Shown here piece by piece: positions 1-64,000 of a stretch of 64,000 nt of DNA. This stretch comes from an uncultured Jannaschia sp. (lineage in GTDB: Bacteria > Pseudomonadota > Alphaproteobacteria > Rhodobacterales > Rhodobacteraceae), in contig CANLTZ010000009.1 in the NCBI GenBank assembly GCA_947494145.1, positions 124,001 to 188,000 of the forward strand, read 5' to 3'. The translations under genes were made by a program, and so were the position numbers. The notes beneath the pieces are model-generated. The model ran no database searches. It was not told the DNA's origin and worked only from the letters and a program-made list of their open reading frames with translations. How positions within the stretch are numbered: the first letter of the stretch is position 1; each line of letters opens with the position of its first letter.

Positions 1-976
1 CGGCAGGGATGCTGGCGCCAGCGTTTTCCTCGAACCAGCGGGCCGCGCCCGGGTGCCAGGCGATGACGCCGTTATTCTTGTCCCAATGTTCCGGCAGGGT
101 GGAGCGTGCGGCACGGTGAATGTTCACCATCCGCTCGTTGTCGGACATGATCACGTCGACCACGGCATGCACGAAGTCGTCCGGCAGGTCGCAATTCGCG
201 ATGGCGAAGTTCCACATGGAAACCGAGCGTGCCGGGCCTTCCAGCGTGGTGTAGGTGTCGGCGCCGATCTCGAACGGCGCAACGGGGAAGGCCTCTAGGA
301 TCTGAGCTTGTTCTTCTTCTGTGAACTCGACGATGTTTATGTCGGTCTGAACCTCAAGCTGGCTGACCGCAGGGACGGGCACGCCAGCCGCGAAAGCGAT
401 CACGTCCAGAAGACCATCCTGCAACTGGCCGCCCAGGTCGGACCAGCCGCCGTTGCGGCGGTCGAACTCAACGCCAAGCTCTTCCATCATCAACGGGAAG
501 TAGGTGTCGGAGGTGGAGCCCGCAGGGCCAAAGCCGATGCGCGCGCCCGCCGGGATGGTGTCGACCGAGGTGATGCCCGACGACGACAGCGCCGTGATCG
601 AAAACGGCGTCTGATACATCGGGAACATTGCGCAGGCATTGGTCATCGGGATGCCTGGCGCGATGGGGCTAAGACCTGCGACGGAATCCGCGGCCGGGCC
701 CATCGTGGTCATGCCGAACTCGACCTCACCGGCATGGACAAGCGACATGTTCTGACCCGGTCCACCGGATACTTGGCCAGCACCGGTCAAGCCCAGCTCC
801 TCTGCCACCAGGTTCGCCCAGCCGGAGCCATAGGCGAAGTATGTGCCACCTTGGGATGCAGTGGCCACAGTGAAGCTTTCCGGCCAGCCCGCACGGTCCT
901 CCGCCGTAGCGCTTCCGGCCATCGCGACGGACGCGGCTGCGATCGCGGTCATCCTTGTGAAAACAGTGAACGTCAT
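1..976 (-). CDS. TAXI-family TRAP transporter solute-binding protein (3' end outside window)
   Basis: The frame is open from an ATG at 974-976 (reverse strand) to the window edge, about 325 codons. It begins with a signal peptide (MTFTVFTRM... ending in an AxA-type site, GSATA|ED) and continues with ESFTVATASQGGTYFAYGSG, typical of the TAXI subfamily of TRAP periplasmic receptors, which deliver small organic acids or amino acids to a fused DctQM membrane component. The later motif RIGFGPAGSTSDTYFP also fits the family. A strong ribosome site (GGAGGA) lies at 981-986, four bases before the start. The ligand cannot be predicted. The membrane subunit is not in view and would lie beyond the left edge. 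Confidence 0.88.
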   Translation of the reverse strand, partial: MTFTVFTRMTAIAAASVAMAGSATAEDRAGWPESFTVATASQGGTYFAYGSGWANLVAEELGLTGAGQVSGGPGQNMSLVHAGEVEFGMTTMGPAADSVAGLSPIAPGIPMTNACAMFPMYQTPFSITALSSSGITSVDTIPAGARIGFGPAGSTSDTYFPLMMEELGVEFDRRNGGWSDLGGQLQDGLLDVIAFAAGVPVPAVSQLEVQTDINIVEFTEEEQAQILEAFPVAPFEIGADTYTTLEGPARSVSMWNFAIANCDLPDDFVHAVVDVIMSDNERMVNIHRAARSTLPEHWDKNNGVIAWHPGAARWFEENAGASIPA

Positions 977-1507
977 AAATTCCTCCAGTGATCTCTACCG
1001 TCTGCGCGATGTCGCCGCTCGGCGATGCCGCAAGACATGCACCATCTGTAGCGCGTTAACGAACTAGATAAAACGAGTGCGAGTGGGTCGCAGGTTGGCA
1101 AATAGGCGGTGAGGGTCATTCATCGGCTTTATAATTATATATATCAGATATTTAACCCCTTCAACACTTGGCCGTACCCAACCCGCGCGCCTAGTGCCGA
1201 AGCTCCGCCCGCAAGATACTGCGCTGCAATCACCGTCGTTGCCGTGGCAATGCAGTACGCAGTAGCACCGCGCCGACCGACGGATGCGGCGCTTGGGTGG
1301 AAGCAACACCAACTCAGAAATGGTTGAACGTCGCACCCAACAAGAGTGCGAAGCAAAGGGCCTAGATCGGTACGTGGCTGTGGTGTGGGCAAGCGCGAGT
1401 CTTAAAATAGGAGCGTCGTCATCACACATCCCCAACGACGCGCTTTTCGTCTCTGATTTTATCTCTAGGAAATTTCTTTATCTATTGGTCGATTCGTCTG
1501 TTCCCAT
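977..1507. other. Intergenic region with no recognisable gene
   Basis: These 531 bases separate the leftward TRAP receptor from the rightward betaine-binding pseudogene. The part around 1128-1160 is much more AT-rich than its surroundings, with a TATAATTATATATAT stretch, and could hold promoters for either side. Short frames on both strands look like chance. I see no RNA gene, strong hairpin or transposon end. Confidence 0.5.
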
Positions 1508-1559
1508 TTGATTAGAAGTATCCGCCAAACGCCTGCGGAGATTTCCGGGGAGGGAAACC

Positions 1560-2515
1560 GTGAAGATATTGTAACCAATGCGGCTGCTATCTGCCTAATG
1601 GGCACAGCCGCCTTTGCGGATTACGGCGAAATCCTAGTGTCCGACTTCGACTGGCAATCGGCGACGGTGAACTCGCAGATCGCCAAGCTCTTGCTCGGAC
1701 AGGGTTACGGGTGTTCCGCGACGCTGGTGCCGACCTCGATCACTGCATCCATCGTATCGCTGGCCGAAAACAACACGCCCGACGTTGTCATCGAGATGTG
1801 GGAAAACGCCGCGGACGGCCTTCTTGAGATGCGGGACAACGGGTCCGTCAACTTCCTAGCCGAAGTGCTAAGCGATGGGGGCCAGCAAGTTTGGTGGAAC
1901 CCGCAATATCTGGTTGATGAACATCCTGAACTGGCCACGCTGGAAGGCATACTCGCCAACCCAGACTTGATGGGCGGACGTTTCTACTCCTGCCCCGATG
2001 GCTGGACCTGCAACTTTACCAACGCCAACATGGCGAAAGCTGCCGATATGGAAGCAGCAGGCATCGAAGTCTTCGTGCCCGGTTCCGGTGAAACGCTCGC
2101 CACGTCGCTCGTGTCAGCCTATTCCAACGAAGAGCCATGGTTCGGCTATCACTGGGCTCCAATACCGATTCTGGCTGAAAACCCAATGGTTCTGGTGGAT
2201 GTCGGTGAGTTCGAGCAAGCCGCCTTCGAATGCAACGCCAGCGAAGAATGCGCCGACCCGCAAATGTCGGCCTATCCGCGCGATGCCGTTTGAACCGTCG
2301 TGACCGCCGATTTCGCCGAGCGAGAGCCGGAAGCGCTTGAGCTTCTGTCGAAAATGTCCGTCTCGAACCAGAAGCTAGGTGCCGTTTTGACCTGGATGGA
2401 TCGCAACACCGCGTCGACCGAGCAGGCCGCTGTCTACTCTTTTTACCACATATCCCGAAACCTGGGGATCGTGGCTGAACAGCGAAGCGCGGTAAAAGCT
2501 TTCAGGACTTCTTGA
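1560..2515 (+). pseudogene. Glycine betaine/proline-type ABC transporter substrate-binding protein, decayed
   Basis: The translation contains the OpuAC/ProX pattern (SDFDWQSATVNSQIAKLL, VIEMWENAAD, EPWFGYHWAP), so this was a periplasmic receptor for a quaternary amine such as betaine or choline. It is broken several times. The likely GTG start at 1560, after AGGGA, is out of frame with the body. A TGA at 2291-2293 interrupts the frame, which then resumes with TVVTADFAEREPEALELLSK. Near 2438 and in the last 60 bases further one-base shifts are needed to recover the expected end (TTYPETWGSWL, then VKAF). No permease or ATPase gene accompanies it. The identification is firm at family level only. 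Confidence 0.82.
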
Positions 2516-2756
2516 ATAGGCTTAGTTTCGTTCTCTAACTCGTCAATGGTTTTCTCCTGAACGTCTATGTCTGAGGTTGCCTTCGTTCTCTTCGCGCTCT
2601 GGGGCTCACAATGGCGTCGGCTGGAGGTGGGCCGACAAGGCTGAAACCGCAGTCATGATTGGCTTGCTGCGACAGAATGCGCGCCGTGTCTTACGCTCTC
2701 CCTCGGGCATCTTTCCCACTGGGAACTGGTTTGTAGGAATCCTCGATTAATGGATG

Positions 2757-3410
2757 TCAGGCGGCCTTGAAGTCGGTTTGGTCTCGCATGATGGCGTGAA
2801 GGACGATGGCCAGCCGTCGTGCCAGCGCCACCCGCGCCTTGCGCATCGTTGAGCGGGCGGCGATGCCGCGCGCCCATGATTTCAGTTTGAGTGGTGCCGC
2901 GTATCTTGTCAGCATGACATTGGCGGCCTCGTAGAGCAGCGTTCGAACTTTCACATCACCGCGTTTCGAGATGCTGCCGCTGTAGTCGATCTCTCCCGAC
3001 TGGTATCTCTGAGGTCCGAGGCCGAGATAGGCTCCGACGTCACGGGATTTCTTGAACCGATGCGGATCATCGATGGCCGCAGCAAAAGCCAAGGCAGTGA
3101 TCGGGCCGACGCTTGGACCCGTCATCAACCGCCTACAGACTTCGGATTTTCGGATCATTTTCTTGATGTCGCAATCGATCGCCAACACGGCTGTCAGGAT
3201 GGCTTCTCGCGCGGCAAAGAGCCCGCATAGTGCAGCATGAAGACCGGGAACACCGTTACTGGCCGCCAGAGCAGCGTCCTTGAACGCTGGCGACAGGGCA
3301 CGAGACAATCGCACACCAAACACGACGACCAGCCCTCGGACCTGATTATCTATCGTCACGCGCTGGCAAACCAGTTTCTTTCGCGCTGCGATGAGTGATC
3401 GAACCGCATG
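2757..3410 (-). pseudogene. IS110-family transposase, C-terminal part
   Basis: About 218 codons remain of a Piv/MooV-type (IS110) transposase. The RuvC-like N-terminal half is missing. What is left contains the IS116/IS110/IS902 C-terminal domain, visible as LMTGPSVGPITALAFAAAI and FKKSRDVGAYLGLGPQRYQSG, followed by GDVKVRTLLYEAA. The frame reads on into the end of the IS21-family element, so the first dozen residues of the open frame are not transposase. The break falls exactly at the IS21 terminus (3410/3411), so the IS21 insertion or a linked deletion removed the 5' half. The missing half is not found on the other side of the IS21 copy. Confidence 0.85.
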
Positions 3411-3470
3411 TGTGGAACGGCATGCAAATTTGACCCCTATGTTCGGGTGATCGGCGTCCAAAAGTGACCC
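3411..3470 (+). repeat. IS21 left end (terminal and subterminal repeats)
   Basis: The end starts TGTGGAACGGCATGCAAA and has TGACCCC at 3431-3437. The block GGCGTCCAAAA (3453-3463) is followed by a second TGACCC. The right end has the same order and spacing in inverted orientation. Multiple transposase-binding repeats inside each end are normal for IS21. Confidence 0.75.
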
Positions 3471-4036
3471 CCCTGATGTTTCTGATCAGAAGCTTCCTCG
3501 CAGGCATGAGGGAGCAGTCAGGGGATGTTGGTTGTGGAGACGATCGCGAAGATTAGGCGTGCGCATTTTGTCGAAGGCAAGTCGATCAAGCAGATCTACC
3601 GTGAGCTGCGGTTGTCGCGGAACACGGTGCGCAAGGTCATTCGATCGGGCGCGACCGAGTTCACCTATGATCGCACGACACAGCCGCGTCCGAAGATCGA
3701 TCCCTGGCGCTCCGAGCTTGACGAGTTGCTGACCGAGAATGCGCGGCGGCCGAAGCGCGAACGGCTGACGCTGATCCGGATCTACGAGGAACTGCGCAAT
3801 CGCGGCTATGACGGCGGCTATGATGCGGTGCGCCGATATGCGTCCAGTTGGACGAAGGCGACGCGGGATGCGTTGGCGAGTGCCTATGTTCCGCTGAGCT
3901 TCGATCCGGGCGAGGCCTACCAGTTCGACTGGAGCCATGAGATCGTGATCCTCGACGGCGTGACGGTGACGGTCAAGGTCGCCCATGTCCGCCTGTGCCA
4001 CAGCCGGATGCCGTTCGTGCGGGCCTATCCCCGTGA

Positions 4037-4079
4037 GGTGAGCCATCTGGTCGCCATGCGTTCGAGACCGATGGCGAAC
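4037..4079 (+). repeat. Palindromic insert 1 in istA (type 1, 43 bases)
   Basis: It starts GGTGAGCCATC and ends GATGGCGAAC, with arms TCGCCAT and ATGGCGA around a loop holding TTCGAGACC. It sits between the IstA residues AYPRE and EMVFDAH. By family comparison from memory it replaces about two codons, giving a net gain of 37 bases and a +1 shift, which is the shift seen. Confidence 0.8.
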
Positions 4080-4152
4080 GGAGATGGTGTTCGACGCGCA
4101 CGACAGGGCATCCGCGTTCTTCGGCGGGGCCTGTGCTCGCGGAATCTATGAC

Positions 4153-4193
4153 AGCGGGAATTGTCCGCCATTGGTCCGAGGACAATGGACGCG
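4153..4193 (+). repeat. Palindromic insert 2 in istA (type 1, 41 bases)
   Basis: It starts AGCGGGAATT. Arms GTCC-CATTG and CAATG-GAC flank the loop GTCCGAGGA. It lies between GIYD and KTAVDTIF, where two codons (probably Asn-Met) are missing. The net gain of 35 restores the frame lost at insert 1. Confidence 0.78.
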
Positions 4194-4282
4194 AAGACGG
4201 CGGTGGACACGATCTTCGTGGGCAAGGAACGCGCCTACAATCGCCGCTTCCAGCAGATGTGCGGACATTACCTGGTCGATCC

Positions 4283-4325
4283 GCCGTCCATTGGGCTTGA
4301 ACCAATGGCGCCCTTCTGGACGGCC
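4283..4325 (-). repeat. Palindromic insert 3 in istA (type 1, reversed)
   Basis: On the plus strand the core is CCATTGGGCTTGAACCAATGG, a 7-base-arm palindrome. Read on the minus strand it aligns with the other type 1 copies (CGCCATTGGTTCAAG). It separates HYLVDP from CTPASGWEKG. Its end bases differ most from the consensus, so its boundaries are uncertain by one or two bases. Confidence 0.7.
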
Positions 4326-4585
4326 CTGCACCCCGGCTTCGGGCTGGGAGAAAGGTCAGGTCGAGAACCAGGTGGGTGTGCTCCGGCGGCGGGTTTTAGT
4401 GCCGCGGCCGAAGTTCAGATCCTATGCTCAACTGAATGCCTGGCTCGAGGATCGGTGCATTGCCTATGCCAAGGCGAACCGGCCCCCGACATTCCGGACA
4501 AGACGATCTGTGAGGTGTTCGAAGAGGAGCGGTCGAGCCTGGTACCGTATGTCGGTCCGTTCGATAGATTCCACGCCTTCCGGGC

Positions 4586-4628
4586 GTTCGCCATTGTCTC
4601 TCGGACCAATGGCGTTCAATGACTCACT
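4586..4628 (-). repeat. Palindromic insert 4 in istA (type 1, reversed, 43 bases)
   Basis: On the minus strand it begins AGTGAGTCATTG and ends CAATGGCGAAC, with arms CGCCATTG and CAATGGCG. It lies between FHAFRA and SKTCLVRF and causes the +1 shift observed there. Confidence 0.8.
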
Positions 4629-4656
4629 GTCCAAGACCTGCCTCGTGCGCTTCGAA

Positions 4657-4700
4657 AGTGAGGAGGATCAGCAAAAGGTCCGGGGGACCTTTTGCCCGAC
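4657..4700 (+). repeat. Palindromic insert 5 in istA (type 1-like, strong stem)
   Basis: It starts AGTGAGGAGG and ends CCCGAC. The stem is perfect: GCAAAAGGTCC, loop GGG, GGACCTTTTGC. Only the 5' AGTGAG and the end resemble the other copies; the stem is unrelated. It is in frame and adds about 14 residues between LVRF and NRYSVDA. Confidence 0.72.
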
Positions 4701-4875
4701 GAACCGCTACTCGGTGGACGCTCGCGCGGTCGGGAGGCCTATCGAGATCCGCGCCTATGCCGATCGCCTGGAATGCTGGCAGGACGGCCAGGTCGTGGCC
4801 CGCCATGATCGTGCCTTCGGTCGCGGCAAGACGATCTACGATCCGCTTCACTACATCCCGGTTCTGGCCCGCAAG

Positions 4876-4914
4876 CCCCCTCTCGCGCATGCAAGCATGC
4901 GCTGCCAGGCAGCG
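4876..4914 (-). repeat. Palindromic insert 6 in istA (type 2)
   Basis: It contains two adjacent hairpins: GCGCATGC-AA-GCATGCGC and CTGCC-AG-GCAG. Read on the minus strand it aligns with insert 9 (CTGCC.GGCAG, GCAT..ATG, CGA.AGGGGG). It is in frame (about +36) between VLARK and GALR. Confidence 0.72.
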
Positions 4915-4926
4915 GGCGCCCTGCGC

Positions 4927-4969
4927 AGTGAGCCTTGTGGTCGCCATTGGTTCGAGACCCTAGGCGAAC
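4927..4969 (+). repeat. Palindromic insert 7 in istA (type 1, 43 bases)
   Basis: It starts AGTGAGCCTTGTGG and ends GGCGAAC. The loop is GGTTCGAGACC, with imperfect arms TCGCCATTGG and CCCTAGGCGA. It replaces about two codons (probably Asn-Gly) between GALR and APFKDW-like sequence and shifts the frame +1. Confidence 0.78.
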
Positions 4970-5333
4970 GCGCCGTTCAAGGACTGGGATCTGCCGCCGG
5001 CCCTGCGCCGGGTGCAGCGCAAGCTTGAACGACAGCCCGGTGGTGATCGGCAGGTGGTCGACATCCTCGGTGCCGTGCTCACCGATGGCCTGGACGCCAT
5101 TGAAGCGGCCTGCGCCGAGGCCTTGTCTCACAACGTCCATTCCGCCGGAGTGATCTTGAACATCTTGGCGCGTCACCGCGAACCACCGCCACCCCTGACC
5201 ATCGCAACGGCGGATGCGCTGAAGCTGGGCCGCGAGCCTGCCGCCAATTGCGATCGCTACAACAGCCTGAGGAGACCAACGAATGGAACGATCACAGGTG
5301 CTCGACGCCATGGGCCAGCTGAAGCTCTACGGC

Positions 5334-5376
5334 AGTGAGGGGGCAGCCCGCCACCGGTCCGAGGGCGCCCCCGAAC
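5334..5376 (+). repeat. Palindromic insert 8 in istB (type 1, GC-rich stem, 43 bases)
   Basis: It starts AGTGAG and ends CGAAC like the other type 1 copies and keeps GGTCCGAG in the loop. The stem has changed on both sides: GGGGGC-GCCC pairs with GGGCGCCCCC. Matched changes in both arms with constant ends argue that the hairpin itself matters. Confidence 0.78.
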
Positions 5377-5631
5377 ACGGCCTACGACGAGATCATCGCA
5401 ACGGCGGTCAAGCGACAGCACGAGCCGCAACAGATCATTGGCGACCTCCTGGCCGCCGAGATCAGTGAGAAGCAGGCGCGCTCGATCAAATACCAGATGA
5501 CGATCGCCAAACTGCCGCTGGCCAAGGAGATCGAGGAGTTCGACTTCGAGGCCGCGGAGGTGAACGAGACCCTGATCCGTGACCTCGCCACCGGAGACTT
5601 CTTCGATCAGCAGCGCAATCTCGTGCTGATC

Positions 5632-5672
5632 CACTGCCCGGCAGGGCATTGCGCAACAATGTCCCGAAAGGG
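5632..5672 (+). repeat. Palindromic insert 9 in istB (type 2)
   Basis: Hairpins TGCCC-GGCA-GGGCA and GGGCATTG-CGCAA-CAATGTCCC overlap. It aligns with reversed insert 6. It is placed directly before the Walker A glycines of IstB and adds about 41 bases. Confidence 0.72.
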
Positions 5673-5845
5673 GGCGGAACGGGAACCGGCAAGACCCGTC
5701 TCGCGGTCAGCATCGCCCGTGCCTGCATCCGCACCGGTCGGCGGGGACGGGTCTTCAATGTCGTCGATCTGGTGAACAAGCTCGACGCTGAAGCCCGCGC
5801 CGAACGCCAGGGTCGCACCGCCGACCTGATCTCCCGTCTCGACTT

Positions 5846-5888
5846 GTTCGCCATCGGTCTCGACCCCATGGCGACGCGATGGCTCACT
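5846..5888 (-). repeat. Palindromic insert 10 in istB (type 1, reversed, 43 bases)
   Basis: On the minus strand it begins AGTGAGCCATCGCG and ends GATGGCGAAC, with TCGAGACC in the loop. It is nearly the same as insert 1. It lies just before the Walker B strand and shifts the frame by +1. Confidence 0.8.
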
Positions 5889-6203
5889 CCTGGACGAGCT
5901 TGGTTGCCTCCCCTTCGCCCAAACCGGCGGCCAGCTCCTGTTCCACCTCATCAGCAAGCTCTACGAGCGGACTTCCATCATCGTGACAACCAACCTGGCC
6001 TTCGGCGAATGGCCGAGCGTCTTTGGCGACGCGAAGATGACCACCGCGCTCCTCGACCGTCTCACGCATTACTGCGAGATCGTCGAGACCGGCAACGAAA
6101 GCTGGCGCTTAAAAAACAGAGCATAGCGCGAACCGCACCCCCACTGGCCCGCCGCCGTTGCGTTACATGGGGACTACGCAGCGCCGGGCCAGCTCAGCTC
6201 CTG

Positions 6204-6255
6204 AGGGGTCAATTTTGGACGCCGATAAGGGGTCACGATTGGATGCTGATTGACA
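6204..6255 (-). repeat. IS21 right end (terminal and subterminal repeats)
   Basis: Read inward from 6255 it starts TGTCAATCAGCATCCAATC, then TGACCCC. A second block of GGCGTCCAAAA and TGACCCC follows, matching the left end. Confidence 0.75.
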
Positions 6256-6567
6256 GACCAGGGTGCCGGGCGGCTTGGCGAAGTCGCCTTGATGCCGCAC
6301 GGCTCGCCGATCTCGCGGTGAGGCCTGTTGTTTTACGAGACGCTGTTCGACGAGAACGCGGCCTGCCACCTCGCGATGGGGCGCTGCTATCCGGGGAACA
6401 TCGAAGGTGGCGGCGAAATGGACGATGCCGCGTTGGCACGGGCGGGTGGCAACCATTCCCAGATCCACATCGACTGGATGATCGGGTCCGGCGAGATCGA
6501 TATCGATGGCCTCGCACCGAACGGCGATCGCACCCCGGTTTTCCGCAAGGGGGAATGGGCAGCGTAG
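6256..6567 (+). pseudogene. M29-family aminopeptidase, C-terminal fragment
   Basis: The reading RLGEVALMPHGSPIS, then GLLFYETLFDENAACHLAMG and NHSQIHIDWMIGSGEIDIDG matches the C-terminal metal-binding region of thermophilic-type M29 metallo-aminopeptidases (AmpS/PepS group). Only about 100 of some 400 residues remain, starting exactly at the IS21 right end. A TGA at about 6318 splits the fragment in frame, between SPISR and GLLFYE. The end, VFRKGEWAA, is normal for the family. The 5' part is not on the far side of the IS21 copy. Confidence 0.82.
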
Positions 6568-6691
6568 GTAGCCTGCCCTAGACGTTCCATCCGCTATGGT
6601 CAGAGGGCATACTTTGACGCTGCGAGCAGGTCGACCAATAGAGCATGGCAGTTTGGATGGAGCTAAAGCTACGACGATTGCCAAGTGTCTC

Positions 6692-7282
6692 ATGCTGGAT
6701 GCCGATGGTGTTCTGGTCTTCGGCCGCCCGAGCGACGGGCAGCACTAGATGACCGGCCTGCAGGACGATTTAGGGCTCGCACCGCGCGACCTCGCGAACA
6801 GCTTCTTCAGGGCAGGCTGGACGGACGTCGTCGCCGGGCGCGCGGACCTCCTCGCGACGTTGCGCACGGCGTTGGAGGGGATCGCGCCCACGCTGCGGGC
6901 CGAAGACCTGATCGCCTACTGGTTCGAGATGAGTTCCCGTATCGTCCAGCCGGTCCTGTCGGACGTCCGGGATGCGCGGAGCCGGGGCGTCCCCGTCTTT
7001 CTTGCGACAAACCAGTGCCACGCGCGGGCGGATTATCTGATGGACGCCGTAGGATTGCGCTCGGAGGTCGACGGCATCGTGTACTCGGCGCAAGCCGGGC
7101 ATCCGAAACCCGAGGCAGGGTTCTATGCGTTCGCCGAGGATGCCACGGGCCATCCCCCGGGCGATCTGCTGATGGTCGACGACAAGTCGGAGAACGTGGA
7201 GGCGGCGGAGGCAGCCGGGTGGCGGGCGGTCCACTGGACGGAGGGTGACAGCCTGTCGGCGATCCTGCGGCAGAACACATAG
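6692..7282 (+). pseudogene. HAD-superfamily hydrolase with an in-frame amber stop
   Basis: The frame from ATG 6692 starts MLDADGVLVFGRPSDGQH, containing the HAD motif I (DxDGV) that carries the catalytic aspartate. It is then cut by TAG at 6746-6748 and resumes with MTGLQDDLGLAPRDL. Downstream are motif II (FLATNQCHAR), the lysine region (QAGHPKPEAGFY) and motif IV (LMVDDKSENVEAAEAAGWRAV). A product starting at 6749 would lack the nucleophile. CAG to TAG is the simplest change. The rest of the gene is clean, so the damage is recent, or a base-call error. The substrate is unknown; phosphoglycolate-like phosphatases are nearest in style. Confidence 0.78.
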
Positions 7283-7316
7283 TAGGTCGCACTTCTACGG
7301 TGCACTTGGTGGAACA

Positions 7317-7613
7317 TCAGACGCCTAACCACGTAATTCCTGCATATGCTGCGACCCCGACGGCCATTGTGGCGATGACTTGGTTCGTCGCGATGGCGGC
7401 GGCGAGCGCGACTGCCGCCGCGCCCCATGTGACTAAGGGCTGACCGGCGAGCGATGATGCGACCAAGCTGACGACGATCAGGCCCGGCAGGTCGTCAAGC
7501 ACCCAAGCATGTCGGGAAGCGCGGATGCGTCCGCCCGCCAGAAGGCCCGCCACCCGGACTCCGAACGCCGCCACGGCCAGAAGGCCAATCACCGCCCAGA
7601 ACGACGCACTCAT
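7317..7613 (-). CDS. azlD: AzlD-family branched-chain amino acid exporter, small subunit
   Basis: The 98-residue product has three to four hydrophobic helices and the AzlD pattern (LPGLIVVSLVASSLAG, IATNQVIATMAVGVAAYAG). AzlD works with AzlC as a two-component exporter of branched-chain amino acids in the inner membrane. Its ATG overlaps the azlC stop as ATGA, so the two are translated together. Longer upstream reading in the same frame is a shadow of azlC. Confidence 0.8.
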   Translation of the reverse strand: MSASFWAVIGLLAVAAFGVRVAGLLAGGRIRASRHAWVLDDLPGLIVVSLVASSLAGQPLVTWGAAAVALAAAIATNQVIATMAVGVAAYAGITWLGV

Positions 7614-8290
7614 GCCATGTCCACATGGATCCGCCGCAGCAGCGCCGAGGCGATCAGCCCGCACGCGGCACCCGCTACGATCCCGTACGCGCGGGGCAGC
7701 CCCAGCGACACCGCCGCAATCGTCGCGGCTGCGGCCATGACCCACGGCAAGACCTGGGGTCGCCCGCGCCAGAGGCCCCGCGCCATCGCGATGAAGGCCG
7801 CCGTGAAGGCGAAACCCAGGCCGAAGCGTTCGAGATCGGGGAGGACAGTGCCCATGATGGCCCCCGCCGTGGTGGAAGCGGTCCAGACCGAGATCATGAC
7901 GAAGCCCGATCCCAGCAAGAACGCGGCACCAATGTCCGGTGACTTTGCACGCTCGGCCATGGTCAGCGCCCAGTTCTCGTCGCCAGTGACATGGATAGCG
8001 AGGAGGCGCATCCGCAGGGATAGCCCTTCCAGCACCTCCGCCAGCGAGGCGACGATGCCGACATAGCGCAGGTTCAGCGCAGCACCCGCGAGGACCGCGC
8101 CGAAGACGGTTCCGGTGGACGCGAACTGCTCGACGGCGACGATCTGCGACGATCCGGCATGGATGGCGGCGCTCATCAGACCGACGCCCCACCAGGGGAA
8201 GCCGACCTGCGCCGCGAGGAGGCCGAAAGCGAAGCCGTAGACGGCCGCGCCGAACGCGAGGGGGAGGATGGCGAGGGCACCTTGCTTCAT
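7610..8290 (-). CDS. azlC: AzlC-family branched-chain amino acid exporter, large subunit
   Basis: The 226-residue polytopic protein carries the AzlC signature, seen as PLAFGAAVYGFAFGLLAAQVG, IHAGSSQIVAVEQ and ALNLRYVGIVASLAEVL near the N-terminus, followed by several further helices. The pair AzlCD exports leucine, isoleucine, valine or their analogues. It is divergent from an Lrp/AsnC regulator about 100 bases away, the classical arrangement for azl control. Translation starts at 8290 with no good alternative. Confidence 0.85.
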   Translation of the reverse strand: MKQGALAILPLAFGAAVYGFAFGLLAAQVGFPWWGVGLMSAAIHAGSSQIVAVEQFASTGTVFGAVLAGAALNLRYVGIVASLAEVLEGLSLRMRLLAIHVTGDENWALTMAERAKSPDIGAAFLLGSGFVMISVWTASTTAGAIMGTVLPDLERFGLGFAFTAAFIAMARGLWRGRPQVLPWVMAAAATIAAVSLGLPRAYGIVAGAACGLIASALLRRIHVDMA

Positions 8291-8391
8291 CGAGGCAACC
8301 TAGCCCGATATCGTGATGCGCTATATAGCCAAAGGCGGTGATCCGCGATGTAATCGCATCTTCGTGGATGCCACATAGGAAGATGACGATC

Positions 8392-8862
8392 ATGGACCAT
8401 TCGGACAGAACCCTTCTCGATCATCTCCAACGCGATGCGAAGCGGTCCATTGCGTTGCTCGCAGAGGCGACAGGTCTATCGACGGCATCCGTCCAAAGAC
8501 GGGTGCGGGCGCTGAAGCAGGCGGGCGTCATCCGGCGCGAGGTCGCGATCCTCGACCCCGCAACACTGGGGCTTGGTATAACGGCCATAGTCGCGGTGGA
8601 GTTGGAGCGGGATCGGCTGGACCAGATTGACGCCTTCAAGCGGAAGGCGCGCGAGGACGCCCAGGTCACGCATTTCTACTGCATCGCAGGCGAGGCTGAC
8701 TTCATCCTCGTCGTCATGGCGCGCGATATCTCGGACTATGAGGCGTTCACGCACCGCTTCTTCTTCGCTGACAAGAACGTCCGTAAGTTCCGGACCTCCA
8801 TCGTCGTGTCCACCGAAAAGGCTACCTCGGAGGTTCCGATCTTACCGGGCGCTGAGGGGTAG
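8392..8862 (+). CDS. Lrp/AsnC-family transcriptional regulator
   Basis: A 156-residue protein with an N-terminal winged helix (RTLLDHLQRDAKRSIALLAEATGLS, residues ~5-40) and a C-terminal ligand-binding RAM domain (LERDRLDQIDAFKRKA, CIAGEADFILVVMARD). Such proteins sense amino acids. The ATG at 8392 is preferred because an AGGA lies at 8377-8380 at a workable distance; the ATG at 8383 is too close and the upstream frame lacks support. The divergent azlCD operon is the obvious target, and the shared region 8291-8391 should hold the operators, though I see no clear palindrome. Confidence 0.85.
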   Translation: MDHSDRTLLDHLQRDAKRSIALLAEATGLSTASVQRRVRALKQAGVIRREVAILDPATLGLGITAIVAVELERDRLDQIDAFKRKAREDAQVTHFYCIAGEADFILVVMARDISDYEAFTHRFFFADKNVRKFRTSIVVSTEKATSEVPILPGAEG

Positions 8863-9075
8863 GAGCATTCCCGCGAACGTCCCACCGAGTATAGATGTTG
8901 GCAAGGAATTTATGTCCGGTGGGCGGACTGAGGTTCCATCCTTCCTAAATCGTTGAAGGTCTGCTTTTGCCAAACTTTCGGATGATCATAGCTCAATTCT
9001 TTCACACTGAATCGGGTCCGACGAGAAGCCGGAGGGTTTGCTCCAGTGAGTGGAAACTAAACACTTAGTGCAGCC

Positions 9076-9387
9076 TCATGTTTGAACATCCTCGATCCAT
9101 GTCTTGGCCGCCACCGCCCGGGGGAAGCCGAGTGGCCCGATGGACAGGAATGCGACCTGGTGCAGGGCCTCAGGCTCGATCCCTTCGGACAAGGCACGAC
9201 GCGCATGGGAATGGACGGCCCCTTCGGATGACGCACCGATCGACAATGCCAGCTTGACGAGGCGCTTCTCCCGGTCGCTGAGCGGGCCGGCCGCGGCCGT
9301 GGCCGCGCCAAGGGTGGAATAGGCCGACCAGATGTCGGGCTGCTGCTCGGCTAGATCTCCGGCGGCGCCAGGCATGGAACGGGTCAT
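9076..9387 (-). CDS. Carboxymuconolactone decarboxylase-like (AhpD fold) protein
   Basis: The 103-residue product matches the CMD/AhpD helical fold (LSDREKRLVKLALSIGASSEGAVHSHARRAL, given here as two adjoining helices). AhpD peroxidases need a CxxC at this place; here no cysteine is present, only the histidine (SHARRA), so a thiol peroxidase role is unlikely. It lies ten bases downstream of the narR-like regulator on the same strand and is probably co-transcribed with it. The function in nitrate respiration is unknown. Confidence 0.7.
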   Translation of the reverse strand: MTRSMPGAAGDLAEQQPDIWSAYSTLGAATAAAGPLSDREKRLVKLALSIGASSEGAVHSHARRALSEGIEPEALHQVAFLSIGPLGFPRAVAAKTWIEDVQT

Positions 9388-9397
9388 GATGTCCTCC

Positions 9398-10108
9398 TCA
9401 GGTGGTGTAGTCGTCGATCAACGCATCGGGTTTGGCGAAGCCTTCGAGATCGCGCTGGTCGTTAATGGTGATCGTTCCGCCGGAGACATCGACCCCATAG
9501 GGCTGCAGCGACTTGAAGGCCCGGCTCAGGTTCTCGGGCGTCATGCCGAGGCGAGAGGCCAAGCGTCGTTTATCCGTGGGCAGGTCGAACGTCGCTGACC
9601 CGTCCCTGGCGCGCTGCTGGCGCAGCAAATAGTTGGCCAAACGCTCCAGTGAAGTGCGCAGCTTTAGGTCTTTGGTGTTCTTGACGACTGACCGATAGCA
9701 TTGCGCAAGCTCCGAAACGATGGCCCTTGCGAAGGCGGAATCTGCCACGAAGGCCGCGCGCACATCTTGGCTGGGTAGTAGGACGACGCGACTCTTCTCC
9801 ATGGTGCGGGCCGACATGAGATAGGGGGCGTCGCGGATCGAGGCCGCCAAGATGAAGGTCGATGTGGGACGCACAGTGGCCATCACAGTCTCGCGCCGGT
9901 TCCATTCGCTAAACAACTCGACCGCGCCGTCGAGGACGACATGCAGGAAGTCGGACGGATCCCCTTCGGCGATCAACTGAATTTGCGGCGGGAAGGTTTG
10001 GACGTAAGCCGCGCGTACCAGGTCCGCGAAGGCGGCATCCGACATCTCGGCAAAGAGTCGCAGATCGCGGACGGCGGAATAGTCGGTTTGAGCCATGGCG
10101 ACACGCAT
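9398..10108 (-). CDS. narR: Crp/Fnr-family regulator without cluster cysteines (NarR-like)
   Basis: A 236-residue regulator with a cyclic-nucleotide-binding-like domain (residues ~20-135), a dimer helix and a C-terminal helix-turn-helix (DKRRLASRLGMTPENLSRAFK). The N-terminus lacks the cysteine group of FNR, so it cannot sense oxygen through an Fe-S cluster. In Paracoccus, NarR is such a protein, is divergent from narKGHJI and is needed for its expression in nitrate or nitrite; the position here is the same. The ATG at 10108 (AAGGG upstream) is preferred over 10096. The open frame runs further, to 10132, into an FNR-type box. Confidence 0.72.
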   Translation of the reverse strand: MRVAMAQTDYSAVRDLRLFAEMSDAAFADLVRAAYVQTFPPQIQLIAEGDPSDFLHVVLDGAVELFSEWNRRETVMATVRPTSTFILAASIRDAPYLMSARTMEKSRVVLLPSQDVRAAFVADSAFARAIVSELAQCYRSVVKNTKDLKLRTSLERLANYLLRQQRARDGSATFDLPTDKRRLASRLGMTPENLSRAFKSLQPYGVDVSGGTITINDQRDLEGFAKPDALIDDYTT

Positions 10109-10118
10109 GTACGCACCC

Positions 10119-10132
10119 TTGATAATTGTCAA
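10119..10132. promoter_or_regulatory. FNR/NNR-type box upstream of narR
   Basis: TTGATAATTGTCAA differs from the FNR consensus TTGAT-N4-ATCAA at one position. It lies 11 bases upstream of the narR start, where binding would probably repress or autoregulate. Confidence 0.6.
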
Positions 10133-10140
10133 CTGTTCAT

Positions 10141-10154
10141 TTGATAAATGTCAT
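10141..10154. promoter_or_regulatory. Weaker FNR/NNR-type box
   Basis: TTGATAAATGTCAT has a perfect left half and a degenerate right half. It lies nine bases beyond the first box and could be a second site for the same class of regulator. Confidence 0.4.
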
Positions 10155-10256
10155 GTATTGATCTACATATGCCGATCTGCCGCCTTGATATCTCCACCCT
10201 AGACCGACCGACATTATTTTTCCGCTGATTTGTTTCGCACGCCCAGCAGCCTCTAC

Positions 10257-10270
10257 ATGATCTAGATCAA
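10257..10270. promoter_or_regulatory. FNR/NNR-type box upstream of the nar operon
   Basis: ATGATCTAGATCAA matches the FNR consensus TTGAT-N4-ATCAA except for the first base. It lies about 90 bases before the uspA-like start, a suitable distance for an activator at -41.5 of the nar operon promoter. Confidence 0.65.
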
Positions 10271-10357
10271 ATTGTTCTGCCTCTTCCCTGCGAAAATCTG
10301 ATTGCGACATGCGGCCTCGGCCCGTGTTCCACACAAAAGATCGCACCGGAGGGACAG

Positions 10358-10855
10358 ATGGATGTGATGCTGGCATATGACCATTCGCGCAATGCGCGGA
10401 TCACGCTGGATGCGGTCAAGCGCATGTTCGGCGCGCTAAAGCCGGACGTGACCCTGATCTCCGTCGTCGAGGATATCGGCAGCGCGACCGCTGGCGCCGA
10501 CGACTTGTTTTCTGAGCAGTTCGCCGAACAGAAGGCCGGAGCAGAGGCTGCCGCTGCCGAGCTGATGGCGGAGGGCATCCCCGCGAAGGTGGTCATGGCG
10601 GAGGGCGACGCGCGCAAGATGATCCTGCGCGCCACCGAGGAGCGTCGACCCGATCTGTTAGTCTTAGCACGCCACAGCCATCAGCCCGACGATGGGCCTC
10701 TGGGCTTCATCACCAAACGCATCGATGCGCTGGTCGAGGAGTTCGACCACATGACCTTCGGTTCGGTCTCGGCCTTTCTGGCCCGCCGCGCCAAGTGTCC
10801 GCTCCTCATCGTTCCCACCCACGTCGCGCAGCCCGCACTGCACGCCGCCGAATAG
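10358..10855 (+). CDS. Universal stress protein (UspA family)
   Basis: A 165-residue cytosolic protein of the Usp fold, starting VMLAYDHSRNARITLDAV. It is the first gene of the nar transcript, preceded by GGAGG at 10350-10354. The usual C-terminal ATP-binding pattern G-2x-G-9x-G-S is only partly present (FGSVSAFLARRAKCPLLIV), so nucleotide binding is uncertain. Usp genes often accompany anaerobic respiration genes under FNR-type control. Nineteen bases separate it from narK1. Confidence 0.82.
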   Translation: MDVMLAYDHSRNARITLDAVKRMFGALKPDVTLISVVEDIGSATAGADDLFSEQFAEQKAGAEAAAAELMAEGIPAKVVMAEGDARKMILRATEERRPDLLVLARHSHQPDDGPLGFITKRIDALVEEFDHMTFGSVSAFLARRAKCPLLIVPTHVAQPALHAAE

Positions 10856-10873
10856 GCGCAGGGAGTCAATCGC

Positions 10874-12523
10874 ATGCAAGTCTCCGACCTTTTCCGGTTC
10901 CGCAACCGCGAGATCAAGGCGCTCCACCTCACCTGGATCGCGTTCTTCATTACCTTCTACGTCTGGTTCAACATGGCGCCGCTGGCGTCGTCGATGCTAG
11001 CCTCGGCCGACTGGCTGACGCGCGACGACATCCGTCTCTTTGCCATCGCAAACGTGGCCCTCACGATTCCTGCCCGCATTATCGTGGGCATGGCGCTCGA
11101 TCGTTTCGGGCCGCGCCGCGTCTTCTCCGTCCTCATGGTCGTAATGGCTTTGCCGACGCTAACCTTCGCGTTCGGCGATACAAAAATGCAGCTCTTCGTG
11201 TCGCGCCTCGTTCTGTCCTCGGTCGGTGCGGGCTTCGTGGTCGGTATCCACATGACAGCGCTATGGTTCAAGCCGCGCGACATCGGTTTCGCCGAAGGGT
11301 TCTATGCAGGCTGGGGCAATTTCGGCTCTGCCGCTGCGGCGCTCACCATTCCGACCATCGCGCTGTCGGTCTTCGGTGGCGATGATGGTTGGCGCTACGC
11401 CATTGCGATGTCGGGCGTCATTATGGCCGCCTATGGCGTCTTCTACTGGTTCGCCATCACCGATGGCCCCTCGGCGGACACGCATAAGAAGGCCCGGAAG
11501 GGCATGGCGCTTGAAGTGTCGACCTACAAGGACCTGGTGCTCCTCGTGATCTTCACGGTGCCTCTGATCGGAATCCTTTCGATCCTGGTCTACCGGGTGC
11601 AGTCGATGGGCTACATCGACGGGCTGACGGCCTCGGCCTGCTACGCAGCGATCGTCGTCGCGGTGATCTATCAAGTCTGGCAGGTGCTGCGGGTCAACCT
11701 TCCGATCCTGAGGGCTGGCGTGCCGGAGGACGACCGGTATCCGTTCTCGTCGGTGGCAGCACTCAACACGACGTACTTCTCCAACTTCGGAGCGGAGTTG
11801 GCCGTGGTCTCGATGCTGCCAATGTTCTTCCAAGAGACCTGGGGCCTCAACCCCGTCACCGCGGGCATCATCGCAGCGTCCTTCGCCTTCATCAATCTGG
11901 TGGCGCGTCCGATGGGCGGGTTGGTGTCCGACCGGATGGGCAACCGCCGCTTCGTGATGCTGTCCTACATGATGGGCATCGCCATTGGCTTCGCGCTGAT
12001 GGGCCTTCTGGACAGCGCCTGGCCGTTGGCCGTGGCTATCGCGATCACCATCGCCTGCTCGTTCTTCGTGCAGGGCGCAGAAGGCGCGACCTTCGGCATC
12101 ATCCCGTCGATCAAGCGCCGTGTGACCGGGCAGATCGCGGGAATGGCGGGGGCTTACGGCAATGTCGGCGCGGTCTTCTACCTGTTCGTGTTCATGTTCG
12201 TCGAGCCATCGACCTTCTTCATGATCATCGCCGCCGGGGCGCTGGTGTCGTGGGTGGTTTGCTTTCTTTGGCTCAAGGAGCCCGAAGGCGGTTTCGGCGA
12301 AGAATACGTGCTGTCTTCAGTCGATGAGGCCATCGCCGCCGAGGCTGTCGCCCGGCGCAAGGCCGAGGCCGAGCTGGCTGTTCTGTTCGCAGGTTCGGGC
12401 AAGGTGGCCCTGGCCGAACGCGGCGACAGTCTGACGCTTACCGCCCGCTTCCGCGACATTGGCGAGCTGCGCACAGCGCTCGACCGGATGGCCCCGGGCA
12501 AGCCCGGACAACCCGCCGAATGA
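10874..12523 (+). CDS. narK1: NarK1-type nitrate transporter (MFS)
   Basis: A 549-residue protein with about twelve membrane helices, belonging to the nitrate/nitrite porter family. The motif GFAEGFYAGWGNFGSAAAA in helix 4-5 is the nitrate signature of the NarK1 group, thought to import nitrate with protons to start respiration. The last ~70 residues after the final helix form a charged, soluble tail (EAVARRKAEAELAVLFAG). In Paracoccus NarK1 and NarK2 are fused into one 24-helix protein; here they are separate genes 67 bases apart. Confidence 0.85.
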   Translation: MQVSDLFRFRNREIKALHLTWIAFFITFYVWFNMAPLASSMLASADWLTRDDIRLFAIANVALTIPARIIVGMALDRFGPRRVFSVLMVVMALPTLTFAFGDTKMQLFVSRLVLSSVGAGFVVGIHMTALWFKPRDIGFAEGFYAGWGNFGSAAAALTIPTIALSVFGGDDGWRYAIAMSGVIMAAYGVFYWFAITDGPSADTHKKARKGMALEVSTYKDLVLLVIFTVPLIGILSILVYRVQSMGYIDGLTASACYAAIVVAVIYQVWQVLRVNLPILRAGVPEDDRYPFSSVAALNTTYFSNFGAELAVVSMLPMFFQETWGLNPVTAGIIAASFAFINLVARPMGGLVSDRMGNRRFVMLSYMMGIAIGFALMGLLDSAWPLAVAIAITIACSFFVQGAEGATFGIIPSIKRRVTGQIAGMAGAYGNVGAVFYLFVFMFVEPSTFFMIIAAGALVSWVVCFLWLKEPEGGFGEEYVLSSVDEAIAAEAVARRKAEAELAVLFAGSGKVALAERGDSLTLTARFRDIGELRTALDRMAPGKPGQPAE

Positions 12524-12590
12524 ACCGACCGGGCGGCCCCGCGACGGGCCGTCTCACTCCAAATTCACGCCACACCGGGAGGACATACCC

Positions 12591-13988
12591 ATGGCGATCA
12601 CAGAAACCCAAAACGGCCCCCGCAGCCACGTCCTGACGGACTGGCGTCCCGAGGACGAGCAGTTCTGGGAGACAACGGGCCGCCGCATCGCCACGCGCAA
12701 CCTATGGATCTCGATCCCCAACCTACTGATGGCCTTCTCGGTTTGGATGGTCTGGTCCGTCGTGGTGGCGAAGATGCCAGCGATTGGCTTCGACTTCTCG
12801 GTGGCGCAGCGTTTCTGGTTGGCCGCCTTGCCCGGCCTGTCGGGCGCGACGCTGCGCATTTTCTATAGTTTCATGGTCCCTATCTTCGGGGGCCGGAAAT
12901 GGACGGCACTGTCCACCGCCTCACTGCTGCTGCCAGCGCTCGGCATCGGCTTCGCCATCCAGAACCCTGAGACCTCCTACATCACGTTCCTGGTGCTGGC
13001 GCTGCTTTGTGGGTTCGGCGGCGGCAACTTCGCCTCTTCGATGGCCAACATCGCATACTTCTACCCCAAGAAGGTCAAGGGCCAGGCGCTCGCCATGAAT
13101 GCAGGCCTCGGCAATCTCGGTGTCTCGGTGATGCAGTTCCTCGTGCCCGTCGTCATCACCATGGGCGTCTTCGGCGCCGTCGGCGGCGCTCCACAGGAGC
13201 TGTCGGACGGATCGGTCCTGTTCTTGCAGAACGCCGGTTTCATCTGGGTGCCCTTCCTGATTGTCGGTACCATCGCCGCCTGGTTCGGTATGGACGACAT
13301 TGCCGACGCCAAGGCCTCGCTGGGCGATCAGCTTTCGATCCTCAAGCGCAAGCAGAACTGGATCATGTGCGTCCTCTATACCGGGACCTTCGGCTCATTC
13401 ATCGGCTATGCGGCGGGCTTCCCGCTTCTGATGAAGCTGCAGTTTCCAGATGTGAACGTGCTGACCTATGCGTTCCTTGGGCCGCTGGTCGGCGCACTCA
13501 GCCGGGCTGGCACGGGCTGGATCTCGGATCGTTTCGGCGGCGGGCGGGTCACGTTCTGGACCTTCCTGGGAATGATCGTCGCCGTCTTCGCGGTGCTGCA
13601 GTTCCTGCCATCCGAGGCGAACCCCGCCGGCAATTTCTGGGGCTTCTTCGCAGCCTTCATGGCGCTGTTCTTCCTGACCGGCGTGGGCAACGCATCGACC
13701 TTCCAGATGATCCCCTCGATCATGAAGCAGGAAATTCCGCGCCTTATGCCGACGCTGGAGGCCGAACTGATGCAGCGCACGATCGAGCGTGAATCGGCGG
13801 CGATCATCGCATTCACCTCGGCCATCGCCGCCTACGGGGCTTTCTTCATCCCCAAGAGCTACGGCACCTCGATCGCCCTGACGGGCGCCCCCAACGGCGC
13901 TCTCTGGGCCTTTCTCGGCTTCTACGCCGTCTGCGCCGTCATCACCTGGGCCGTCTACAGCCGCAAAGGCGCGACCGTCCCCTGCTGA
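12591..13988 (+). CDS. narK2: NarK2-type nitrate/nitrite transporter (MFS)
   Basis: The 465-residue, twelve-helix protein resembles E. coli NarK from its first residues (LTDWRPEDEQFWETTGRRIA) and through SFMVPIFGGRKWTALSTASL. The nitrate signature GGGNFASSMANIAYFYPKK is present. It probably exchanges nitrate for nitrite once respiration runs. The start at 12591 follows GGGAGGACATACCC; the longer upstream frame is a shadow. It is followed by narG after a 60-base gap. Confidence 0.88.
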   Translation: MAITETQNGPRSHVLTDWRPEDEQFWETTGRRIATRNLWISIPNLLMAFSVWMVWSVVVAKMPAIGFDFSVAQRFWLAALPGLSGATLRIFYSFMVPIFGGRKWTALSTASLLLPALGIGFAIQNPETSYITFLVLALLCGFGGGNFASSMANIAYFYPKKVKGQALAMNAGLGNLGVSVMQFLVPVVITMGVFGAVGGAPQELSDGSVLFLQNAGFIWVPFLIVGTIAAWFGMDDIADAKASLGDQLSILKRKQNWIMCVLYTGTFGSFIGYAAGFPLLMKLQFPDVNVLTYAFLGPLVGALSRAGTGWISDRFGGGRVTFWTFLGMIVAVFAVLQFLPSEANPAGNFWGFFAAFMALFFLTGVGNASTFQMIPSIMKQEIPRLMPTLEAELMQRTIERESAAIIAFTSAIAAYGAFFIPKSYGTSIALTGAPNGALWAFLGFYAVCAVITWAVYSRKGATVPC

Positions 13989-14048
13989 CGGACCGCCATT
14001 CCCGCACCGGACCGTCCGGTGCGGGGCCAGCCAGATCGGAGAACGACC

Positions 14049-17000
14049 ATGAGCCACCTGCTCGACAGACTGAACTTCCTCCAATCCTCCAAGCTCGAAG
14101 AGTTCTCGAACGGGCACGGACAGGTTACGCGCGAAAGTCGTGACTGGGAGGAGACCTACCGGACCCGCTGGCGCCACGACAAAGTTGTGCGCTCGACCCA
14201 CGGAGTGAATTGTACCGGATCATGTTCTTGGAAGATTTACGTCAAGTCCGGCATCGTCACCTGGGAGACGCAGCAGACCGACTACCCGCGTACGCGCCCC
14301 GATCTTCCCAACCACGAGCCCCGCGGCTGCGCACGCGGCGCCTCCTACAGTTGGTATCTCTACTCGGCCAACCGGGTGAAGAACCCACTGGTTCGCGGAT
14401 CGCTGATGAAAATCTGGCGCGAGATGCGCAAGACGAAGTCCCCGGTCGAAGCCTGGCGCGCGATCCAGACCGATCCAGTCCTACGCGCATCCTATACCGC
14501 CAAGCGCGGCACCGGCGGCCTTGTGCGCGCCACCTGGGACGAGGCCACTGAGATCACCGCCGCCGCAAACGCCTACACGGCTGCCACGTATGGCCCCGAC
14601 CGTATCTTCGGCTTCTCACCGATCCCCGCGATGTCCATGGTCAGCTACGCGGCAGGCTCGCGCTACCTGAGCTTGATGGGCGGCGTATGCATGTCGTTCT
14701 ACGACTGGTACTGCGACCTTCCCCCGGCATCGCCGATGACTTGGGGCGAACAGACCGACGTGCCCGAAAGCGCCGACTGGTACAACAGCTCCTACCTGCT
14801 GCTCTGGGGCTCGAACGTGCCGCAGACGCGCACGCCAGACGCGCATTTCTACACCGAGGTCCGCTACAAGGGCACGAAGTCTGCCGTCATCTGCCCCGAT
14901 TACTCCGAAGCGTCCAAGTTCGGCGACGTCTGGCTGAACGTGAAGCAGGGCACCGACGCGGCGCTGGCCATGGCCTTCGGCCACGTCATCCTACGCGAGT
15001 TCCATGTCGACCGGCAGGCTGCGTACTTCGAGGAATACTGCCGCAAGTATTCCGACATGCCGATGCTTGTGCGTCTGGATGAAAAGGACGGCAAGTTGGT
15101 TCCCGGTCGCTTCCTGCGCGCCGATGACCTGGATGGCAAGCTGGGCGAGCAGAACAATCCCGAATGGAAAACCATTGCCTATGACGAGACGTCGGGCGGC
15201 CTTGTGGCGCCCAACGGCTCCGTCGGCTACCGCTGGAACCAAAAAGGCCAGTGGAATCTGGAAGAAAAGGCCGGCAATGCCGAGACCGCCTTGCGTATGT
15301 CGCTGCTGCTCGACGAGCATCACGATGCTGTCCGCGGCGTCGACTTCCCGTATTTCGGCGGCGCTGCGACCGAGGCCTTCACCACCGGCGACACCCGTCC
15401 TGACGTCCTGACCAAGAACGTCCCCGTCAAGCGCGTCCAGACCGCCGAAGGCGAAATCCTCGTGGCAACCGTGTTCGACCTCTTCTGTGCCAACTACGGC
15501 GTCGACCGCGGCTTGGGTGGCGACTGGGTGGCCACCAACTACTACGAAGACGTGCCCGGTACCCCCGCTTGGGCCGAGAAGATCACCGGCGTCTCCGCCG
15601 ACAAGATCGTCCATGTCGCCCGCGAATTCGCCTCCACCGCCGAGAAGACGAACGGCAAGTCGATGATCATCATCGGGGCCGCGATGAACCACTGGTATCA
15701 TATGGACATGAACTACCGCGGCGTCATCAACATGCTGGTGATGTGTGGCTGCGTGGGCCAATCCGGTGGTGGCTGGGCGCATTACGTAGGCCAGGAGAAG
15801 CTGCGTCCCCAAACCGGCTGGCAGCCCTTGGCTTTCGCGCTCGACTGGGGCCGCCCGCCCCGGCACATGAACTCCACCTCCGCCTGGTACGCCCATACCG
15901 ACCAGTGGCGCTACGAGACGCTGGGCGCGGATGAGATCCTGTCGCCCACCGCGCCGGAGGGCGACTGGGACGCGAGCATGATCGACTACAACATTCGCGC
16001 CGAGCGGATGGGGTGGCTGCCTTCAGCCCCGCAACTCAAGACCAATCCGCTGCAGGTGGCGCGGCAGGCGAAGGAGGCCGGGATGGAGATCCCCGCCTAT
16101 GTGGCCCAGCAGCTGAAATCGGGCGAGTTGGAGATGTCCTGCGAAGATCCGGACGCGCCGGAAAACTGGCCGCGCAACCTCTTCGTTTGGCGCTCCAACC
16201 TGCTCGGCTCGTCGGGCAAGGGCCACGAGTACTTCCTCAAGCACCTTCTTGGCACCCAGCACGGTGTCCTAGGCAAAGACCTGGGCGAGGAAGGGCGCGC
16301 GCTTCCCAAGGAGGCGAAGTGGCACGATCAAGCACCGGAAGGGAAACTCGACCTGCTGGTCACCATCGACTTCCGCATGTCCACCACGGCGGTCTATGCC
16401 GACATCGTCCTGCCGACGGCCTCCTGGTACGAGAAGGACGACATGAACACGTCGGACATGCATCCGTTCATCCATCCGCTGCAGGCGGCGGTGGACCCGG
16501 CGTATGAGTCCAAGTCCGACTTCGAGATCTTCAAGGCCATCGCCAAGAAGGTGCAGGAGGTCGCGCCCGAGGTATTGGGCAAGGAGACCGACATCGTCGC
16601 GCTCCCAATCCTGCACGACACGCCAGGCGAGATCGCGCAGGACCAAGTGCTCGACTGGAAGAAGGGCGAATGCGACCTGATCCCCGGCAAGACGGCGCCC
16701 AGTTATGTACCGGTCGAGCGGGACTACGGAGCGATCTACGACCGCTTCACGGCGCTCGGTCCGCTTCTCGACAAGCTCGGCAACGGCGGCAAGGGAATCA
16801 ACTGGAACACTGATGAGGAGATCGAAAACCTCGCCGCGCTAAACGGCGTGCAGCAGGACGGCGCCGCCAAAGGACGCCCCAAGATCGAGACCGCCATCGA
16901 CGCCTGCGAGGTCATCCTGATGCTCGCGCCGGAAACCAACGGCAACGTCGCCGTGAAGGCCTGGGAAGCCCTTGAGCAGGTCACGGGCCGCGAGCATGCG

Positions 17001-17777
17001 CACTTGGCCGAGGGTGAGCACGGCAACAAGATCCGCTTCCACGACATTGCGGCGCAGCCCCGCAAGATCATCTCCTCGCCGACCTGGTCAGGGATCGAGA
17101 GCGAGAAGGTCAGCTACAACGCGGGCTACACCAACGTGCATGAGCTGATCCCCTGGCGCACGCTGACCGGGCGTCAGCAGCTTTATCAGGATCACCTGTG
17201 GATGCGGGCTTTCGGCGAGGGCTTCATGTCCTACCGTCCGCCGGTCGACCTGAAGACGATCACCAAGGAGGTGCAGGACGAGGGCGACACGCTTGTGCTC
17301 AACTTCATCACGCCGCACCAAAAATGGGGCATCCACTCCACTTATACCGACAACCTGCTGATGCTGACGCTCAACAGGGGCGGCCCGGTGGTCTGGATCT
17401 CGGAGGTGGACGCGAAGAAGGCGGGCATCGTCGATAACGACTGGATCGAAGTCTACAACATCAACGGCGCGCTGACGGCGCGGGCGGTGGTGTCGCAGCG
17501 GATCAAAGAAGGCTCGACCTTCATGTATCACGCGCAGGAGAAAATCGTGAACACGCCCGGATCCGAGAAAACCGGGCACCGGGGCGGCATCCACAACTCC
17601 GTCACCCGCGCGGTCCTTAAGCCCACGCACATGATCGGCGCCTACGCCCAGCAGAGCTACGGCTTCAACTACTACGGCACCGTGGGCTGCAACCGCGACG
17701 AGTTCGTCGTGATCCGCAAGATGAAGAAGGTCGACTGGCTGGACCGCCCCGCGACCGAGAAGGAGACGGCCCAATGA
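14049..17777 (+). CDS. narG: Respiratory nitrate reductase, alpha (molybdenum) subunit
   Basis: The 1242-residue product has the normal NarG length. Near the N-terminus H51-x3-C55-x3-C59 and C94 (HGVNCTGSC ... PRGCARG) are the ligands of the FS0 [4Fe-4S] cluster; histidine as first ligand is typical of membrane-bound Nar. The bis-MGD molybdenum ligand should be the Asp in FYDWYCDLPPASP. There is no twin-arginine leader, as in other cytoplasm-facing NarG proteins. It reduces nitrate to nitrite with electrons from NarI through NarH. The stop overlaps the narH start (ATGA). Confidence 0.97.
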   Translation: MSHLLDRLNFLQSSKLEEFSNGHGQVTRESRDWEETYRTRWRHDKVVRSTHGVNCTGSCSWKIYVKSGIVTWETQQTDYPRTRPDLPNHEPRGCARGASYSWYLYSANRVKNPLVRGSLMKIWREMRKTKSPVEAWRAIQTDPVLRASYTAKRGTGGLVRATWDEATEITAAANAYTAATYGPDRIFGFSPIPAMSMVSYAAGSRYLSLMGGVCMSFYDWYCDLPPASPMTWGEQTDVPESADWYNSSYLLLWGSNVPQTRTPDAHFYTEVRYKGTKSAVICPDYSEASKFGDVWLNVKQGTDAALAMAFGHVILREFHVDRQAAYFEEYCRKYSDMPMLVRLDEKDGKLVPGRFLRADDLDGKLGEQNNPEWKTIAYDETSGGLVAPNGSVGYRWNQKGQWNLEEKAGNAETALRMSLLLDEHHDAVRGVDFPYFGGAATEAFTTGDTRPDVLTKNVPVKRVQTAEGEILVATVFDLFCANYGVDRGLGGDWVATNYYEDVPGTPAWAEKITGVSADKIVHVAREFASTAEKTNGKSMIIIGAAMNHWYHMDMNYRGVINMLVMCGCVGQSGGGWAHYVGQEKLRPQTGWQPLAFALDWGRPPRHMNSTSAWYAHTDQWRYETLGADEILSPTAPEGDWDASMIDYNIRAERMGWLPSAPQLKTNPLQVARQAKEAGMEIPAYVAQQLKSGELEMSCEDPDAPENWPRNLFVWRSNLLGSSGKGHEYFLKHLLGTQHGVLGKDLGEEGRALPKEAKWHDQAPEGKLDLLVTIDFRMSTTAVYADIVLPTASWYEKDDMNTSDMHPFIHPLQAAVDPAYESKSDFEIFKAIAKKVQEVAPEVLGKETDIVALPILHDTPGEIAQDQVLDWKKGECDLIPGKTAPSYVPVERDYGAIYDRFTALGPLLDKLGNGGKGINWNTDEEIENLAALNGVQQDGAAKGRPKIETAIDACEVILMLAPETNGNVAVKAWEALEQVTGREHAHLAEGEHGNKIRFHDIAAQPRKIISSPTWSGIESEKVSYNAGYTNVHELIPWRTLTGRQQLYQDHLWMRAFGEGFMSYRPPVDLKTITKEVQDEGDTLVLNFITPHQKWGIHSTYTDNLLMLTLNRGGPVVWISEVDAKKAGIVDNDWIEVYNINGALTARAVVSQRIKEGSTFMYHAQEKIVNTPGSEKTGHRGGIHNSVTRAVLKPTHMIGAYAQQSYGFNYYGTVGCNRDEFVVIRKMKKVDWLDRPATEKETAQ

Positions 17778-19297
17778 GAGTTCGCGCGCAAATTGGCATG
17801 GTGCTCAACCTCGACAAGTGCATCGGGTGCCACACCTGCTCCGTCACTTGCAAGAACGTGTGGACCACGCGGGAAGGGGTCGAATACGCCTGGTTCAACA
17901 ACGTCGAGACGAAGCCCGGCACCGGCTATCCGACCGACTGGGAAAACCAAGCCCGCTGGAACGGCGGGTGGGAGCGGACCAAAGCGGGCAAATTGCAGCC
18001 CAAGCAGGGCTCCAAGTGGCGCATCCTATCCAACATTTTCGCCAACCCCGACCTGCCCGAGATCGACGACTACTATGAGCCGTTTGATTTCGACCATGAT
18101 CATCTGAAATCCGCCCCTGAGATGGAGGCGTTCCCCACGGCGCGCCCCTATTCCAAGATCACCGGGGAGCGGATCGAGAAGATCGAGAAGGGGCCCAACT
18201 GGGAGGAGATCCTGGGCGGCGAGTTCGCGAAGCGCTCGGAGGACTATAATTTCGAGGGCATCCAGAAGGAAATCTACGGCGAGTACGAGAATACCTTCAT
18301 GATGTATCTGCCGCGGCTGTGCGAACACTGCCTCAACCCGGCCTGTGCGGCGGCCTGTCCCTCGGGCGCAATCTACAAGCGTGAAGAAGACGGCATCGTC
18401 CTGATCGACCAGGAGAAGTGCCGCGGCTGGCGGATGTGCGTCTCGGGCTGCCCCTACAAGAAGATCTACTACAACTGGTCCTCGGGCAAATCCGAGAAAT
18501 GCACGCTCTGCTATCCCCGGATCGAGAGTGGCAACCCCACGGTCTGTTCGGAAACCTGCGTGGGCCGCATCCGCTATCTCGGCGTGATGCTCTACGACGC
18601 CGACAAGATCGAGGCGGCCGCCAATACCGAAGAGGAAATGGATCTCTATGACGCCCAGCTCGGCGTCTTCCTGGACCCCAATGATCCCGTCGTGATTGAG
18701 ACGGCGCGCGCCGACGGCATCCCGGAAGACTGGATCAAGGCCGCGCGCGAAAGCCCGATCTGGAAAATGGCGATGGAGTGGAAGGTCGCCTTCCCGCTGC
18801 ATCCCGAATACCGGACGCTGCCGATGGTGTGGTACATCCCGCCGCTTTCCCCGATCCAGAACGCCGCCGAGGCAGGCAAGATCGGTATGGAAAACGACAT
18901 GCCCAAGGTCGACGACCTGCGCATTCCGGTAAAGTACCTCGCCAACATGCTCACGGCAGGCGACGAGCCCCCGGTGGTCAACGCGCTGGAGCGGATGATG
19001 GCCATGCGGTCCTACATGCGGTCCAAGACCGTGGACGGCGTGATCGACGAAGGCATCGCCGCCCGCGTCGGCCTGTCCGGCCGGGTGATCGAGGACATGT
19101 ACAAGATCATGGCTCTGGCGGATTACGAAGATCGTTTCGTCATCCCGACCACCCACCGCGAACAAGTCGAGGAGGCCTACGACCTCAAGGGCGGTTGCGG
19201 CTTCACCGACGGCAACGGGTGTTCGTCTGGCACATCCAAGGCGTCGCTGTTCGGCGGCGCGCGCAAACCCCTCAAGATGCCCTCGGAGGTGCAGTGA
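17774..19297 (+). CDS. narH: Respiratory nitrate reductase, beta (iron-sulfur) subunit
   Basis: A 507-residue ferredoxin-like protein. Four cysteine groups are visible: C16-x2-C19-x2-C22-x3-C26 (CIGCHTCSVTC), CEHCLNPACAAAC, CRGWRMCVSGC and CTLCYP with CSETC. The tryptophan in CRGW replaces a cysteine and marks the [3Fe-4S] cluster of NarH. It passes electrons from the NarI hemes to NarG. It starts with the ATGA overlap with narG and ends one base before the narJ start. Confidence 0.97.
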   Translation: MRVRAQIGMVLNLDKCIGCHTCSVTCKNVWTTREGVEYAWFNNVETKPGTGYPTDWENQARWNGGWERTKAGKLQPKQGSKWRILSNIFANPDLPEIDDYYEPFDFDHDHLKSAPEMEAFPTARPYSKITGERIEKIEKGPNWEEILGGEFAKRSEDYNFEGIQKEIYGEYENTFMMYLPRLCEHCLNPACAAACPSGAIYKREEDGIVLIDQEKCRGWRMCVSGCPYKKIYYNWSSGKSEKCTLCYPRIESGNPTVCSETCVGRIRYLGVMLYDADKIEAAANTEEEMDLYDAQLGVFLDPNDPVVIETARADGIPEDWIKAARESPIWKMAMEWKVAFPLHPEYRTLPMVWYIPPLSPIQNAAEAGKIGMENDMPKVDDLRIPVKYLANMLTAGDEPPVVNALERMMAMRSYMRSKTVDGVIDEGIAARVGLSGRVIEDMYKIMALADYEDRFVIPTTHREQVEEAYDLKGGCGFTDGNGCSSGTSKASLFGGARKPLKMPSEVQ

Positions 19298-19298
19298 C

Positions 19299-20015
19299 AT
19301 GGATCGCACGCTCAAAGCCCTATCTCTGATGCTGAGCTATCCCACACGGGAACTTCAGCAGGCCATGCCGGAGATTGGAGGCGTTCTCGCCTCTGACACC
19401 CGGCTTACCGCGGCGGAACGGCGCGCCTTGCGTCCCTTGGTCGAAGAATTCACGACCCGCGACATCTACGCGTTGGAGGAGCAATACGTGATGCTCTTCG
19501 ATCGGTCGCGGACGCTGTCGCTCAATCTCTTCGAGCATGTTCACGGCGAGAGCCGGGATCGCGGCGGCGCCATGGTGTCGCTAATCGAGACTTACCGCGA
19601 TGCGGGTTTCGACCCGGTGACCAGCGAGTTGCCCGATCACCTGCCGGTGCTTCTGGAGTTCCTGGCGACCCGACCCGTCGCCGAGGCGCAGGAAGTGCTG
19701 GCCGATGCCGCGCACATCTTCACCGCCCTGATCGGCCGCCTGTCCCGGCGCGACAGCACCTATGCCCCGGTCTTCGGCGCGCTCGTACAACTGTCGGGCG
19801 TCAAGGCCGACCCGGAAGCCGTGGCCGAGATGCTCGACCAGCCCGATGACGATCCAAACGACCTCGAGGCGCTCGACGAAGTTTGGGAGGAGAGCGAGGT
19901 CATCTTCGGTCCCGATCCCAATGCTGGCTGCCCCCAAGTGCGCGAGATGCTTTCGCGCATGGACACCCCAACCACCCCCGCACCCGATGCTGCCTCGCAG
20001 CACGCGGCCGAATAG
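19299..20015 (+). CDS. narJ: Nitrate reductase assembly chaperone (delta)
   Basis: A 238-residue TorD/NarJ-family chaperone, all-helical, that holds apo-NarGH until the molybdenum cofactor is inserted. Recognisable parts are LKALSLMLSYPTRELQQAM at the N-terminus and YVMLFDRSRTLSLNLFEHVHGESRDRGGAM, the most conserved NarJ segment (residues ~63-92). It sits between narH and narI as in all narGHJI operons. Confidence 0.93.
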   Translation: MDRTLKALSLMLSYPTRELQQAMPEIGGVLASDTRLTAAERRALRPLVEEFTTRDIYALEEQYVMLFDRSRTLSLNLFEHVHGESRDRGGAMVSLIETYRDAGFDPVTSELPDHLPVLLEFLATRPVAEAQEVLADAAHIFTALIGRLSRRDSTYAPVFGALVQLSGVKADPEAVAEMLDQPDDDPNDLEALDEVWEESEVIFGPDPNAGCPQVREMLSRMDTPTTPAPDAASQHAAE

Positions 20016-20027
20016 GGAGAGAGACCC

Positions 20028-20819
20028 ATGTTCGCCAATCTCGACATCGACTTTATCATCTTCGGCATTATGCCGTATGCGGCGCTCACCATCCTTGTGG
20101 TCGGCTCCATCGCGCGATACGAGCGCGACCCCTTCACTTGGAAGAGCTCTTCGAGCCAGTTGTTGCGGCGCAAACAGCTGATCTGGGGCTCGATCCTATT
20201 TCATGTGGGCATCATTACCGTTTTCTTTGGACACCTGATCGGCCTCTTCACACCCGTCTGGGTGCTAGACGCGATCGGCGTGCCCTACTGGTTCAAGCAA
20301 TGGATGGCCGTCTTGATCGGCGGTCCAGCGGGCATTGCCGCGCTGATCGGAGGAACGATGCTGCTGCACCGAAGGCTGTTTGACAGCCGCATCCGGACAA
20401 CATCCAGCTGGCCCGACATCATCATCATGGTGCTGATCTGGTGGCAGTTGGTTATCGGCCTGCTGACCATCACGCAGACGCTTCAGCACATGGATGGCGG
20501 CGAGATGGTGCGCTTCATGAACTGGTCACAGAGCGTGATGACTTGGAACATCAACGCCTGGACGACGATGGTCGACGTGCATTGGCTCTACCGGCTGCAC
20601 ATCGCGCTTGGCCTCGTGATTACCGCGCTCTTCCCGTTCACACGGCTGGTGCACATGATTTCGGGCTTTGCAGCACCGTTTCGCTACCTGCTGGGCCGCA
20701 CGGGCTATCAGGTCGTGCGCTCGCGCCGCCGGGCCCCGCTCCCGAAGACGACGGTAGCCACCGCGAAGGTGGCGCCGAAGACACCCACGGCCCCACCCGC
20801 GGCCGCCCCGGCGGAGTAA
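20028..20819 (+). CDS. narI: Respiratory nitrate reductase, gamma (cytochrome b) subunit
   Basis: A five-helix membrane protein carrying two b hemes and the quinol site. Candidate heme histidines are in LFHVGIITVFFGHLIGLF and in DVHWLYRLHIALG ... FTRLVHMISG. It has 263 residues, against about 225-240 for most NarI. The extra part is a C-terminal tail rich in Pro, Ala, Lys and Thr (after SRRRAPLPKTT) that would lie in the cytoplasm. A GGGAGAG ribosome site precedes the start. Confidence 0.95.
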   Translation: MFANLDIDFIIFGIMPYAALTILVVGSIARYERDPFTWKSSSSQLLRRKQLIWGSILFHVGIITVFFGHLIGLFTPVWVLDAIGVPYWFKQWMAVLIGGPAGIAALIGGTMLLHRRLFDSRIRTTSSWPDIIIMVLIWWQLVIGLLTITQTLQHMDGGEMVRFMNWSQSVMTWNINAWTTMVDVHWLYRLHIALGLVITALFPFTRLVHMISGFAAPFRYLLGRTGYQVVRSRRRAPLPKTTVATAKVAPKTPTAPPAAAPAE

Positions 20820-20824
20820 AAACC

Positions 20825-21658
20825 ATGGACGCAGCTCTTTTTCCCGACGTCGTCGTCAATGGCGAGGTGATCCCCTCCACCCTTGTGGCTGCGGAAGCGC
20901 AGAACCACGAGGGGCCGCGGGGCAAGCCCGGTATCCCGTGGCGCAAGGCGGCCCGTGCCCTGGCCCTTCGCACGTTGCTGCTGCAAGAGGCCCGCAGGCT
21001 TGGTTTGACGGAAACGCCCCGTCAGGTTGCGCCCAGCCGCTTCGAGACCGAGGAGGAGGCCCTGATCCGGGGCCTTCTTGCCCAAGCCGTCGATCCAGAG
21101 AAGCCCGATGAGGCCGCGATCCGCGCCGAGTGGGCGCGTGATCCCGAGCGTTTCCGCAGCCCTCCGCTCTGGGAGGTGTCGCACATCCTGGTTGCCTGCG
21201 GTCCCGGCGATGCCGCAGAACGACAGGCCGCCCGCGACCGCGCGACGGACCTCGCGGGTCGCGCCCTGGGCAACCCCCGTGGCTTCGCGCGGCTGGCCTC
21301 AGAGGCTAGCGATTGCCCCTCCAAGACTCAGGGCGGCAGCCTCGGGCAACTTGGCCCCGGTGATGTCGTCCCAGAGTTCGAGACCGTGCTGCACCAGCTG
21401 CAGGACGGAGAGATCACGCCCGAACCCATCGAGACGCGCCATGGCTGGCACGTGGTGCGCATGGATGCCTGCGCACCCGGCGCTGTCCTTCCCTATGAGG
21501 GCGCGCGCCCGCGCGTTTCCGCCGCCATGGAAAAGGCGGCTTGGGCGCGTGCCGCGCGGAGTTACACCCAAAAGCTGGTCGCGTCCGCCCGGATCTCCGG
21601 TGCGGACCTCCGACCGCTCCAACCTGAAGGAGCGGACCATGAGAGAGTTCGACATTGA
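20825..21658 (+). CDS. Parvulin-type peptidyl-prolyl isomerase, nar-associated
   Basis: A 277-residue protein with a helical N-terminal part and a PpiC/rotamase domain at about residues 115-220 (WEVSHILVAC, GSLGQLGPGDVVPEFE, ETRHGWHVVRMD). No signal peptide or membrane helix is seen, so it acts in the cytoplasm, like NifM, the isomerase that matures nitrogenase iron protein. Its place five bases after narI suggests a role in folding nitrate reductase subunits. The end overlaps the next gene by 20 bases. Confidence 0.82.
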   Translation: MDAALFPDVVVNGEVIPSTLVAAEAQNHEGPRGKPGIPWRKAARALALRTLLLQEARRLGLTETPRQVAPSRFETEEEALIRGLLAQAVDPEKPDEAAIRAEWARDPERFRSPPLWEVSHILVACGPGDAAERQAARDRATDLAGRALGNPRGFARLASEASDCPSKTQGGSLGQLGPGDVVPEFETVLHQLQDGEITPEPIETRHGWHVVRMDACAPGAVLPYEGARPRVSAAMEKAAWARAARSYTQKLVASARISGADLRPLQPEGADHERVRH

Positions 21659-22199
21659 CGTTCCCCGAAGCGACGGCGCTGCACCAACGCCCACCGACCT
21701 GCTGCGCGATCCGCTGGTCTTCATAGCGGAGGATCACATGCGCGCGCGCACCATGTGCGCCACCATCGATGCCTTCGCCGCCGCTCCGCGCCGCGATGAG
21801 AGGGTCTTGAGTGCCATTCAAGACTTCTTTGCGGACGAATTGATGCCGCTGATCGAGGACGAGAGCTGCGATCTCGTGCCCTTGCTTGCGCAGCGAGCCG
21901 AGCCCGAGGACGATATCCCCAGGCTTCGCACCCGCCTCGCGGCGGAACATGCGGCGCTGAGCACGGCAATGGAGCAGCTAAAGGCTGACCTTTCCGCTCT
22001 GCCGCGCGACCTGACGCCCTCGCCGCTTGCACTGCGCCGGGCGCTCCGGGATTTTACTGCTGATCTCCGGCGGCACCTTATCTTGGAAAACGCGATTCTC
22101 GTGCCACTGGCTCGGGCCCGTTTTTCCGAAGCAGATCTCGACCAACTGCGCGCCTCCATGCTGGCTCGGCGCGGCCTAAACGGAACCACTGCTGCCTGA
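21639..22199 (+). CDS. Hemerythrin-like domain protein 1
   Basis: A 186-residue, mostly helical protein starting MREFDIDVPRSDG. The hemerythrin-like pattern of iron-binding His and Glu residues is suggested by FIAEDHMRARTMC, ELMPLIEDESCDLVPLL, LAAEHAALS and RRHLILENAILVPLAR. Such proteins near denitrification genes have been linked to nitric oxide or oxygen sensing or repair of Fe-S centres. Several expected histidines look replaced, so iron binding is not certain. It overlaps the isomerase gene and precedes a second copy. Confidence 0.72.
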   Translation: MREFDIDVPRSDGAAPTPTDLLRDPLVFIAEDHMRARTMCATIDAFAAAPRRDERVLSAIQDFFADELMPLIEDESCDLVPLLAQRAEPEDDIPRLRTRLAAEHAALSTAMEQLKADLSALPRDLTPSPLALRRALRDFTADLRRHLILENAILVPLARARFSEADLDQLRASMLARRGLNGTTAA

Positions 22200-22217
22200 C
22201 CAGCCTGGGAGATTGAT

Positions 22218-22781
22218 ATGAAGAATGTGCTTTCGAACGCTCGCGCGGCAGGCTCTGCGCCTCGCGCCCATCCCTCCGCAGATGCGCCCCTCGATCTTCT
22301 CGACGAGGATCACCTCCGCGTGCGCACCATATGCGAAACGCTTGATCGCATTGCAGGCGCTGATCGACCCGAGCGGTCAGACATTTTCGCCGCCGCCGCA
22401 TTTCTCGAGACCGATCTGCCGCTCATGCTCAAAGACGAAGATGACGACTTGCTTGTTCTCCTGCGGTCGCATGTTGACGCAAAGGACGGGGCGATGCTCG
22501 ACCGTGTCGCCCAAGCTCATGCGGCGCTTATGGAGGCCATAGGTCCCATTGCCAGCGCGCTCGCCGCGATGCGCAAGACCAGGGACGCGCCGACCAAAGC
22601 GGAGCGTGCGCGCATGACCAAGCTGGCAACCATGCTGCGCGAGGGAATGATCTTGGAGAACGCCCGTCTCATGCCTCTCGCACGGGGCAATCTGACCGCT
22701 AAAGATCTCGCCGTCTTGCAGGCCCGGAGGGTCCAACGGCGGATGGATGACATGCGCGCCCATCGTTCTCCGGCCAAGTGA
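22218..22781 (+). CDS. Hemerythrin-like domain protein 2
   Basis: A 187-residue paralogue of the preceding protein, sharing the layout (DLLDEDHLRVRTICETLDRI, LPLMLKDEDDDLLVLL, GMILENARLMPLAR). The two probably arose by tandem duplication and may form a heterodimer. The histidine of the usual RRHLILEN motif is absent here (LREGMILEN), a difference from copy 1. It starts 18 bases after the first copy behind GGGAGA. Confidence 0.7.
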   Translation: MKNVLSNARAAGSAPRAHPSADAPLDLLDEDHLRVRTICETLDRIAGADRPERSDIFAAAAFLETDLPLMLKDEDDDLLVLLRSHVDAKDGAMLDRVAQAHAALMEAIGPIASALAAMRKTRDAPTKAERARMTKLATMLREGMILENARLMPLARGNLTAKDLAVLQARRVQRRMDDMRAHRSPAK

Positions 22782-22788
22782 GACCACG

Positions 22789-22995
22789 TTGACCGTGCTC
22801 GAATGCCTGGAACTCTTCGGCTGCGATACAGCGGTGAGCGGGATGCCTTCTATGCACTCTGGGCTTGCCCGTCTCGCCGATCTCACCCCCGTGAGCGGAA
22901 CCGAGACCGACGGCTTCGCGACCATCTCCGCTGAGGTCGGGGGATACCTGCCGAGCCGCTTGTCGACTTTTTGCAGCTTATCTGAGGACGCCTGA
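22789..22995 (+). CDS. Short coupled ORF of unknown function
   Basis: A frame of about 68 codons from TTG 22789 (or GTG 22795) begins LTVLECLELFGCDTAVSG. Its stop TGA overlaps the ATG of the next gene by one base (TGATG), and it starts only eight bases after the hemerythrin stop, so it sits in the operon as a translated gene would. I recognise no domain. It could also be a remnant of a longer gene. Confidence 0.35.
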   Translation: MTVLECLELFGCDTAVSGMPSMHSGLARLADLTPVSGTETDGFATISAEVGGYLPSRLSTFCSLSEDA

Positions 22996-23513
22996 TGGAT
23001 CTCGCCTTCACCACACTCCCCGCTCGCGGCGACGTCGATCTGCTGCTGTGCGATCTGTCGGACCGACTGATCGCGGATGGCCTGCGGCCTGCGGGCATTG
23101 TCCAAATCAATCGCGAGCGGATCAATGGCCCCTGCGACATGGATATTCGCATCCTGCCGGATGGGCCTGAGCTGCGTATTTCGCAGTCGCTCGGCTCCGG
23201 CGCGCGAGGGTGCCGCCTGGATGCAGGCGCATTGGAAGAGGCTGCGGCACGAGTCATGGCCGAACTGCCGAAGGCCGATTGTCTCGTGGTCAACAAATTC
23301 GGGAAGCATGAGGCAGAAGGTCGTGGATTCCGGCCGGTAATCGCCGAGGCGCTGTCGCTTGGCCTGCCGGTCCTCGTAGGCCTGGGCGCCCTGAACGCCG
23401 ACGCCTTTCACACCTTTGCTGGCAGTGCCGCGACCAAGCTGACTCCGGAGGCCGTGCGACTGCACGCTTGGCTGACCGCGCGGCTAGCGGGCCGACTGAC
23501 GGCGGCTTCCTGA
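22995..23513 (+). CDS. DUF2478 family protein
   Basis: A 172-residue soluble protein matching, from memory, the DUF2478 family, NTPase-like proteins found next to molybdenum enzyme or molybdate genes. Visible elements are GIVQINRERINGPCDMDIRILP, SLGSGARGCRLDAGALEEAAA and ADCLVVNKFGKHEAEGRGF (a Walker-B-like strand followed by NKFGK). No classical P-loop is present. Its location in the nar operon fits a role in molybdenum cofactor supply. Confidence 0.65.
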   Translation: MDLAFTTLPARGDVDLLLCDLSDRLIADGLRPAGIVQINRERINGPCDMDIRILPDGPELRISQSLGSGARGCRLDAGALEEAAARVMAELPKADCLVVNKFGKHEAEGRGFRPVIAEALSLGLPVLVGLGALNADAFHTFAGSAATKLTPEAVRLHAWLTARLAGRLTAAS

Positions 23514-23538
23514 TGCGGTCGACCCGAAAGGACGCCCC

Positions 23539-24087
23539 ATGACGACCGCCGCCGCCATACGGACTTGGAAGGGTCCGGCGATCCTGACCTACGGCTTCCG
23601 TCCGTTCTTTTTGCTAGGTGCAGTTTGGGCGGCGTTGGCGATGGGTATCTGGGTGCTCATGCTGATGGGCGCTGTCGAGCTACCGTCACGCTTCGACGCC
23701 GTATCCTGGCACGCGCATGCCTTCCTGTTTGGCTACGTTGGCGCGGTCGTCGCGGGGTTCCTTTTGACAGCGGTTCCGAACTGGACGGGGCGACTGCCGG
23801 TGATCGGCTGGGCGCTCGGCGGGCTGGTGCTGCTCTGGGTTGCCGGACGCATCGCGGTCACCGTATCGATCCATCTGCCATCCTATTGGGCGGCGGCGAT
23901 CGACCTGGCTTTCCCAGTGGTTCTAGGCGGCGTGATCCTGCGCGAGATTTTGGCTGGCCGGAACTGGCGCAATCTGCCGGTGCTTGCGCTCTTGTCGGTA
24001 TTCGCCGCCGCCAATGCCTGGTTCCACTGCGAGGCTGCCCTGGGCTTCGCAGCCGATGGAACGGGCCTGCGTCTCGGGTTGGCCGCG
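23539..24087 (+). pseudogene. nnrS: NnrS family protein, truncated by an insertion
   Basis: About 183 codons of a heme-copper membrane protein of the NnrS family remain, starting MTTAAAIRTWKGPAILTYGFRPFFLLG and including the WHAHAFLFGYVGAVVAGFLLTAVPNWTG-like region (written here as WHAHAFLFGYVG, AGFLLTAVPNWTG). NnrS protects against nitric oxide stress during denitrification and usually has about 400 residues and twelve helices. The protein is cut at LRLGLAA where an IS3-type element begins. The 3' part is not present in the window. Confidence 0.85.
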
Positions 24088-24268
24088 TGGTCTTCCCCCA
24101 CTGAAGTGGTCTTCCGCTATGTTTAGGAAAACGGAGGAATACCATGGCCGACAAGCGCCCGAAGCCCGAAGAGATTGTCACGAAGTTACGGCAGGTTGAG
24201 GTTCTGACGGGGCAAGGCATGCCGCGTCTGGATGCGATCCGGCAGATCGGTGTGACTGAACAGACCTA
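24088..24268 (+). mobile_element. IS3-family element, left-end fragment with start of orfA
   Basis: The fragment starts near 24088 with TGGTCTTCC, a unit repeated at 24107. It contains an ATG at 24144 behind GGAGGA. The 41 codons MADKRPKPEEIVTKLRQVEV ... IRQIGVTEQTY are the helix-turn-helix start of an IS3-type OrfA. It ends in the IS630 element at 24269. The expected continuation (YRWR-type) is not found after the IS630 copy, so the rest of the IS3 is lost. The left boundary is inferred from where nnrS similarity stops. Confidence 0.7.
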
Positions 24269-24281
24269 GAGCGCGTCTGGC

Positions 24282-25350
24282 TCAATTGGTTTCATATCCG
24301 GCGGCCTGTAAGAAGTTGTAGCACTCGTCTGGCGTGAACAGGCTGCAGACGGTTCCAACTGCTTTCCACAAGTCATCATACGGTCTGGCGGCGGCCTTTC
24401 GGATCAGGGCCTTCAGCTTGGAGAATGCCATTTCAATGGGGTTCAGATCGGGGCTGTACTTGGGAAGAAAGAGGAACCAAGCGCCGATGTCTTCCAGGAT
24501 GTCCCTTGCCACTTTACTCTTGTGGGCTGGCAGGTTGTCGAGGATCACGACGTCCCCTGCACGCAATGTCGGTGCCAGGATGCTTTCGACATAAAGCTCG
24601 AACATCTCTCGATCCATCGCGCCATTGATCACGCCGGTGGCATCGATCCGATCATGTCGCAGACCTGCGATGAATGTCTGGGTGTTCCAGCGCCCAGCGG
24701 GGGCATGGTCGATTATAGCGGTTCTCGAAAAACCTGAAGCATCAGACTCACGAGAAACGGTGCAACATCAGTGCGATGGCGGGACGTTTTTCGGAAATGC
24801 TGATTGTGGGTTTTCCGAAAACCGCTTTAGCCGGTCACCAACTGGGCCCCAGCCGCAGGTCCTTGTCATGTTGGTCTTCAGACTGGTTTCGTCGATGAAG
24901 AGAAGCCGTTCCAGATGGTTACGCATGAAGGGCTGGCGACGATCGATCCAGATCGCCCGGTCCCGCGCGACATCAGAGCGCTTCTGTTCACAAGCCCGCA
25001 GGTCTTTTTTTGTGCGACAGACCAAGCCGGTGCAGCAAACCGCCCACCGAGGAACGGTGCACCGCAATCCCGTGTTCGCGCTCCAAGCCGGCCCGAAGCG
25101 CGTCCAGTGTCGTGGCAGGTCGAGCCTCAATCTGCTCGCGCACCCAACCCGCTACATCGGCTAACTTGCCATGGCCACAACGGCCTTGCGGCTTCGGATC
25201 CAGGTTGCCGGTTTCCCGCTTCAGCTTGACCATGTCGTTCACGAACTTGGTCGAGACACGGAAATGAGCCGCCGCCGACCGGTGCGTGTTGCCTTCCTCG
25301 ACAAAGTCAACAACCCGCTCTCGCAACGCAAGAGGATGAGGTTTGCCCAT
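24282..25350 (-). pseudogene. IS630 transposase, split by a frame change and an insert
   Basis: The N-terminal part (start 25350, MGKPHPLALRERVVDFVEEG) is a helix-turn-helix domain that stays open to 24988. The catalytic part is in a second frame (KKDLRACEQKRSDV ... LLFIDETSLKTNMTRTCGW, first catalytic Asp). The change of frame occurs at a run of seven A on the coding strand, a place where IS630 elements often use programmed shifting. After GDRLK the gene is broken by the 110-base insert, then resumes with RWNTQTF and INGAMDREMFELYVES, and holds LDNLPAHKS and PKYSPDLNPIEMAF with the remaining acidic residues. The insert makes it inactive. Confidence 0.82.
24717..24826. mobile_element. 110-base inverted-repeat (MITE-like) insert in IS630
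   Basis: The ends are inverted copies: AGCGGTTCTCGAAAAACC at 24717-24734 and, reversed from 24826, AGCGGTTTTCGGAAAACC (16 of 18 identical). The interior encodes nothing. It interrupts the transposase between GDRLK and the downstream APAGRWNTQTF. Nine bases at its left side (next to 24717) also do not fit the transposase, so the true borders may be slightly wider. Confidence 0.72.
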
Positions 25351-25640
25351 CGATGACCTCCATATCTGCTCAAAGACATGGAAGCACGGATCGGAAAGCC
25401 TGGGAACCTTGAATCTGGTCAACCCAGACGCGCTCTAGTCCGATCCTTATTCAGCCTGCGAAGGCCTACGAAACACATTCGACAAGTCCGAACACCCGAA
25501 GCTTCACGCCGGAGACGCAGAAATCTTCCGTTGAACGGACAACGCAACATCAAACAGTTGGACACTTTGACTGCAGATAGAGGACAAAATGGTGTTGCCT
25601 GGGACAAAGTCCCCGCAACTCTACAACAATAATCACTTGT

Positions 25641-25717
25641 TGGTCGGAGTGAGAGGATTCGAACCTCCGACCCCTGCCTCCCGAAGACAGTGCTCTACCA
25701 GGCTGAGCTACACTCCG
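25641..25717 (-). tRNA. tRNA-Pro (anticodon CGG)
   Basis: The reverse strand folds as a full cloverleaf of 77 bases. The acceptor arms are CGGAGTG and CACTCCG, the D-arm has TAGCTCAGCCTGGTAGAGCA, the anticodon stem is CTGTC/GGCAG with loop TTCGGGA (anticodon CGG), and the T-arm is GGTTCGAATCC. The CCA end is encoded. It lies 200 bases right of the IS630/IS3 debris and may mark the edge of the acquired nar region. Confidence 0.95.
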
Positions 25718-25760
25718 ACCGTGCAGGGCGGATACTGCCGAGGGGATAGCAAAGCAAGCG

Positions 25761-26363
25761 TTAATGCGCGGCTGGGACAGCCGCTTCCTGAAGGTCGTTT
25801 TCCCCATCTCCCATCCGCTCGATGGCACGCTTTGCTTGTTCGGAGAGGTCGCGAATGTCACGGCTGATGACGGAAAAACCTTTGCCCGCTTCGCCGGAGC
25901 GCGCCGCCTCCACCGAGGCGTTTATCGAAACGAAGTAGATTTTGCGCGCCAGCATCCGCAATTCGCTGACGGCCAAGTCGGCGGCAGCAAGATCACGCTG
26001 TTGACGGGCAGAGACGGACTGGAAAACGGCCTTGCGGAACCCGTCCAGTGCCGCATCGATTGCCGGGCTAATCTCTCCCATGATGCGGTCCATGTCGGGC
26101 GGCGTCGACATGGCGGCATCCATGCTGTCGGCGGCCCGTTCTGCGAAAGATCTGACCTGTTCAGATAGATCCACGCCAAGGTCGCTGAGCCGGTCTTGCC
26201 CTTGCTTGCGCAGTGCATCGCTTGCCGTGCGCAGCAGATCGCGGGTCGCGTCTGTCATGGCACCGTCTGATGTCGCACAGACCGCCAGGGCAGGCAAAAC
26301 TGGCCTTACCCGCTTTTCAATCCAGGTGACGGGATCGTCCGCCCAATTCCGCACTTTGGCCAT
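25761..26363 (-). CDS. Short soluble methyl-accepting chemotaxis-like protein
   Basis: A 200-residue protein, mostly helical, without membrane helices. The C-terminus holds the highly conserved hairpin tip of chemotaxis receptors, seen as FVSINASVEAARSGEAGKGFSVISRDI-type sequence (INASVEAAR, GKGFSVIS, IRDLSEQAKRA). The return arm of the hairpin is missing because the protein ends soon after. It may modulate a CheA-type kinase or be a reduced receptor. The start at MAKVRNW is chosen from homologous style; the open frame runs to 26453. Confidence 0.65.
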   Translation of the reverse strand: MAKVRNWADDPVTWIEKRVRPVLPALAVCATSDGAMTDATRDLLRTASDALRKQGQDRLSDLGVDLSEQVRSFAERAADSMDAAMSTPPDMDRIMGEISPAIDAALDGFRKAVFQSVSARQQRDLAAADLAVSELRMLARKIYFVSINASVEAARSGEAGKGFSVISRDIRDLSEQAKRAIERMGDGENDLQEAAVPAAH

Positions 26364-26415
26364 GCCTGCCTCGCCTTGTTCAACGCTAACTTGAAGGCTG
26401 AGTCTTGCGATTCCG

Positions 26416-27393
26416 TTAATCTGGCTCAGAGGGTGAAATATCCCTTTCCGCATCGGTAAGCATGGGCGCGATACGCGGGGAAGTCCCCGTTTCCGCGCGC
26501 GACCGTGTGCGCAGAACAGGCGTCGTACGCGACTGCCCCCGACCTTCGCGGAATACGATGTAGAGACCGGAGCTGATAATCACCCCGGCCCCCAAAGCCG
26601 TGCCGAGGTCAATCGACTCCTCGAAGAAGACGAAACCGTAAAGCGCTGCCCACAGGATTTGGCTGTATTGCATGGGCGCCACCAGGACCGCCTCGGTGCG
26701 TCGGTACGCCTGGATCAGCGCAAGCGATGCGAGGAAAGCTAAAGCCGCCATCATGGCCCAAAGCCCCAGATCACCTAGCGGCATTGGCTTGTAGACGAAG
26801 GGCAACAGACATCCCATCACCGCAAAGTTCGCGACCATCGGGTAAAGCATCAGGACGGCCGCGCGTTCTTCGCGCCCAATCTTGCGGACGATGACCGAAG
26901 CAAGCGCGCCAAAAAATGCCGTGAGAAGGGCCGCGCCATGGCCCAGCTCAAACTGCACCCCGCCAGGGCGCAGCACAATCAAGACGCCCGCCAACCCGAT
27001 GATCACGGCGGCCCCGCGATGCAGCCCCACCTTCTCCCCCAGAATGGGGATGGACAGCAACGTGATGATCAACGGTGCGGCGAAGATGATCGTATAGACC
27101 TGCGCCAGGGGCAGAACAGAAAACGCGTAAAAGGCGCTTAGCCCCGTGATCACGGCAGAGATCGTACGCAGAGCCGTCCACCACGGATGTCGGGGGAACA
27201 GGGTGCCTACCTCGTTATCCCGTAGCAACATGATCACGACGAGCGGGAAGGTCAAAAGCACACTGAAGAAGACGATCTGAAAGACGGAATAGGTCCCGCC
27301 CAGCATCTTCACCGCGACGTCATGGGTCGCGAAAAGACCGAAGGCAGCCAGGGCAAGGAAGATGCCCGATAGCGGAGAGGTTCTGTCAGGCAT
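26416..27393 (-). CDS. EamA/DMT-superfamily transporter
   Basis: A 325-residue protein with ten predicted membrane helices arranged as two EamA repeats, starting SGIFLALAAFGLFATHDVAVK. Typical repeat ends are seen in VYTIIFAAPLIITLLSIPILGEKVG and QYSQILWAALYGFVFFEESI, where a glutamate follows the fourth helix. Such proteins export metabolites or amino acids; the substrate is not predictable. About 30 C-terminal residues are hydrophilic. Confidence 0.82.
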   Translation of the reverse strand: MPDRTSPLSGIFLALAAFGLFATHDVAVKMLGGTYSVFQIVFFSVLLTFPLVVIMLLRDNEVGTLFPRHPWWTALRTISAVITGLSAFYAFSVLPLAQVYTIIFAAPLIITLLSIPILGEKVGLHRGAAVIIGLAGVLIVLRPGGVQFELGHGAALLTAFFGALASVIVRKIGREERAAVLMLYPMVANFAVMGCLLPFVYKPMPLGDLGLWAMMAALAFLASLALIQAYRRTEAVLVAPMQYSQILWAALYGFVFFEESIDLGTALGAGVIISSGLYIVFREGRGQSRTTPVLRTRSRAETGTSPRIAPMLTDAERDISPSEPD

Positions 27394-27489
27394 GGGCCAC
27401 CTTGCCCTATGGTTTGACGGTGATCATTCCCGGATCAGTCAGCGCTGATAATTGCGACTTGTGCAAGCTTGCCATGTTCTGAAGGCGTC

Positions 27490-27960
27490 TTAGGCCCCGT
27501 CTTGGTCGGCAAGTGCCAGAAGGGCAGGTCCCTCCATGGTATAATGGGTCTTGCCGTCATCCTTCGCACCCAGCGCGGCGTAAAACTTTCTCGCCAGCGT
27601 TCCCCCTGTCTCCCACCTCAATTGTTCGGCTCCGCTAGTGCGCGCACGGGCCGCGAGCTTCGCCATCAAGGCGCGGCCAGCGCCGGTTCCGCGCGCCGTT
27701 TCGGAGACGTATAACTCCTTTATATAAAACGCGAAGCCGGAGCCTGCCGGGAACACGCGTAGCCAGCAGGTAAAGCCAACCGCCTGTCCGTTGGTCCAGG
27801 CGATATCGGCGAATGTCCCGTGGGGTGCGGCGAGTTCATTCAGCACCTCCTGCTCCGTATCGGTCGGGGCGGGGTCGCAGCCGTAATGAGCCAGGCAGTC
27901 ACGATAGAGGGTCAGGAAAGCCGTCGCATCCCGCACCCCATATGGCCGAACGTCGATCAA
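27490..27960 (-). CDS. GNAT-family N-acetyltransferase
   Basis: A 156-residue acetyl-CoA-dependent acyltransferase. The acetyl-CoA binding motif is [20 protein letters not shown] (residues ~88-107), with the preceding strand FAFYIKE. The target is unknown. The first codon overlaps the stop of the upstream leuB gene by four bases (ATGA), so the two are co-translated, though a link to leucine synthesis is not obvious. Confidence 0.82.
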
Positions 27961-29057
27961 GCGGTGAGTGCCGCAATGACAGCATCGCCCATCTCGCTGG
28001 TGGAAACAGGTGTGCCCCCATCGGGGCCCATCAGGTCTGGCGTCCGCAGGCCATTGGCCAACACTTTTTCGACCGCGCCCTCCAACAGGTCGGCGTGGTC
28101 GCCTTCGCCGAAGGAATAACGCAACGCCATGGCAAAGCTCAGGATACAGGCGATGGGGTTGGCCTTGCCCTGGCCCGCAATGTCGGGGGCCGAGCCGTGG
28201 ACCGGTTCGTAAAGCGCCTTCGGTCGACCATTGGCCATCGGCAGGCCGAGCGAGGCCGACGGCAACATGCCCAGCGATCCGGTCAGCATTGCCGCCAGAT
28301 CCGACAACAGATCACCGAACAGATTGTCGGTGACGATGACGTCGAACTGCTTAGGCCAGCGCGTTAGCTGCATGGCCCCCGCATCGGCATACATGTGGCT
28401 CAGCTCCACATCCGGGTATTCGGCATCGTGGATTTCCTGGACGACATCGCGCCACAGGATGCCCGATTCCATCACATTGGCCTTTTCCATCGAACAAACC
28501 TTGTTCGACCGCTTCCGCGCCAGTTCAAAGGCCGAGCGGGCGACGCGCGCGATCTCGCTTTCGGTGTAGCGTTGGGTGTTGATGCCCACACGCTCATTGC
28601 CTTCTTTATGAATGCCGCGCGGCTCACCGAAATAGACGCCCGAAGTCAGTTCCCGCACGATCATGATGTCCAAACCGGCGACCACGTCCTTCTTCAGCGA
28701 TGAAAAATCCGCAAGCGCGTCAAAGCATTGCGCTGGGCGCAGATTGGCGAACAGGTCCATTTCCTTGCGCAGACGCAGCAGCCCACGCTCGGGCTTCACG
28801 CTGAAGTCGAGGTTATCGTATTGCGGCCCGCCCACCGCGCCAAGAAGCACGGCGTCGACCTCTTGCGCTTTGGCCATCGTGTCGTCGTGCAGCGGCGTGC
28901 CGTGCTTGTCATAGGCGCAGCCGCCAACCAGGTCCTCGGACACTTCGAAAGTCAGGCCCTTTTCCGCGCCGAACCAGTCGATCACCTTGCGCACTTCGGC
29001 CATGACTTCGGGGCCGATGCCGTCGCCGGGCAGGATCAGCAAAGAGGGGTTCGCCAT
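27957..29057 (-). CDS. leuB: 3-isopropylmalate dehydrogenase
   Basis: A 366-residue enzyme of the decarboxylating dehydrogenase family, oxidising 3-isopropylmalate with NAD in leucine synthesis. Diagnostic parts are [36 protein letters not shown] with [20 protein letters not shown], the YFGEPRGI loop, the [14 protein letters not shown] metal site and [20 protein letters not shown]. Length is normal. leuD lies 2 kb upstream on the same strand, separated by two unrelated genes. Confidence 0.96.
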
Positions 29058-29114
29058 GTCGCAGGGCCTTTCGGTTGGAAATCGCGTCGGGCGTAGCCCT
29101 CGCCCTCGTCTCCG

Positions 29115-30119
29115 TCAAGGAAGGGCCACATCCACCCAGACCAGTCGCGCTGGACCTGCAAGCTCTGCGACCTCAGCCAGCGGGTCGTCCGCGTCGGGCC
29201 AGATCACCCCGGCATCAAGTACGCGCATCGTTCGCGCGGGCAGCACGTAGTCCACCCGCAACGCGCCGGGCCCTTGCCAATTCACCGTGTCGAGTGCCGG
29301 GTCCCCCAGGTGGCCGTCGCCCCCGCCGCCCGACCCGCGTGGGCGCGGGTCCGTCAGGGCGGGGTGCAGCAACACGGCTTCCAGCGCGGCCTGATCGCCT
29401 TTCCCATCCACCGGGTCCACGTTGGCGCGACCCAGCACGATGGGCAGGTCCGCCTGCGCCACGAGTTCGGACACCAACGCCAATTCGGCCGCGTTGCGCC
29501 TACCATTGCGGTCTTCGGGCCCGTCGAAAACCGGTGTGCCCGCTGCCAGCGTGATCAGCGACACCTCTGTCCCCTGGACTTGCAGTGGCACGACCCATTG
29601 GCCAACGGTTGCCAAGGGCACCACGTCCTTTGCGTCGTCGGGTAGCAGCCCTTCCACATCCGCCCGGTCGGACCAAAGCAGATCGCTCAGATCCGTCGCG
29701 CTGCCAATGGGATGGCGCGACAAGACGGCCACGCCGCTATCGCCCGTGAACCAGCCATATCCGAGGGAATCCCGCGGCCCGCCCAAGCGCCCATCCCCGT
29801 CCAGGTCCAAACCAGATGCCAGGCCCGATACAGGCTTCGGGGCCCAGGAATAGGCATAGTCCAACCCGTGCTCTGCCAGTCGCGCCACGAGTGCTTCAAG
29901 CCCCCGGCCTTCGAAATCCCAGTCCACGTCGCCCAGCAAGATCACATCGGCCTGTGCCGCGGCGATGATGTCCAATGCAGCTTCGGCCTGGTCGTCGCGC
30001 GCGGCCTGCAAGTCGCGCAGCATAACGCCGGGGCCCTTCCGGCCCAGACCTGTATGGAATGTCGCGAAGCGGAGTGTTTCCGCCAGCGCCGGGGCTGCCC
30101 CCAGCAGACAGCAGAAGAT
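29115..30119 (-). CDS. Endonuclease/exonuclease/phosphatase-family secreted protein
   Basis: The frame encodes a signal peptide (SSFFASLIFCCLLGAAPALA|ETLRF) and an EEP-fold domain of ~330 residues, with LRFATFHTGLGR, ADVILLGDVDWDFEG, GVAVLSRHPI, LPIVLGRANVDPVDG and a C-terminal RVDYVLPA. These enzymes cut phosphodiesters using a divalent metal. The start is unclear: the open frame extends to 30251, but the part before the signal peptide overlaps the upstream gene and no ATG or GTG lies next to the leader. Translation may be coupled to that gene, or use an unusual codon. Confidence 0.7.
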   Translation of the reverse strand: MFCCLLGAAPALAETLRFATFHTGLGRKGPGVMLRDLQAARDDQAEAALDIIAAAQADVILLGDVDWDFEGRGLEALVARLAEHGLDYAYSWAPKPVSGLASGLDLDGDGRLGGPRDSLGYGWFTGDSGVAVLSRHPIGSATDLSDLLWSDRADVEGLLPDDAKDVVPLATVGQWVVPLQVQGTEVSLITLAAGTPVFDGPEDRNGRRNAAELALVSELVAQADLPIVLGRANVDPVDGKGDQAALEAVLLHPALTDPRPRGSGGGGDGHLGDPALDTVNWQGPGALRVDYVLPARTMRVLDAGVIWPDADDPLAEVAELAGPARLVWVDVALP

Positions 30120-30964
30120 CAGGCTGGCAAAAAAGCTGGATCGGCCACGCCGTCGGCCCCACCGAACCGGCGCCGCTTCAGCGAAATCATCAGCGCCAGG
30201 CGCCGCATGGCGATGCCGCGCAGAAACAGCGAGACGGGAAGGAAGGCCCATAGCGCGATCACCCAGACGAGCATCAGTTCGTTTTCGAACAGCGACAACC
30301 CATAGGACCGGCCGATGAAGGCCACTATGGGTGGCCCGATATATGGCAGCAAAATCCCTAACAGAATGTTAATCGCCCCGTCGCGATTGAGCCGCCAGAC
30401 CACGTCTCCGCCCGCGGTCGGGTCGAAAGTCGGCAGATTGATCCAGACGTTGAACGTACCTGCCTGGGACGGCCAGCCGCGAAGGCGGATCATGATCGCA
30501 AAGACCGTCAGGCCCACCAGGCCAGCCAGATAGGCCAGGCCAGCAGCCGCGCGCACCATATAGGCATCGGTCAGCGTCGTACCCTCGGGCAGAAGCCAAA
30601 GCAGCAAACGGACCGGGCTGAAGGGCAGGTCGATGGATTGGCCCAGCAACATCCCAATCGCCAAGACAAGCCGCGACAAGGTCGACGGCTCTGATGTGTT
30701 GGAACAGGCCAACGCCACCAATGTCACCGTGACGAACAAGATGCCGAACCGCACCCGATTGATGGGCGGCGCGCCCCTGAATTCGACCAACCCCGGATAG
30801 GTGGAGCCATATTCCACGATCACGAAGAGCGCCGCGAACAGCGCGACCAACACGATGGCGTCCGTGATCTGTGGGTTCGTCTGAGGCAGCAGCAGCGATG
30901 GTATCATTACCATCACGACCACGAGCAACGCGCGGATGCACGCACCTGGAAGCTGCGAAAACAC
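30119..30964 (-). CDS. Polytopic inner-membrane protein of unknown function
   Basis: A 281-residue protein with about seven hydrophobic helices. The first is LLVVVMVMIPSLLL, and others include AIVLVALFAALFVIVEYG, FGILFVTVTLVALACSN and MLVWVIALWAFLPVSLFL. I recognise no family motif. It overlaps the start region of the secreted EEP-type protein downstream, so the two form an operon. The positive-charged C-terminus (LRGIAMRRLALMISLKRRR) suggests a cytoplasmic end. Confidence 0.55.
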   Translation of the reverse strand: MFSQLPGACIRALLVVVMVMIPSLLLPQTNPQITDAIVLVALFAALFVIVEYGSTYPGLVEFRGAPPINRVRFGILFVTVTLVALACSNTSEPSTLSRLVLAIGMLLGQSIDLPFSPVRLLLWLLPEGTTLTDAYMVRAAAGLAYLAGLVGLTVFAIMIRLRGWPSQAGTFNVWINLPTFDPTAGGDVVWRLNRDGAINILLGILLPYIGPPIVAFIGRSYGLSLFENELMLVWVIALWAFLPVSLFLRGIAMRRLALMISLKRRRFGGADGVADPAFLPA

Positions 30965-31217
30965 TGCCTGCTAATCCTCGCCCGGTAGGCGCCCACGTTT
31001 GCGCGGGTCATCCTGCTTCATTTATCTCGCCCTCATTGGGGCGACTGCCTCATTCTTGCCTTTAACCTGCCTTGTTTAACTTCACCTCGCAAGCACCTGA
31101 CTGAAAACAGAAAGCCATTGGCGAAAACGGTGTGCCCAGAAAGCCGCAACCCTTTCCAATTTCTCGGAAAGAATTGCAAAATCATGTATTTACAGTGTGA
31201 CGTTAAAGTTCTTGACG

Positions 31218-31823
31218 TCAGACCCAGGGGCGGGAGTCAGCCATCTGCGATTCAAAGCCCCGGATCGCCTCCGCCTTCTCTAGCGTCAGCCCGATATCAT
31301 CCAACCCGTTGAGCAAGCAGTGCTTCTTGAACGCATCCACCTCGAACGAATAGGTGGTTCCGTCCGCACCGCTCACCGTCTGGTTCTCAAGGTCAACGGT
31401 GATGCGCGCATTCTCGCCTTTCTCGGCATCGCGCATCAACGCGTCCACTTGGTCCTGGGGCAGAACGATGGGCAGGATGCCGTTCTTGAAGCAGTTATTA
31501 TAGAAGATGTCGGCATAGCTGGGCGCGATCACGGCGCGGATGCCGAAATCCAGAAGCGCCCAAGGGGCATGCTCCCGCGATGAGCCACAGCCAAAGTTGT
31601 CGCCAGACACCAGGATCTGCGCATCACGGTAGGCGGGCTTGTTGAGAACGAAGTCCGGGATTTCGTTGCCGTCGTCATCGTAGCGCATTTCGTCGAACAG
31701 GTTCACGCCAAGACCCGATCGCTTGATCGTCTTCAGGAACTGCTTGGGGATGATCATGTCGGTGTCGACATTGATCAGGGGCAGCGGCGCGGCCACGCCG
31801 GTGAGGGTCTCGAACTTGTCCAT
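31218..31823 (-). CDS. leuD: 3-isopropylmalate dehydratase, small subunit
   Basis: A 201-residue protein that, with LeuC, isomerises 2- to 3-isopropylmalate in leucine synthesis. It shows the aconitase swivel domain marks [14 protein letters not shown] and [20 protein letters not shown], followed by [18 protein letters not shown]. LeuC is not in the window; in relatives it usually lies just upstream, but here the upstream gene is an unrelated DUF4198 protein. Confidence 0.95.
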
Positions 31824-31853
31824 GCATTCCTCCGGTCAGTGTTGCCCCCGGCA

Positions 31854-32663
31854 TTACGCTTCTGGCACGGCGAAGGTCAACGCGGCCCAAAGCGTCTTCC
31901 ATACCGGATCGCGCTCCGACTCTGGCTCCAACGGTTCGATGGCGACGGAGTCGAGAAGGTAGGCATGGCCTGCCTTTACCGGCAGCACAACGCGTCCCTC
32001 ATTGTCTGCGATATGGAGCGTGATGACGACGTCACCCTCGGCACTCTTCTCGAACACCTCAATCTGCGCGCCTGCCCGGGGCGCATCGTCCAGCCAGACT
32101 TGGACGGGTAACCTGCCGCCCAGGTCGTCGGTATAGGGATTGGCCCCCAGCACGATCTCGATGCGGAACCCGTGGCGCCTGTCCTGCCCCGCGCCGTCGC
32201 CCACCGCCACCAGTGCCTTTGCAAAGCGGCGATACGCCTCGCGAAAGCTCTCCTGCGACAGCCCGCGTGCCAGATGGGCCTCGGGCACGCCGTCAAAGGC
32301 CTTGTGGTCCACGAAGCGCAGGAACTTGGCCCATTCGCGATAGGTCAGCGATTGGTCTGAGGTTTCGTGCAGAATTGTAGCCAGCCCCTCCGGCAAGTCG
32401 CCCACCGCCACTGCGGGGTTGTCGCCGATCCGGCCTTCGACCGGCTGCGCGCCGCCATCGGTGACGATCTCAAACCTCTGGAACCGGGCGGGGATATAGC
32501 TGATGGTCGAGCCGGCGAATTCTTCGCCGTTACGCAAGGTTGCCGACAAAATATCACCGGCCTCGACGGTGTAATCCTCCGGCTCGATCCAGAATTCATG
32601 TGCTTGCAGCGGCAAGGCGAACATGCACATTGCGAGCAAGCGCGCAGTGGAAAGGACGGACAT
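31854..32663 (-). CDS. DUF4198-type periplasmic protein
   Basis: A 269-residue secreted protein. The signal peptide MSVLSTARLLAMCMFALPLQA is followed directly by HEFWIEPEDYTVEAGD, the usual start of DUF4198 proteins, some of which lie next to metal (cobalt, nickel) transport genes. The first histidine would be a free N-terminal metal ligand after processing. The start at 32663 has GGGAG at a good distance, whereas 32669 is too close to it. That start codon overlaps the start codon of the divergent HupE-like gene (CATG at 32661-32664). Confidence 0.75.
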   Translation of the reverse strand: MSVLSTARLLAMCMFALPLQAHEFWIEPEDYTVEAGDILSATLRNGEEFAGSTISYIPARFQRFEIVTDGGAQPVEGRIGDNPAVAVGDLPEGLATILHETSDQSLTYREWAKFLRFVDHKAFDGVPEAHLARGLSQESFREAYRRFAKALVAVGDGAGQDRRHGFRIEIVLGANPYTDDLGGRLPVQVWLDDAPRAGAQIEVFEKSAEGDVVITLHIADNEGRVVLPVKAGHAYLLDSVAIEPLEPESERDPVWKTLWAALTFAVPEA

Positions 32664-33834
32664 GACCATTCTCCCTAGATTGCTGATCAGGGTGATCCTT
32701 GTGACGCTACTGTCAATGACCGCAGTGCAGGCCCATGAAGTCCAACCCGCCGTTGCCGATATTGAGGTGGGCGACACCAGCGTCACCGTAACCTTGCGCG
32801 CTGCGGTTGAGCCCATGATCGCGGGGCTGGATCTCGACGGGCTGGAAAACACCAATGACAGCCCCCTATCCGACGCCAGCGACGCCCTGCGCGCGCTTGA
32901 CCCCGATGCTCTGTCTTCCGCGTTGGAGGCGGCCTGGCCCGACATCGCCGCGCGCATAACGCTGCAAGTGGGCGATACGCAGCTGACGCTGAACCTGGTC
33001 CAAAGCGACATCCCGCCCGTGGGCAATGCAGAGCTGCGACGCGACAGCACGCTTCTGCTCACGGCAGACTTGCCCCCCGGGGACACGCCGGTTGTCTTCG
33101 GGTGGGAGGCATCTTTGGGCAGCCTCATCGTCCGCCAAACGGCCGAGGATGCTGCGACCGACGCCTACGAGGCCCTGCTGACCTCTGGCGCCTTGACGGA
33201 CCCGCTGCCACGCAGTGGCGTGGCAGATGTCAGCCTGGGGGAAACCATCCTGCGCTATGTGGTGTCCGGCTTCGACCATATCGTGCCCAAGGGTCTGGAC
33301 CATATCCTGTTTGTCCTAGGACTCTTCCTCTACTCCCTCGCCTGGCGTCCGCTGGTCTGGCAGGTCACGTCCTTCACGCTGGCCCATACCGTGACGCTGG
33401 CGCTGGCGTCGCTTGGCATCATCAACATCCCCGATAGCCAGATGTGGCTGGTGGAGACGATCATCGCCGCTTCTATTGTCTATGTCGCGGTGGAAAACAT
33501 CTTCGGCGGCAAGCGTACAACCATTGGCTGGGGCCGCATCGGCGTGGTCTTCGGCTTCGGCCTGCTGCACGGGCTGGGCTTTGCCAGCGTACTGAGCGAA
33601 TTCGGCTTAGGCAGTCACTTCGTGGCGAGCCTGATTTCCTTCAACGTCGGGGTTGAACTTGGCCAGATCGCCGTGATCGCCGTGGCCTTTCTTCTGCTGG
33701 GCGCGCCGTTCGGGCAACGACCCTGGTATCGCTCGGTTGTGGTCATTCCCGGATCCACCGTGATTGCGGTGATCGGGGTCTATTGGATCCTGAACCGTAT
33801 CGGCATGGCGGGTGACATCCCCGGGCTGGCCTGA
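32662..33834 (+). CDS. HupE/UreJ-family membrane protein
   Basis: The 390-residue protein has a signal peptide (MTILPRLLIRVILVTLL...AVQA|HEVQP), a periplasmic domain of ~170 residues and a C-terminal HupE/UreJ_2 membrane domain of six or seven helices. Histidine-rich helices are typical for the family (SGFDHIVPKGLDHILFVLG, TSFTLAHTVTLALASLG, FGFGLLHGLGFASVL). Relatives are suggested nickel or cobalt permeases. The mature protein also starts HEV, like its divergent neighbour. AAAGGACGG precedes the ATG at 32662. Confidence 0.8.
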   Translation: MTILPRLLIRVILVTLLSMTAVQAHEVQPAVADIEVGDTSVTVTLRAAVEPMIAGLDLDGLENTNDSPLSDASDALRALDPDALSSALEAAWPDIAARITLQVGDTQLTLNLVQSDIPPVGNAELRRDSTLLLTADLPPGDTPVVFGWEASLGSLIVRQTAEDAATDAYEALLTSGALTDPLPRSGVADVSLGETILRYVVSGFDHIVPKGLDHILFVLGLFLYSLAWRPLVWQVTSFTLAHTVTLALASLGIINIPDSQMWLVETIIAASIVYVAVENIFGGKRTTIGWGRIGVVFGFGLLHGLGFASVLSEFGLGSHFVASLISFNVGVELGQIAVIAVAFLLLGAPFGQRPWYRSVVVIPGSTVIAVIGVYWILNRIGMAGDIPGLA

Positions 33835-34326
33835 CGGGCCGTTCCTCGCTTCGCATCGGCAGGCGGAAGCCTCGATGCGTTCGACCTTGGGCGGTGGCCA
33901 AGGCCGGTCGCCCGGCGGTCAATCCGCGCAATTCTTCAGCGCCCAAGCGCGCGATAGCTTTACGCCTTTGCTGCGCGGTTTGACAGGAAGAACAAGCTAT
34001 GATCGCGGTCGTCGCACCAGATCTTCGACGCCTCCTCCGGGCGGCTCCAGGGTGACAAACGCGCCATTTCTGCCATCGACCGCGAACTTGAATATCCACT
34101 CGTCGTCTGGCGCGCGATCTGCCGAGCTCCCGGGAAACCATTAGCCTACTCAATGGCCACGTCTCCGGCAGCTGAGAACCTGGACACGCGAAGTGCTGCG
34201 CCGTCCCGCAAAGGCTTTGCTACGCCCGCGCCCCCGCTTTGTCTCTGGTCAACCCGCTCGCGGCAGCCCTCCGCAGGCGCGGCCCGCCGCGCTTGCGCCC
34301 GCCTCGAACCCGTGACACCCTTGAGG
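33835..34326. other. Intergenic region with no recognisable gene
   Basis: These 492 bases lie between the HupE-like gene and adenine deaminase. The open frame of the deaminase extends back to 34153, but the extra 58 codons are not part of the family. Other short frames on both strands look spurious. No strong hairpin or tRNA is visible. Confidence 0.45.
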
Positions 34327-36129
34327 ATGTCGCCTGAGACCCTTCCTTCCTGGCCAGATGTCGCCGCGGACCTGATCGCCATCGCGGCGGGCCGCGCCTC
34401 GGCCCATACCGTTATCCGCCATGCCCGCGTGGCCAATGTGCACACCCGCGAAATCCTGGACTGGGACATCGCGATCGCCCATGGCCGCTTCGCCTATGTG
34501 GGCCCTGATGCCAGCCATTGCATCGGCCCCGCGACCGAGGTGATCGACGCTCATCGCCGCTTCGCCGTTCCGGGCCTGTGTGATGCCCATATGCATGTTG
34601 AATCGGGGATGCTGACGCCTGCGGAATTCACCGCCGCCGTGCTGCCCCATGGCACCACCACCATGTTCGCCGACCCCCACGAAATCGCCAATGTGCTGGG
34701 CCTGGCGGGCGTGCGGCTGATGCATGACGAAGCGCGGATGCAGCCTTGCAGCCTGTTCATGCAGATGCCGTCCTGCGCGCCCTCCGCGCCGGGGCTGGAA
34801 ACCACCGGTTTCGAGATCACCCCCGACGATGTGGCCGAGGCCATGGCCTGGCCTGGCATCATCGGCCTGGGGGAGATGATGAACTTCCCCGGTGTCGTGG
34901 GCGGCGACCCCAAGATGCTGGCCGAGATGGCCGCCACGGCGCGGGCGGGCAAGACCATCGGGGGGCACTATGCCTCCCCCGATTTGGGGCCCGCCTTCCA
35001 CGCCTATGCCGCCGGGGGTCCGGCCGATGACCATGAAGGCACGCAGGAAGCGGATGCCATTGCCCGCACCCGCCAAGGGATGCGCGCCATGTTGCGGCTG
35101 GGCAGCGCCTGGTACGACGTCGAAAGTCAGATCACGGCGGTGACCGAAAAGGGGCTGGACCCGCGCGGCTTTATCCTGTGCACGGACGATTGCATGGCGG
35201 GCACGCTGGTCAACGATGGCCATATGAACCGCGTCTATCGCCATGCGGTGGAATGCGGCTGCGACCCGTTTGTGGCGTTGCAGATGTGCACGATCAATAC
35301 CGCCACCCATTTCGGCTTAGAGCGGGAGTTGGGGTCCATCGCACCTGGACGCCGGGCCGATCTGATCCTGACCCCGGACCTAAGGACCCTGCCGGTGGAA
35401 CAGGTCATCGCGCTCGGGCGGACGGTGGCACTGCATGGGGACCTGAAGGTCGACTGCCCGCACCTTGTTTGGCCCGACAGCGCCCGCAATACGGTGCGGC
35501 TGGGCAAGGCGTTGGTGGCTTCCGATTTCTCCATCCCGGCGCCCGAGGATCTGGCCGAGGTCACGACCCGCGTTATCGGTGTGGTGGAAAACCAGGCGCC
35601 GACCAAGGCCTTGACCCGGATCTTACCGGTGCGAGACGGGCGCATCGCGACCGACGCGCATCCCGATACCTGCCAGATCGCACTAGTGGAACGGCATCGC
35701 GCCACGGGCGGCGTCACAAACGCGCTGGTTTCTGGCTTTGGATATCACGGCGCCATGGCTCTGGCCTCCACCGTGGCCCATGACAGTCACCATATGATCG
35801 TTGTCGGCACATGCCGCCACAACATGGCCGCCGCCGCCAACCGCCTGGCCGAAGTGGGCGGGGGCGTCACGCTTTATGCCGACGGTGCGGAACAGGCCCT
35901 GGTGGAGCTGCCCATCGCGGGCCTCATGTCCGACAGCCCTGCTGGCGAAGTTGCCGCGAAGGCGGAGGCGCTGATGGCGGCCATGCGCGCGGCGGGCTGC
36001 ACGCTGAACAACGCATATATGCAACATTCGCTTTTGGCGCTTGTCGTTATCCCCGAACTTCGGATCAGCGATCTGGGCCTGGTGGATGTCACGAAATTCG
36101 AACTTACGGACCTTATGGAACCGGCATGA
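34327..36129 (+). CDS. ade: Adenine deaminase
   Basis: A 600-residue amidohydrolase converting adenine to hypoxanthine. Family marks are the metal-binding VPGLCDAHMHVESGM (residues ~79-93), DPHEIANVLG, the GHYASPD loop, a TDDCMAGTLVNDGHM segment and the C-terminal adenine deaminase domain (VSGFGYHGAMALASTVAHDSHH). The start at 34327 gives normal length and has TTGAGG immediately before it. The stop overlaps the start of the AMP nucleosidase gene (ATGA), forming a purine salvage pair. Confidence 0.93.
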   Translation: MSPETLPSWPDVAADLIAIAAGRASAHTVIRHARVANVHTREILDWDIAIAHGRFAYVGPDASHCIGPATEVIDAHRRFAVPGLCDAHMHVESGMLTPAEFTAAVLPHGTTTMFADPHEIANVLGLAGVRLMHDEARMQPCSLFMQMPSCAPSAPGLETTGFEITPDDVAEAMAWPGIIGLGEMMNFPGVVGGDPKMLAEMAATARAGKTIGGHYASPDLGPAFHAYAAGGPADDHEGTQEADAIARTRQGMRAMLRLGSAWYDVESQITAVTEKGLDPRGFILCTDDCMAGTLVNDGHMNRVYRHAVECGCDPFVALQMCTINTATHFGLERELGSIAPGRRADLILTPDLRTLPVEQVIALGRTVALHGDLKVDCPHLVWPDSARNTVRLGKALVASDFSIPAPEDLAEVTTRVIGVVENQAPTKALTRILPVRDGRIATDAHPDTCQIALVERHRATGGVTNALVSGFGYHGAMALASTVAHDSHHMIVVGTCRHNMAAAANRLAEVGGGVTLYADGAEQALVELPIAGLMSDSPAGEVAAKAEALMAAMRAAGCTLNNAYMQHSLLALVVIPELRISDLGLVDVTKFELTDLMEPA

Positions 36130-37607
36130 AAGACCTGACCCCAATCTGCGCGCCCGAAGACGTGGCACCCCGCGCCTTCACCGATGCCGCTGCCGCCGTG
36201 GCCGAGCTCAAGCGCCTTTATGACGAGGCCACGGGCTATCTAAGCCAGGCCTTCACCCGGGCCATTGCCGACGGCAAACCCGATTGCCGCCACCGGGCGT
36301 TCTATCCCGAACTTCGGATTACCACGACGACATTTGCGCGCACCGATAGCCGCCTCAGCTTCGGCCATGTGGCGGAGCCTGGGCAATACGCCACCACCAT
36401 CACGCGGCCCGATCTTTTCGCCAATTACCTCACCCATCAGATCGGGCTGCTGATCCGCTCCCACGAGGTGCCGGTGACGGTGGGCTGGTCGCAGACGCCC
36501 ATCCCGGTGCATTTCGCCGTGCTCAACGATGCCGAACTCAGCGTGCCCCATGACGGGGTGCTGCCCTTCCTGATGCGCGACGTCTTCGACGTGCCCGATC
36601 TGGAAACCACCAACGACGATATCGTCAACGGCGTGGGTTTCACCTACGAAGACGGCGCGTATCCGCTTGCGCCCTTCACGGCCCAGCGGGTGGATTATTC
36701 GCTGGCGCGGCTGACCCATTATACCGCCACCGACCCGGTGGATTTTCAGAACCATATCCTTTTCACCAACTACCAGTTCTATGTCGAAGAATTCGTGGCC
36801 TATGCCCGCGAGGCGTTGCGCGACCCCAATTCCGGCTACGAGGAACTGGTGGGCCCCAACGGCCAGCGCGTCACCCGCGCCGACCCCGATGCGCCCATGG
36901 TCGATCCGCCCAAGATGCCGCAGATGCCCACCTATCACCTGACACGCGAAGATCAGGCGGGGATCACTCTCGTCAATATCGGCGTGGGCCCGTCCAACGC
37001 CAAAACGGCCACCGACCACATCGCTGTGCTGCGCCCCCATGTCTGGCTCATGGTCGGGCACTGCGCGGGGCTTCGCAATTCTCAAAGCCTGGGCGATTTC
37101 GTGCTGGCCCATGCCTATCTGCGCGAAGATCACGTGTTGGATGACGACCTGCCCATCTGGGTTCCCATCCCGCCGCTGGCCGAAGTGCAAGTTGCGCTGG
37201 AAGATGCTGTCGAACAGGTGAGCGAGTTGGAGGGTTATGAGCTCAAGCGCATCATGCGCACGGGCACCGTGGCCACCATCGACAACCGCAATTGGGAACT
37301 TCGGGAACAAGCGGGCCCCGTGCAGCGGCTCAGCCAGTCGCGGGCCGTAGCGCTGGATATGGAATCTGCGACCATCGCCGCCAACGGTTTCCGCTTCCGG
37401 GTGCCCTACGGCACGCTGCTTTGCGTCTCCGACAAGCCGCTTCATGGGGAATTGAAGCTACCGGGCATGGCGTCGGCCTTCTATCGCACGCAGGTGAATC
37501 GCCACCTTCTGATCGGGATCAAGGCAATGGAGTCGCTGCGAGAGATGCCTCTGGCTCGCCTGCACAGTCGAAAGTTGCGCAGTTTCGAGGAAACTGCGTT
37601 CCTTTAG
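36126..37607 (+). CDS. amn: AMP nucleosidase
   Basis: A 493-residue enzyme that hydrolyses AMP to adenine and ribose-5-phosphate. The N-terminal regulatory domain includes HRAFYPELRITT and THQIGLLIRSHEVPV. The C-terminal phosphorylase-like domain holds GITLVNIGVGPSNAKTATDH, LMVGHCAGLRNSQSLGDFVL and the catalytic ALDMESATIAANGFRFRVPY (acidic residue). Together with adenine deaminase it turns AMP into hypoxanthine. Translation is coupled by ATGA. The long open frame upstream is a shadow. Confidence 0.95.
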   Translation: MKDLTPICAPEDVAPRAFTDAAAAVAELKRLYDEATGYLSQAFTRAIADGKPDCRHRAFYPELRITTTTFARTDSRLSFGHVAEPGQYATTITRPDLFANYLTHQIGLLIRSHEVPVTVGWSQTPIPVHFAVLNDAELSVPHDGVLPFLMRDVFDVPDLETTNDDIVNGVGFTYEDGAYPLAPFTAQRVDYSLARLTHYTATDPVDFQNHILFTNYQFYVEEFVAYAREALRDPNSGYEELVGPNGQRVTRADPDAPMVDPPKMPQMPTYHLTREDQAGITLVNIGVGPSNAKTATDHIAVLRPHVWLMVGHCAGLRNSQSLGDFVLAHAYLREDHVLDDDLPIWVPIPPLAEVQVALEDAVEQVSELEGYELKRIMRTGTVATIDNRNWELREQAGPVQRLSQSRAVALDMESATIAANGFRFRVPYGTLLCVSDKPLHGELKLPGMASAFYRTQVNRHLLIGIKAMESLREMPLARLHSRKLRSFEETAFL

Positions 37608-37719
37608 TGTTAAAATCGCTCATTTATCGCCAAAATTGATCTCAAGCCGTTGTTCCTATGCTGCGGCATAGGTAGTGTCCGTGCATCATTGAGACCCTAC
37701 GGGGAAGGGAGAGCTGAGT

Positions 37720-38010
37720 ATGGCAAACAAACCGATGACGAAGACGCAACTCGTCGCCGCTCTGGCGGAAAAGATGGACACCGATAAGAAGACTGCGTCT
37801 TCGGCCTTGGATGCGATCACCGGTATCATTACCGACGAAGTATCCAACGGTGGTGCCGTGACGCTGCCTGGCGTCGGAAAGATCATGTGCCGCGAACGCC
37901 CCGAGCGTATGGTGCGCAACCCCGCCACTGGCGAGCAGTTCAAGAAAGAAGCCGACAAGGTCGTGAAGATGACGATCGCGAAGGCCCTCAAGGACAGCGT
38001 CAACAGCTGA
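37720..38010 (+). CDS. HU-family DNA-binding protein
   Basis: A 96-residue histone-like protein (MANKPMTKTQLVAALAEKMD ...). Unlike classical HU, the C-terminal arm reads VTLPGVGKIMCRERPERMVRNPATGE, which keeps the beta-arm with RNPATG. It compacts DNA as a dimer. It is monocistronic: AAGGGAGAG lies before the start and a strong terminator follows. Confidence 0.92.
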   Translation: MANKPMTKTQLVAALAEKMDTDKKTASSALDAITGIITDEVSNGGAVTLPGVGKIMCRERPERMVRNPATGEQFKKEADKVVKMTIAKALKDSVNS

Positions 38011-38070
38011 TCGCCGCCGAAAGTGGTCGTTGCGGGCGGGTTCTGCGAGATCTACTTGAGCCTGACGTTC

Positions 38071-38097
38071 AAAGGCCGCCCCCTGGGGGCGGCCTTT
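38071..38097 (+). terminator. Rho-independent terminator of the HU gene
   Basis: AAAGGCCGCCCC, loop CTG region, GGGGCGGCCTTT forms a perfect 12-base stem, followed by TCGTCTTTTCT. The A tract on the left also makes it usable from the other strand, serving the convergent gene at 38125. Confidence 0.85.
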
Positions 38098-38124
38098 CGT
38101 CTTTTCTGCCAGATTATCCGGGCT

Positions 38125-38601
38125 TTAGGCCGCCACGGCGTCCAAGGGGACCGATACGCGTATGGTCCTCCCCTCCCGGTTGGAACGGGCGGGCGCTATG
38201 CGCGCGCCCACATCCGAAGCCAGCCGCCGGATAATTGCCGTCCGTTCGGCGCAGGGCTGTCCGCGCCCGCACGTGTCGCTGACGTCCACAAGCAGTTCAC
38301 GTTCGGTTCGGCGCGCATGCACATGCAGGTCGCCGCCTCGTCCGTCCATCGACTTCGCCGCTTCGCTGGCAAGGTTTGCCAGGATTCTGTAAAGCGCCGC
38401 CGCTCGCACCTCGTCCAGGGCGGGCATGTCGCCGCCCATGTGCAAGCGAACGCCGTCGATCCGAAGGGCGTCGACAATGGCGGCCACCTCCGAAAAGACC
38501 CGTCGTAGGGGATGGACATGTGGAATGTCGCAATCGTCTGACATGGTGCGCGCGACTTCTGGCCGCGCAGGCCGAATGATGGCCTTGGCAGTATTCGTCA
38601 T
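38125..38601 (-). CDS. Histidine-kinase-like ATPase domain protein without kinase core
   Basis: A 158-residue protein resembling only the ATP-binding half of a sensor kinase: an N-box-like AALYRILANLASEAAKSM (where Asn is expected), ELLVDVSDTCGRG as G1-like box, and RTIRVSVPLD as final strand. The sequence upstream lacks a clear phospho-acceptor histidine in an HExxxP context. Such proteins can be anti-sigma-like or accessory kinases. The start MTNTAKAIIRP at 38601 is a guess; the open frame runs to 38712. Confidence 0.5.
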   Translation of the reverse strand: MTNTAKAIIRPARPEVARTMSDDCDIPHVHPLRRVFSEVAAIVDALRIDGVRLHMGGDMPALDEVRAAALYRILANLASEAAKSMDGRGGDLHVHARRTERELLVDVSDTCGRGQPCAERTAIIRRLASDVGARIAPARSNREGRTIRVSVPLDAVAA

Positions 38602-38757
38602 CGCTATGCCTCCCAACAGGATGCCGTGCGGATAACGTGCATGTTTCGGCCCATGAAAGATACCGTGAACTTGCGCACAGCCTGTCACAAAAATGAAAGT
38701 AGCCAATACCATAGGACAGATCGGCGATTCTCTGCCGATGCAAGGCCTGCTTGTGGT

Positions 38758-39684
38758 CTAAAAGTCCACGCGGTCCCCGCCCTTCAGGTGCAGAAGCGTT
38801 CGCGCGTCTTCCGGCGTCGCGATGGCATGGCCCAAAGCCTCGATCATCTTGCGCAACTTCGTCACCTGTGCCGCGTTCGAGGGTGCCAGTTCTCCGGGCC
38901 CCAGCCACAGGCTGTCCTCCAGCCCCACGCGCGCATGACCGCCCAGCGTTACCGCCTGCACAGCCACATTCATCTGATTGCGCCCCGCCCCCAGCACCGA
39001 CCATTCATAGGCGTCGCCGAACAACCGGTCTGCCGTGCGCCGCATATGCAGGACGTCTTCGGGATGCGCCCCGATCCCGCCCAACAGCCCGAAGACCGAT
39101 TGCACAAGGAAGGGCGGCTGCACGAGGCCGCGATCTGCGAAATGCGCCAGAGTATAGAGATGCCCGATATCGTAGCATTCGATTTCGAACCGCGTGCCGT
39201 TCTCGGCGCATTTTGTCAGGATGTATTCGATATCGGAGAACGTGTTGCGGAAGGGCCGGTCGCGTGATCCGTCCAGGAAGGGCTGCTCCCAATCGTGTTG
39301 GAACGTGTCGTAGCGATCCAGCATCGGATAAAGCCCGAAATTCATCGTCCCCATGTTCAAGGACGCCACTTCGGGCGCGAACCTTTCGGCCGGGCCTACT
39401 CGCTCCTCCACCAACATGGCGGGGGAGCCACCCGTTGTGATGTTGACCACCGCATCGCTGCGTTGCCGGATCGACTGTAGGATGGGCGCAAAGGCCTCGG
39501 GCGATTGATCGGGCGCGCCGGTGACCGGGTCGCGCGCATGGATATGGACCAGCGCCGCCCCCGCTTCCGCGGCGCCCACGGCGGCGTCGGCAATCTGCTG
39601 CGGTGTGACCGGTAGGTGCGGTGACATGCTGGGCGTATGGATCGCGCCAGTGACGGCGCAGGTGATCATGACCTTGCGGGGCAT
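38758..39684 (-). CDS. BKACE-family beta-keto acid cleavage enzyme (DUF849)
   Basis: A 308-residue TIM-barrel protein of the beta-keto acid cleavage family, which condenses a beta-keto acid with acetyl-CoA. Characteristic parts are MITCAVTGAIHTPSMSPHLP, AGAALVHIHARDPVTG (zinc histidines in HIH), VNITTGG, SLNMGTMNFGLYP and GGHARVGLEDSLWLGPGELA. GGAGG precedes the ATG at 39684. It is divergent from an SDR dehydrogenase, and the two may handle the same substrate, such as carnitine-derived 3-dehydrocarnitine, but this is only a possibility. Confidence 0.9.
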   Translation of the reverse strand: MPRKVMITCAVTGAIHTPSMSPHLPVTPQQIADAAVGAAEAGAALVHIHARDPVTGAPDQSPEAFAPILQSIRQRSDAVVNITTGGSPAMLVEERVGPAERFAPEVASLNMGTMNFGLYPMLDRYDTFQHDWEQPFLDGSRDRPFRNTFSDIEYILTKCAENGTRFEIECYDIGHLYTLAHFADRGLVQPPFLVQSVFGLLGGIGAHPEDVLHMRRTADRLFGDAYEWSVLGAGRNQMNVAVQAVTLGGHARVGLEDSLWLGPGELAPSNAAQVTKLRKMIEALGHAIATPEDARTLLHLKGGDRVDF

Positions 39685-39725
39685 GGCATCCTCCGGTTTC
39701 AACGGCGATGATGGGAGGGTTCGGG

Positions 39726-40502
39726 ATGGATTTGCAACTGCAAGGCGCCCGCGTGCTGGTGACGGCGGGCGCGGGGGGTATTGGGCGCGAGATCGTGCAA
39801 GCCTTCCACGGGGAAGGCGCGCGTATCGCCACCTGCGATGTGGATGACGGCGCGCTGGCCGCTTTGCGCGCCGACTTGCCCGATGTGTTGGCCCTGCGTT
39901 GCGACGTGTCCGACACCGATGCCGCTGCCGCGTTCATGGCTCAGTCCATCGCTCATCTGGGCGGGCTCGATGCGTTGGTGAACAATGCGGGCGTGGCGGG
40001 GCCCACGGCAGGTGTGGAGGATGTGGCGCCCGAAGACTGGGCCCGCACATTGGATGTCTGCCTGACCGGGCAGTTCAACTGCACCCGCGCCGCGGTGGCC
40101 GCTTTGCGTGACAGCGACAATGCGTCGATTACCAACATGTCGTCGGCAGCCGGGCGCATGGGCTTCGCCCGGCGCACGCCCTACGCGGCGGCCAAGTGGG
40201 GTGTGGTGGGTTTCACCAAATCCCTCGCCATCGAGTTGGGCCCCGACAATATCCGCGCCAATGCCATCCTGCCCGGCCTCGTGGCAGGCGACCGGCAGCG
40301 CCGCGTGCTGGAGGCGCGCGCCCAAGCCAAAGGTCAGCCCATGGCCGAGATAGAGGCCGAAGCCTTTGCCGGCGTCTCCATCAAGCACTTCGTCACCGCC
40401 CGGCAATTGGCCGACCAGATCCTTTTCCTCACCTCACCGCGGGGCAGGACGATATCTGGGCAGGCCATCGCGGTGGATGGGGATTTGGGGATGTTGGGTT
40501 AG
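39726..40502 (+). CDS. Short-chain dehydrogenase/reductase
   Basis: A 258-residue classical SDR. It has the cofactor motif TAGAGGIG (residues ~13-20), the acidic residue in TCDVDD favouring NAD, the NNAGVAG motif, catalytic Ser in NMSSAAGRMG and YAAAK (Tyr-x3-Lys). The ATG at 39726 follows GGGAGGG. Its neighbour on the other strand is a BKACE enzyme with only 41 bases between the starts. Confidence 0.88.
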   Translation: MDLQLQGARVLVTAGAGGIGREIVQAFHGEGARIATCDVDDGALAALRADLPDVLALRCDVSDTDAAAAFMAQSIAHLGGLDALVNNAGVAGPTAGVEDVAPEDWARTLDVCLTGQFNCTRAAVAALRDSDNASITNMSSAAGRMGFARRTPYAAAKWGVVGFTKSLAIELGPDNIRANAILPGLVAGDRQRRVLEARAQAKGQPMAEIEAEAFAGVSIKHFVTARQLADQILFLTSPRGRTISGQAIAVDGDLGMLG

Positions 40503-40561
40503 GGCGGGCGCCTTCATCGTCTTGTTTGGGTGCAAGCCGGTCCTGGGCCAGGCACGACGCT

Positions 40562-43500
40562 TCACCCCAGTTCAGACCGCCCGGGCAACTCAATCACCCG
40601 CACCGCGGGCAATGCCGCGCGCGCCAGTTCCACCAAGTGCCAATGGTGCGTCAGCAAAATGGCCTGCCCGCGCGCGCCCAACTCTCCCAACATGGTCAGC
40701 GTGGCGCGGGCGCGGGTGTCGTCGAAGGTTTCGGCAATGTCGTCGAGCACGAAGGGCAGTGGCCCCGACGTTTCCACAAAGGCCGAATAGCCCGCTAGGC
40801 GCAGCGCCAGATAGACTTGCCCCCGTGTCCCGGTGGACAGGTCCTGCACCGGAACCCGCCCGGCCGGGCCTACGGCAAAAAGCGCTTCGCCCTTCTCGCC
40901 TGGACCCGTTTCTAACCGTGTCCAGGCGCCGTCGGTCAGCCGCGCAAAGGCGGCGCCCGCGTCGTTGAGCATCTGGCCCCGGTTTTCTTCCTGATGGCGG
41001 TCAAGGGCTCGGCGCGCGGCCGCTTCGCCGAGCATCAGCGCCGCAGCGTGCCGCGCCTTGGGGCGCAACTCCTCCAGCAGAGCCACGCGCGCTTGGCGCG
41101 GGGCCCCAGCCCCGGTGGCTGCCAAAGCGGCGCGGCGGGCTTCCCGCGCCGCGCCCACGGCTTCGCGCGCATGGGAAACGGCCTCCTCCGCCTCAGCCTG
41201 CTTGGTCTGTAAAGCGCTCAGATGCATGGCGTTGGCATGGGTCAGGGCGGTGGCCAAGACCTTGGCATCTACGCCGTTGCGCAGGCTTGCTTCGCGCTGG
41301 TCCAACGCGGCCAGCTCCGCCCTTGTCCCATCGCGCTCCAACAGGGTGGCAAGCCTGTCCCGCGCGGGTCCCGTGCCGCCTTGGTCTTTGAAAATCCGGT
41401 CGATCTCCGCCTGGGCCCGCTTTGCGCGGCTTTCACAGCGCGCCAAGGCAGCTTCGCCCGCGTCGCGCGCCATCTTGGCGTTCTTGCGTGCCTCGTCCGC
41501 CGCCAAGGCCGCGTCCCCCCGGATGCGGGCCTGGGACAGACGCGCGAAGGCGTCATCCCCATCCACATCCAACGCGGCGGCTTCCGCCTCCAGCCGGTCC
41601 AGGGCGGCGGTGATCGTGTCGATCCGCGCTGCCAAGTCGCGGCGCTGCCCCTCGGCTTGCAAGGCGCGCCGCAGCGCGGGCAGCGATTCACGCAACCTGT
41701 CCAGCGGCCAGGGTTCCATCTCTGTCCCTGTCAGCGCTGTCCGCAGTGCCGCGTCGCTGGCCTTGGCCGTAACCTTGCCCGCCGCAAGACGTTCCGCCGC
41801 TTTCTCTACCCGCTTGGCGGCCTCCTGATGGAGTTTTACCGCGGTCTCTGCCCGGACCAGGTCCTTTAGGCGGTCCGAGGCTTGGCGGCGCAGGTCGCCC
41901 CCCGGCGTCACGCCCGTTTCTTTCAGCGCGGCTACCAATTCGCCAAGGGCCACCGAGGTGGCGTTTTCCGCCTGTTGGGCGCGAGTTTCGGCGGCGCGTG
42001 CAGAGATGTCGGCGCGGATGGCGTCGCGCAGGCGGCGGATGCGCGGCATAAGGGCGCCGGGATCCTTGACCTGCAGCGGTTTGGCGAGGGCGTTGAAGAG
42101 CGCTTTGCGTTCTTTGGTGGCGTTCTCCGCCGCTTCCAGCGCGGCTTCAGCATGGCTCACGCGGGCCTCTTTCCGGGAAAGCTCCGCTTCGGCGGCGGTC
42201 AAGGCGGCGCGGGCCTCGGCGCCCCGGGCGAAACGCTCCGCGATGGCGTCGTCGTGGCGCATGGCGGTGCGGAAGGTGTCCGCCGTGGCGGCGTCCAGCG
42301 TCGCGCGGTGCGTCTCCCAGGCGCCATCTCGTGCGGTGCGCGCGGCGATGCGGTCGGCATCGGTAACAGCGTCATGCTGTGCCATGGCGGCATCGCGGAT
42401 ATCCCGTGCGGCGTCCCGGTCGGCGCGGGCGGTATCAAGCGTGGCGCGTGCCGTCGTGACCGCGGCCTTTGCGTCGCGCAGGGCATCCACCAAGGCCTGG
42501 GCGTCGGCTTCTTCCGGTAGACCGGTGCACAGCGCGTCCCATCCCGCTGGCAAGGTGGCCGCCGCAGTCGAAGCGGCTTCGCGCGCGGTCTGGGCCGCGT
42601 CGCGCCGGTCGGCCAGGTAGCTAGGGTCTGGTATAGCCGCGAGCGCCCCCTCTAGGGCATCTTTTCCCAAAGGTGCAGGCGGCTTGGTCGGTACGGCGGC
42701 GGCTTCTCGGTCATGGGTGTCGCGCAGCCTGTCCAAGTCGTTCTGGGCCTGTTCCGCTTTGGGCAGCAGGCTTTCGAGTTCGTCCAATTGGGTTGCTTCG
42801 AAAGGCAGTGGGCCAATCAACCCGGCCTGGGCCAGCGCCGCGTCGCGCTCGGCTTCAGCCTCGGTCAAGTTGTCCTTGCGCCGGGGCAGGTCGGCGCGGT
42901 TGGCTTCGGCGCGCGCCAGAAGCGAGGTGCCGTCTTCCAAGGTCAGCGCCGTGATGCGCGCGACCTCAGCGGCCAAAACCATGCCACCCGGGTCGGGCGC
43001 GGTGTCATCCAGCACGGCCTGAGCCGCGGCAATCTGGCGCTTTGCCTCGGCTGTCGCCTCGGCCGCGTCGGCCTGGGCCGTGATGGCTTCGCGCAGGTCG
43101 CCCTCGGCGCCCGTGGGCAACGGGGGCCCTTCGGGCATGTCGGCAAGTCTGGCTTCCAGCGTTTCGCGCGCGGCGGCGATGTCGCGCAGGTCCAAGGCGG
43201 TTTGGCACAGCAACACCTCCTGCGCGGCAGTCTGGGCGGCGTTGGTGGCGGCGTCGGCCTCGGCCTCGGCGTCTTCAAGCGTGGCTTGCAGGGCATCGAA
43301 GCGGGGGGGCGTCAATTCGTCTTCGCGGATGCGGGCGGAAAGCTCGGCCAGTTCGAGTTTGGCTTTGGCCAATTCGCGACGGCCGCCCTTCATGTGGAAG
43401 GCCTCCACCGTGTCCCGCACACCGTCGAGTACCTTACCCACGCCGCCCAAGCCGGACGATCCCACATGCAGGGCCTGACCCAGATCGCCCTTGGCGGCGG

Positions 43501-43906
43501 CGATTTCCTCGCCGCCTTCGCGCAGGGCCCGGTCATCCAGCGAGAACCGCTTCTTGTAATCCTCCCGGTCTGGGCTTGGGAGGCGGGCCTTCAAGCGCAT
43601 CTCCTCCAACGGGCGGCCATCCCCGTCGAAGAGACCGCGCCCGGTGCGCAGGAAATGCTGTGTGCCTTGCGCCGTTTCGACCCGGGCGCCGATTTCAAGC
43701 TGGGCGCGGGTATGCCGGAAGGCGTAGGGCGGTTTGCGCGCGGGGATGCCGAACAGAAGGTCAAGCCAGGCATTGAAGAGCGTGCTTTTGCCCGCTTCGT
43801 TGTCGCCATAGATGATCGTCACATCGCTGGCGCGCGGCGGCCCGAAATCGAAGGTGGCGTCGGTGAAATGGCCATAGCGCGTCAGGTGAAGCTGCGCGAT
43901 CCTCAC
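40562..43906 (-). CDS. SMC-like ATPase (YhaN/SbcC type)
   Basis: A 1114-residue ATPase with a YhaN-type head: N-terminal IAQLHLTRYGHFTDATFDFG and Walker A YGDNEAGKSTLFNAW (residues ~33-47). About 800 residues of coiled coil rich in Ala, Arg and Glu follow. The C-terminal head contains the signature-like VQDLSTGTRGQVYLALRLA and Walker B GPLPFVLDDIAETFDD. Like SbcC, it should act with a nuclease subunit, encoded by the next gene upstream with an overlap (ATGA), to process DNA ends. Confidence 0.88.
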   Translation of the reverse strand: MRIAQLHLTRYGHFTDATFDFGPPRASDVTIIYGDNEAGKSTLFNAWLDLLFGIPARKPPYAFRHTRAQLEIGARVETAQGTQHFLRTGRGLFDGDGRPLEEMRLKARLPSPDREDYKKRFSLDDRALREGGEEIAAAKGDLGQALHVGSSGLGGVGKVLDGVRDTVEAFHMKGGRRELAKAKLELAELSARIREDELTPPRFDALQATLEDAEAEADAATNAAQTAAQEVLLCQTALDLRDIAAARETLEARLADMPEGPPLPTGAEGDLREAITAQADAAEATAEAKRQIAAAQAVLDDTAPDPGGMVLAAEVARITALTLEDGTSLLARAEANRADLPRRKDNLTEAEAERDAALAQAGLIGPLPFEATQLDELESLLPKAEQAQNDLDRLRDTHDREAAAVPTKPPAPLGKDALEGALAAIPDPSYLADRRDAAQTAREAASTAAATLPAGWDALCTGLPEEADAQALVDALRDAKAAVTTARATLDTARADRDAARDIRDAAMAQHDAVTDADRIAARTARDGAWETHRATLDAATADTFRTAMRHDDAIAERFARGAEARAALTAAEAELSRKEARVSHAEAALEAAENATKERKALFNALAKPLQVKDPGALMPRIRRLRDAIRADISARAAETRAQQAENATSVALGELVAALKETGVTPGGDLRRQASDRLKDLVRAETAVKLHQEAAKRVEKAAERLAAGKVTAKASDAALRTALTGTEMEPWPLDRLRESLPALRRALQAEGQRRDLAARIDTITAALDRLEAEAAALDVDGDDAFARLSQARIRGDAALAADEARKNAKMARDAGEAALARCESRAKRAQAEIDRIFKDQGGTGPARDRLATLLERDGTRAELAALDQREASLRNGVDAKVLATALTHANAMHLSALQTKQAEAEEAVSHAREAVGAAREARRAALAATGAGAPRQARVALLEELRPKARHAAALMLGEAAARRALDRHQEENRGQMLNDAGAAFARLTDGAWTRLETGPGEKGEALFAVGPAGRVPVQDLSTGTRGQVYLALRLAGYSAFVETSGPLPFVLDDIAETFDDTRARATLTMLGELGARGQAILLTHHWHLVELARAALPAVRVIELPGRSELG

Positions 43907-45060
43907 GGGGCGCCCCGTCGCAGGGCCTGATCGACGGTGGAAAGGCCGTCTCCCAGCAGCGCATCGAATTCCGCATCCGAGAGGGTGTCGCGGATTTCGA
44001 CAGGCAGAGCATCGCGCAGGTCCGCCATCATTTGAAGGCCCGTGTCGCGGAAGCTGTCGGTGGCGGCTTCCTCGCGCATGAGGCCAGTCAAAAGGCCCGC
44101 GGTTTCGGCTCCGACACCGGCGCGGCGTCGAACGGCTTCGATGCCGATGCCGTCACGGGTGCTGGCGGCTTCGCGGGCCAGGGCCAGAAGCTCAGCCTCG
44201 GGCAGGGCGCTTCCGGTGATGTGCAGGCGCAGGATGTGGTGCAGGTCGGATGGGTCGGGCAGGGCGGCGGCGATGGTGTCCAGGATGCCGGTTGCATCTT
44301 CGCCGGTGAGGTCAACCTGGACCCGGCCAAAGGCCAAGCGGGCCACGGGGACTTGGCGCAGGCTGGGCGTGCCACCCAGCGTGGCAATAGTGACGCCGCC
44401 GCCGCGATCTTCGTTGATATGACGGCCCTGTGGTATCCCGGGCATAACCACGGCGCAGCCGTCCTGGATGGTTTCCGACCGGCGGTGGATATGGCCGAGC
44501 GCCCAATAATCGTAGCCATGGCCCAACAGATCGCCCGTGGCGCAAGGCGCATAGGGATCGTGTCCGGCTGTGCCATCCAGCGACGTATGCATCAGTCCAA
44601 TATTGAGCCGCCCGGTCTGTGGCGCCGGATAGTGGGGCAGCAGCGATTGGGGCATGTCCCCATTCCGATGGCCCAGCCCGTGGATCGCGGCATCGCCGAT
44701 CACCGCGGTTGGGCTGTCGCGGTCCAGCAGGTGAATGCCGCCGCCCAGCGGACCGTAGCGGGTGAGGTCCAGCAGCGCGTCGTGGTTGCCGCGGATGATC
44801 GCGACTGGGATGCCCGCCTTGGTTAGGCGGCGCAGTTGCGCCAGAAGGCGCGCGCGCAGCGTCACATCTGGCGCGCCATTGTCGAAGATATCGCCCGCCA
44901 GCAGCACGACATCTACTGCCTCCGTCAGCGCGATATCCACGATCCGATCCAGCACGCCATCAAGTGCCTGGGCCAGGGCCGCCCCACGAACCGGGTCGCG
45001 GGTCAGCGCCGTGCGAAGCGGAGATCCCAGATGGAGGTCGGCAGCATGGAGCAGCTTCAT
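43903..45060 (-). CDS. SbcD/YhaO-type DNA repair exonuclease
   Basis: A 385-residue metallophosphoesterase. The motifs are the usual order for Mre11/SbcD: ADLHLG (D-x-H), LLAGDIFDNG, IRGNHDALL and GHIHRR. It is the nuclease partner of the SMC-like ATPase encoded right downstream, and the two genes overlap by four bases. The pair resembles Bacillus YhaO-YhaN more than SbcDC. Confidence 0.88.
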   Translation of the reverse strand: MKLLHAADLHLGSPLRTALTRDPVRGAALAQALDGVLDRIVDIALTEAVDVVLLAGDIFDNGAPDVTLRARLLAQLRRLTKAGIPVAIIRGNHDALLDLTRYGPLGGGIHLLDRDSPTAVIGDAAIHGLGHRNGDMPQSLLPHYPAPQTGRLNIGLMHTSLDGTAGHDPYAPCATGDLLGHGYDYWALGHIHRRSETIQDGCAVVMPGIPQGRHINEDRGGGVTIATLGGTPSLRQVPVARLAFGRVQVDLTGEDATGILDTIAAALPDPSDLHHILRLHITGSALPEAELLALAREAASTRDGIGIEAVRRRAGVGAETAGLLTGLMREEAATDSFRDTGLQMMADLRDALPVEIRDTLSDAEFDALLGDGLSTVDQALRRGAP

Positions 45061-45339
45061 GGCCGCAGATCAGCCATGGCGGCGGGTGGGGGTCAAGGGG
45101 CGGCGGCGACATGGCCTTGGGGCTTCGCGGCGGGTCGTGATACGTCGGGCCTGCCCATTCGGCACCCGTCTTCTTGACGCGTAGCTTGTTGGTACAGAGT
45201 TAAACGGCGCTCGTGTGGCACGACGTCCTGCCACTGTGGGTCTTGTTGTCGACAATGCAAGGCAGGAGCGCGCGCATTGCGGCGGGCCGCGTAAATGACG
45301 CGGCGCTACGGAATCTGTCATGAGGATCAAATAGCAGCC

Positions 45340-46323
45340 CTATTCCGCCGAAGAATTCAGCGGTCCGATCAACTCGATCCGGTTCGTCCAAACGTATCCG
45401 TCGAATGCTTCGGGCACCTGACGGACCTGTTCCTTGTTGTCTATTCCACTTGTGAATCCAGAACCGTCATAGGGGCCCACCAACACCACATCTGTCCCAA
45501 CGGCGCCAAGACGGCGCGTGAAGCGGTGCGGCCATCCCCATAGAAGGCCCGCATAATTCAGCGGGACGAGAATGATTGTGTCGCGGCAACTTCGCGGGAC
45601 ATATCCGCTCCACCCCAGCGCGACATATCTGATGAGGCAAGTCTCTAACGAGGCCCTGTCAAAGCCGCGTAGGCCAGGCGTCGCTTCAACCGCGGTCCGC
45701 GTGGGCGGCCCACCGCCATAGAAACCGAACAAGCGGCCGCGAATGTCTGGCCCGTCCAACATCTCTGCAAGTGCCATACCATCTTCCTGGCGTTGGCTCT
45801 TAAAGTTCAGGAGGAACCGGCCACCTAGACCTTCATCAAGGACCTCCTTCAGTCGTGGCATAAGCCCGATTGCCTGCCCTCGGAGCGGGTAGGTGCCCGT
45901 GCCGTCATCTACCCGATAGGCGACGTCCAGCATCTTCAATTCCGCATAGGTGTGTTCATGCGTGACGCCGGTGCCGTCGGTGCGGCAATCAAGGGTCCAA
46001 TCGTGGAAGATGGCGAACACGTTGTCCTGCGTCAGGTGAACGTCGATCTCGACGACGTCCGCACCAAGACGAAACGCTTCTTTCATTGAAGGTATCGTGT
46101 TCTCGATGAAGGCGTGTTTGATCGGCTCGACCGGGGTCGCTTGGCACGCATCGTTGGATCGATCGGAACCTGCGTAGATCTGATGAACGCCGCGATGGGC
46201 AATCAAGCGCGTGTCATGCTGCCCAAGCCCACCGACGAAAGTCGAAGTGTTCCCGACCCATAGCCCAAGCCCAACCAAAATGGCGGCGAAGGGCAACTGT
46301 TTCAGCATTCGACCCATACGCAA
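45340..46323 (-). CDS. Glycerophosphodiester phosphodiesterase family protein
   Basis: A 327-residue protein with one N-terminal membrane helix or uncleaved signal (FAAILVGLGLWVGN). It is followed by a GDPD barrel: LIAHRGVHQ (catalytic His-Arg), ENTIPSMKEAFRLGADVVEIDVHLTQD-type metal site (shown as ENTIPSM and VVEIDVHLTQDN) and FHDWTLDCRTDGTG (second catalytic His). It splits glycerophosphodiesters or related compounds in the periplasm. An insertion between the first motif and ENT (with DACQATP) is unusual. Confidence 0.85.
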   Translation of the reverse strand: MRMGRMLKQLPFAAILVGLGLWVGNTSTFVGGLGQHDTRLIAHRGVHQIYAGSDRSNDACQATPVEPIKHAFIENTIPSMKEAFRLGADVVEIDVHLTQDNVFAIFHDWTLDCRTDGTGVTHEHTYAELKMLDVAYRVDDGTGTYPLRGQAIGLMPRLKEVLDEGLGGRFLLNFKSQRQEDGMALAEMLDGPDIRGRLFGFYGGGPPTRTAVEATPGLRGFDRASLETCLIRYVALGWSGYVPRSCRDTIILVPLNYAGLLWGWPHRFTRRLGAVGTDVVLVGPYDGSGFTSGIDNKEQVRQVPEAFDGYVWTNRIELIGPLNSSAE

Positions 46324-46502
46324 GGATCATACAGTGGGTTTCCGGGTCTCGGAAGCGCGCCATCTTTCGCCCATGGCGGCCTCACAAGTCGTCGATTCTG
46401 CCGCCGTTTTAGACCTACATTAATTCGCCACATCCCATCCTGGCGCGGCCCGGCATGCCTGGGCCAAGGTGGCACGCGCTTTCGCTCGCGTGGCCGACAA
46501 TC

Positions 46503-46952
46503 TCAACCCGAAGCTCCGTCCCCCTGCGCTGCGATCCGGGCCAGGCAGCGCCGCAGCACGGCTTGTTCCTCTGGTGCAAACAGGTCTGCTAAGTCCGCGT
46601 CGAAACGTTGGGCTGCCTGTGCCAAGTCGCGATATACCGTCTGCCCCGCATTGGTGAGGGTCAGGGTTTCGTGGCGCCTGTCGGCCTCCACCGGGCGGCG
46701 CACCAGCAGACGGCGTTTGTCCAAGGCAGCCACGGCGCGGCTGACCTTGGTCTTGTGGATGTCCGACTTCCGGCAGATGGCGCTGGCTGTCATGGCGCCG
46801 TGCCGCCCTAGATGGAACAGCACGCGCCATTCGGTGCGGGTCATACCGTATTTCGCCTTGTAGTATCGCTGGAAGCCGCGGCTCGACGCCTCGGCCGCGC
46901 GGTTGAGCGCGTAGGGCAGGAAATCCCCGATATCGAAGTCCGACTTGGCCAT
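46503..46952 (-). CDS. MarR-family regulator, probably of homogentisate degradation
   Basis: A 149-residue winged-helix repressor: FDIGDFLPYALNRAAE at the N-terminus, the recognition region MTASAICRKSDIHKTKVSRAV and wing LVRRPVEADRRHETLTLT. It is divergent from hmgA with only 70 bases between starts, so homogentisate or a related aromatic acid is the likely inducer. Confidence 0.85.
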   Translation of the reverse strand: MAKSDFDIGDFLPYALNRAAEASSRGFQRYYKAKYGMTRTEWRVLFHLGRHGAMTASAICRKSDIHKTKVSRAVAALDKRRLLVRRPVEADRRHETLTLTNAGQTVYRDLAQAAQRFDADLADLFAPEEQAVLRRCLARIAAQGDGASG

Positions 46953-46973
46953 AATGACATGCTAGGCTGTTGT

Positions 46974-46991
46974 TAGTTACATTCTCAACTA
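46974..46991. promoter_or_regulatory. Candidate MarR operator in the hmgA promoter region
   Basis: TAGTT-ACATTCTC-AACTA is an inverted repeat with five-base arms midway between the divergent marR-type and hmgA starts. Its size fits a MarR dimer. Confidence 0.45.
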
Positions 46992-47022
46992 TTATCTCAG
47001 CGTTGTCATAGGGAGGGCCGAC

Positions 47023-48372
47023 ATGAACGAGCAAAGCACAGATCTGCGCGCGCAGGCCGTCGCTGACGTCGCGCGCTACATGCCGGGCTTCGGCAACGAT
47101 TTCGAGACCGAGGCCCTGCCGGGCGCGCTGCCCCAGGGCATGAACAGCCCGCAGAAATGCAACTATGGCCTTTATGGTGAACAGCTTTCGGGCACTGCCT
47201 TCACCGCCCCCGGCCACCGCAATGAACGCACGTGGTGCTATCGCATTCGGCCCTCGGTCAAGCATGCCACACGGTTCGAAAAGATCGATCTGCCCTATTG
47301 GAAATCGGCGCCCCATATCGACCCGGACGTGGTGTCGCTGGGCCAATATCGCTGGGACCCGGTCCCCCACCAATCCGCGCCGCTGACCTGGCTGACGGGC
47401 ATGCGCACCATGACCACAGCGGGCGATGTGAACACCCAGGTGGGCATGGCAAGCCATGTCTATCTGGTGACCGAAAGCATGGTGGATGCCTATTTCTATT
47501 CCGCCGATAGTGAGTTGCTGGTGGTGCCCCAGGAAGGCCGGTTGCGGTTTTGTACAGAACTGGGCGTCATCGACCTGGAGCCGCAGGAAGTGGCGATCCT
47601 GCCCCGAGGCCTCCTCTACCGGGTGGAGGTTTTGGACGGGCCCGCCCGGGGCTTCGTCTGCGAAAATTATGGCCAAAAGTTCGAGCTGCCCCAGCGGGGC
47701 CCCATCGGCGCCAATTGCATGGCCAATCGCCGCGACTTCAAGACGCCGGTCGCCGCCTATGAGGACCGCGATGCGCCGTCCACCGTGACGGTGAAATGGG
47801 GCGGGCAGTTCCACGTCACGCAGATCGGGCATTCGCCGCTGGATGTGGTGGCCTGGCACGGCAATTACGCGCCCTGCAAATACGACCTGCGCACCTATTG
47901 CCCCGTTGGCGCTATCCTGTTCGACCACCCGGACCCGTCCATATTCACCGTGCTGACCGCGCCTTCGGGTGTGGAGGGGACGGCGAATATCGACTTCGTC
48001 CTGTTCCGCGACCGCTGGATGGTGGCCGAAGATACGTTCCGCCCGCCTTGGTACCACAAGAACGTCATGTCCGAGCTTATGGGTAATATCCACGGCATCT
48101 ACGACGCCAAACCCCAGGGCTTCGTCCCTGGCGGCATGAGCCTTCACAACATGATGCTGCCCCATGGGCCGGACCGGCAGGCGTTTGAAGGAGCGTCCAA
48201 CGCCGAATTGGGGCCTGAGAAGCTGGAAAATACCATGTCGTTCATGTTCGAGACTCGGTTTCCGCAGCACCTGACCCGGTTCGCCGCTCAGGAAGCGCCG
48301 TTGCAGGACGACTACATCGATTGCTGGGCGGACTTGGAAAAGAAATTCGATGGCACGCCCGGGGTGAAATAG
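47023..48372 (+). CDS. hmgA: Homogentisate 1,2-dioxygenase
   Basis: A 449-residue iron dioxygenase opening the ring of homogentisate to maleylacetoacetate in tyrosine and phenylalanine degradation. Recognisable parts are [38 protein letters not shown]-like sequence (here [16 protein letters not shown]), [13 protein letters not shown] and the iron site [24 protein letters not shown] precedes the start. It heads an operon of five genes. Confidence 0.96.
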
Positions 48373-48433
48373 GGGGCTCTGCCCCTGGTCGGTCAAAGCC
48401 GACCCCCCCCGAGGTACTTTTTGGCAAGATGAG
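48373..48433. repeat. Hairpin-rich intergenic repeat, copy 1
   Basis: Two hairpins, GGGGC-TCT-GCCCC and GGTCGG-TCAAAG-CCGACC, are followed by CCCCGAGGTACTTTTTGGCA and AGATGA. Copy 2 at 54846-54905 has the same order with different stem bases. It follows the hmgA stop directly and could weaken transcription into the rest of the operon. Confidence 0.65.
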
Positions 48434-48479
48434 GGTGGATGGACCATAGATTGACCAAGCGTAGCGCCGGAGGGCGGCC

Positions 48480-49433
48480 GTGATCCTGGCATCGTATCCG
48501 ATGCGGCGGGACGGACAGCTGCGCATCGTGGCGCCGGACCGCGCGACGAGTACGCGGATGCAGCGCCATTCCTTTGCGGAAATGGTAGAGCGGGGTCTGG
48601 CCCCACCTGACGGCGCGCCCGAGCCCTTCGAGATCGAGCGCTGTACAGCGCCCATGCCGCGGGCTTGGCAGTTTCTCGATGGCTCCGCCTATGTGAACCA
48701 TGTGGAGCTCGTACGCCGTGCGCGGGGGGCCGAGATGCCGGCGGCGTTTTGGACCGATCCGCTGATGTATCAGGGCTGTTCCGACCCGTTCCTGGGCCCG
48801 CGCGACGACATCGTGGGTGAGCCCGACTGGGGCCTGGATTTCGAGGCGGAAATCGCGGTCGTTCTGGCCGATGTGGATATGGGCGCAAGCGTGGACGAAG
48901 CGCGGGACGCGATCCGCTGGGCGATGCTGCTCAACGATGTGTCGCTGCGCAATCTGATCCCGCCGGAATTGGCCAAGGGCTTCGGCTTCGTGCAGTCGAA
49001 GCCGCCATCGGCGCTGGCCCCCTTGGCGTTGTCGCTGGATAAGCTTGCGGGGTGGGATGGAGACCGGCTCCACGGGCGCATGTGCATCGACCTGAACGGG
49101 GTGCCCTTCGGGCGGCTGGAGGCGGGGCAGGATATGACCTTCGGCTTCCCCGAACTCATCGCCCATGCCGCCCGTACCCGGCCCCTGCGCGCGGGCACCG
49201 TGATCGGGTCGGGCACCGTGTCCAACAAACGCGATGGCGGGCCCGGGCGCACCATCGCCCAGGGGGGCGCGGGTTATGCCTGCATCGCCGAACAGCGCAT
49301 GGTCGAAACCATCGAGGACGGGGCGCCTGCCACGCCCTTCCTGCAACCCGGCGACCATGTCGACATCTGGATGGAGGACGCCGAGGGCCGCGACCTCTTT
49401 GGCCGAATTTCCCAAAAGGTGAGAACTCCATGA
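48480..49433 (+). CDS. Fumarylacetoacetate hydrolase family protein
   Basis: A 317-residue FAH-fold hydrolase. The C-terminal domain shows WGLDFEAEIAVVLADVDMGA (metal acids), LLNDVSLRNLIPPELAKGFG with QSKPPSALAPLA, and GTVIGSGTVSNK. It should split fumarylacetoacetate to fumarate and acetoacetate, the last step after HmgA. The GTG at 48480 follows GGAGGGCGGCC; no better start exists. The end overlaps the next gene (ATGA). Confidence 0.88.
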   Translation: MILASYPMRRDGQLRIVAPDRATSTRMQRHSFAEMVERGLAPPDGAPEPFEIERCTAPMPRAWQFLDGSAYVNHVELVRRARGAEMPAAFWTDPLMYQGCSDPFLGPRDDIVGEPDWGLDFEAEIAVVLADVDMGASVDEARDAIRWAMLLNDVSLRNLIPPELAKGFGFVQSKPPSALAPLALSLDKLAGWDGDRLHGRMCIDLNGVPFGRLEAGQDMTFGFPELIAHAARTRPLRAGTVIGSGTVSNKRDGGPGRTIAQGGAGYACIAEQRMVETIEDGAPATPFLQPGDHVDIWMEDAEGRDLFGRISQKVRTP

Positions 49434-50380
49434 CCAAGCAATTCGCCAGCCAGGGCGACATGACCGAAAAGACCATCACCTTCGATGAGGTCGGGCGCGG
49501 GCTCTGGGCCTTTACCGCCGAAGGGGACCCGAATTCCGGCATCATCATCGGCGATGACAGTGTTATGGTGGTAGAGGCCCAGGCCACGCCGCGCCTGGCT
49601 GAAAAGGTCATTGAGCGGGTGCGGTCGGTCACCGACAAGCCCATCAGCCACTTGGTGCTGACCCATTACCATGCCGTGCGCGTGCTGGGGGCTTCCGCCT
49701 ATGGGGCGGGGCAGATCCTGATGTCCGACGCCGCGCGCGCAATGGTGGCCGAGCGGGGGCAGGAAGATTGGGACAGCGAATTCCAACGCTTCCCCCGGCT
49801 GTTCGAGGGGCATGAAAGTATCCCTGGCCTCACTTGGCCCACCACCACCTTTCGCAACCGGATGAGTGTCTATCTGGGCAACCGCCGGGTCGATCTGATG
49901 CATCTGGGCCGGGCCCATACGGCGGGGGATATTGTCGTCCATGTCCCCGATGAAAACGTGATGTTCACTGGTGACATCGTCGAAGATCACTCCGCCTGCT
50001 ATTGCGGCGACGGGCATTTCGCCGATTGGGGCCCGACGCTGGATGCCATCGCCGCCTTCGACGTGGACGCCATTGCGCCTGGACGCGGCGGCGCGCTTGT
50101 CGGCAAGGACGCCGTGGCCCGCGCCATCGCCAGCACCCGCGACTTCGTGGCCAGCACCTACCGCCCTGCCGCCCGTGTGGCCGCCCGCGGTGGCACCTTG
50201 AAGGAAGCGTGGGACGCGGTGCGCGCGGAATGTGACCCGAAATTTGCCGATTACGCGATCTATGAGCATTGCCTGCCCTTCAACGTCTCCCGCGCCTATG
50301 ACGAGGCGCGCGGCATCGACACCCCCCGCATCTGGACCGCCGCGCGCGATCTTCAGATGTGGCAGGCGCTACAGGGCTGA
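49430..50380 (+). CDS. MBL-fold metallo-hydrolase
   Basis: A 316-residue metallo-beta-lactamase-fold protein. The zinc motif is altered: LVLTHYHAVRVLGAS has HxHxxR-type residues instead of HxHxDH, while later ligands GRAHTAGDIVVHVPDE and FTGDIVED are kept. Altered metal loading is therefore likely. It lies between the FAH and hydroxylase genes and may act as a thioesterase or lactonase for an aromatic intermediate. Confidence 0.82.
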   Translation: MTKQFASQGDMTEKTITFDEVGRGLWAFTAEGDPNSGIIIGDDSVMVVEAQATPRLAEKVIERVRSVTDKPISHLVLTHYHAVRVLGASAYGAGQILMSDAARAMVAERGQEDWDSEFQRFPRLFEGHESIPGLTWPTTTFRNRMSVYLGNRRVDLMHLGRAHTAGDIVVHVPDENVMFTGDIVEDHSACYCGDGHFADWGPTLDAIAAFDVDAIAPGRGGALVGKDAVARAIASTRDFVASTYRPAARVAARGGTLKEAWDAVRAECDPKFADYAIYEHCLPFNVSRAYDEARGIDTPRIWTAARDLQMWQALQG

Positions 50381-50392
50381 GGGGAGGACGCC

Positions 50393-52015
50393 ATGGTTCA
50401 GGCCCGCTACAAGACCGCTTTCACGCTTTATCCTTATGAAAAGGTGCCGCAACAGGATGCGGCGCCCACGCGCCATCCGGTGCTCATCGTCGGCGGCGGG
50501 CCGGTCGGCTTGGCCCTGGCGCTGGATCTGGGGAAGCGCGGCACACCGGCGCTGGTCCTGGACGACCACGAAGGGGCGGGGCTGGGCAGCAAGGCGATTT
50601 GCTTTGCCAAACGCACGCTCGACATTGCGCATAGGTTGGGCGCGGCCCGGCCCATGGTGGAAAAGGGCGTGACCTGGAATGTGGGGCGCGTCTTTGCGGG
50701 CGAAGGGCAGCTTTTTTCGTTCAATCTGGCGCCGGAAGGCGGTCAGCGGCACCCGGCTTTCATCAACCTGCAGCAGCCCTGGTTCGAGAAATACCTGGTC
50801 GATGCCATCGACGCCGCCCGTGCCGAGGGCGCACCCATCGAGATACGTGGCGCAAACCGCGTGACGGGAATGGCGCGTAAGGGCGATCACGTGGCGCTCG
50901 ATGTGGACACGCCTGACGGCCCCTACCGGTTGGAGGCCGATTGGCTGGTGGCCTGCGACGGCGCGCGCTCGCCCCTGCGGGACATGATGGGCCTCGATTT
51001 CGAAGGCCGCGTGTTTGAAGATAATTTCCTGATCGCCGATGTGCGCATGAAGGCCGATTTCCCGACCGAACGGTGGTTCTGGTTTCAGCCGCCCTTCAAG
51101 GATGCCGGGCAATCGGCGCTTCTGCACAAGCAGCCCGACGACATCTGGCGCATCGATTTCCAGCTTGGTTGGGATATCGACCGCGACTTGGAATTGCAGC
51201 CCGACCGTATTCGCGCCCGGGTCGATGCGATGTTGTCTTCCCAGACGGGCGAAGTGCCGGATTATGAACTGGAATGGACTTCAATCTACACGTTCCAATG
51301 CCGCCGCATGAAGACCTTCCGTCATGGGCCCGTTCTGTTTGCGGGCGATGCGGCGCATCAGGTCTCGCCGTTCGGCGCGCGCGGTGCCAATTCGGGGATG
51401 CAGGATGCGGAGAACCTGGCCTGGAAGCTGGACCTTGTCTTGCGCGGCGATGCGCCCGCGACGCTGCTGGACAGCTACGCGGCGGAGCGGGAATTTGCGG
51501 CTGATGAGAATATACTGAACTCGTCGCGCGCCACGGATTTCATGACGCCCAAATCCCATGCCAGCCGGGTGTTTCGCGATGCCGTTCTGCGGCTTGCGGG
51601 CAAGCACCCCTTCGCGCGGCCCCTGGTCAATTCGGGGCGGTTATCGGTGCCCTGCACCTATGACGAGTTTGCGGGGTTCGGGCCGGATGCGCTGCCCGGC
51701 GGGCCTGCGGTCACGCGCCCCGGGGCGGCTTGCCCGGATGCGCCGGTGGGCAACGGGTTCTTGCTCGACCATTTGGCGGGCGATTTCATGGTGCTCGCTT
51801 TGGGCGCGGTGGCGGATGGTATCGCAAGCGAAAATCCCAAAGTGAGCATCTTGTCAGTGCCGGAGCCGGACGCGGCTTTGCGGGCTCGCTATCTGGGGGA
51901 GGCGTCGGGGGCGGTCTATTTGATCCGACCTGACCAGCATGTGGTAGCGCGGTGGGATCGGTTCGACGCCGATGCGCTGGACGCTGCGATGGCGCGCGCC
52001 ATGGGGCAGGTTTGA
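50393..52015 (+). CDS. FAD-dependent aromatic hydroxylase (MhpA-like)
   Basis: A 540-residue class A flavoprotein monooxygenase. Motifs in order are PVLIVGGGPVGLALALDLGK (FAD Rossmann, residues ~24-43), DWLVACDGARSPLRDMMG (the DG motif) and GPVLFAGDAAHQVSPFGARG (FAD GD motif). The C-terminal thioredoxin-like domain (VYLIRPDQHVVARWD) is typical for 3-(3-hydroxyphenyl)propionate-type hydroxylases. Its place suggests hydroxylation of a phenolic acid feeding into homogentisate. Confidence 0.85.
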   Translation: MVQARYKTAFTLYPYEKVPQQDAAPTRHPVLIVGGGPVGLALALDLGKRGTPALVLDDHEGAGLGSKAICFAKRTLDIAHRLGAARPMVEKGVTWNVGRVFAGEGQLFSFNLAPEGGQRHPAFINLQQPWFEKYLVDAIDAARAEGAPIEIRGANRVTGMARKGDHVALDVDTPDGPYRLEADWLVACDGARSPLRDMMGLDFEGRVFEDNFLIADVRMKADFPTERWFWFQPPFKDAGQSALLHKQPDDIWRIDFQLGWDIDRDLELQPDRIRARVDAMLSSQTGEVPDYELEWTSIYTFQCRRMKTFRHGPVLFAGDAAHQVSPFGARGANSGMQDAENLAWKLDLVLRGDAPATLLDSYAAEREFAADENILNSSRATDFMTPKSHASRVFRDAVLRLAGKHPFARPLVNSGRLSVPCTYDEFAGFGPDALPGGPAVTRPGAACPDAPVGNGFLLDHLAGDFMVLALGAVADGIASENPKVSILSVPEPDAALRARYLGEASGAVYLIRPDQHVVARWDRFDADALDAAMARAMGQV

Positions 52016-52197
52016 TGCTGAAGACGGAGCCGAACATCCCCGACCCGGACGGGTTTTACGACGAATTGCTACGTATCCATGAGGGGTTGAGCCGCGAGGA
52101 GTCCGAGGCGTTGAATGCGCGGTTGGTATTGGTGCTGGCCAACCACATCGGCGACCGCGCGGTGTTGGCCGAGGCGTTGGAAGCCGCATGGGGCTAA
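52015..52197 (+). CDS. DUF2783 small protein
   Basis: A 60-residue protein (PNIPDPDGFYDELLRIHEGL ... NHIGDRAVLAEALEAA) matching, from memory, the DUF2783 family that is found next to MhpA-like hydroxylases. Its ATG overlaps the hydroxylase stop by one base (TGATG), so it is translated with it and may be a small partner subunit. Confidence 0.72.
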   Translation: MLKTEPNIPDPDGFYDELLRIHEGLSREESEALNARLVLVLANHIGDRAVLAEALEAAWG

Positions 52198-52475
52198 GGT
52201 GAAGGGCTGGTGTCCGGGGCCTGGCATCGGGCGGACGGGTTCTCGGCCTATTGCGGTGCAGGCCGTTAAGCCCCGGGATCGGAATCAAGCCCGTAGGGCG
52301 CCGGTCTATCTTCAGCCCGGCGATTTTGTAAACGCAGTGGCATCGCGTGTGCGGAACGCGGACTTGGCCACGATAAAGCGCATAGAAGGTCCGTTGGATC
52401 GCAGAACCGAACCGCCTTACACAAAGGGCTTGGTTCCCGTCTGGGGCCAAGCTTGGACGGACGCTCCAACCTCGT

Positions 52476-53147
52476 TCACGCCAGCGCAGCTTCAAGCCGG
52501 GCATGGGCAGAGACACTGCGGGCGTCGAGCATAATCTCACGCAGGAATTCGTCCTGGGACGCGTTGATCCGGTGGAGGAGTTTTTCGGTCAGGGGCGCGC
52601 GGAACAGGCCGGCCTCGATAATCGCGCGTTCCTCGGGCGTCAAAGACACGACCTCGGGGCCGTCCTCCGACTGGACGGTGACATAGGTCAGCGGTGTCAG
52701 CCAGGACAGCGGCGATTGTTCGACCACAAGGCGCAATTGCCCTTCTCGCAGGCCGCGGCCTGCCGCGATCTTGGTCAGGACGGCGCGGGCCTGCACGCGC
52801 AGCAGGTCCAGCCCCCGTTCGGCGGCATCGGCGTCGATCAGCTTTTCGCGCCGGGCTGGGGGCACGCGGAGCACGCGCATCTCCATCCACCAGATCAGCA
52901 CGAACATCAGGATGGGCGCTTGCGACAGCGGCAGCGCCGTCTGGCGCCAGGTCATGCCGATGACGACCAGCGGCAGCAGCCAAAGCAGATACCGCATAAG
53001 TTGAAATTCCGCCAAGATACGAAGCAGGCCGCCCAGGCCGATGGGACCCCTGGGCCAAACCGTCACGCGCTCCACGAATTTGCGGGGCAATTGCCGCACT
53101 TCGAGGATGACGGGGTTTCGGATGGTGTCGTGGGTGACGATCAGCAT
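52476..53147 (-). CDS. Membrane protein of unknown function
   Basis: A 223-residue protein starting MLIVTHDTIRNPVILEVRQL, with two hydrophobic helices (LMRYLLWLLPLVVIGMTW, ILMFVLIWWMEMRVL) and a soluble C-terminal half of ~130 residues that looks helical (LREGQLRLVVEQSPLSWLTP, LLHRINASQDEFLREIM). No family is recognised. The open frame extends upstream to 53537 but without family support or membrane character. It is divergent from an alpha/beta hydrolase gene. Confidence 0.55.
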   Translation of the reverse strand: MLIVTHDTIRNPVILEVRQLPRKFVERVTVWPRGPIGLGGLLRILAEFQLMRYLLWLLPLVVIGMTWRQTALPLSQAPILMFVLIWWMEMRVLRVPPARREKLIDADAAERGLDLLRVQARAVLTKIAAGRGLREGQLRLVVEQSPLSWLTPLTYVTVQSEDGPEVVSLTPEERAIIEAGLFRAPLTEKLLHRINASQDEFLREIMLDARSVSAHARLEAALA

Positions 53148-53351
53148 GGGGGCTCCGGTCGGCGGTCTGGGTCGGGATGATAGCGTCCGGGACCGGGAAA
53201 TCCCGATCAAAGTGGCGCGATGAGATGGGGGATGTGTCCTTGGCGCGTGTGGGTGTGAGGCCGGGCGGCCCCCGCTGGCGCCCCACATGGGTTGCGCTAT
53301 CTTCACACGTGCCCTGGCGTGGCCGCGATCTGGCCCTAGCTCGCCGCCTTG

Positions 53352-54827
53352 ATGACACGTCCCGCTGCCCCCCTTCTCGTCGCCGTTCTGGCCATCGCGG
53401 TCGCCCTTCTGTCGGTCTTCCAGTTGGAGCGGGAAAGGGCAGGGCTGGTCGTGGAACGGCTGGACGTGGCGGGAACGCCCGTGACGCTGTTGCGCCCGGA
53501 TGTGGAGAGGCCTTTGCCGCTGGTCGTGGTCGCCCATGGTTTTGCCGGGTCCCGACAGATGATGCGGGCGATTTCGACGACCATGGCACGGAGCGGCTTT
53601 GCCGTGGCGTCGGTGGACCTGCTAGGGCATGGCCGCCACCAACGGCCGATGACGGGCGATGTCACGCGACTTGACGGCGCCACGGCGCGGCTGGTGGATC
53701 AGGTCGTGGCCACCACGAACGTGCTGGTGGCACAGGGCTACGGGGTTGGGCCCGTGTCTTTGGTGGGCCATTCCATGGCGACGGATGTGGTCGTCCGTGC
53801 GGCGGAGCGGTTGGACTCCGTGGGCGCCGTGGTGGCGATTTCAATGTATTCCGAAGCGGTGACAGAGACCTCTCCGGCGCGATTGCTGGTCGTGTCGGGG
53901 GCGCAGGAGACCCGGCTTCGCGGCAACGCCTTGGAGGCGGTGCGCATGGTCGACGCGAGCGCCGAGGAAGGGCGGACTGTCGCCACCATGGGTGTCGTTC
54001 GGCGCGCGGTGGCAGCGCCTTGGGTGGGGCATGTGGGCGTCCTTTACGCACCAAGCACCTTGGACGAGATGCGCCGCTGGATCGCAGGGGCCGACATGCG
54101 GCCCGTCGCCACCCCCACCGCGACGGGGATTTGGGTTGGGCTGCTGCTGGGCGCGGTGATCGCGCTGGCCTGGCCCATGGCCGCGGCGTTGGGGCCTGTT
54201 CAAAGGGCAGGGCCGGTGCCGCGCAAACTGGCCTGGTTGGCGGTGGTCGCGCCGGTCCTACCCGCTTTGGGGGCCGCCGTTTTGGTGCCGGATGGGGCGC
54301 TGGGACTGACGGCCTTCACGCGGATAGCGGCGTTTCTTGGCGTTTGGGGACTGGTGCAGGGCGCCGTTCTTTGGTGGGGCGGTGTTCGGCTTCAGGGCGC
54401 GCGGTTGGTGCCCGCTTTGCTGCTGACGGGCTGGGGCTTGGGGCTGTTTGCCTTTGCGCTGGACCGCTATGGCGGCGCGTTCCTGCCATCGGGGCTGCGG
54501 TTATGGGTGATGGTCCTTCTACTGCCTGCGGCTTTGGTGTTCACGCTGGCAGATGCGGCGCTGACGCGCGGGGCTGGCTTGCTGCTACGGGCCGTTGCGC
54601 GGATCTTGCCCTTGGCGGGCCTGTTGGGGGCCATGGCGTTGCAGCCTTTGATGGGTGTGGCGTTCACGGTGGTGCCGGTGATGGTCCTGTTTTGGTTGGT
54701 TTACGGCTTGGCTGGACGCTGGGTGGCCGCGCGGGCCGGGCATGGGACAAGCGGGTTGGTGCTGGGTGTAATCCTGGCCTGGGCCCTGGCGGCAAGCACG
54801 CCGCTGATTGGGATGCAGGGAGTCTGA
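53352..54827 (+). CDS. Membrane-anchored alpha/beta hydrolase
   Basis: A 491-residue protein made of an N-terminal helix (LLVAVLAIAVALLSV), an alpha/beta-hydrolase domain and a C-terminal half with six to eight membrane helices. Hydrolase marks are LPLVVVAHGFAGSRQMMRA (oxyanion region) and SLVGHSMATDVVVRAA (nucleophile Ser), with AAPWVGHVGVLYAP as a likely catalytic His region. The fused membrane half is unusual for such hydrolases. Substrate unknown. Confidence 0.75.
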   Translation: MTRPAAPLLVAVLAIAVALLSVFQLERERAGLVVERLDVAGTPVTLLRPDVERPLPLVVVAHGFAGSRQMMRAISTTMARSGFAVASVDLLGHGRHQRPMTGDVTRLDGATARLVDQVVATTNVLVAQGYGVGPVSLVGHSMATDVVVRAAERLDSVGAVVAISMYSEAVTETSPARLLVVSGAQETRLRGNALEAVRMVDASAEEGRTVATMGVVRRAVAAPWVGHVGVLYAPSTLDEMRRWIAGADMRPVATPTATGIWVGLLLGAVIALAWPMAAALGPVQRAGPVPRKLAWLAVVAPVLPALGAAVLVPDGALGLTAFTRIAAFLGVWGLVQGAVLWWGGVRLQGARLVPALLLTGWGLGLFAFALDRYGGAFLPSGLRLWVMVLLLPAALVFTLADAALTRGAGLLLRAVARILPLAGLLGAMALQPLMGVAFTVVPVMVLFWLVYGLAGRWVAARAGHGTSGLVLGVILAWALAASTPLIGMQGV

Positions 54828-54845
54828 TGGGGGGATGCGTTGGAC

Positions 54846-54905
54846 GGGGCGCTGCCCCCGCTCCGGCAAGCCGGAGCCCCCCGGAGTACTGTTGCCAGGA
54901 TGAAG
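54846..54905. repeat. Hairpin-rich intergenic repeat, copy 2
   Basis: Hairpins GGGGC-GCT-GCCCC and GCTCCGGC-AA-GCCGGAGC are followed by CCCCGGAGTACTGTTGCCAG and GATGA. It lies between convergent genes and could end transcription from both sides. Compare copy 1 at 48373-48433. Confidence 0.68.
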
Positions 54906-54908
54906 GGC

Positions 54909-55955
54909 CTATCTCGCTGGTTGGTTTGCCGCTTCGCAGACCGCGGCCACCCGTTTGGCCGTATCCCGCCAGGTCGGGAGGGCTTGGCCGCGGGCCCTGG
55001 AGGTTTCGGCAAGGCGGTCATAATGGGCCGGGTCGGTGAGCAGGCGGCGGAGGGCGGCGGCGAAGGCGGCGCTGTCATCGACGTCGACCAGGTGGCCTGC
55101 GGAGCCCACTGTGTCAGCGACGGCGCCGCCGCGGCAGGCGACGATGGGAAGCCCCCATTTCATCGCTTCGCCAAAGACAATGCCATAGCCTTCATAGCGG
55201 GTGGCCAGCGCGAAGATGGACGCTTGGGCATAGAGTTCTTGCAGCGGCGCGTCATCCAGGCCGCCGGTGAAGGTGATGCGGTGGGCCACCTCGGTCGCCT
55301 GGGCGCGGTCTTGCAGGGCCTTTGTGACCAGGAGGTCGTGCGTGCCGCCGACGATGGCTGCTTGCCAGACGAGGTCGGGCAGATGGGCCAGCGCGTCAAT
55401 CAGGATGTCGTGGCCCTTGCGTTCGGCCAGCAGGCCCACGGCGAGGATGAGGGGCGGGGTGGTCGGCTGGCGGGTGCCGCAAGGTGCGTCGAAGCCCGGC
55501 TCGGCTACGGTGATGCGGTCGCCAGGCACATCGAAATCGCTCGTCAGGATGCGGGCGGTGTGCGGGCTCGGCACGACGATGCGGGTTGCATGGGCCAGCG
55601 AAGCACGCTCGTTTTCCAGAAGGAAGGCGGCGCGGGCGGACGGCAGGCCGGTTTCCAGCCCCAGCGGGTGGTGGATGATGGGCACCAGGGGGGCTTGGAT
55701 TTGGGCGAGACCCAGGGGGTCCACGGTGCCGGGTATAAAGCCGTCGAGGAGGATGGGCGTGTCGCGCGGCACGGCCTGGAGGGCGGCGAGGGTTTCCGCG
55801 ATGTCGGACGCATCGGGGTTAGGGAAGTTGGCGGGCAGTTGCAGGTGGGTGATGTCGTGGCCCAGCGCGCGGAGTTCATCGAGCACGGTGCTCTCATAGA
55901 TAAACCCTCCGGTCCTGCGGTGGCGGTCGCCGGGGATGGCGAAGACCGCCTTCAC
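54909..55955 (-). CDS. Glycosyltransferase (GT4-like)
   Basis: A 348-residue GT-B protein. The N-terminus FAIPGDRHRRTGGFIYESTV is an acceptor loop with GG. The donor domain includes PPLILAVGLLAERKGHDILIDAL and ATRYEGYGIVFGEAMKWGLPIVACRGGAVADTV (E-x7-E motif region; shown as its two halves RYEGYGIVFGEAMKWG and LPIVACRGGAV). The GTG start overlaps the stop of the permease gene upstream. As last gene of an eight-gene operon it may glycosylate a lipid made by it. Confidence 0.85.
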   Translation of the reverse strand: MKAVFAIPGDRHRRTGGFIYESTVLDELRALGHDITHLQLPANFPNPDASDIAETLAALQAVPRDTPILLDGFIPGTVDPLGLAQIQAPLVPIIHHPLGLETGLPSARAAFLLENERASLAHATRIVVPSPHTARILTSDFDVPGDRITVAEPGFDAPCGTRQPTTPPLILAVGLLAERKGHDILIDALAHLPDLVWQAAIVGGTHDLLVTKALQDRAQATEVAHRITFTGGLDDAPLQELYAQASIFALATRYEGYGIVFGEAMKWGLPIVACRGGAVADTVGSAGHLVDVDDSAAFAAALRRLLTDPAHYDRLAETSRARGQALPTWRDTAKRVAAVCEAANQPAR

Positions 55956-57538
55956 CGCGCCACCTGCTCGGCGGCGTAGACGCGCAGCACGGCATCTTCC
56001 AGGGCCGAGACCGCGGCATAGGTGGCTGCGGCGGTGAGGGCCACGAGGGTGATCGCGCTCCAGAGCATGTTGTAATCCGAGGTCGAGGCAGTCAGCGCCA
56101 TGAGCGCGCCGATCCCTTTGCCGGTAGCGAGCCATTCGGCGGTGGTGACGGCCAGGATGGCGGCGGGGATGGCCATGCGCGCCGAGGCGAAGAAGGCCGG
56201 CAGCATGGCCGGGATGCGGGCCAGGATCAGCAGGCGCCAGCGACCCGAAGCATAGCTGTCGAAGATATCGACCACTTGGCGCGGCGTCTGGCGCAGGCCT
56301 TGCAGGCAGGCGACCAGGGTCGGGAAGAAGATCATCACGGCGACGATGGCGATCGTGCCCGCCGCGCCGCGGCCCAGGGCCAGCACGATGAGGGGGGCTG
56401 TCGTCACGATGGGGATGGAGCGGAGTGCCACGGCCACGGGCAGCATGGTGGTGCCAAGGCCCGGCGCCAGAAGCAGCGCGCAGGCCATGAGCGCGCCGAG
56501 CGCCAGGCCTGCGGCGTAACCCGGAAGGGTGAAGGCCAGGGTTTCGGCATAGGCGCCCAGCAGGGCGGCGCGGTGGGCGGCAGCTTCGGGGCCAGTTACG
56601 AGGAAGGCCAGGATATCGGCGGGGCGTTTTGCGAAGAACGGGTTGAGGGAGAACGCCTCCATCACGCCATACCAGAGCAGGAGGGGCGTGACGATCAAGA
56701 TGGCGAGGCCCAGAACGCGGCGGCCCAGCGTGCGGGGCGGCGCGGGGCGGGGGGCGGTCAGCAAAAGGGCGGGCGGCGTGCCGGTCAGGCGGCGACCCAG
56801 CCAGCCGAAGGCGCCATAGGCTGCGATGGACAGGGCCGCGGCCAGCGTTGCGATGGCCCAAGTGGCATCCACATCCATGGCGCGCATAGCCCGGATGGTG
56901 AGCACGCCGAGGCCGCGTTCGGCGCCCGTAAACTCCCCGATCATGGCGCCCAGGATGGCGGCGGGGGCGGCGATTTGTAGCCCGGCGGTCAGATAGGGCA
57001 GGGAGGCGACCGTGCGCACATAGACAAGCTGCGCGCCCGCGCCACGCCCATGGGTGCGCACCAGATCCAGCCAGCTTTGCGGCACGGCACGCAACCCGAC
57101 CATGAGCGCTAGAAAGGTGGTGTAATGGACCGCCAAGGCGGCCAGCGTGATTTGCGGCGCCTCGCCGGTGCCAAAGAGGACCCGCAGGATGGGGCCGGTG
57201 GCCACCAGCGGCAGGCAGAAGATCAGGAGTGAGACGGCGGTGGCCAGCCGTTCCATGCGGGGCAGCAGAATGACGATGACGGCCAGAGCGATGGCGGCCA
57301 GATTGCCCCAAAGAAACCCCCAGGCCGCGTTGGTTAGCGTGCGCGCCGTGGCGCGGGCCAGCAGGTCGGCATGTTGGGCCAGATAGGCGGTTACGGCCAA
57401 AGGGCCCGCCAGGATGAAGCTGCCCGCATAGGCGCGGGCGGCGGCTTCCCACAGGATGAACAGAAGGACGATGCCGACCGTCTTGGCCGCGAAAGGGGGC
57501 AAGGTAAGGCCCGGGCGGTCCAGGGCACGGGTCGTCAT
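55952..57538 (-). CDS. ABC transporter permease with two fused membrane modules
   Basis: A 528-residue protein containing two consecutive BPD-type permease domains, each about 250 residues. The coupling-helix (EAA-like) regions are seen at VYVRTVASLPYLTAGLQIAA and LLILARIPAMLPAFFASARM. Nitrate/sulfonate/taurine-type importers usually have one such module that dimerises; here both halves are on one chain. It overlaps its ATPase gene by four bases. The ligand is defined by the NMT1-type receptor two genes upstream. Confidence 0.86.
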   Translation of the reverse strand: MTTRALDRPGLTLPPFAAKTVGIVLLFILWEAAARAYAGSFILAGPLAVTAYLAQHADLLARATARTLTNAAWGFLWGNLAAIALAVIVILLPRMERLATAVSLLIFCLPLVATGPILRVLFGTGEAPQITLAALAVHYTTFLALMVGLRAVPQSWLDLVRTHGRGAGAQLVYVRTVASLPYLTAGLQIAAPAAILGAMIGEFTGAERGLGVLTIRAMRAMDVDATWAIATLAAALSIAAYGAFGWLGRRLTGTPPALLLTAPRPAPPRTLGRRVLGLAILIVTPLLLWYGVMEAFSLNPFFAKRPADILAFLVTGPEAAAHRAALLGAYAETLAFTLPGYAAGLALGALMACALLLAPGLGTTMLPVAVALRSIPIVTTAPLIVLALGRGAAGTIAIVAVMIFFPTLVACLQGLRQTPRQVVDIFDSYASGRWRLLILARIPAMLPAFFASARMAIPAAILAVTTAEWLATGKGIGALMALTASTSDYNMLWSAITLVALTAAATYAAVSALEDAVLRVYAAEQVAR

Positions 57539-58341
57539 TGGGCGGCCAGCGGACGGCCCTCGGCGCTGGCTTCCAACGCGGCGACGACACGGTGGGCGAG
57601 GTCCTGGAAGGCCGGGTCGTCTTCGCCCCGGCGGGGATGGGGCAGGGGGATGTCGATGTCGGCCATGATGGTGGCGGGGCGGGGCGACAGCACGAGGATG
57701 CGGTCGGCCAGGGTCACCGCCTCGGTCACGGAATGGGTGACAAGAAGGGCCGTGGTGCCTCGCGCCTGCCAAAGTGCGGGTAGGTCGTGGTTGAGGCGAC
57801 GGCGCGTGAGTTCATCGACGGCGCCGAAGGGTTCGTCCAGCAACAGAAGGTCCGGCTCCGATATCAGGCAGCGGGCGATGGCGGCGCGTTGGCGCATGCC
57901 GCCCGAAAGCTCTGCCGGGCGGCGGGTCTCAAAACCTGACAGTCCCACCATGTCGATTAGGCGGTCTACGCTGTCCATGTCGGATTGGCGGCGCGCCAGA
58001 GTCAGGGCCAGGGCGATGTTCCCGCGCAGGCTGCGCCAGGGCAGCAGCGATGCGTCCTGGAACGCCATGGCAAGGCCCGCGCGGCGGCAGACTTCGTCGG
58101 GGGTTTCCGCGCCCATGCGGATTGTGCCTTCGCTCGGTGGCTCCAACCCTGCAATCAGGCGCAGCAAGGTGGATTTGCCGCAGCCGGACGGCCCCAAAAG
58201 GGCCGTGGTCTTGCCCGCAGCGAACGTGACGTCGAGCGGGCCGATGGCGGGGATGGGGGCGCCGCCGGTCTGGAAGGTGTGGGACAGGCCCGCGCAGGTG
58301 ACGGCCTGACCCACGATGGCTTGGCCGTTGTCAGGCGGCAT
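57535..58341 (-). CDS. ABC transporter ATP-binding protein (nitrate/sulfonate/thiamine-precursor class)
   Basis: A 268-residue ABC ATPase with Walker A LLGPSGCGKSTLLRL, signature ELSGGMRQRAAIARCL, Walker B PDLLLLDEPFGAVDE and the switch histidine in LLVTHSVTEAV. The ATG at 58341 is preferred; the TTG at 58353 is in the same frame. It overlaps the receptor gene by 11 bases. Confidence 0.92.
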   Translation of the reverse strand: MPPDNGQAIVGQAVTCAGLSHTFQTGGAPIPAIGPLDVTFAAGKTTALLGPSGCGKSTLLRLIAGLEPPSEGTIRMGAETPDEVCRRAGLAMAFQDASLLPWRSLRGNIALALTLARRQSDMDSVDRLIDMVGLSGFETRRPAELSGGMRQRAAIARCLISEPDLLLLDEPFGAVDELTRRRLNHDLPALWQARGTTALLVTHSVTEAVTLADRILVLSPRPATIMADIDIPLPHPRRGEDDPAFQDLAHRVVAALEASAEGRPLAAQ

Positions 58342-59332
58342 GCACGTCTTCAAGGATCGACCGGTCCCATAAGTCCGCCGTCACATTGCGGTCGAGCAGG
58401 GCCAGCGTCTCGATATTCTGGGCGACGGTGTCTTCGGTGAACCAGCCGAAGCCCTGCGCCTCCGTCAGGTCTGAGAACATGAGCGGTACTTGCCGTTCCG
58501 CCTGCATGACCTGCGTGGGCAGATCGAGGCCCGCATCCGGGAACATCTCGACCGTCAGGGCCGCAGCGGCGGCGGGGTCGGCCAGGTAGTCGTTCCAGCC
58601 CATGACCTCACCGCGCATCAGTGCCACCAGATCGTCGCGCCGGTTGGCCAGGCTGTCTTCGGTGGCGATGTAGGTCTGGGAATGGACGGCATAGCCGTGA
58701 TCCGCCATCAGCATGGTGACCGCCTCTACCCCCTGGATGGCCATGGCCACGGGCAAGTCGGTGGCCCAGCACAGCAGGCTATCCACCTGGCCCGCCACAA
58801 GGGGGGCGGCGTCGTATTGCGTGGGGATCACCTCAATCGCGTCGATATCCACGTCGTTGAGCGTACACAGCGCTTGCAGGACGGGCATGTTGGCCAGCGC
58901 CATGCCTATGCTTTTGCCTTCCAAATCCTTTGGGCTGTTCACCGGGTTGGCGGCCAGCGATGCGATGGCGAAGGGGTTCTTCTGCATGGCGACGCCGATG
59001 ATCTTGAAGGGCGCGCCCTGCGCCACGGCGGCGGCGGTGTAATCGGCGGCGGAGATACCGACGAGGGCGTTGCCCGCCACGACGGGCGGCTCAACCGGGG
59101 CGTTGGGGCCCCCAGGGTTGAGCGCGACATTGAGGCCGTTTTGAGCCCAATAGCCACGCTCGCGCGCAATATAGCTGCCACCGAATTGCACGGAATGGAG
59201 CCAGGACAATTGCAGCGCGACGTCCTTGCCATTGGCAAAGGCGGGACGGCCCGCAAGGGCCAGCGTTGCGGCGGCGCCGGTGCTCAGGAAGGTGCGGCGG
59301 TTTAGCCCGTGGAAGGTGCGCGTGGTGGTCAT
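58331..59332 (-). CDS. NMT1/THI5-like ABC substrate-binding protein
   Basis: A 333-residue periplasmic receptor with a twin-arginine type leader (GLNRRTFLSTGAAATLALAG). The mature part starts KDVALQLSWLHSVQFGGSYI, the opening of the ThiY/NMT1 family that binds pyrimidine thiamine precursors or similar compounds. ERGYWAQNGLNVALNPGG and DLEGKSIGMALANMPVL follow. The pyrimidine-binding residues cannot be judged here. A Tat leader suggests folding before export. Confidence 0.87.
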   Translation of the reverse strand: MTTTRTFHGLNRRTFLSTGAAATLALAGRPAFANGKDVALQLSWLHSVQFGGSYIARERGYWAQNGLNVALNPGGPNAPVEPPVVAGNALVGISAADYTAAAVAQGAPFKIIGVAMQKNPFAIASLAANPVNSPKDLEGKSIGMALANMPVLQALCTLNDVDIDAIEVIPTQYDAAPLVAGQVDSLLCWATDLPVAMAIQGVEAVTMLMADHGYAVHSQTYIATEDSLANRRDDLVALMRGEVMGWNDYLADPAAAAALTVEMFPDAGLDLPTQVMQAERQVPLMFSDLTEAQGFGWFTEDTVAQNIETLALLDRNVTADLWDRSILEDVHAA

Positions 59333-59333
59333 T

Positions 59334-60305
59334 TCATTTCCCCTGTTCGGCCAGTTCTTCGACCGTTTTTGCAGGTCTAGGCCCTTGCTGTCCCTGCGGC
59401 AATGCGCGCTGGGGGCTTGCTGCAAGGATGGGCCAGAGGATGCCGGGCAGGCTGGCGGCCAGCAGGACAAGTCCGAAGGCGAGGCTGGCAGCGACGCCCG
59501 CGGCGGCGGTGGCCCCTGCCAGGGGGAACAGTGCGGCAGCAGCACCTTCGCGCCAGCCCCAGCCCGCAACTGAAAGCGGGATGAGCATCGCCGTGAGGAT
59601 CAGGGGAATGAGGGTGGCGATGGCCTCGGGCGGCAGCGTGGTGCCCGTCGCTTGGGCGCAGGCGGCAAAGGCTAGCAGGTTCAAGGCGGCGATGGTGAGG
59701 CACAGGGCGGCTTGGGTCCAGCGGATGTCGGGGGCCAGCAGGGCGGTCTGGCAAGCGGCGGCGAAGCTGCGCAGGGCGGTGGGCGCCTTCCCGTGGTTCA
59801 TGGCCAGCGCGATGAGCGCGGCGGCGGCGGTCAGGGCGACCAGGAGGGCTGGCACCCAGATGGGCCACCCGATCCCGCCGGGAAGGATGAACGCCAAGGC
59901 GAAGCCGCTAAGCATGACGGCCAGAAGGGCGGCTTGCCCGGCCAGACGCTCCACCATCACTGCCTTTGCGGCGCGGGTCAGCCCCGCCTCGCGCGTGCGC
60001 ACGGCCCGGGCGGCATCGCCTACCACGCCGCCCGGCAGGGTCATGTTGACGATCTGGGCGAGGTAGTATTCGCCCACGGCCCGTTTCAGCCCGATCACCA
60101 AGCCCAGCCGGGCCGAGGTGAGGCGCCAGCGGTGCGCCATCAGAAGGGTCTGCGCGGTCAGGAGCAGCGCCGCCATGGCAAGCCAGCCGGGGTCAGCCCT
60201 CGCCAGAAGCGACAGCGCATCAGCGCCATCGGTGAGCCATAGGACAAGCGCCACAAGACCCAGCGACAGGGCGATGCGCAGGGCGGGCCGTGCGATGCTC
60301 CTCAA
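59334..60305 (-). CDS. Lysylphosphatidylglycerol synthase-type membrane protein (flippase-like)
   Basis: A 323-residue protein with eight or nine membrane helices, of the UPF0104/AglD/MprF N-terminal family, proposed lipid flippases or lipid-linked transferases. Family marks are YYLAQIVNMTLPGGVVGDAARAVRT and KAVMVERLAGQAALLAVM. There is no transferase domain attached. It overlaps the sulfatase-fold gene upstream by four bases, and the receptor gene starts one base after its stop. Confidence 0.85.
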   Translation of the reverse strand: MRSIARPALRIALSLGLVALVLWLTDGADALSLLARADPGWLAMAALLLTAQTLLMAHRWRLTSARLGLVIGLKRAVGEYYLAQIVNMTLPGGVVGDAARAVRTREAGLTRAAKAVMVERLAGQAALLAVMLSGFALAFILPGGIGWPIWVPALLVALTAAAALIALAMNHGKAPTALRSFAAACQTALLAPDIRWTQAALCLTIAALNLLAFAACAQATGTTLPPEAIATLIPLILTAMLIPLSVAGWGWREGAAAALFPLAGATAAAGVAASLAFGLVLLAASLPGILWPILAASPQRALPQGQQGPRPAKTVEELAEQGK

Positions 60306-61933
60306 GATTGGCCATCCGCTGACGTGAAGGCGGCGATGAACCGGTTGCGAAAATCCTCCATCGCCCAGACCGGGGCGGAGGCGTCCGGGGCGAGGCCCAC
60401 GGGGGCGCCCCAGCCATCCAGGCGGGCCAGCAGCGCGGGCGGGCCGATCATGTGGATGGGCACATCGCGCCCCTCGATCTGGGAGACGAAGGGCGCGGGC
60501 GGGTGGTCCCCCAGGATGATGATCAGCGGCGCGTCATCGCCCCCTTGCCGTGCGGCGAAGGAGAAGACCGCTTGCAACGCATAATCCACCGAAAGGCGGT
60601 ACTGGTCGCGCACCCGGTCCCGGTCGCGCCAGACCACGCGCGGTGAATCACCGGACTTGGCCCATTGCGTGAAGATGCGGCCATCGCCCACCTCCTGCCA
60701 CGGGATCATGGGGGGGATCGGCGTCCAAGGCGCGTGGGACGAAATGAGCGCGATTTGCAGGAAATCGGGGCGCGGGTCGTTCGGCAGAAGGTCTGGGAAG
60801 GCCGAAAGCGTGTATTGGTCGGGCATCGTGACCCAGTTGAAACGCTCCCCGGCATAGCCGAGCTCGGCGGCGGGCAGGATGGTTTCAAACCCCAGAAGCG
60901 GGCCTTCGGGCCAGGCCATGGTGATGGCGGGCATGACGGCGCCGGTGCGATACCCGGCCTCGGATGCGAGGTGGTAGAGCGATTTGCGCGGGCTCACCAG
61001 CATGGCGCCATAGCGGGCCTCATCCCCCGTGGCGAGGCCCGAGGCGAAAGTGCCGTGCGCCAGCCAGCTTTGCCCCCCCGCGATGGGCGAGGTCAGCCAG
61101 AAGCTGCGCGCGCCCAGCCCCGCATCGTCCAGCGCGTCCTGCGCGGCGGCCAGTGTGGGCAGATGGGTGGGCGCGTAAAGCGAGTTGTCGAAACTGGTAC
61201 GGCCATAGCTTTCCACGAAGATGACAAGCACATCGCGCCCGTCCAGCAGGTCGAAGACCGGCCCGGCATCTGCATAGGGGTCGATTTGCGTGGCGCGCCG
61301 AAAGGCGGCCAGTTCCCGCGCCGCTGCCCCCGCGCGCGCCACATGCAGCACGGTCATGCGGGTCGTCAGCGCCGATCCCGGCGGATTCTGCGGTAGTTTC
61401 CAATAGCGCAGGTTATGACCCAGATCGGCCACGGTCCAAGCGGCGAAGACGAGCATCGGCACCAAGACCGCCACCCGCCAGGGGCGTGGCAAGACGGGGC
61501 GTGACCAGCGGCCCAACGCCCGGAAGGTCAGCACGCCGACAGCCAACAAAAGGAGGGCGGCGAAGACCAACAGGCCGATGGTCAGCGCCACACCCAGCGT
61601 CGTCATCAAAAGGTTCAACGAAGCCGAAAACATGAAACTGTCCACTACCAGATTGAACGGGCGCGACATGGCGGAATAGACGCCGTAATCGGCGGCCCGC
61701 AGAAGCAAAAGCAAGGTCAGCGCCAGTGTCAGCCCCGCCCGCACGGCGCGCGACAGGCGCGGGTGCGGCGCAAGGATCAGCATCAGCCCCAATAGGACAG
61801 GAAGCTCCAACGGGACGCGCAGAAAAGTCGCGACATTCAGCGACCCGGGATGGTTCGGCAGGACCAGGACAAGGTACAGAAACGCAGCCGATGTCAGAAG
61901 CGCCAGGCTCGCCCCGATCTTGGCCTTCGTCAT
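60302..61933 (-). CDS. Sulfatase-fold membrane enzyme (phosphoethanolamine/phosphoglycerol transferase-like)
   Basis: A 543-residue protein with about five N-terminal membrane helices and a periplasmic sulfatase-superfamily domain. The nucleophile region is VLVIFVESYGRTSFDNSLYA, with Thr or Ser of GRTSF as candidate, and later metal residues in IAGGQSWLAHGTFASG and IIILGDHPPA (Asp-His). LtaS, EptA and OpgB are of this kind, moving phospho-headgroups onto lipids or glycans. Its start overlaps the stop of the CDP-alcohol transferase gene, so it may work on that product. Confidence 0.85.
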   Translation of the reverse strand: MTKAKIGASLALLTSAAFLYLVLVLPNHPGSLNVATFLRVPLELPVLLGLMLILAPHPRLSRAVRAGLTLALTLLLLLRAADYGVYSAMSRPFNLVVDSFMFSASLNLLMTTLGVALTIGLLVFAALLLLAVGVLTFRALGRWSRPVLPRPWRVAVLVPMLVFAAWTVADLGHNLRYWKLPQNPPGSALTTRMTVLHVARAGAAARELAAFRRATQIDPYADAGPVFDLLDGRDVLVIFVESYGRTSFDNSLYAPTHLPTLAAAQDALDDAGLGARSFWLTSPIAGGQSWLAHGTFASGLATGDEARYGAMLVSPRKSLYHLASEAGYRTGAVMPAITMAWPEGPLLGFETILPAAELGYAGERFNWVTMPDQYTLSAFPDLLPNDPRPDFLQIALISSHAPWTPIPPMIPWQEVGDGRIFTQWAKSGDSPRVVWRDRDRVRDQYRLSVDYALQAVFSFAARQGGDDAPLIIILGDHPPAPFVSQIEGRDVPIHMIGPPALLARLDGWGAPVGLAPDASAPVWAMEDFRNRFIAAFTSADGQS

Positions 61934-62676
61934 CCGGCAGCCCGGCGCAGCCAGAGGATATCGCGCGCAAAGGACCAGATGAGTGCCGCTGCCGCCGCGG
62001 GCAGCAGCACGGGCGCCAGCGGCGTGATGGCGGGCAGCAGCATCGAGATAAGCGCACTGATCTGCAACACGCAGACGGTTTTGCGCGACAGACGTTCCGG
62101 CAGGGGAGCACGCAGCCAAGGCAGCGCGCGCGCGACCAAGACGAACACGTGTCGGGCGAAGCCCAGGATAAGCAGGCTGGCCGCCGTGATCGGGTCAGGG
62201 GCAGCGCCGCCGCCCAACAGGATAAGCGCCAGGATGCTGCTCAGCGCGGCATCGACCTCCATATCGAAGCGGGCACCGAAGGCTGAGGTGAGGCCGGTGC
62301 GCCGCGCCAGCCAGCCATCGACCCCGTCTAGGGTCAGCGCCACGGCAGCCAGGGCGAAGATGGCGACAGGTTGCGCCGACCATATGGCTGGGTTGAGCAC
62401 CGGGATCAGCAGAAGGGCAGCCATGGCTGCGCGGATCTGCGTGACGGTGTTGCAACCGCCCAGCCGGGTATGCGGGTAGTGACTGCGCATCAGCCCGGCA
62501 GTCAGCGCCATGGCCAGGACGAACGTCCCCATGGCCACGCCGATCACCCAAGGCGCGCTTGTGCCCAAAAAGCCCGCGCCCAGCGCAATGGCAGGCACAA
62601 GCGCCAGCGCCACGGCTGCAAATGCCATGGTGGGTGAAAGCGCTGGACGCGGGCGGAATAGATCGGTGGAAGCCAT
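61930..62676 (-). CDS. CDP-alcohol phosphatidyltransferase family protein
   Basis: A 248-residue membrane enzyme with the complete motif DGVDGWLARRTGLTSAFGAR followed by FDMEVDA, i.e. D-G-x2-D-G-x2-A-R-x8-G-x3-D-x3-D, which binds two metals and the CDP-alcohol. Six to eight helices surround it. It makes a phospholipid from a CDP-linked group and an alcohol. The headgroup is not predictable. Its operon context points to a modified lipid. Confidence 0.92.
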   Translation of the reverse strand: MASTDLFRPRPALSPTMAFAAVALALVPAIALGAGFLGTSAPWVIGVAMGTFVLAMALTAGLMRSHYPHTRLGGCNTVTQIRAAMAALLLIPVLNPAIWSAQPVAIFALAAVALTLDGVDGWLARRTGLTSAFGARFDMEVDAALSSILALILLGGGAAPDPITAASLLILGFARHVFVLVARALPWLRAPLPERLSRKTVCVLQISALISMLLPAITPLAPVLLPAAAAALIWSFARDILWLRRAAG

Positions 62677-62696
62677 TTTGTTGAGAGTTAGTATCC

Positions 62697-63482
62697 TCAG
62701 GACCCTGTCAAGCGGAGCGCTGCGGCGTCAGCGACCTCGCGCGACAAAGTGATCGTCGCGGCCAAGGGGCGATGGTCCGACGCTTCGCGGATCAGCGGGC
62801 TGTCCAGAACCCGCGGGGCGCCCACCATGCCCGGCCGATCGCCCAGAATGCGGTCGAGCGGCAGCAGCGGTCGCGTCGCTGGAAAAGTCGCGCGGGCAGG
62901 GCCGGTCAGGTCGCGCCCGAAGACCTTTCGCGAAAAGGCGAACCCACCCCAAGGGCGCCATTCATTGACGTCGCCCACGATCAAGGTCTCCATTTCGGGC
63001 GCACGGCGGATATGTTGCCCGAGCGTGCGCATCTGCACCGCCCGCAGCCATTGCGCGAGCGACAGATGGGTGCCCACCAGGCGCAAGGGCGCCGCCTCAG
63101 GTGGTGAAAGGTCCAGCACCACGGCGCCGCGATGGCAATGGCCTGGCAGGTCCACCAGACGGCGACGTGTGATTGTCAGACGCGGATGCAGGAAGACGAT
63201 GACACCCAGAAATCCGTGGCTGTCCGGCCCCCATTTCAGCGCCTCGGTCCCGTGGGCGTGGGCCAGGTCGGTGGCAAGTTCAATAGCAGGCAGGTCAAGG
63301 AAACCTGAATGGGGACGGTGGTCTTCGTCGGCCTCCTGCAAGACCAGGATATCGGGCGCCTCAGCCGCGATGTCCTCGGCGATGACGCGGGTGATCCGGT
63401 CGGGGTCGAAACGGCCATCCCGGCCTACGCCGCGATGGATGTTCCAACTGACGCAGCGCAGCGAAGCGAGCTTTGATTGCAT
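62697..63482 (-). CDS. Endonuclease/exonuclease/phosphatase-family protein
   Basis: A 261-residue EEP-fold protein without a signal peptide. Motifs are LRCVSWNIHRGVGRDGRFDP, PDILVLQEADEDHRPHSG, LIVGDVNEWRPWGG and the C-terminal SDHRPLAATI, all metal or phosphate ligands. It may be a phosphatase or phosphodiesterase acting on lipid intermediates, since it opens the operon of lipid genes. Compare the secreted EEP protein at 29115-30119, which is only distantly similar. Confidence 0.85.
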   Translation of the reverse strand: MQSKLASLRCVSWNIHRGVGRDGRFDPDRITRVIAEDIAAEAPDILVLQEADEDHRPHSGFLDLPAIELATDLAHAHGTEALKWGPDSHGFLGVIVFLHPRLTITRRRLVDLPGHCHRGAVVLDLSPPEAAPLRLVGTHLSLAQWLRAVQMRTLGQHIRRAPEMETLIVGDVNEWRPWGGFAFSRKVFGRDLTGPARATFPATRPLLPLDRILGDRPGMVGAPRVLDSPLIREASDHRPLAATITLSREVADAAALRLTGS

Positions 63483-63579
63483 GGGACTCCTTCCCCGAGC
63501 AGATCGGCCTATAACCAAGTAGGGCTGTCCTGCGGGATTGCCGCAGAAGACCCTGCCCCGACCCCGACGTGAGGACAAC

Positions 63580-64000
63580 ATGACCCGTATATTTGTCGCC
63601 GCAATGACGTGCGCAATCCTGGCCACGCCGGCCTTGGCCGAACCCCACCGTTATGAGCTGGACCCAACTCATACGGTCGTTGCCTTCACGGTCGAACATA
63701 TCGGCTATTCCAACACGCTGGGCGTCTTCGGAGAGGTCGAAGGTAGCTTCACCTACGACATGGAAACGCAGGAATTGTCCGACTTGGAGGTGCGCGTCAC
63801 GACAGATAGCGTGAACACCTTCAACCAGGCACGCGACGGCCACGTGCGGGCGGACGACTTTCTGGATGTAAGGGCGCACCCGGTGATGACATTCACCGCG
63901 TCGGGCGGCCAACCCGCAAGCGCTACGTCGGGCACCGTGACCGGTGAGCTAAGCTTGCTTGGCCAGACACAGCCGCTGTCACTGGATGTGACGCTCAACA
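63580..64000 (+). CDS. YceI-family periplasmic protein (3' end outside window)
   Basis: The frame from ATG 63580, behind GAGGAC, is open to the window edge (140 codons). A signal peptide (MTRIFVAAMTCAILATPALA) is followed by EPHRYELDPTHTVVAFTVEH, then a lipocalin-like barrel with TTDSVNTFNQARDGHVRADDFLD-type sequence (VRADDFLDVRAHPVMTFTAS). YceI proteins bind polyisoprenoids such as quinone analogues. About 50 residues are missing. Confidence 0.93.
   Translation, partial: MTRIFVAAMTCAILATPALAEPHRYELDPTHTVVAFTVEHIGYSNTLGVFGEVEGSFTYDMETQELSDLEVRVTTDSVNTFNQARDGHVRADDFLDVRAHPVMTFTASGGQPASATSGTVTGELSLLGQTQPLSLDVTLN

Follow-up and report, generated by a model that had tools for sequence, protein, structure and literature searches.

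Small palindromes in bacteria are usually described as lying outside genes or as occupying host genes in frame. Rickettsia palindromic elements (RPE) are inserted in frame in a wide range of genes; MITEs are small non-autonomous mobile elements with inverted repeats; and the mitochondrial bypassing elements (byps) and the GC clusters of yeast place many tiny hairpins inside genes. REPs and the GTAG- and CGTC-tagged palindromes are described, in the portion of the source available to us, as hairpins of 20-40 bp that are present in many copies and sometimes intragenic (PMC3733652). The same portion documents intragenic REPs and reports no association of CGTC-tagged REPs with transposase genes, and the RPE-1 given there is longer than the 36-44 nt inserts described below (PMC3733652). 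The locus analysed here is an insertion sequence of the IS21 family from a Jannaschia genome, interrupted by ten such inserts.

An IS21 element broken by ten inserts

The window is the whole 64-kb stretch of DNA under analysis. Its IS21 element was aligned over 3411-6255 with four intact relatives: L002 from Ruegeria marina, L011, L082 from a Pukyongiella plasmid, and L007 from Maritimibacter. The features are as follows.

3411..6255, + strand: IS21-family element with istA and istB, both ends present; interrupted by ten inserts and lacking one base at about 4483
4038..4079, + strand: insert 1, family A; about 5 native nt replaced, net +37; relatives alignment and covariance model
4153..4190, + strand: insert 2, family A variant; net +35; relatives alignment and covariance model
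4283..4324, - strand: insert 3, family A; net +37; L036, L014, L195 and L201 are filled at this site
4586..4627, - strand: insert 4, family A; net +37; relatives alignment and covariance model
4658..4700, + strand: insert 5, third type, a perfect 11-bp hairpin; net +42
4878..4915, + strand: insert 6, family B; net +36, no loss of native bases seen
4928..4969, + strand: insert 7, family A; net +37; relatives alignment and covariance model
5335..5376, + strand: insert 8, family A; net +37; relatives alignment and covariance model
5631..5672, - strand: insert 9, family B; net +41, no loss of native bases seen
5846..5887, - strand: insert 10, family A; net +37; relatives alignment and covariance model

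None of the four intact relatives holds any of the ten blocks, as normal coding sequence or otherwise, and the stretches between the inserts are well conserved. An earlier, sequence-only reading of this DNA had described ten inserts in a single IS21 with exactly these net gains, together with one lost base near 4490; the alignment bears out the inserts and their gains, and places the base missing relative to the intact relatives at about 4483. That reading was also right that the rest of the 64 kb is free of similar inserts: covariance models found seven A copies (E <= 1e-7) and two B copies (E <= 9e-6), all within the IS21, and in the rest of the window the best family A match reached only E = 0.15, with no further family B match at E <= 0.1. 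The neighbouring IS110-type transposase at 2757-3461 has no such inserts. A core pattern allowing up to three mismatches matched six times in the window, against 0.43 expected in shuffles.

Counted codon by codon over istA alone, in the frame of an intact relative, Ka/Ks is 0.146-0.157 between the window copy and its relatives and 0.109-0.111 among the relatives themselves. The excess amino-acid change in the window IstA is small (about 0.024-0.028 per site, relative to L002), which suggests, as an inferred dating, that the decay of this element is recent.

Insert families and their fold

The ten window inserts comprise seven copies of family A, two of family B and one of a third type. Family A folds with two base pairs outermost, usually a tandem G-A/A-G, then a 6-bp stem and a short inner stem; the loop, CGCCAYYGGTYCGAG, is constant. 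The A2 consensus ends are GTGAG...GAAC; a minority A subtype, GTCGTCC...GGACGAC, contains CGTC. Covariation was assessed over 118 distinct copies out of 148 matches. The stem pairs in 93.1% of cells versus 71.3% when shuffled, a pairing figure inflated by an alignment fitted to a model from 18 of the same copies; changes on both sides of the stem fill 309 cells versus 88 shuffled; and the covariation score is 0.502, versus 0.126 shuffled and at most 0.104 with the partners slid. The structure of family A is strongly supported, as the both-side changes, those in the outer pairs included, are hard to explain otherwise.

Family B is laid out as CCCTYTCG, then a variable hairpin, then CTGCCGGGCA; its alternative stems seem, by eye and uncounted, to be complementary each time. 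A search of window positions 3900-6000 against Rfam 15 returned a single match at E = 0.33, far under the gathering score. A likeness of the A core to the tRNA T-arm, seen by eye, was ruled out, the covarying stem being without that fold.

Copies within the Jannaschia genome

Scanning the window's own genome for family A (150 of 5348 candidates scored) gave 24 matches at E < 1e-3 and 26 at E <= 1. Of the 24, 21 are inside or next to a transposase or integrase gene, a figure that, like that for family B, is a share of copies and not a density per kb of transposase versus intergenic DNA. Seven of these are in the window IS21, two in contig C12, four in C31, four in C18 (one in an IS110), one at the end of C5 and one in C27 (IS110); the ends of C10 and C29 hold one each, with sequences that agree and may be one place. 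Pfam or rve matches support 14 of the 21 (window, C12, C18 and C27); the other seven (C31, C5 and C10/C29) were placed by reading translated fragments, with no Pfam family recognised around the C10 copy. The remaining three copies (C1, C3 and C17) are flanked by ordinary genes or surrounded by unrecognised sequence.

Family B is distributed in much the same manner. Its scan, in which 150 of 7818 candidates were scored, gave 25 matches at E <= 0.01, and 23 of them fall inside a transposase or integrase gene or no more than about 0.65 kb away from one; one element at C11 has six of the 23 around it. Matches to rve or Pfam models (rve, DDE_Tnp_1_5, DDE_Tnp_IS240, DDE_3, IstB-type and phage integrase) back 21 of these placements, two in C31 rest on reading of translations, and the matches at C25:9797 and C27:1142 have no assigned context. 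Over all loci, insert-bearing genes have rve, DDE_Tnp_1, DDE_Tnp_IS240, IS66, IS110, Mutator (IS256) and DDE_3 domains, and the families also occur inside a phage terminase gene and an integrase gene.

The inserts had earlier appeared confined to a single element; for the genome this is false, A and B both being present in other transposase genes. The further proposal, that this IS itself has some property that explains them, is rejected: within the same genome other IS families are struck too, and the same insert families sit in or beside many IS types and in terminase and integrase genes.

Copies in other genomes and on plasmids

The palindromes occur mostly in the Rhodobacteraceae-type family to which the window belongs. 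Family A was matched in 178 of 394 genomes of that family (E <= 1e-5, with filters that drop weak matches), and the exact 15-mer of its core in 146 of the 394, versus about five matches for a reversed control over the same set. A class-wide sample had family A in six of 289 genomes, two of the same family and four of other families, one of these four with 10% contamination. The first A query matched 33 plasmid records and the B query 89, the genera named among the listed matches being, we take it, Rhodobacterales; a second A query matched 23 plasmid records, one of them from Azospirillum. Copies of A and B occur on completed plasmids of named strains. In Roseivivax sp. THAF40, for example, an A copy at NZ_CP045362.1 31853-31893 lies within a gene annotated as an IS3 transposase. 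One family A copy had no match at E <= 0.1 in the phage record collection.

Taking one locus per genome, 21 of 29 same-family loci lie in or beside transposase genes, in a sample tilted towards transposases because the best-scoring locus per genome was used with a model drawn mainly from transposase-lodged copies. A Pfam match to the gene there backs 18 of the 21 (for L162, HTH domains only); L164 is placed by identity with an annotated IS256 type, and L147 and L163 by their resemblance to loci of this kind. At L161 an A copy sits in frame in a 695-aa phage terminase gpA, and seven loci (L150, L151, L156, L157, L166, L169 and L173) are unassigned or outside transposases. Residence in transposases is not exclusive, because in genomes G148 and G312 the A core forms part of short dispersed repeats, about 70-105 bases long, whose ends are GGGG/CCCC or GGTCGTCC.

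Mode of entry, length and orientation

At its best-resolved sites (L036 versus L033 in istB, L186 versus L194 in IS256, and L142 versus L061), family A has, by eye, swapped about five native bases for 40-42, and a swap of about five bases is also found at window inserts 1, 3, 4, 7, 8 and 10. The relatives that supply these empty sites are about 65-92% identical and not of the same strain, and many of the 25 site pairs compared are too divergent to fix A borders. In Paracoccus, two plasmids share one A insertion near the start of an istA-like gene, gene and empty state alike being inferred from the conserved protein start. Family B entered its two window sites with neither loss nor duplication of native bases.

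Lengths and orientations were listed with repeated loci and same-site copies dropped; copies in L145, L147, L149, L155, L159, L163, L167 and L168, among others, are omitted from the list. Net lengths of A (n = 44) were 35 (two), 36 (eight), 37 (22), 38 (11) and 39 (one), divisible by three in nine of the 44. Insertions of A therefore mostly break the reading frame and should disable the transposase. Orientation relative to the gene is without bias (23 of 43 sense, p = 0.76).

Sharing between IS copies

Insert 2 is identical, or one base off, at the same site in the window, L020, L036, L037 and L054. Its 46-mer, with up to three mismatches allowed, occurs in three of the 394 genomes, the window's own counted, and is exact in G174 and in two overlapping contig ends of G183. 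At the same IS21 sites, then, some other copies carry inserts, and the four intact relatives are without them. Copies sharing one insert differ by about 6-31% in their flanks, each flank following its own background, and L201 carries diverged insert versions at the same two IS21 sites, the insert 3 site included. All three insert sites of L036 are common to other IS21 copies; L033, 92% identical to L036 around the istB site, has none of the three inserts and has a different 62-base insertion of its own. Judged by eye, the flanks of L036 follow L033 up to about 10 bases from insert 2 on each side. In G226, two copies at 69% identity share more than 60 identical bases around one insert. These comparisons suggest that an insert can move from one IS copy to another along with very little flanking sequence, through either conversion or reinsertion.

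Vertical inheritance alone within IS21 is insufficient, as L033 is without the inserts of L036 and divergent copies share one. Site-specific homing of each variant was likewise set aside: the variant GCGAG...GAGC sits in IS3-, IS21- and terminase-type genes, so that insertion is not tied to a single site.

Two genomes hold broken elements in several copies. In G328 the same insert lies near the 3' end of three IS110-type copies that are 99.4-100% identical, with only the C-terminus affected. In G353 an IS256-type copy is broken in mid-gene, presumably ahead of the region expected to hold the catalytic Glu, and is found at four contig ends at 100% identity; that assembly has no other long match to it above 75% identity. 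Such elements may have been mobilised in trans, the insert may have reached every copy, or the break may be corrected; correction is disfavoured because orientation is random and frames are mixed.

Origin and spread of the palindromes

We consider it probable that these inserts are several families of non-autonomous mobile palindromes of about 36-44 nt, defined by their structure and residing mainly in genes of mobile DNA. The shared insert families argue against an origin by local mutation at each site. We suggest that an enzyme acting in trans would recognise the folded single strand, whether DNA or RNA, by way of the constant loop, and would place that strand into new sites. The palindromes build up mainly in the transposases of many IS types and occasionally in a phage-type terminase or integrase gene, and most insertions, in breaking the frame, should disable the transposase. 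Copies lodged in an IS would spread with their host and between related IS copies, which would explain why IS21 copies of divergent background have identical inserts at one site; on this view the window element would have been killed recently. The sequence-only reading came close in proposing a targeted mobile element, since the palindromes found here are mobile and reside mostly in transposase genes; that transposases are actively targeted is plausible, though unproven. Rather unlikely, in our estimate, is its strongest form, in which a dedicated system, selfish or serving the host, seeks out transposase genes or transposing DNA and exchanges about five bases for a hairpin, thereby disabling many IS families, as a hyperparasite or an anti-transposon mechanism that works through a folded single strand.

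The concentration in transposases might arise with no targeting at all, if palindromes land anywhere, selection purges them from host genes, and IS copies tolerate, carry and exchange them. We hold this to be possible, if somewhat short of probable. IS copies are dispensable and repeated, the same insert is found at one site in divergent IS copies, and some palindromes lie outside transposases; however, neutral intergenic DNA should then hold many, and only three of 24 A copies and at most two of 25 B copies (as shares, not densities) are outside mobile genes. The window element, moreover, took up ten insertions within the little neutral time that the IstA Ka/Ks values allow, and the distance of about 10 bases to which the L036 flanks follow L033 around insert 2, judged by eye, is short for homologous exchange. 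That the inserts are instead REP-type elements moved by a Y1 (RAYT) transposase is improbable. Their size, hairpin form and extragenic copies are REP-like, and intragenic REPs are known from the available portion of PMC3733652, but the common end of A is neither GTAG nor CGTC, about five native bases are replaced, and the CGTC-tagged REPs of that portion are without association to transposase genes. Y1_Tnp was not found in nine of 12 insert-rich genomes, and among the three with a match the window's genome has only a fragment of 35 model positions; Y1/RAYT is therefore unlikely as the general mover. No candidate for the mobilising enzyme emerged from the analysis.

We regard it as very improbable that the inserts are cut from the mRNA or skipped by the ribosome, leaving transposases that still work. 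The multicopy, near-identical broken elements of G328 and G353 and the low Ka/Ks of the window istA would fit such a reading, but such elements could also have multiplied with help supplied in trans, or all their copies could have been converted, and the G328 insert affects only the C-terminus. Bypassing is unlikely because orientation is random, although loop and ends are strand-specific, and because the relation to the frame is inconstant, with net lengths of 35-39 mostly indivisible by three; at the single site read by eye, L036 istB, no matching take-off and landing codons were seen. That the blocks are an artefact of assembly, or belong to the ordinary coding sequence of this IS, is extremely improbable. 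The assembly is a draft and several insert-bearing IS copies lie at contig ends, but the same family recurs in 178 of 394 genomes and on completed plasmids of named strains, and all four intact relatives are without the ten blocks.

These small, structure-defined mobile palindromes lie mainly in transposase genes of many IS types, and their covariation shows that the folded form is under selection; together this points to a mobilising enzyme and to a reason for choosing mobile DNA. The palindromes would help to explain broken transposases in the Rhodobacteraceae-type group, and, because they can be counted, lend themselves to asking whether insertion sequences are held in check by bacteria or by parasites.

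Comparison with known systems

As far as the available portion of PMC3733652 describes them, REPs resemble the present inserts as small hairpins in many copies, some of them intragenic. Unlike REPs, family A has no GTAG or CGTC common end, the inserts are found mainly in or beside transposase or integrase genes and not mainly extragenically (21 of 24 for A and 23 of 25 for B, nine of these 44 placed by reading only), and most carriers tested (nine of 12) have no Y1 transposase. RPE are likewise small mobile palindromes inside protein-coding genes of an alphaproteobacterium; the inserts here differ in their length of 36-44 nt, in having an in-frame net length in only nine of 44 cases, and in lying mainly in transposase genes. 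In contrast to MITEs, the inserts are far shorter and have no target duplication, A losing about five bases and B entering cleanly at two sites. From byps and GC clusters they differ in their random orientation and in having no constant relation to the frame. In the portions of the literature consulted, nothing was recognised as describing such transposase-lodged micro-palindromes, and each known class compared misses at least one of the defining features tested. The present inserts form a family-wide population of structured palindromes that resides mainly in the transposase genes of many IS types and in other mobile genes.

Inserts in other genes

The element at C11:25491-26488 in the window's own genome, where six family-B matches within 1 kb surround a single rve-type transposase gene, is a second riddled IS of that genome. 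The IS110-family transposase at window positions 2757-3461, which neighbours the riddled IS21, is free of both family-A and family-B inserts. L033, an IS21 copy, is a near relative of L036, yet it lacks the family-A inserts found in that copy; it carries a 62-base insertion of another kind, with many short inverted repeats (alignment block 1260-1322).

Each family also has a copy in a phage-type gene: a family-A insert (locus L161, about 1501-1541) lies in frame within a gene whose 695-aa product is the large subunit (gpA) of a phage terminase, and a family-B element (L241, about 1501-1542; own genome, C19:83910) within the open frame of a phage-type tyrosine integrase.

Related and longer repeats

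Scattered repeats of about 70-105 bp in two other genomes of the same family, G148 (L174-L182) and G312 (L202-L205), have the family-A core in common but, unlike family A, end in GGGG/CCCC or GGTCGTCC. The family-A copies lodged in transposases may derive from these repeats, or the two may be sister classes.

A palindromic element of about 130 bp, longer than family A or B, occurs in the window's own genome:

C8, about 231.1-231.2 kb (L129/L130)
C12 (L083, 325-450)

Its termini resemble AGCGGTTTTCGAAAAACCTGA / TCAGGTTTTCCGAAAACCGCT. With one copy within a broken transposase gene and one adjoining such a gene, this palindrome looks MITE-like.
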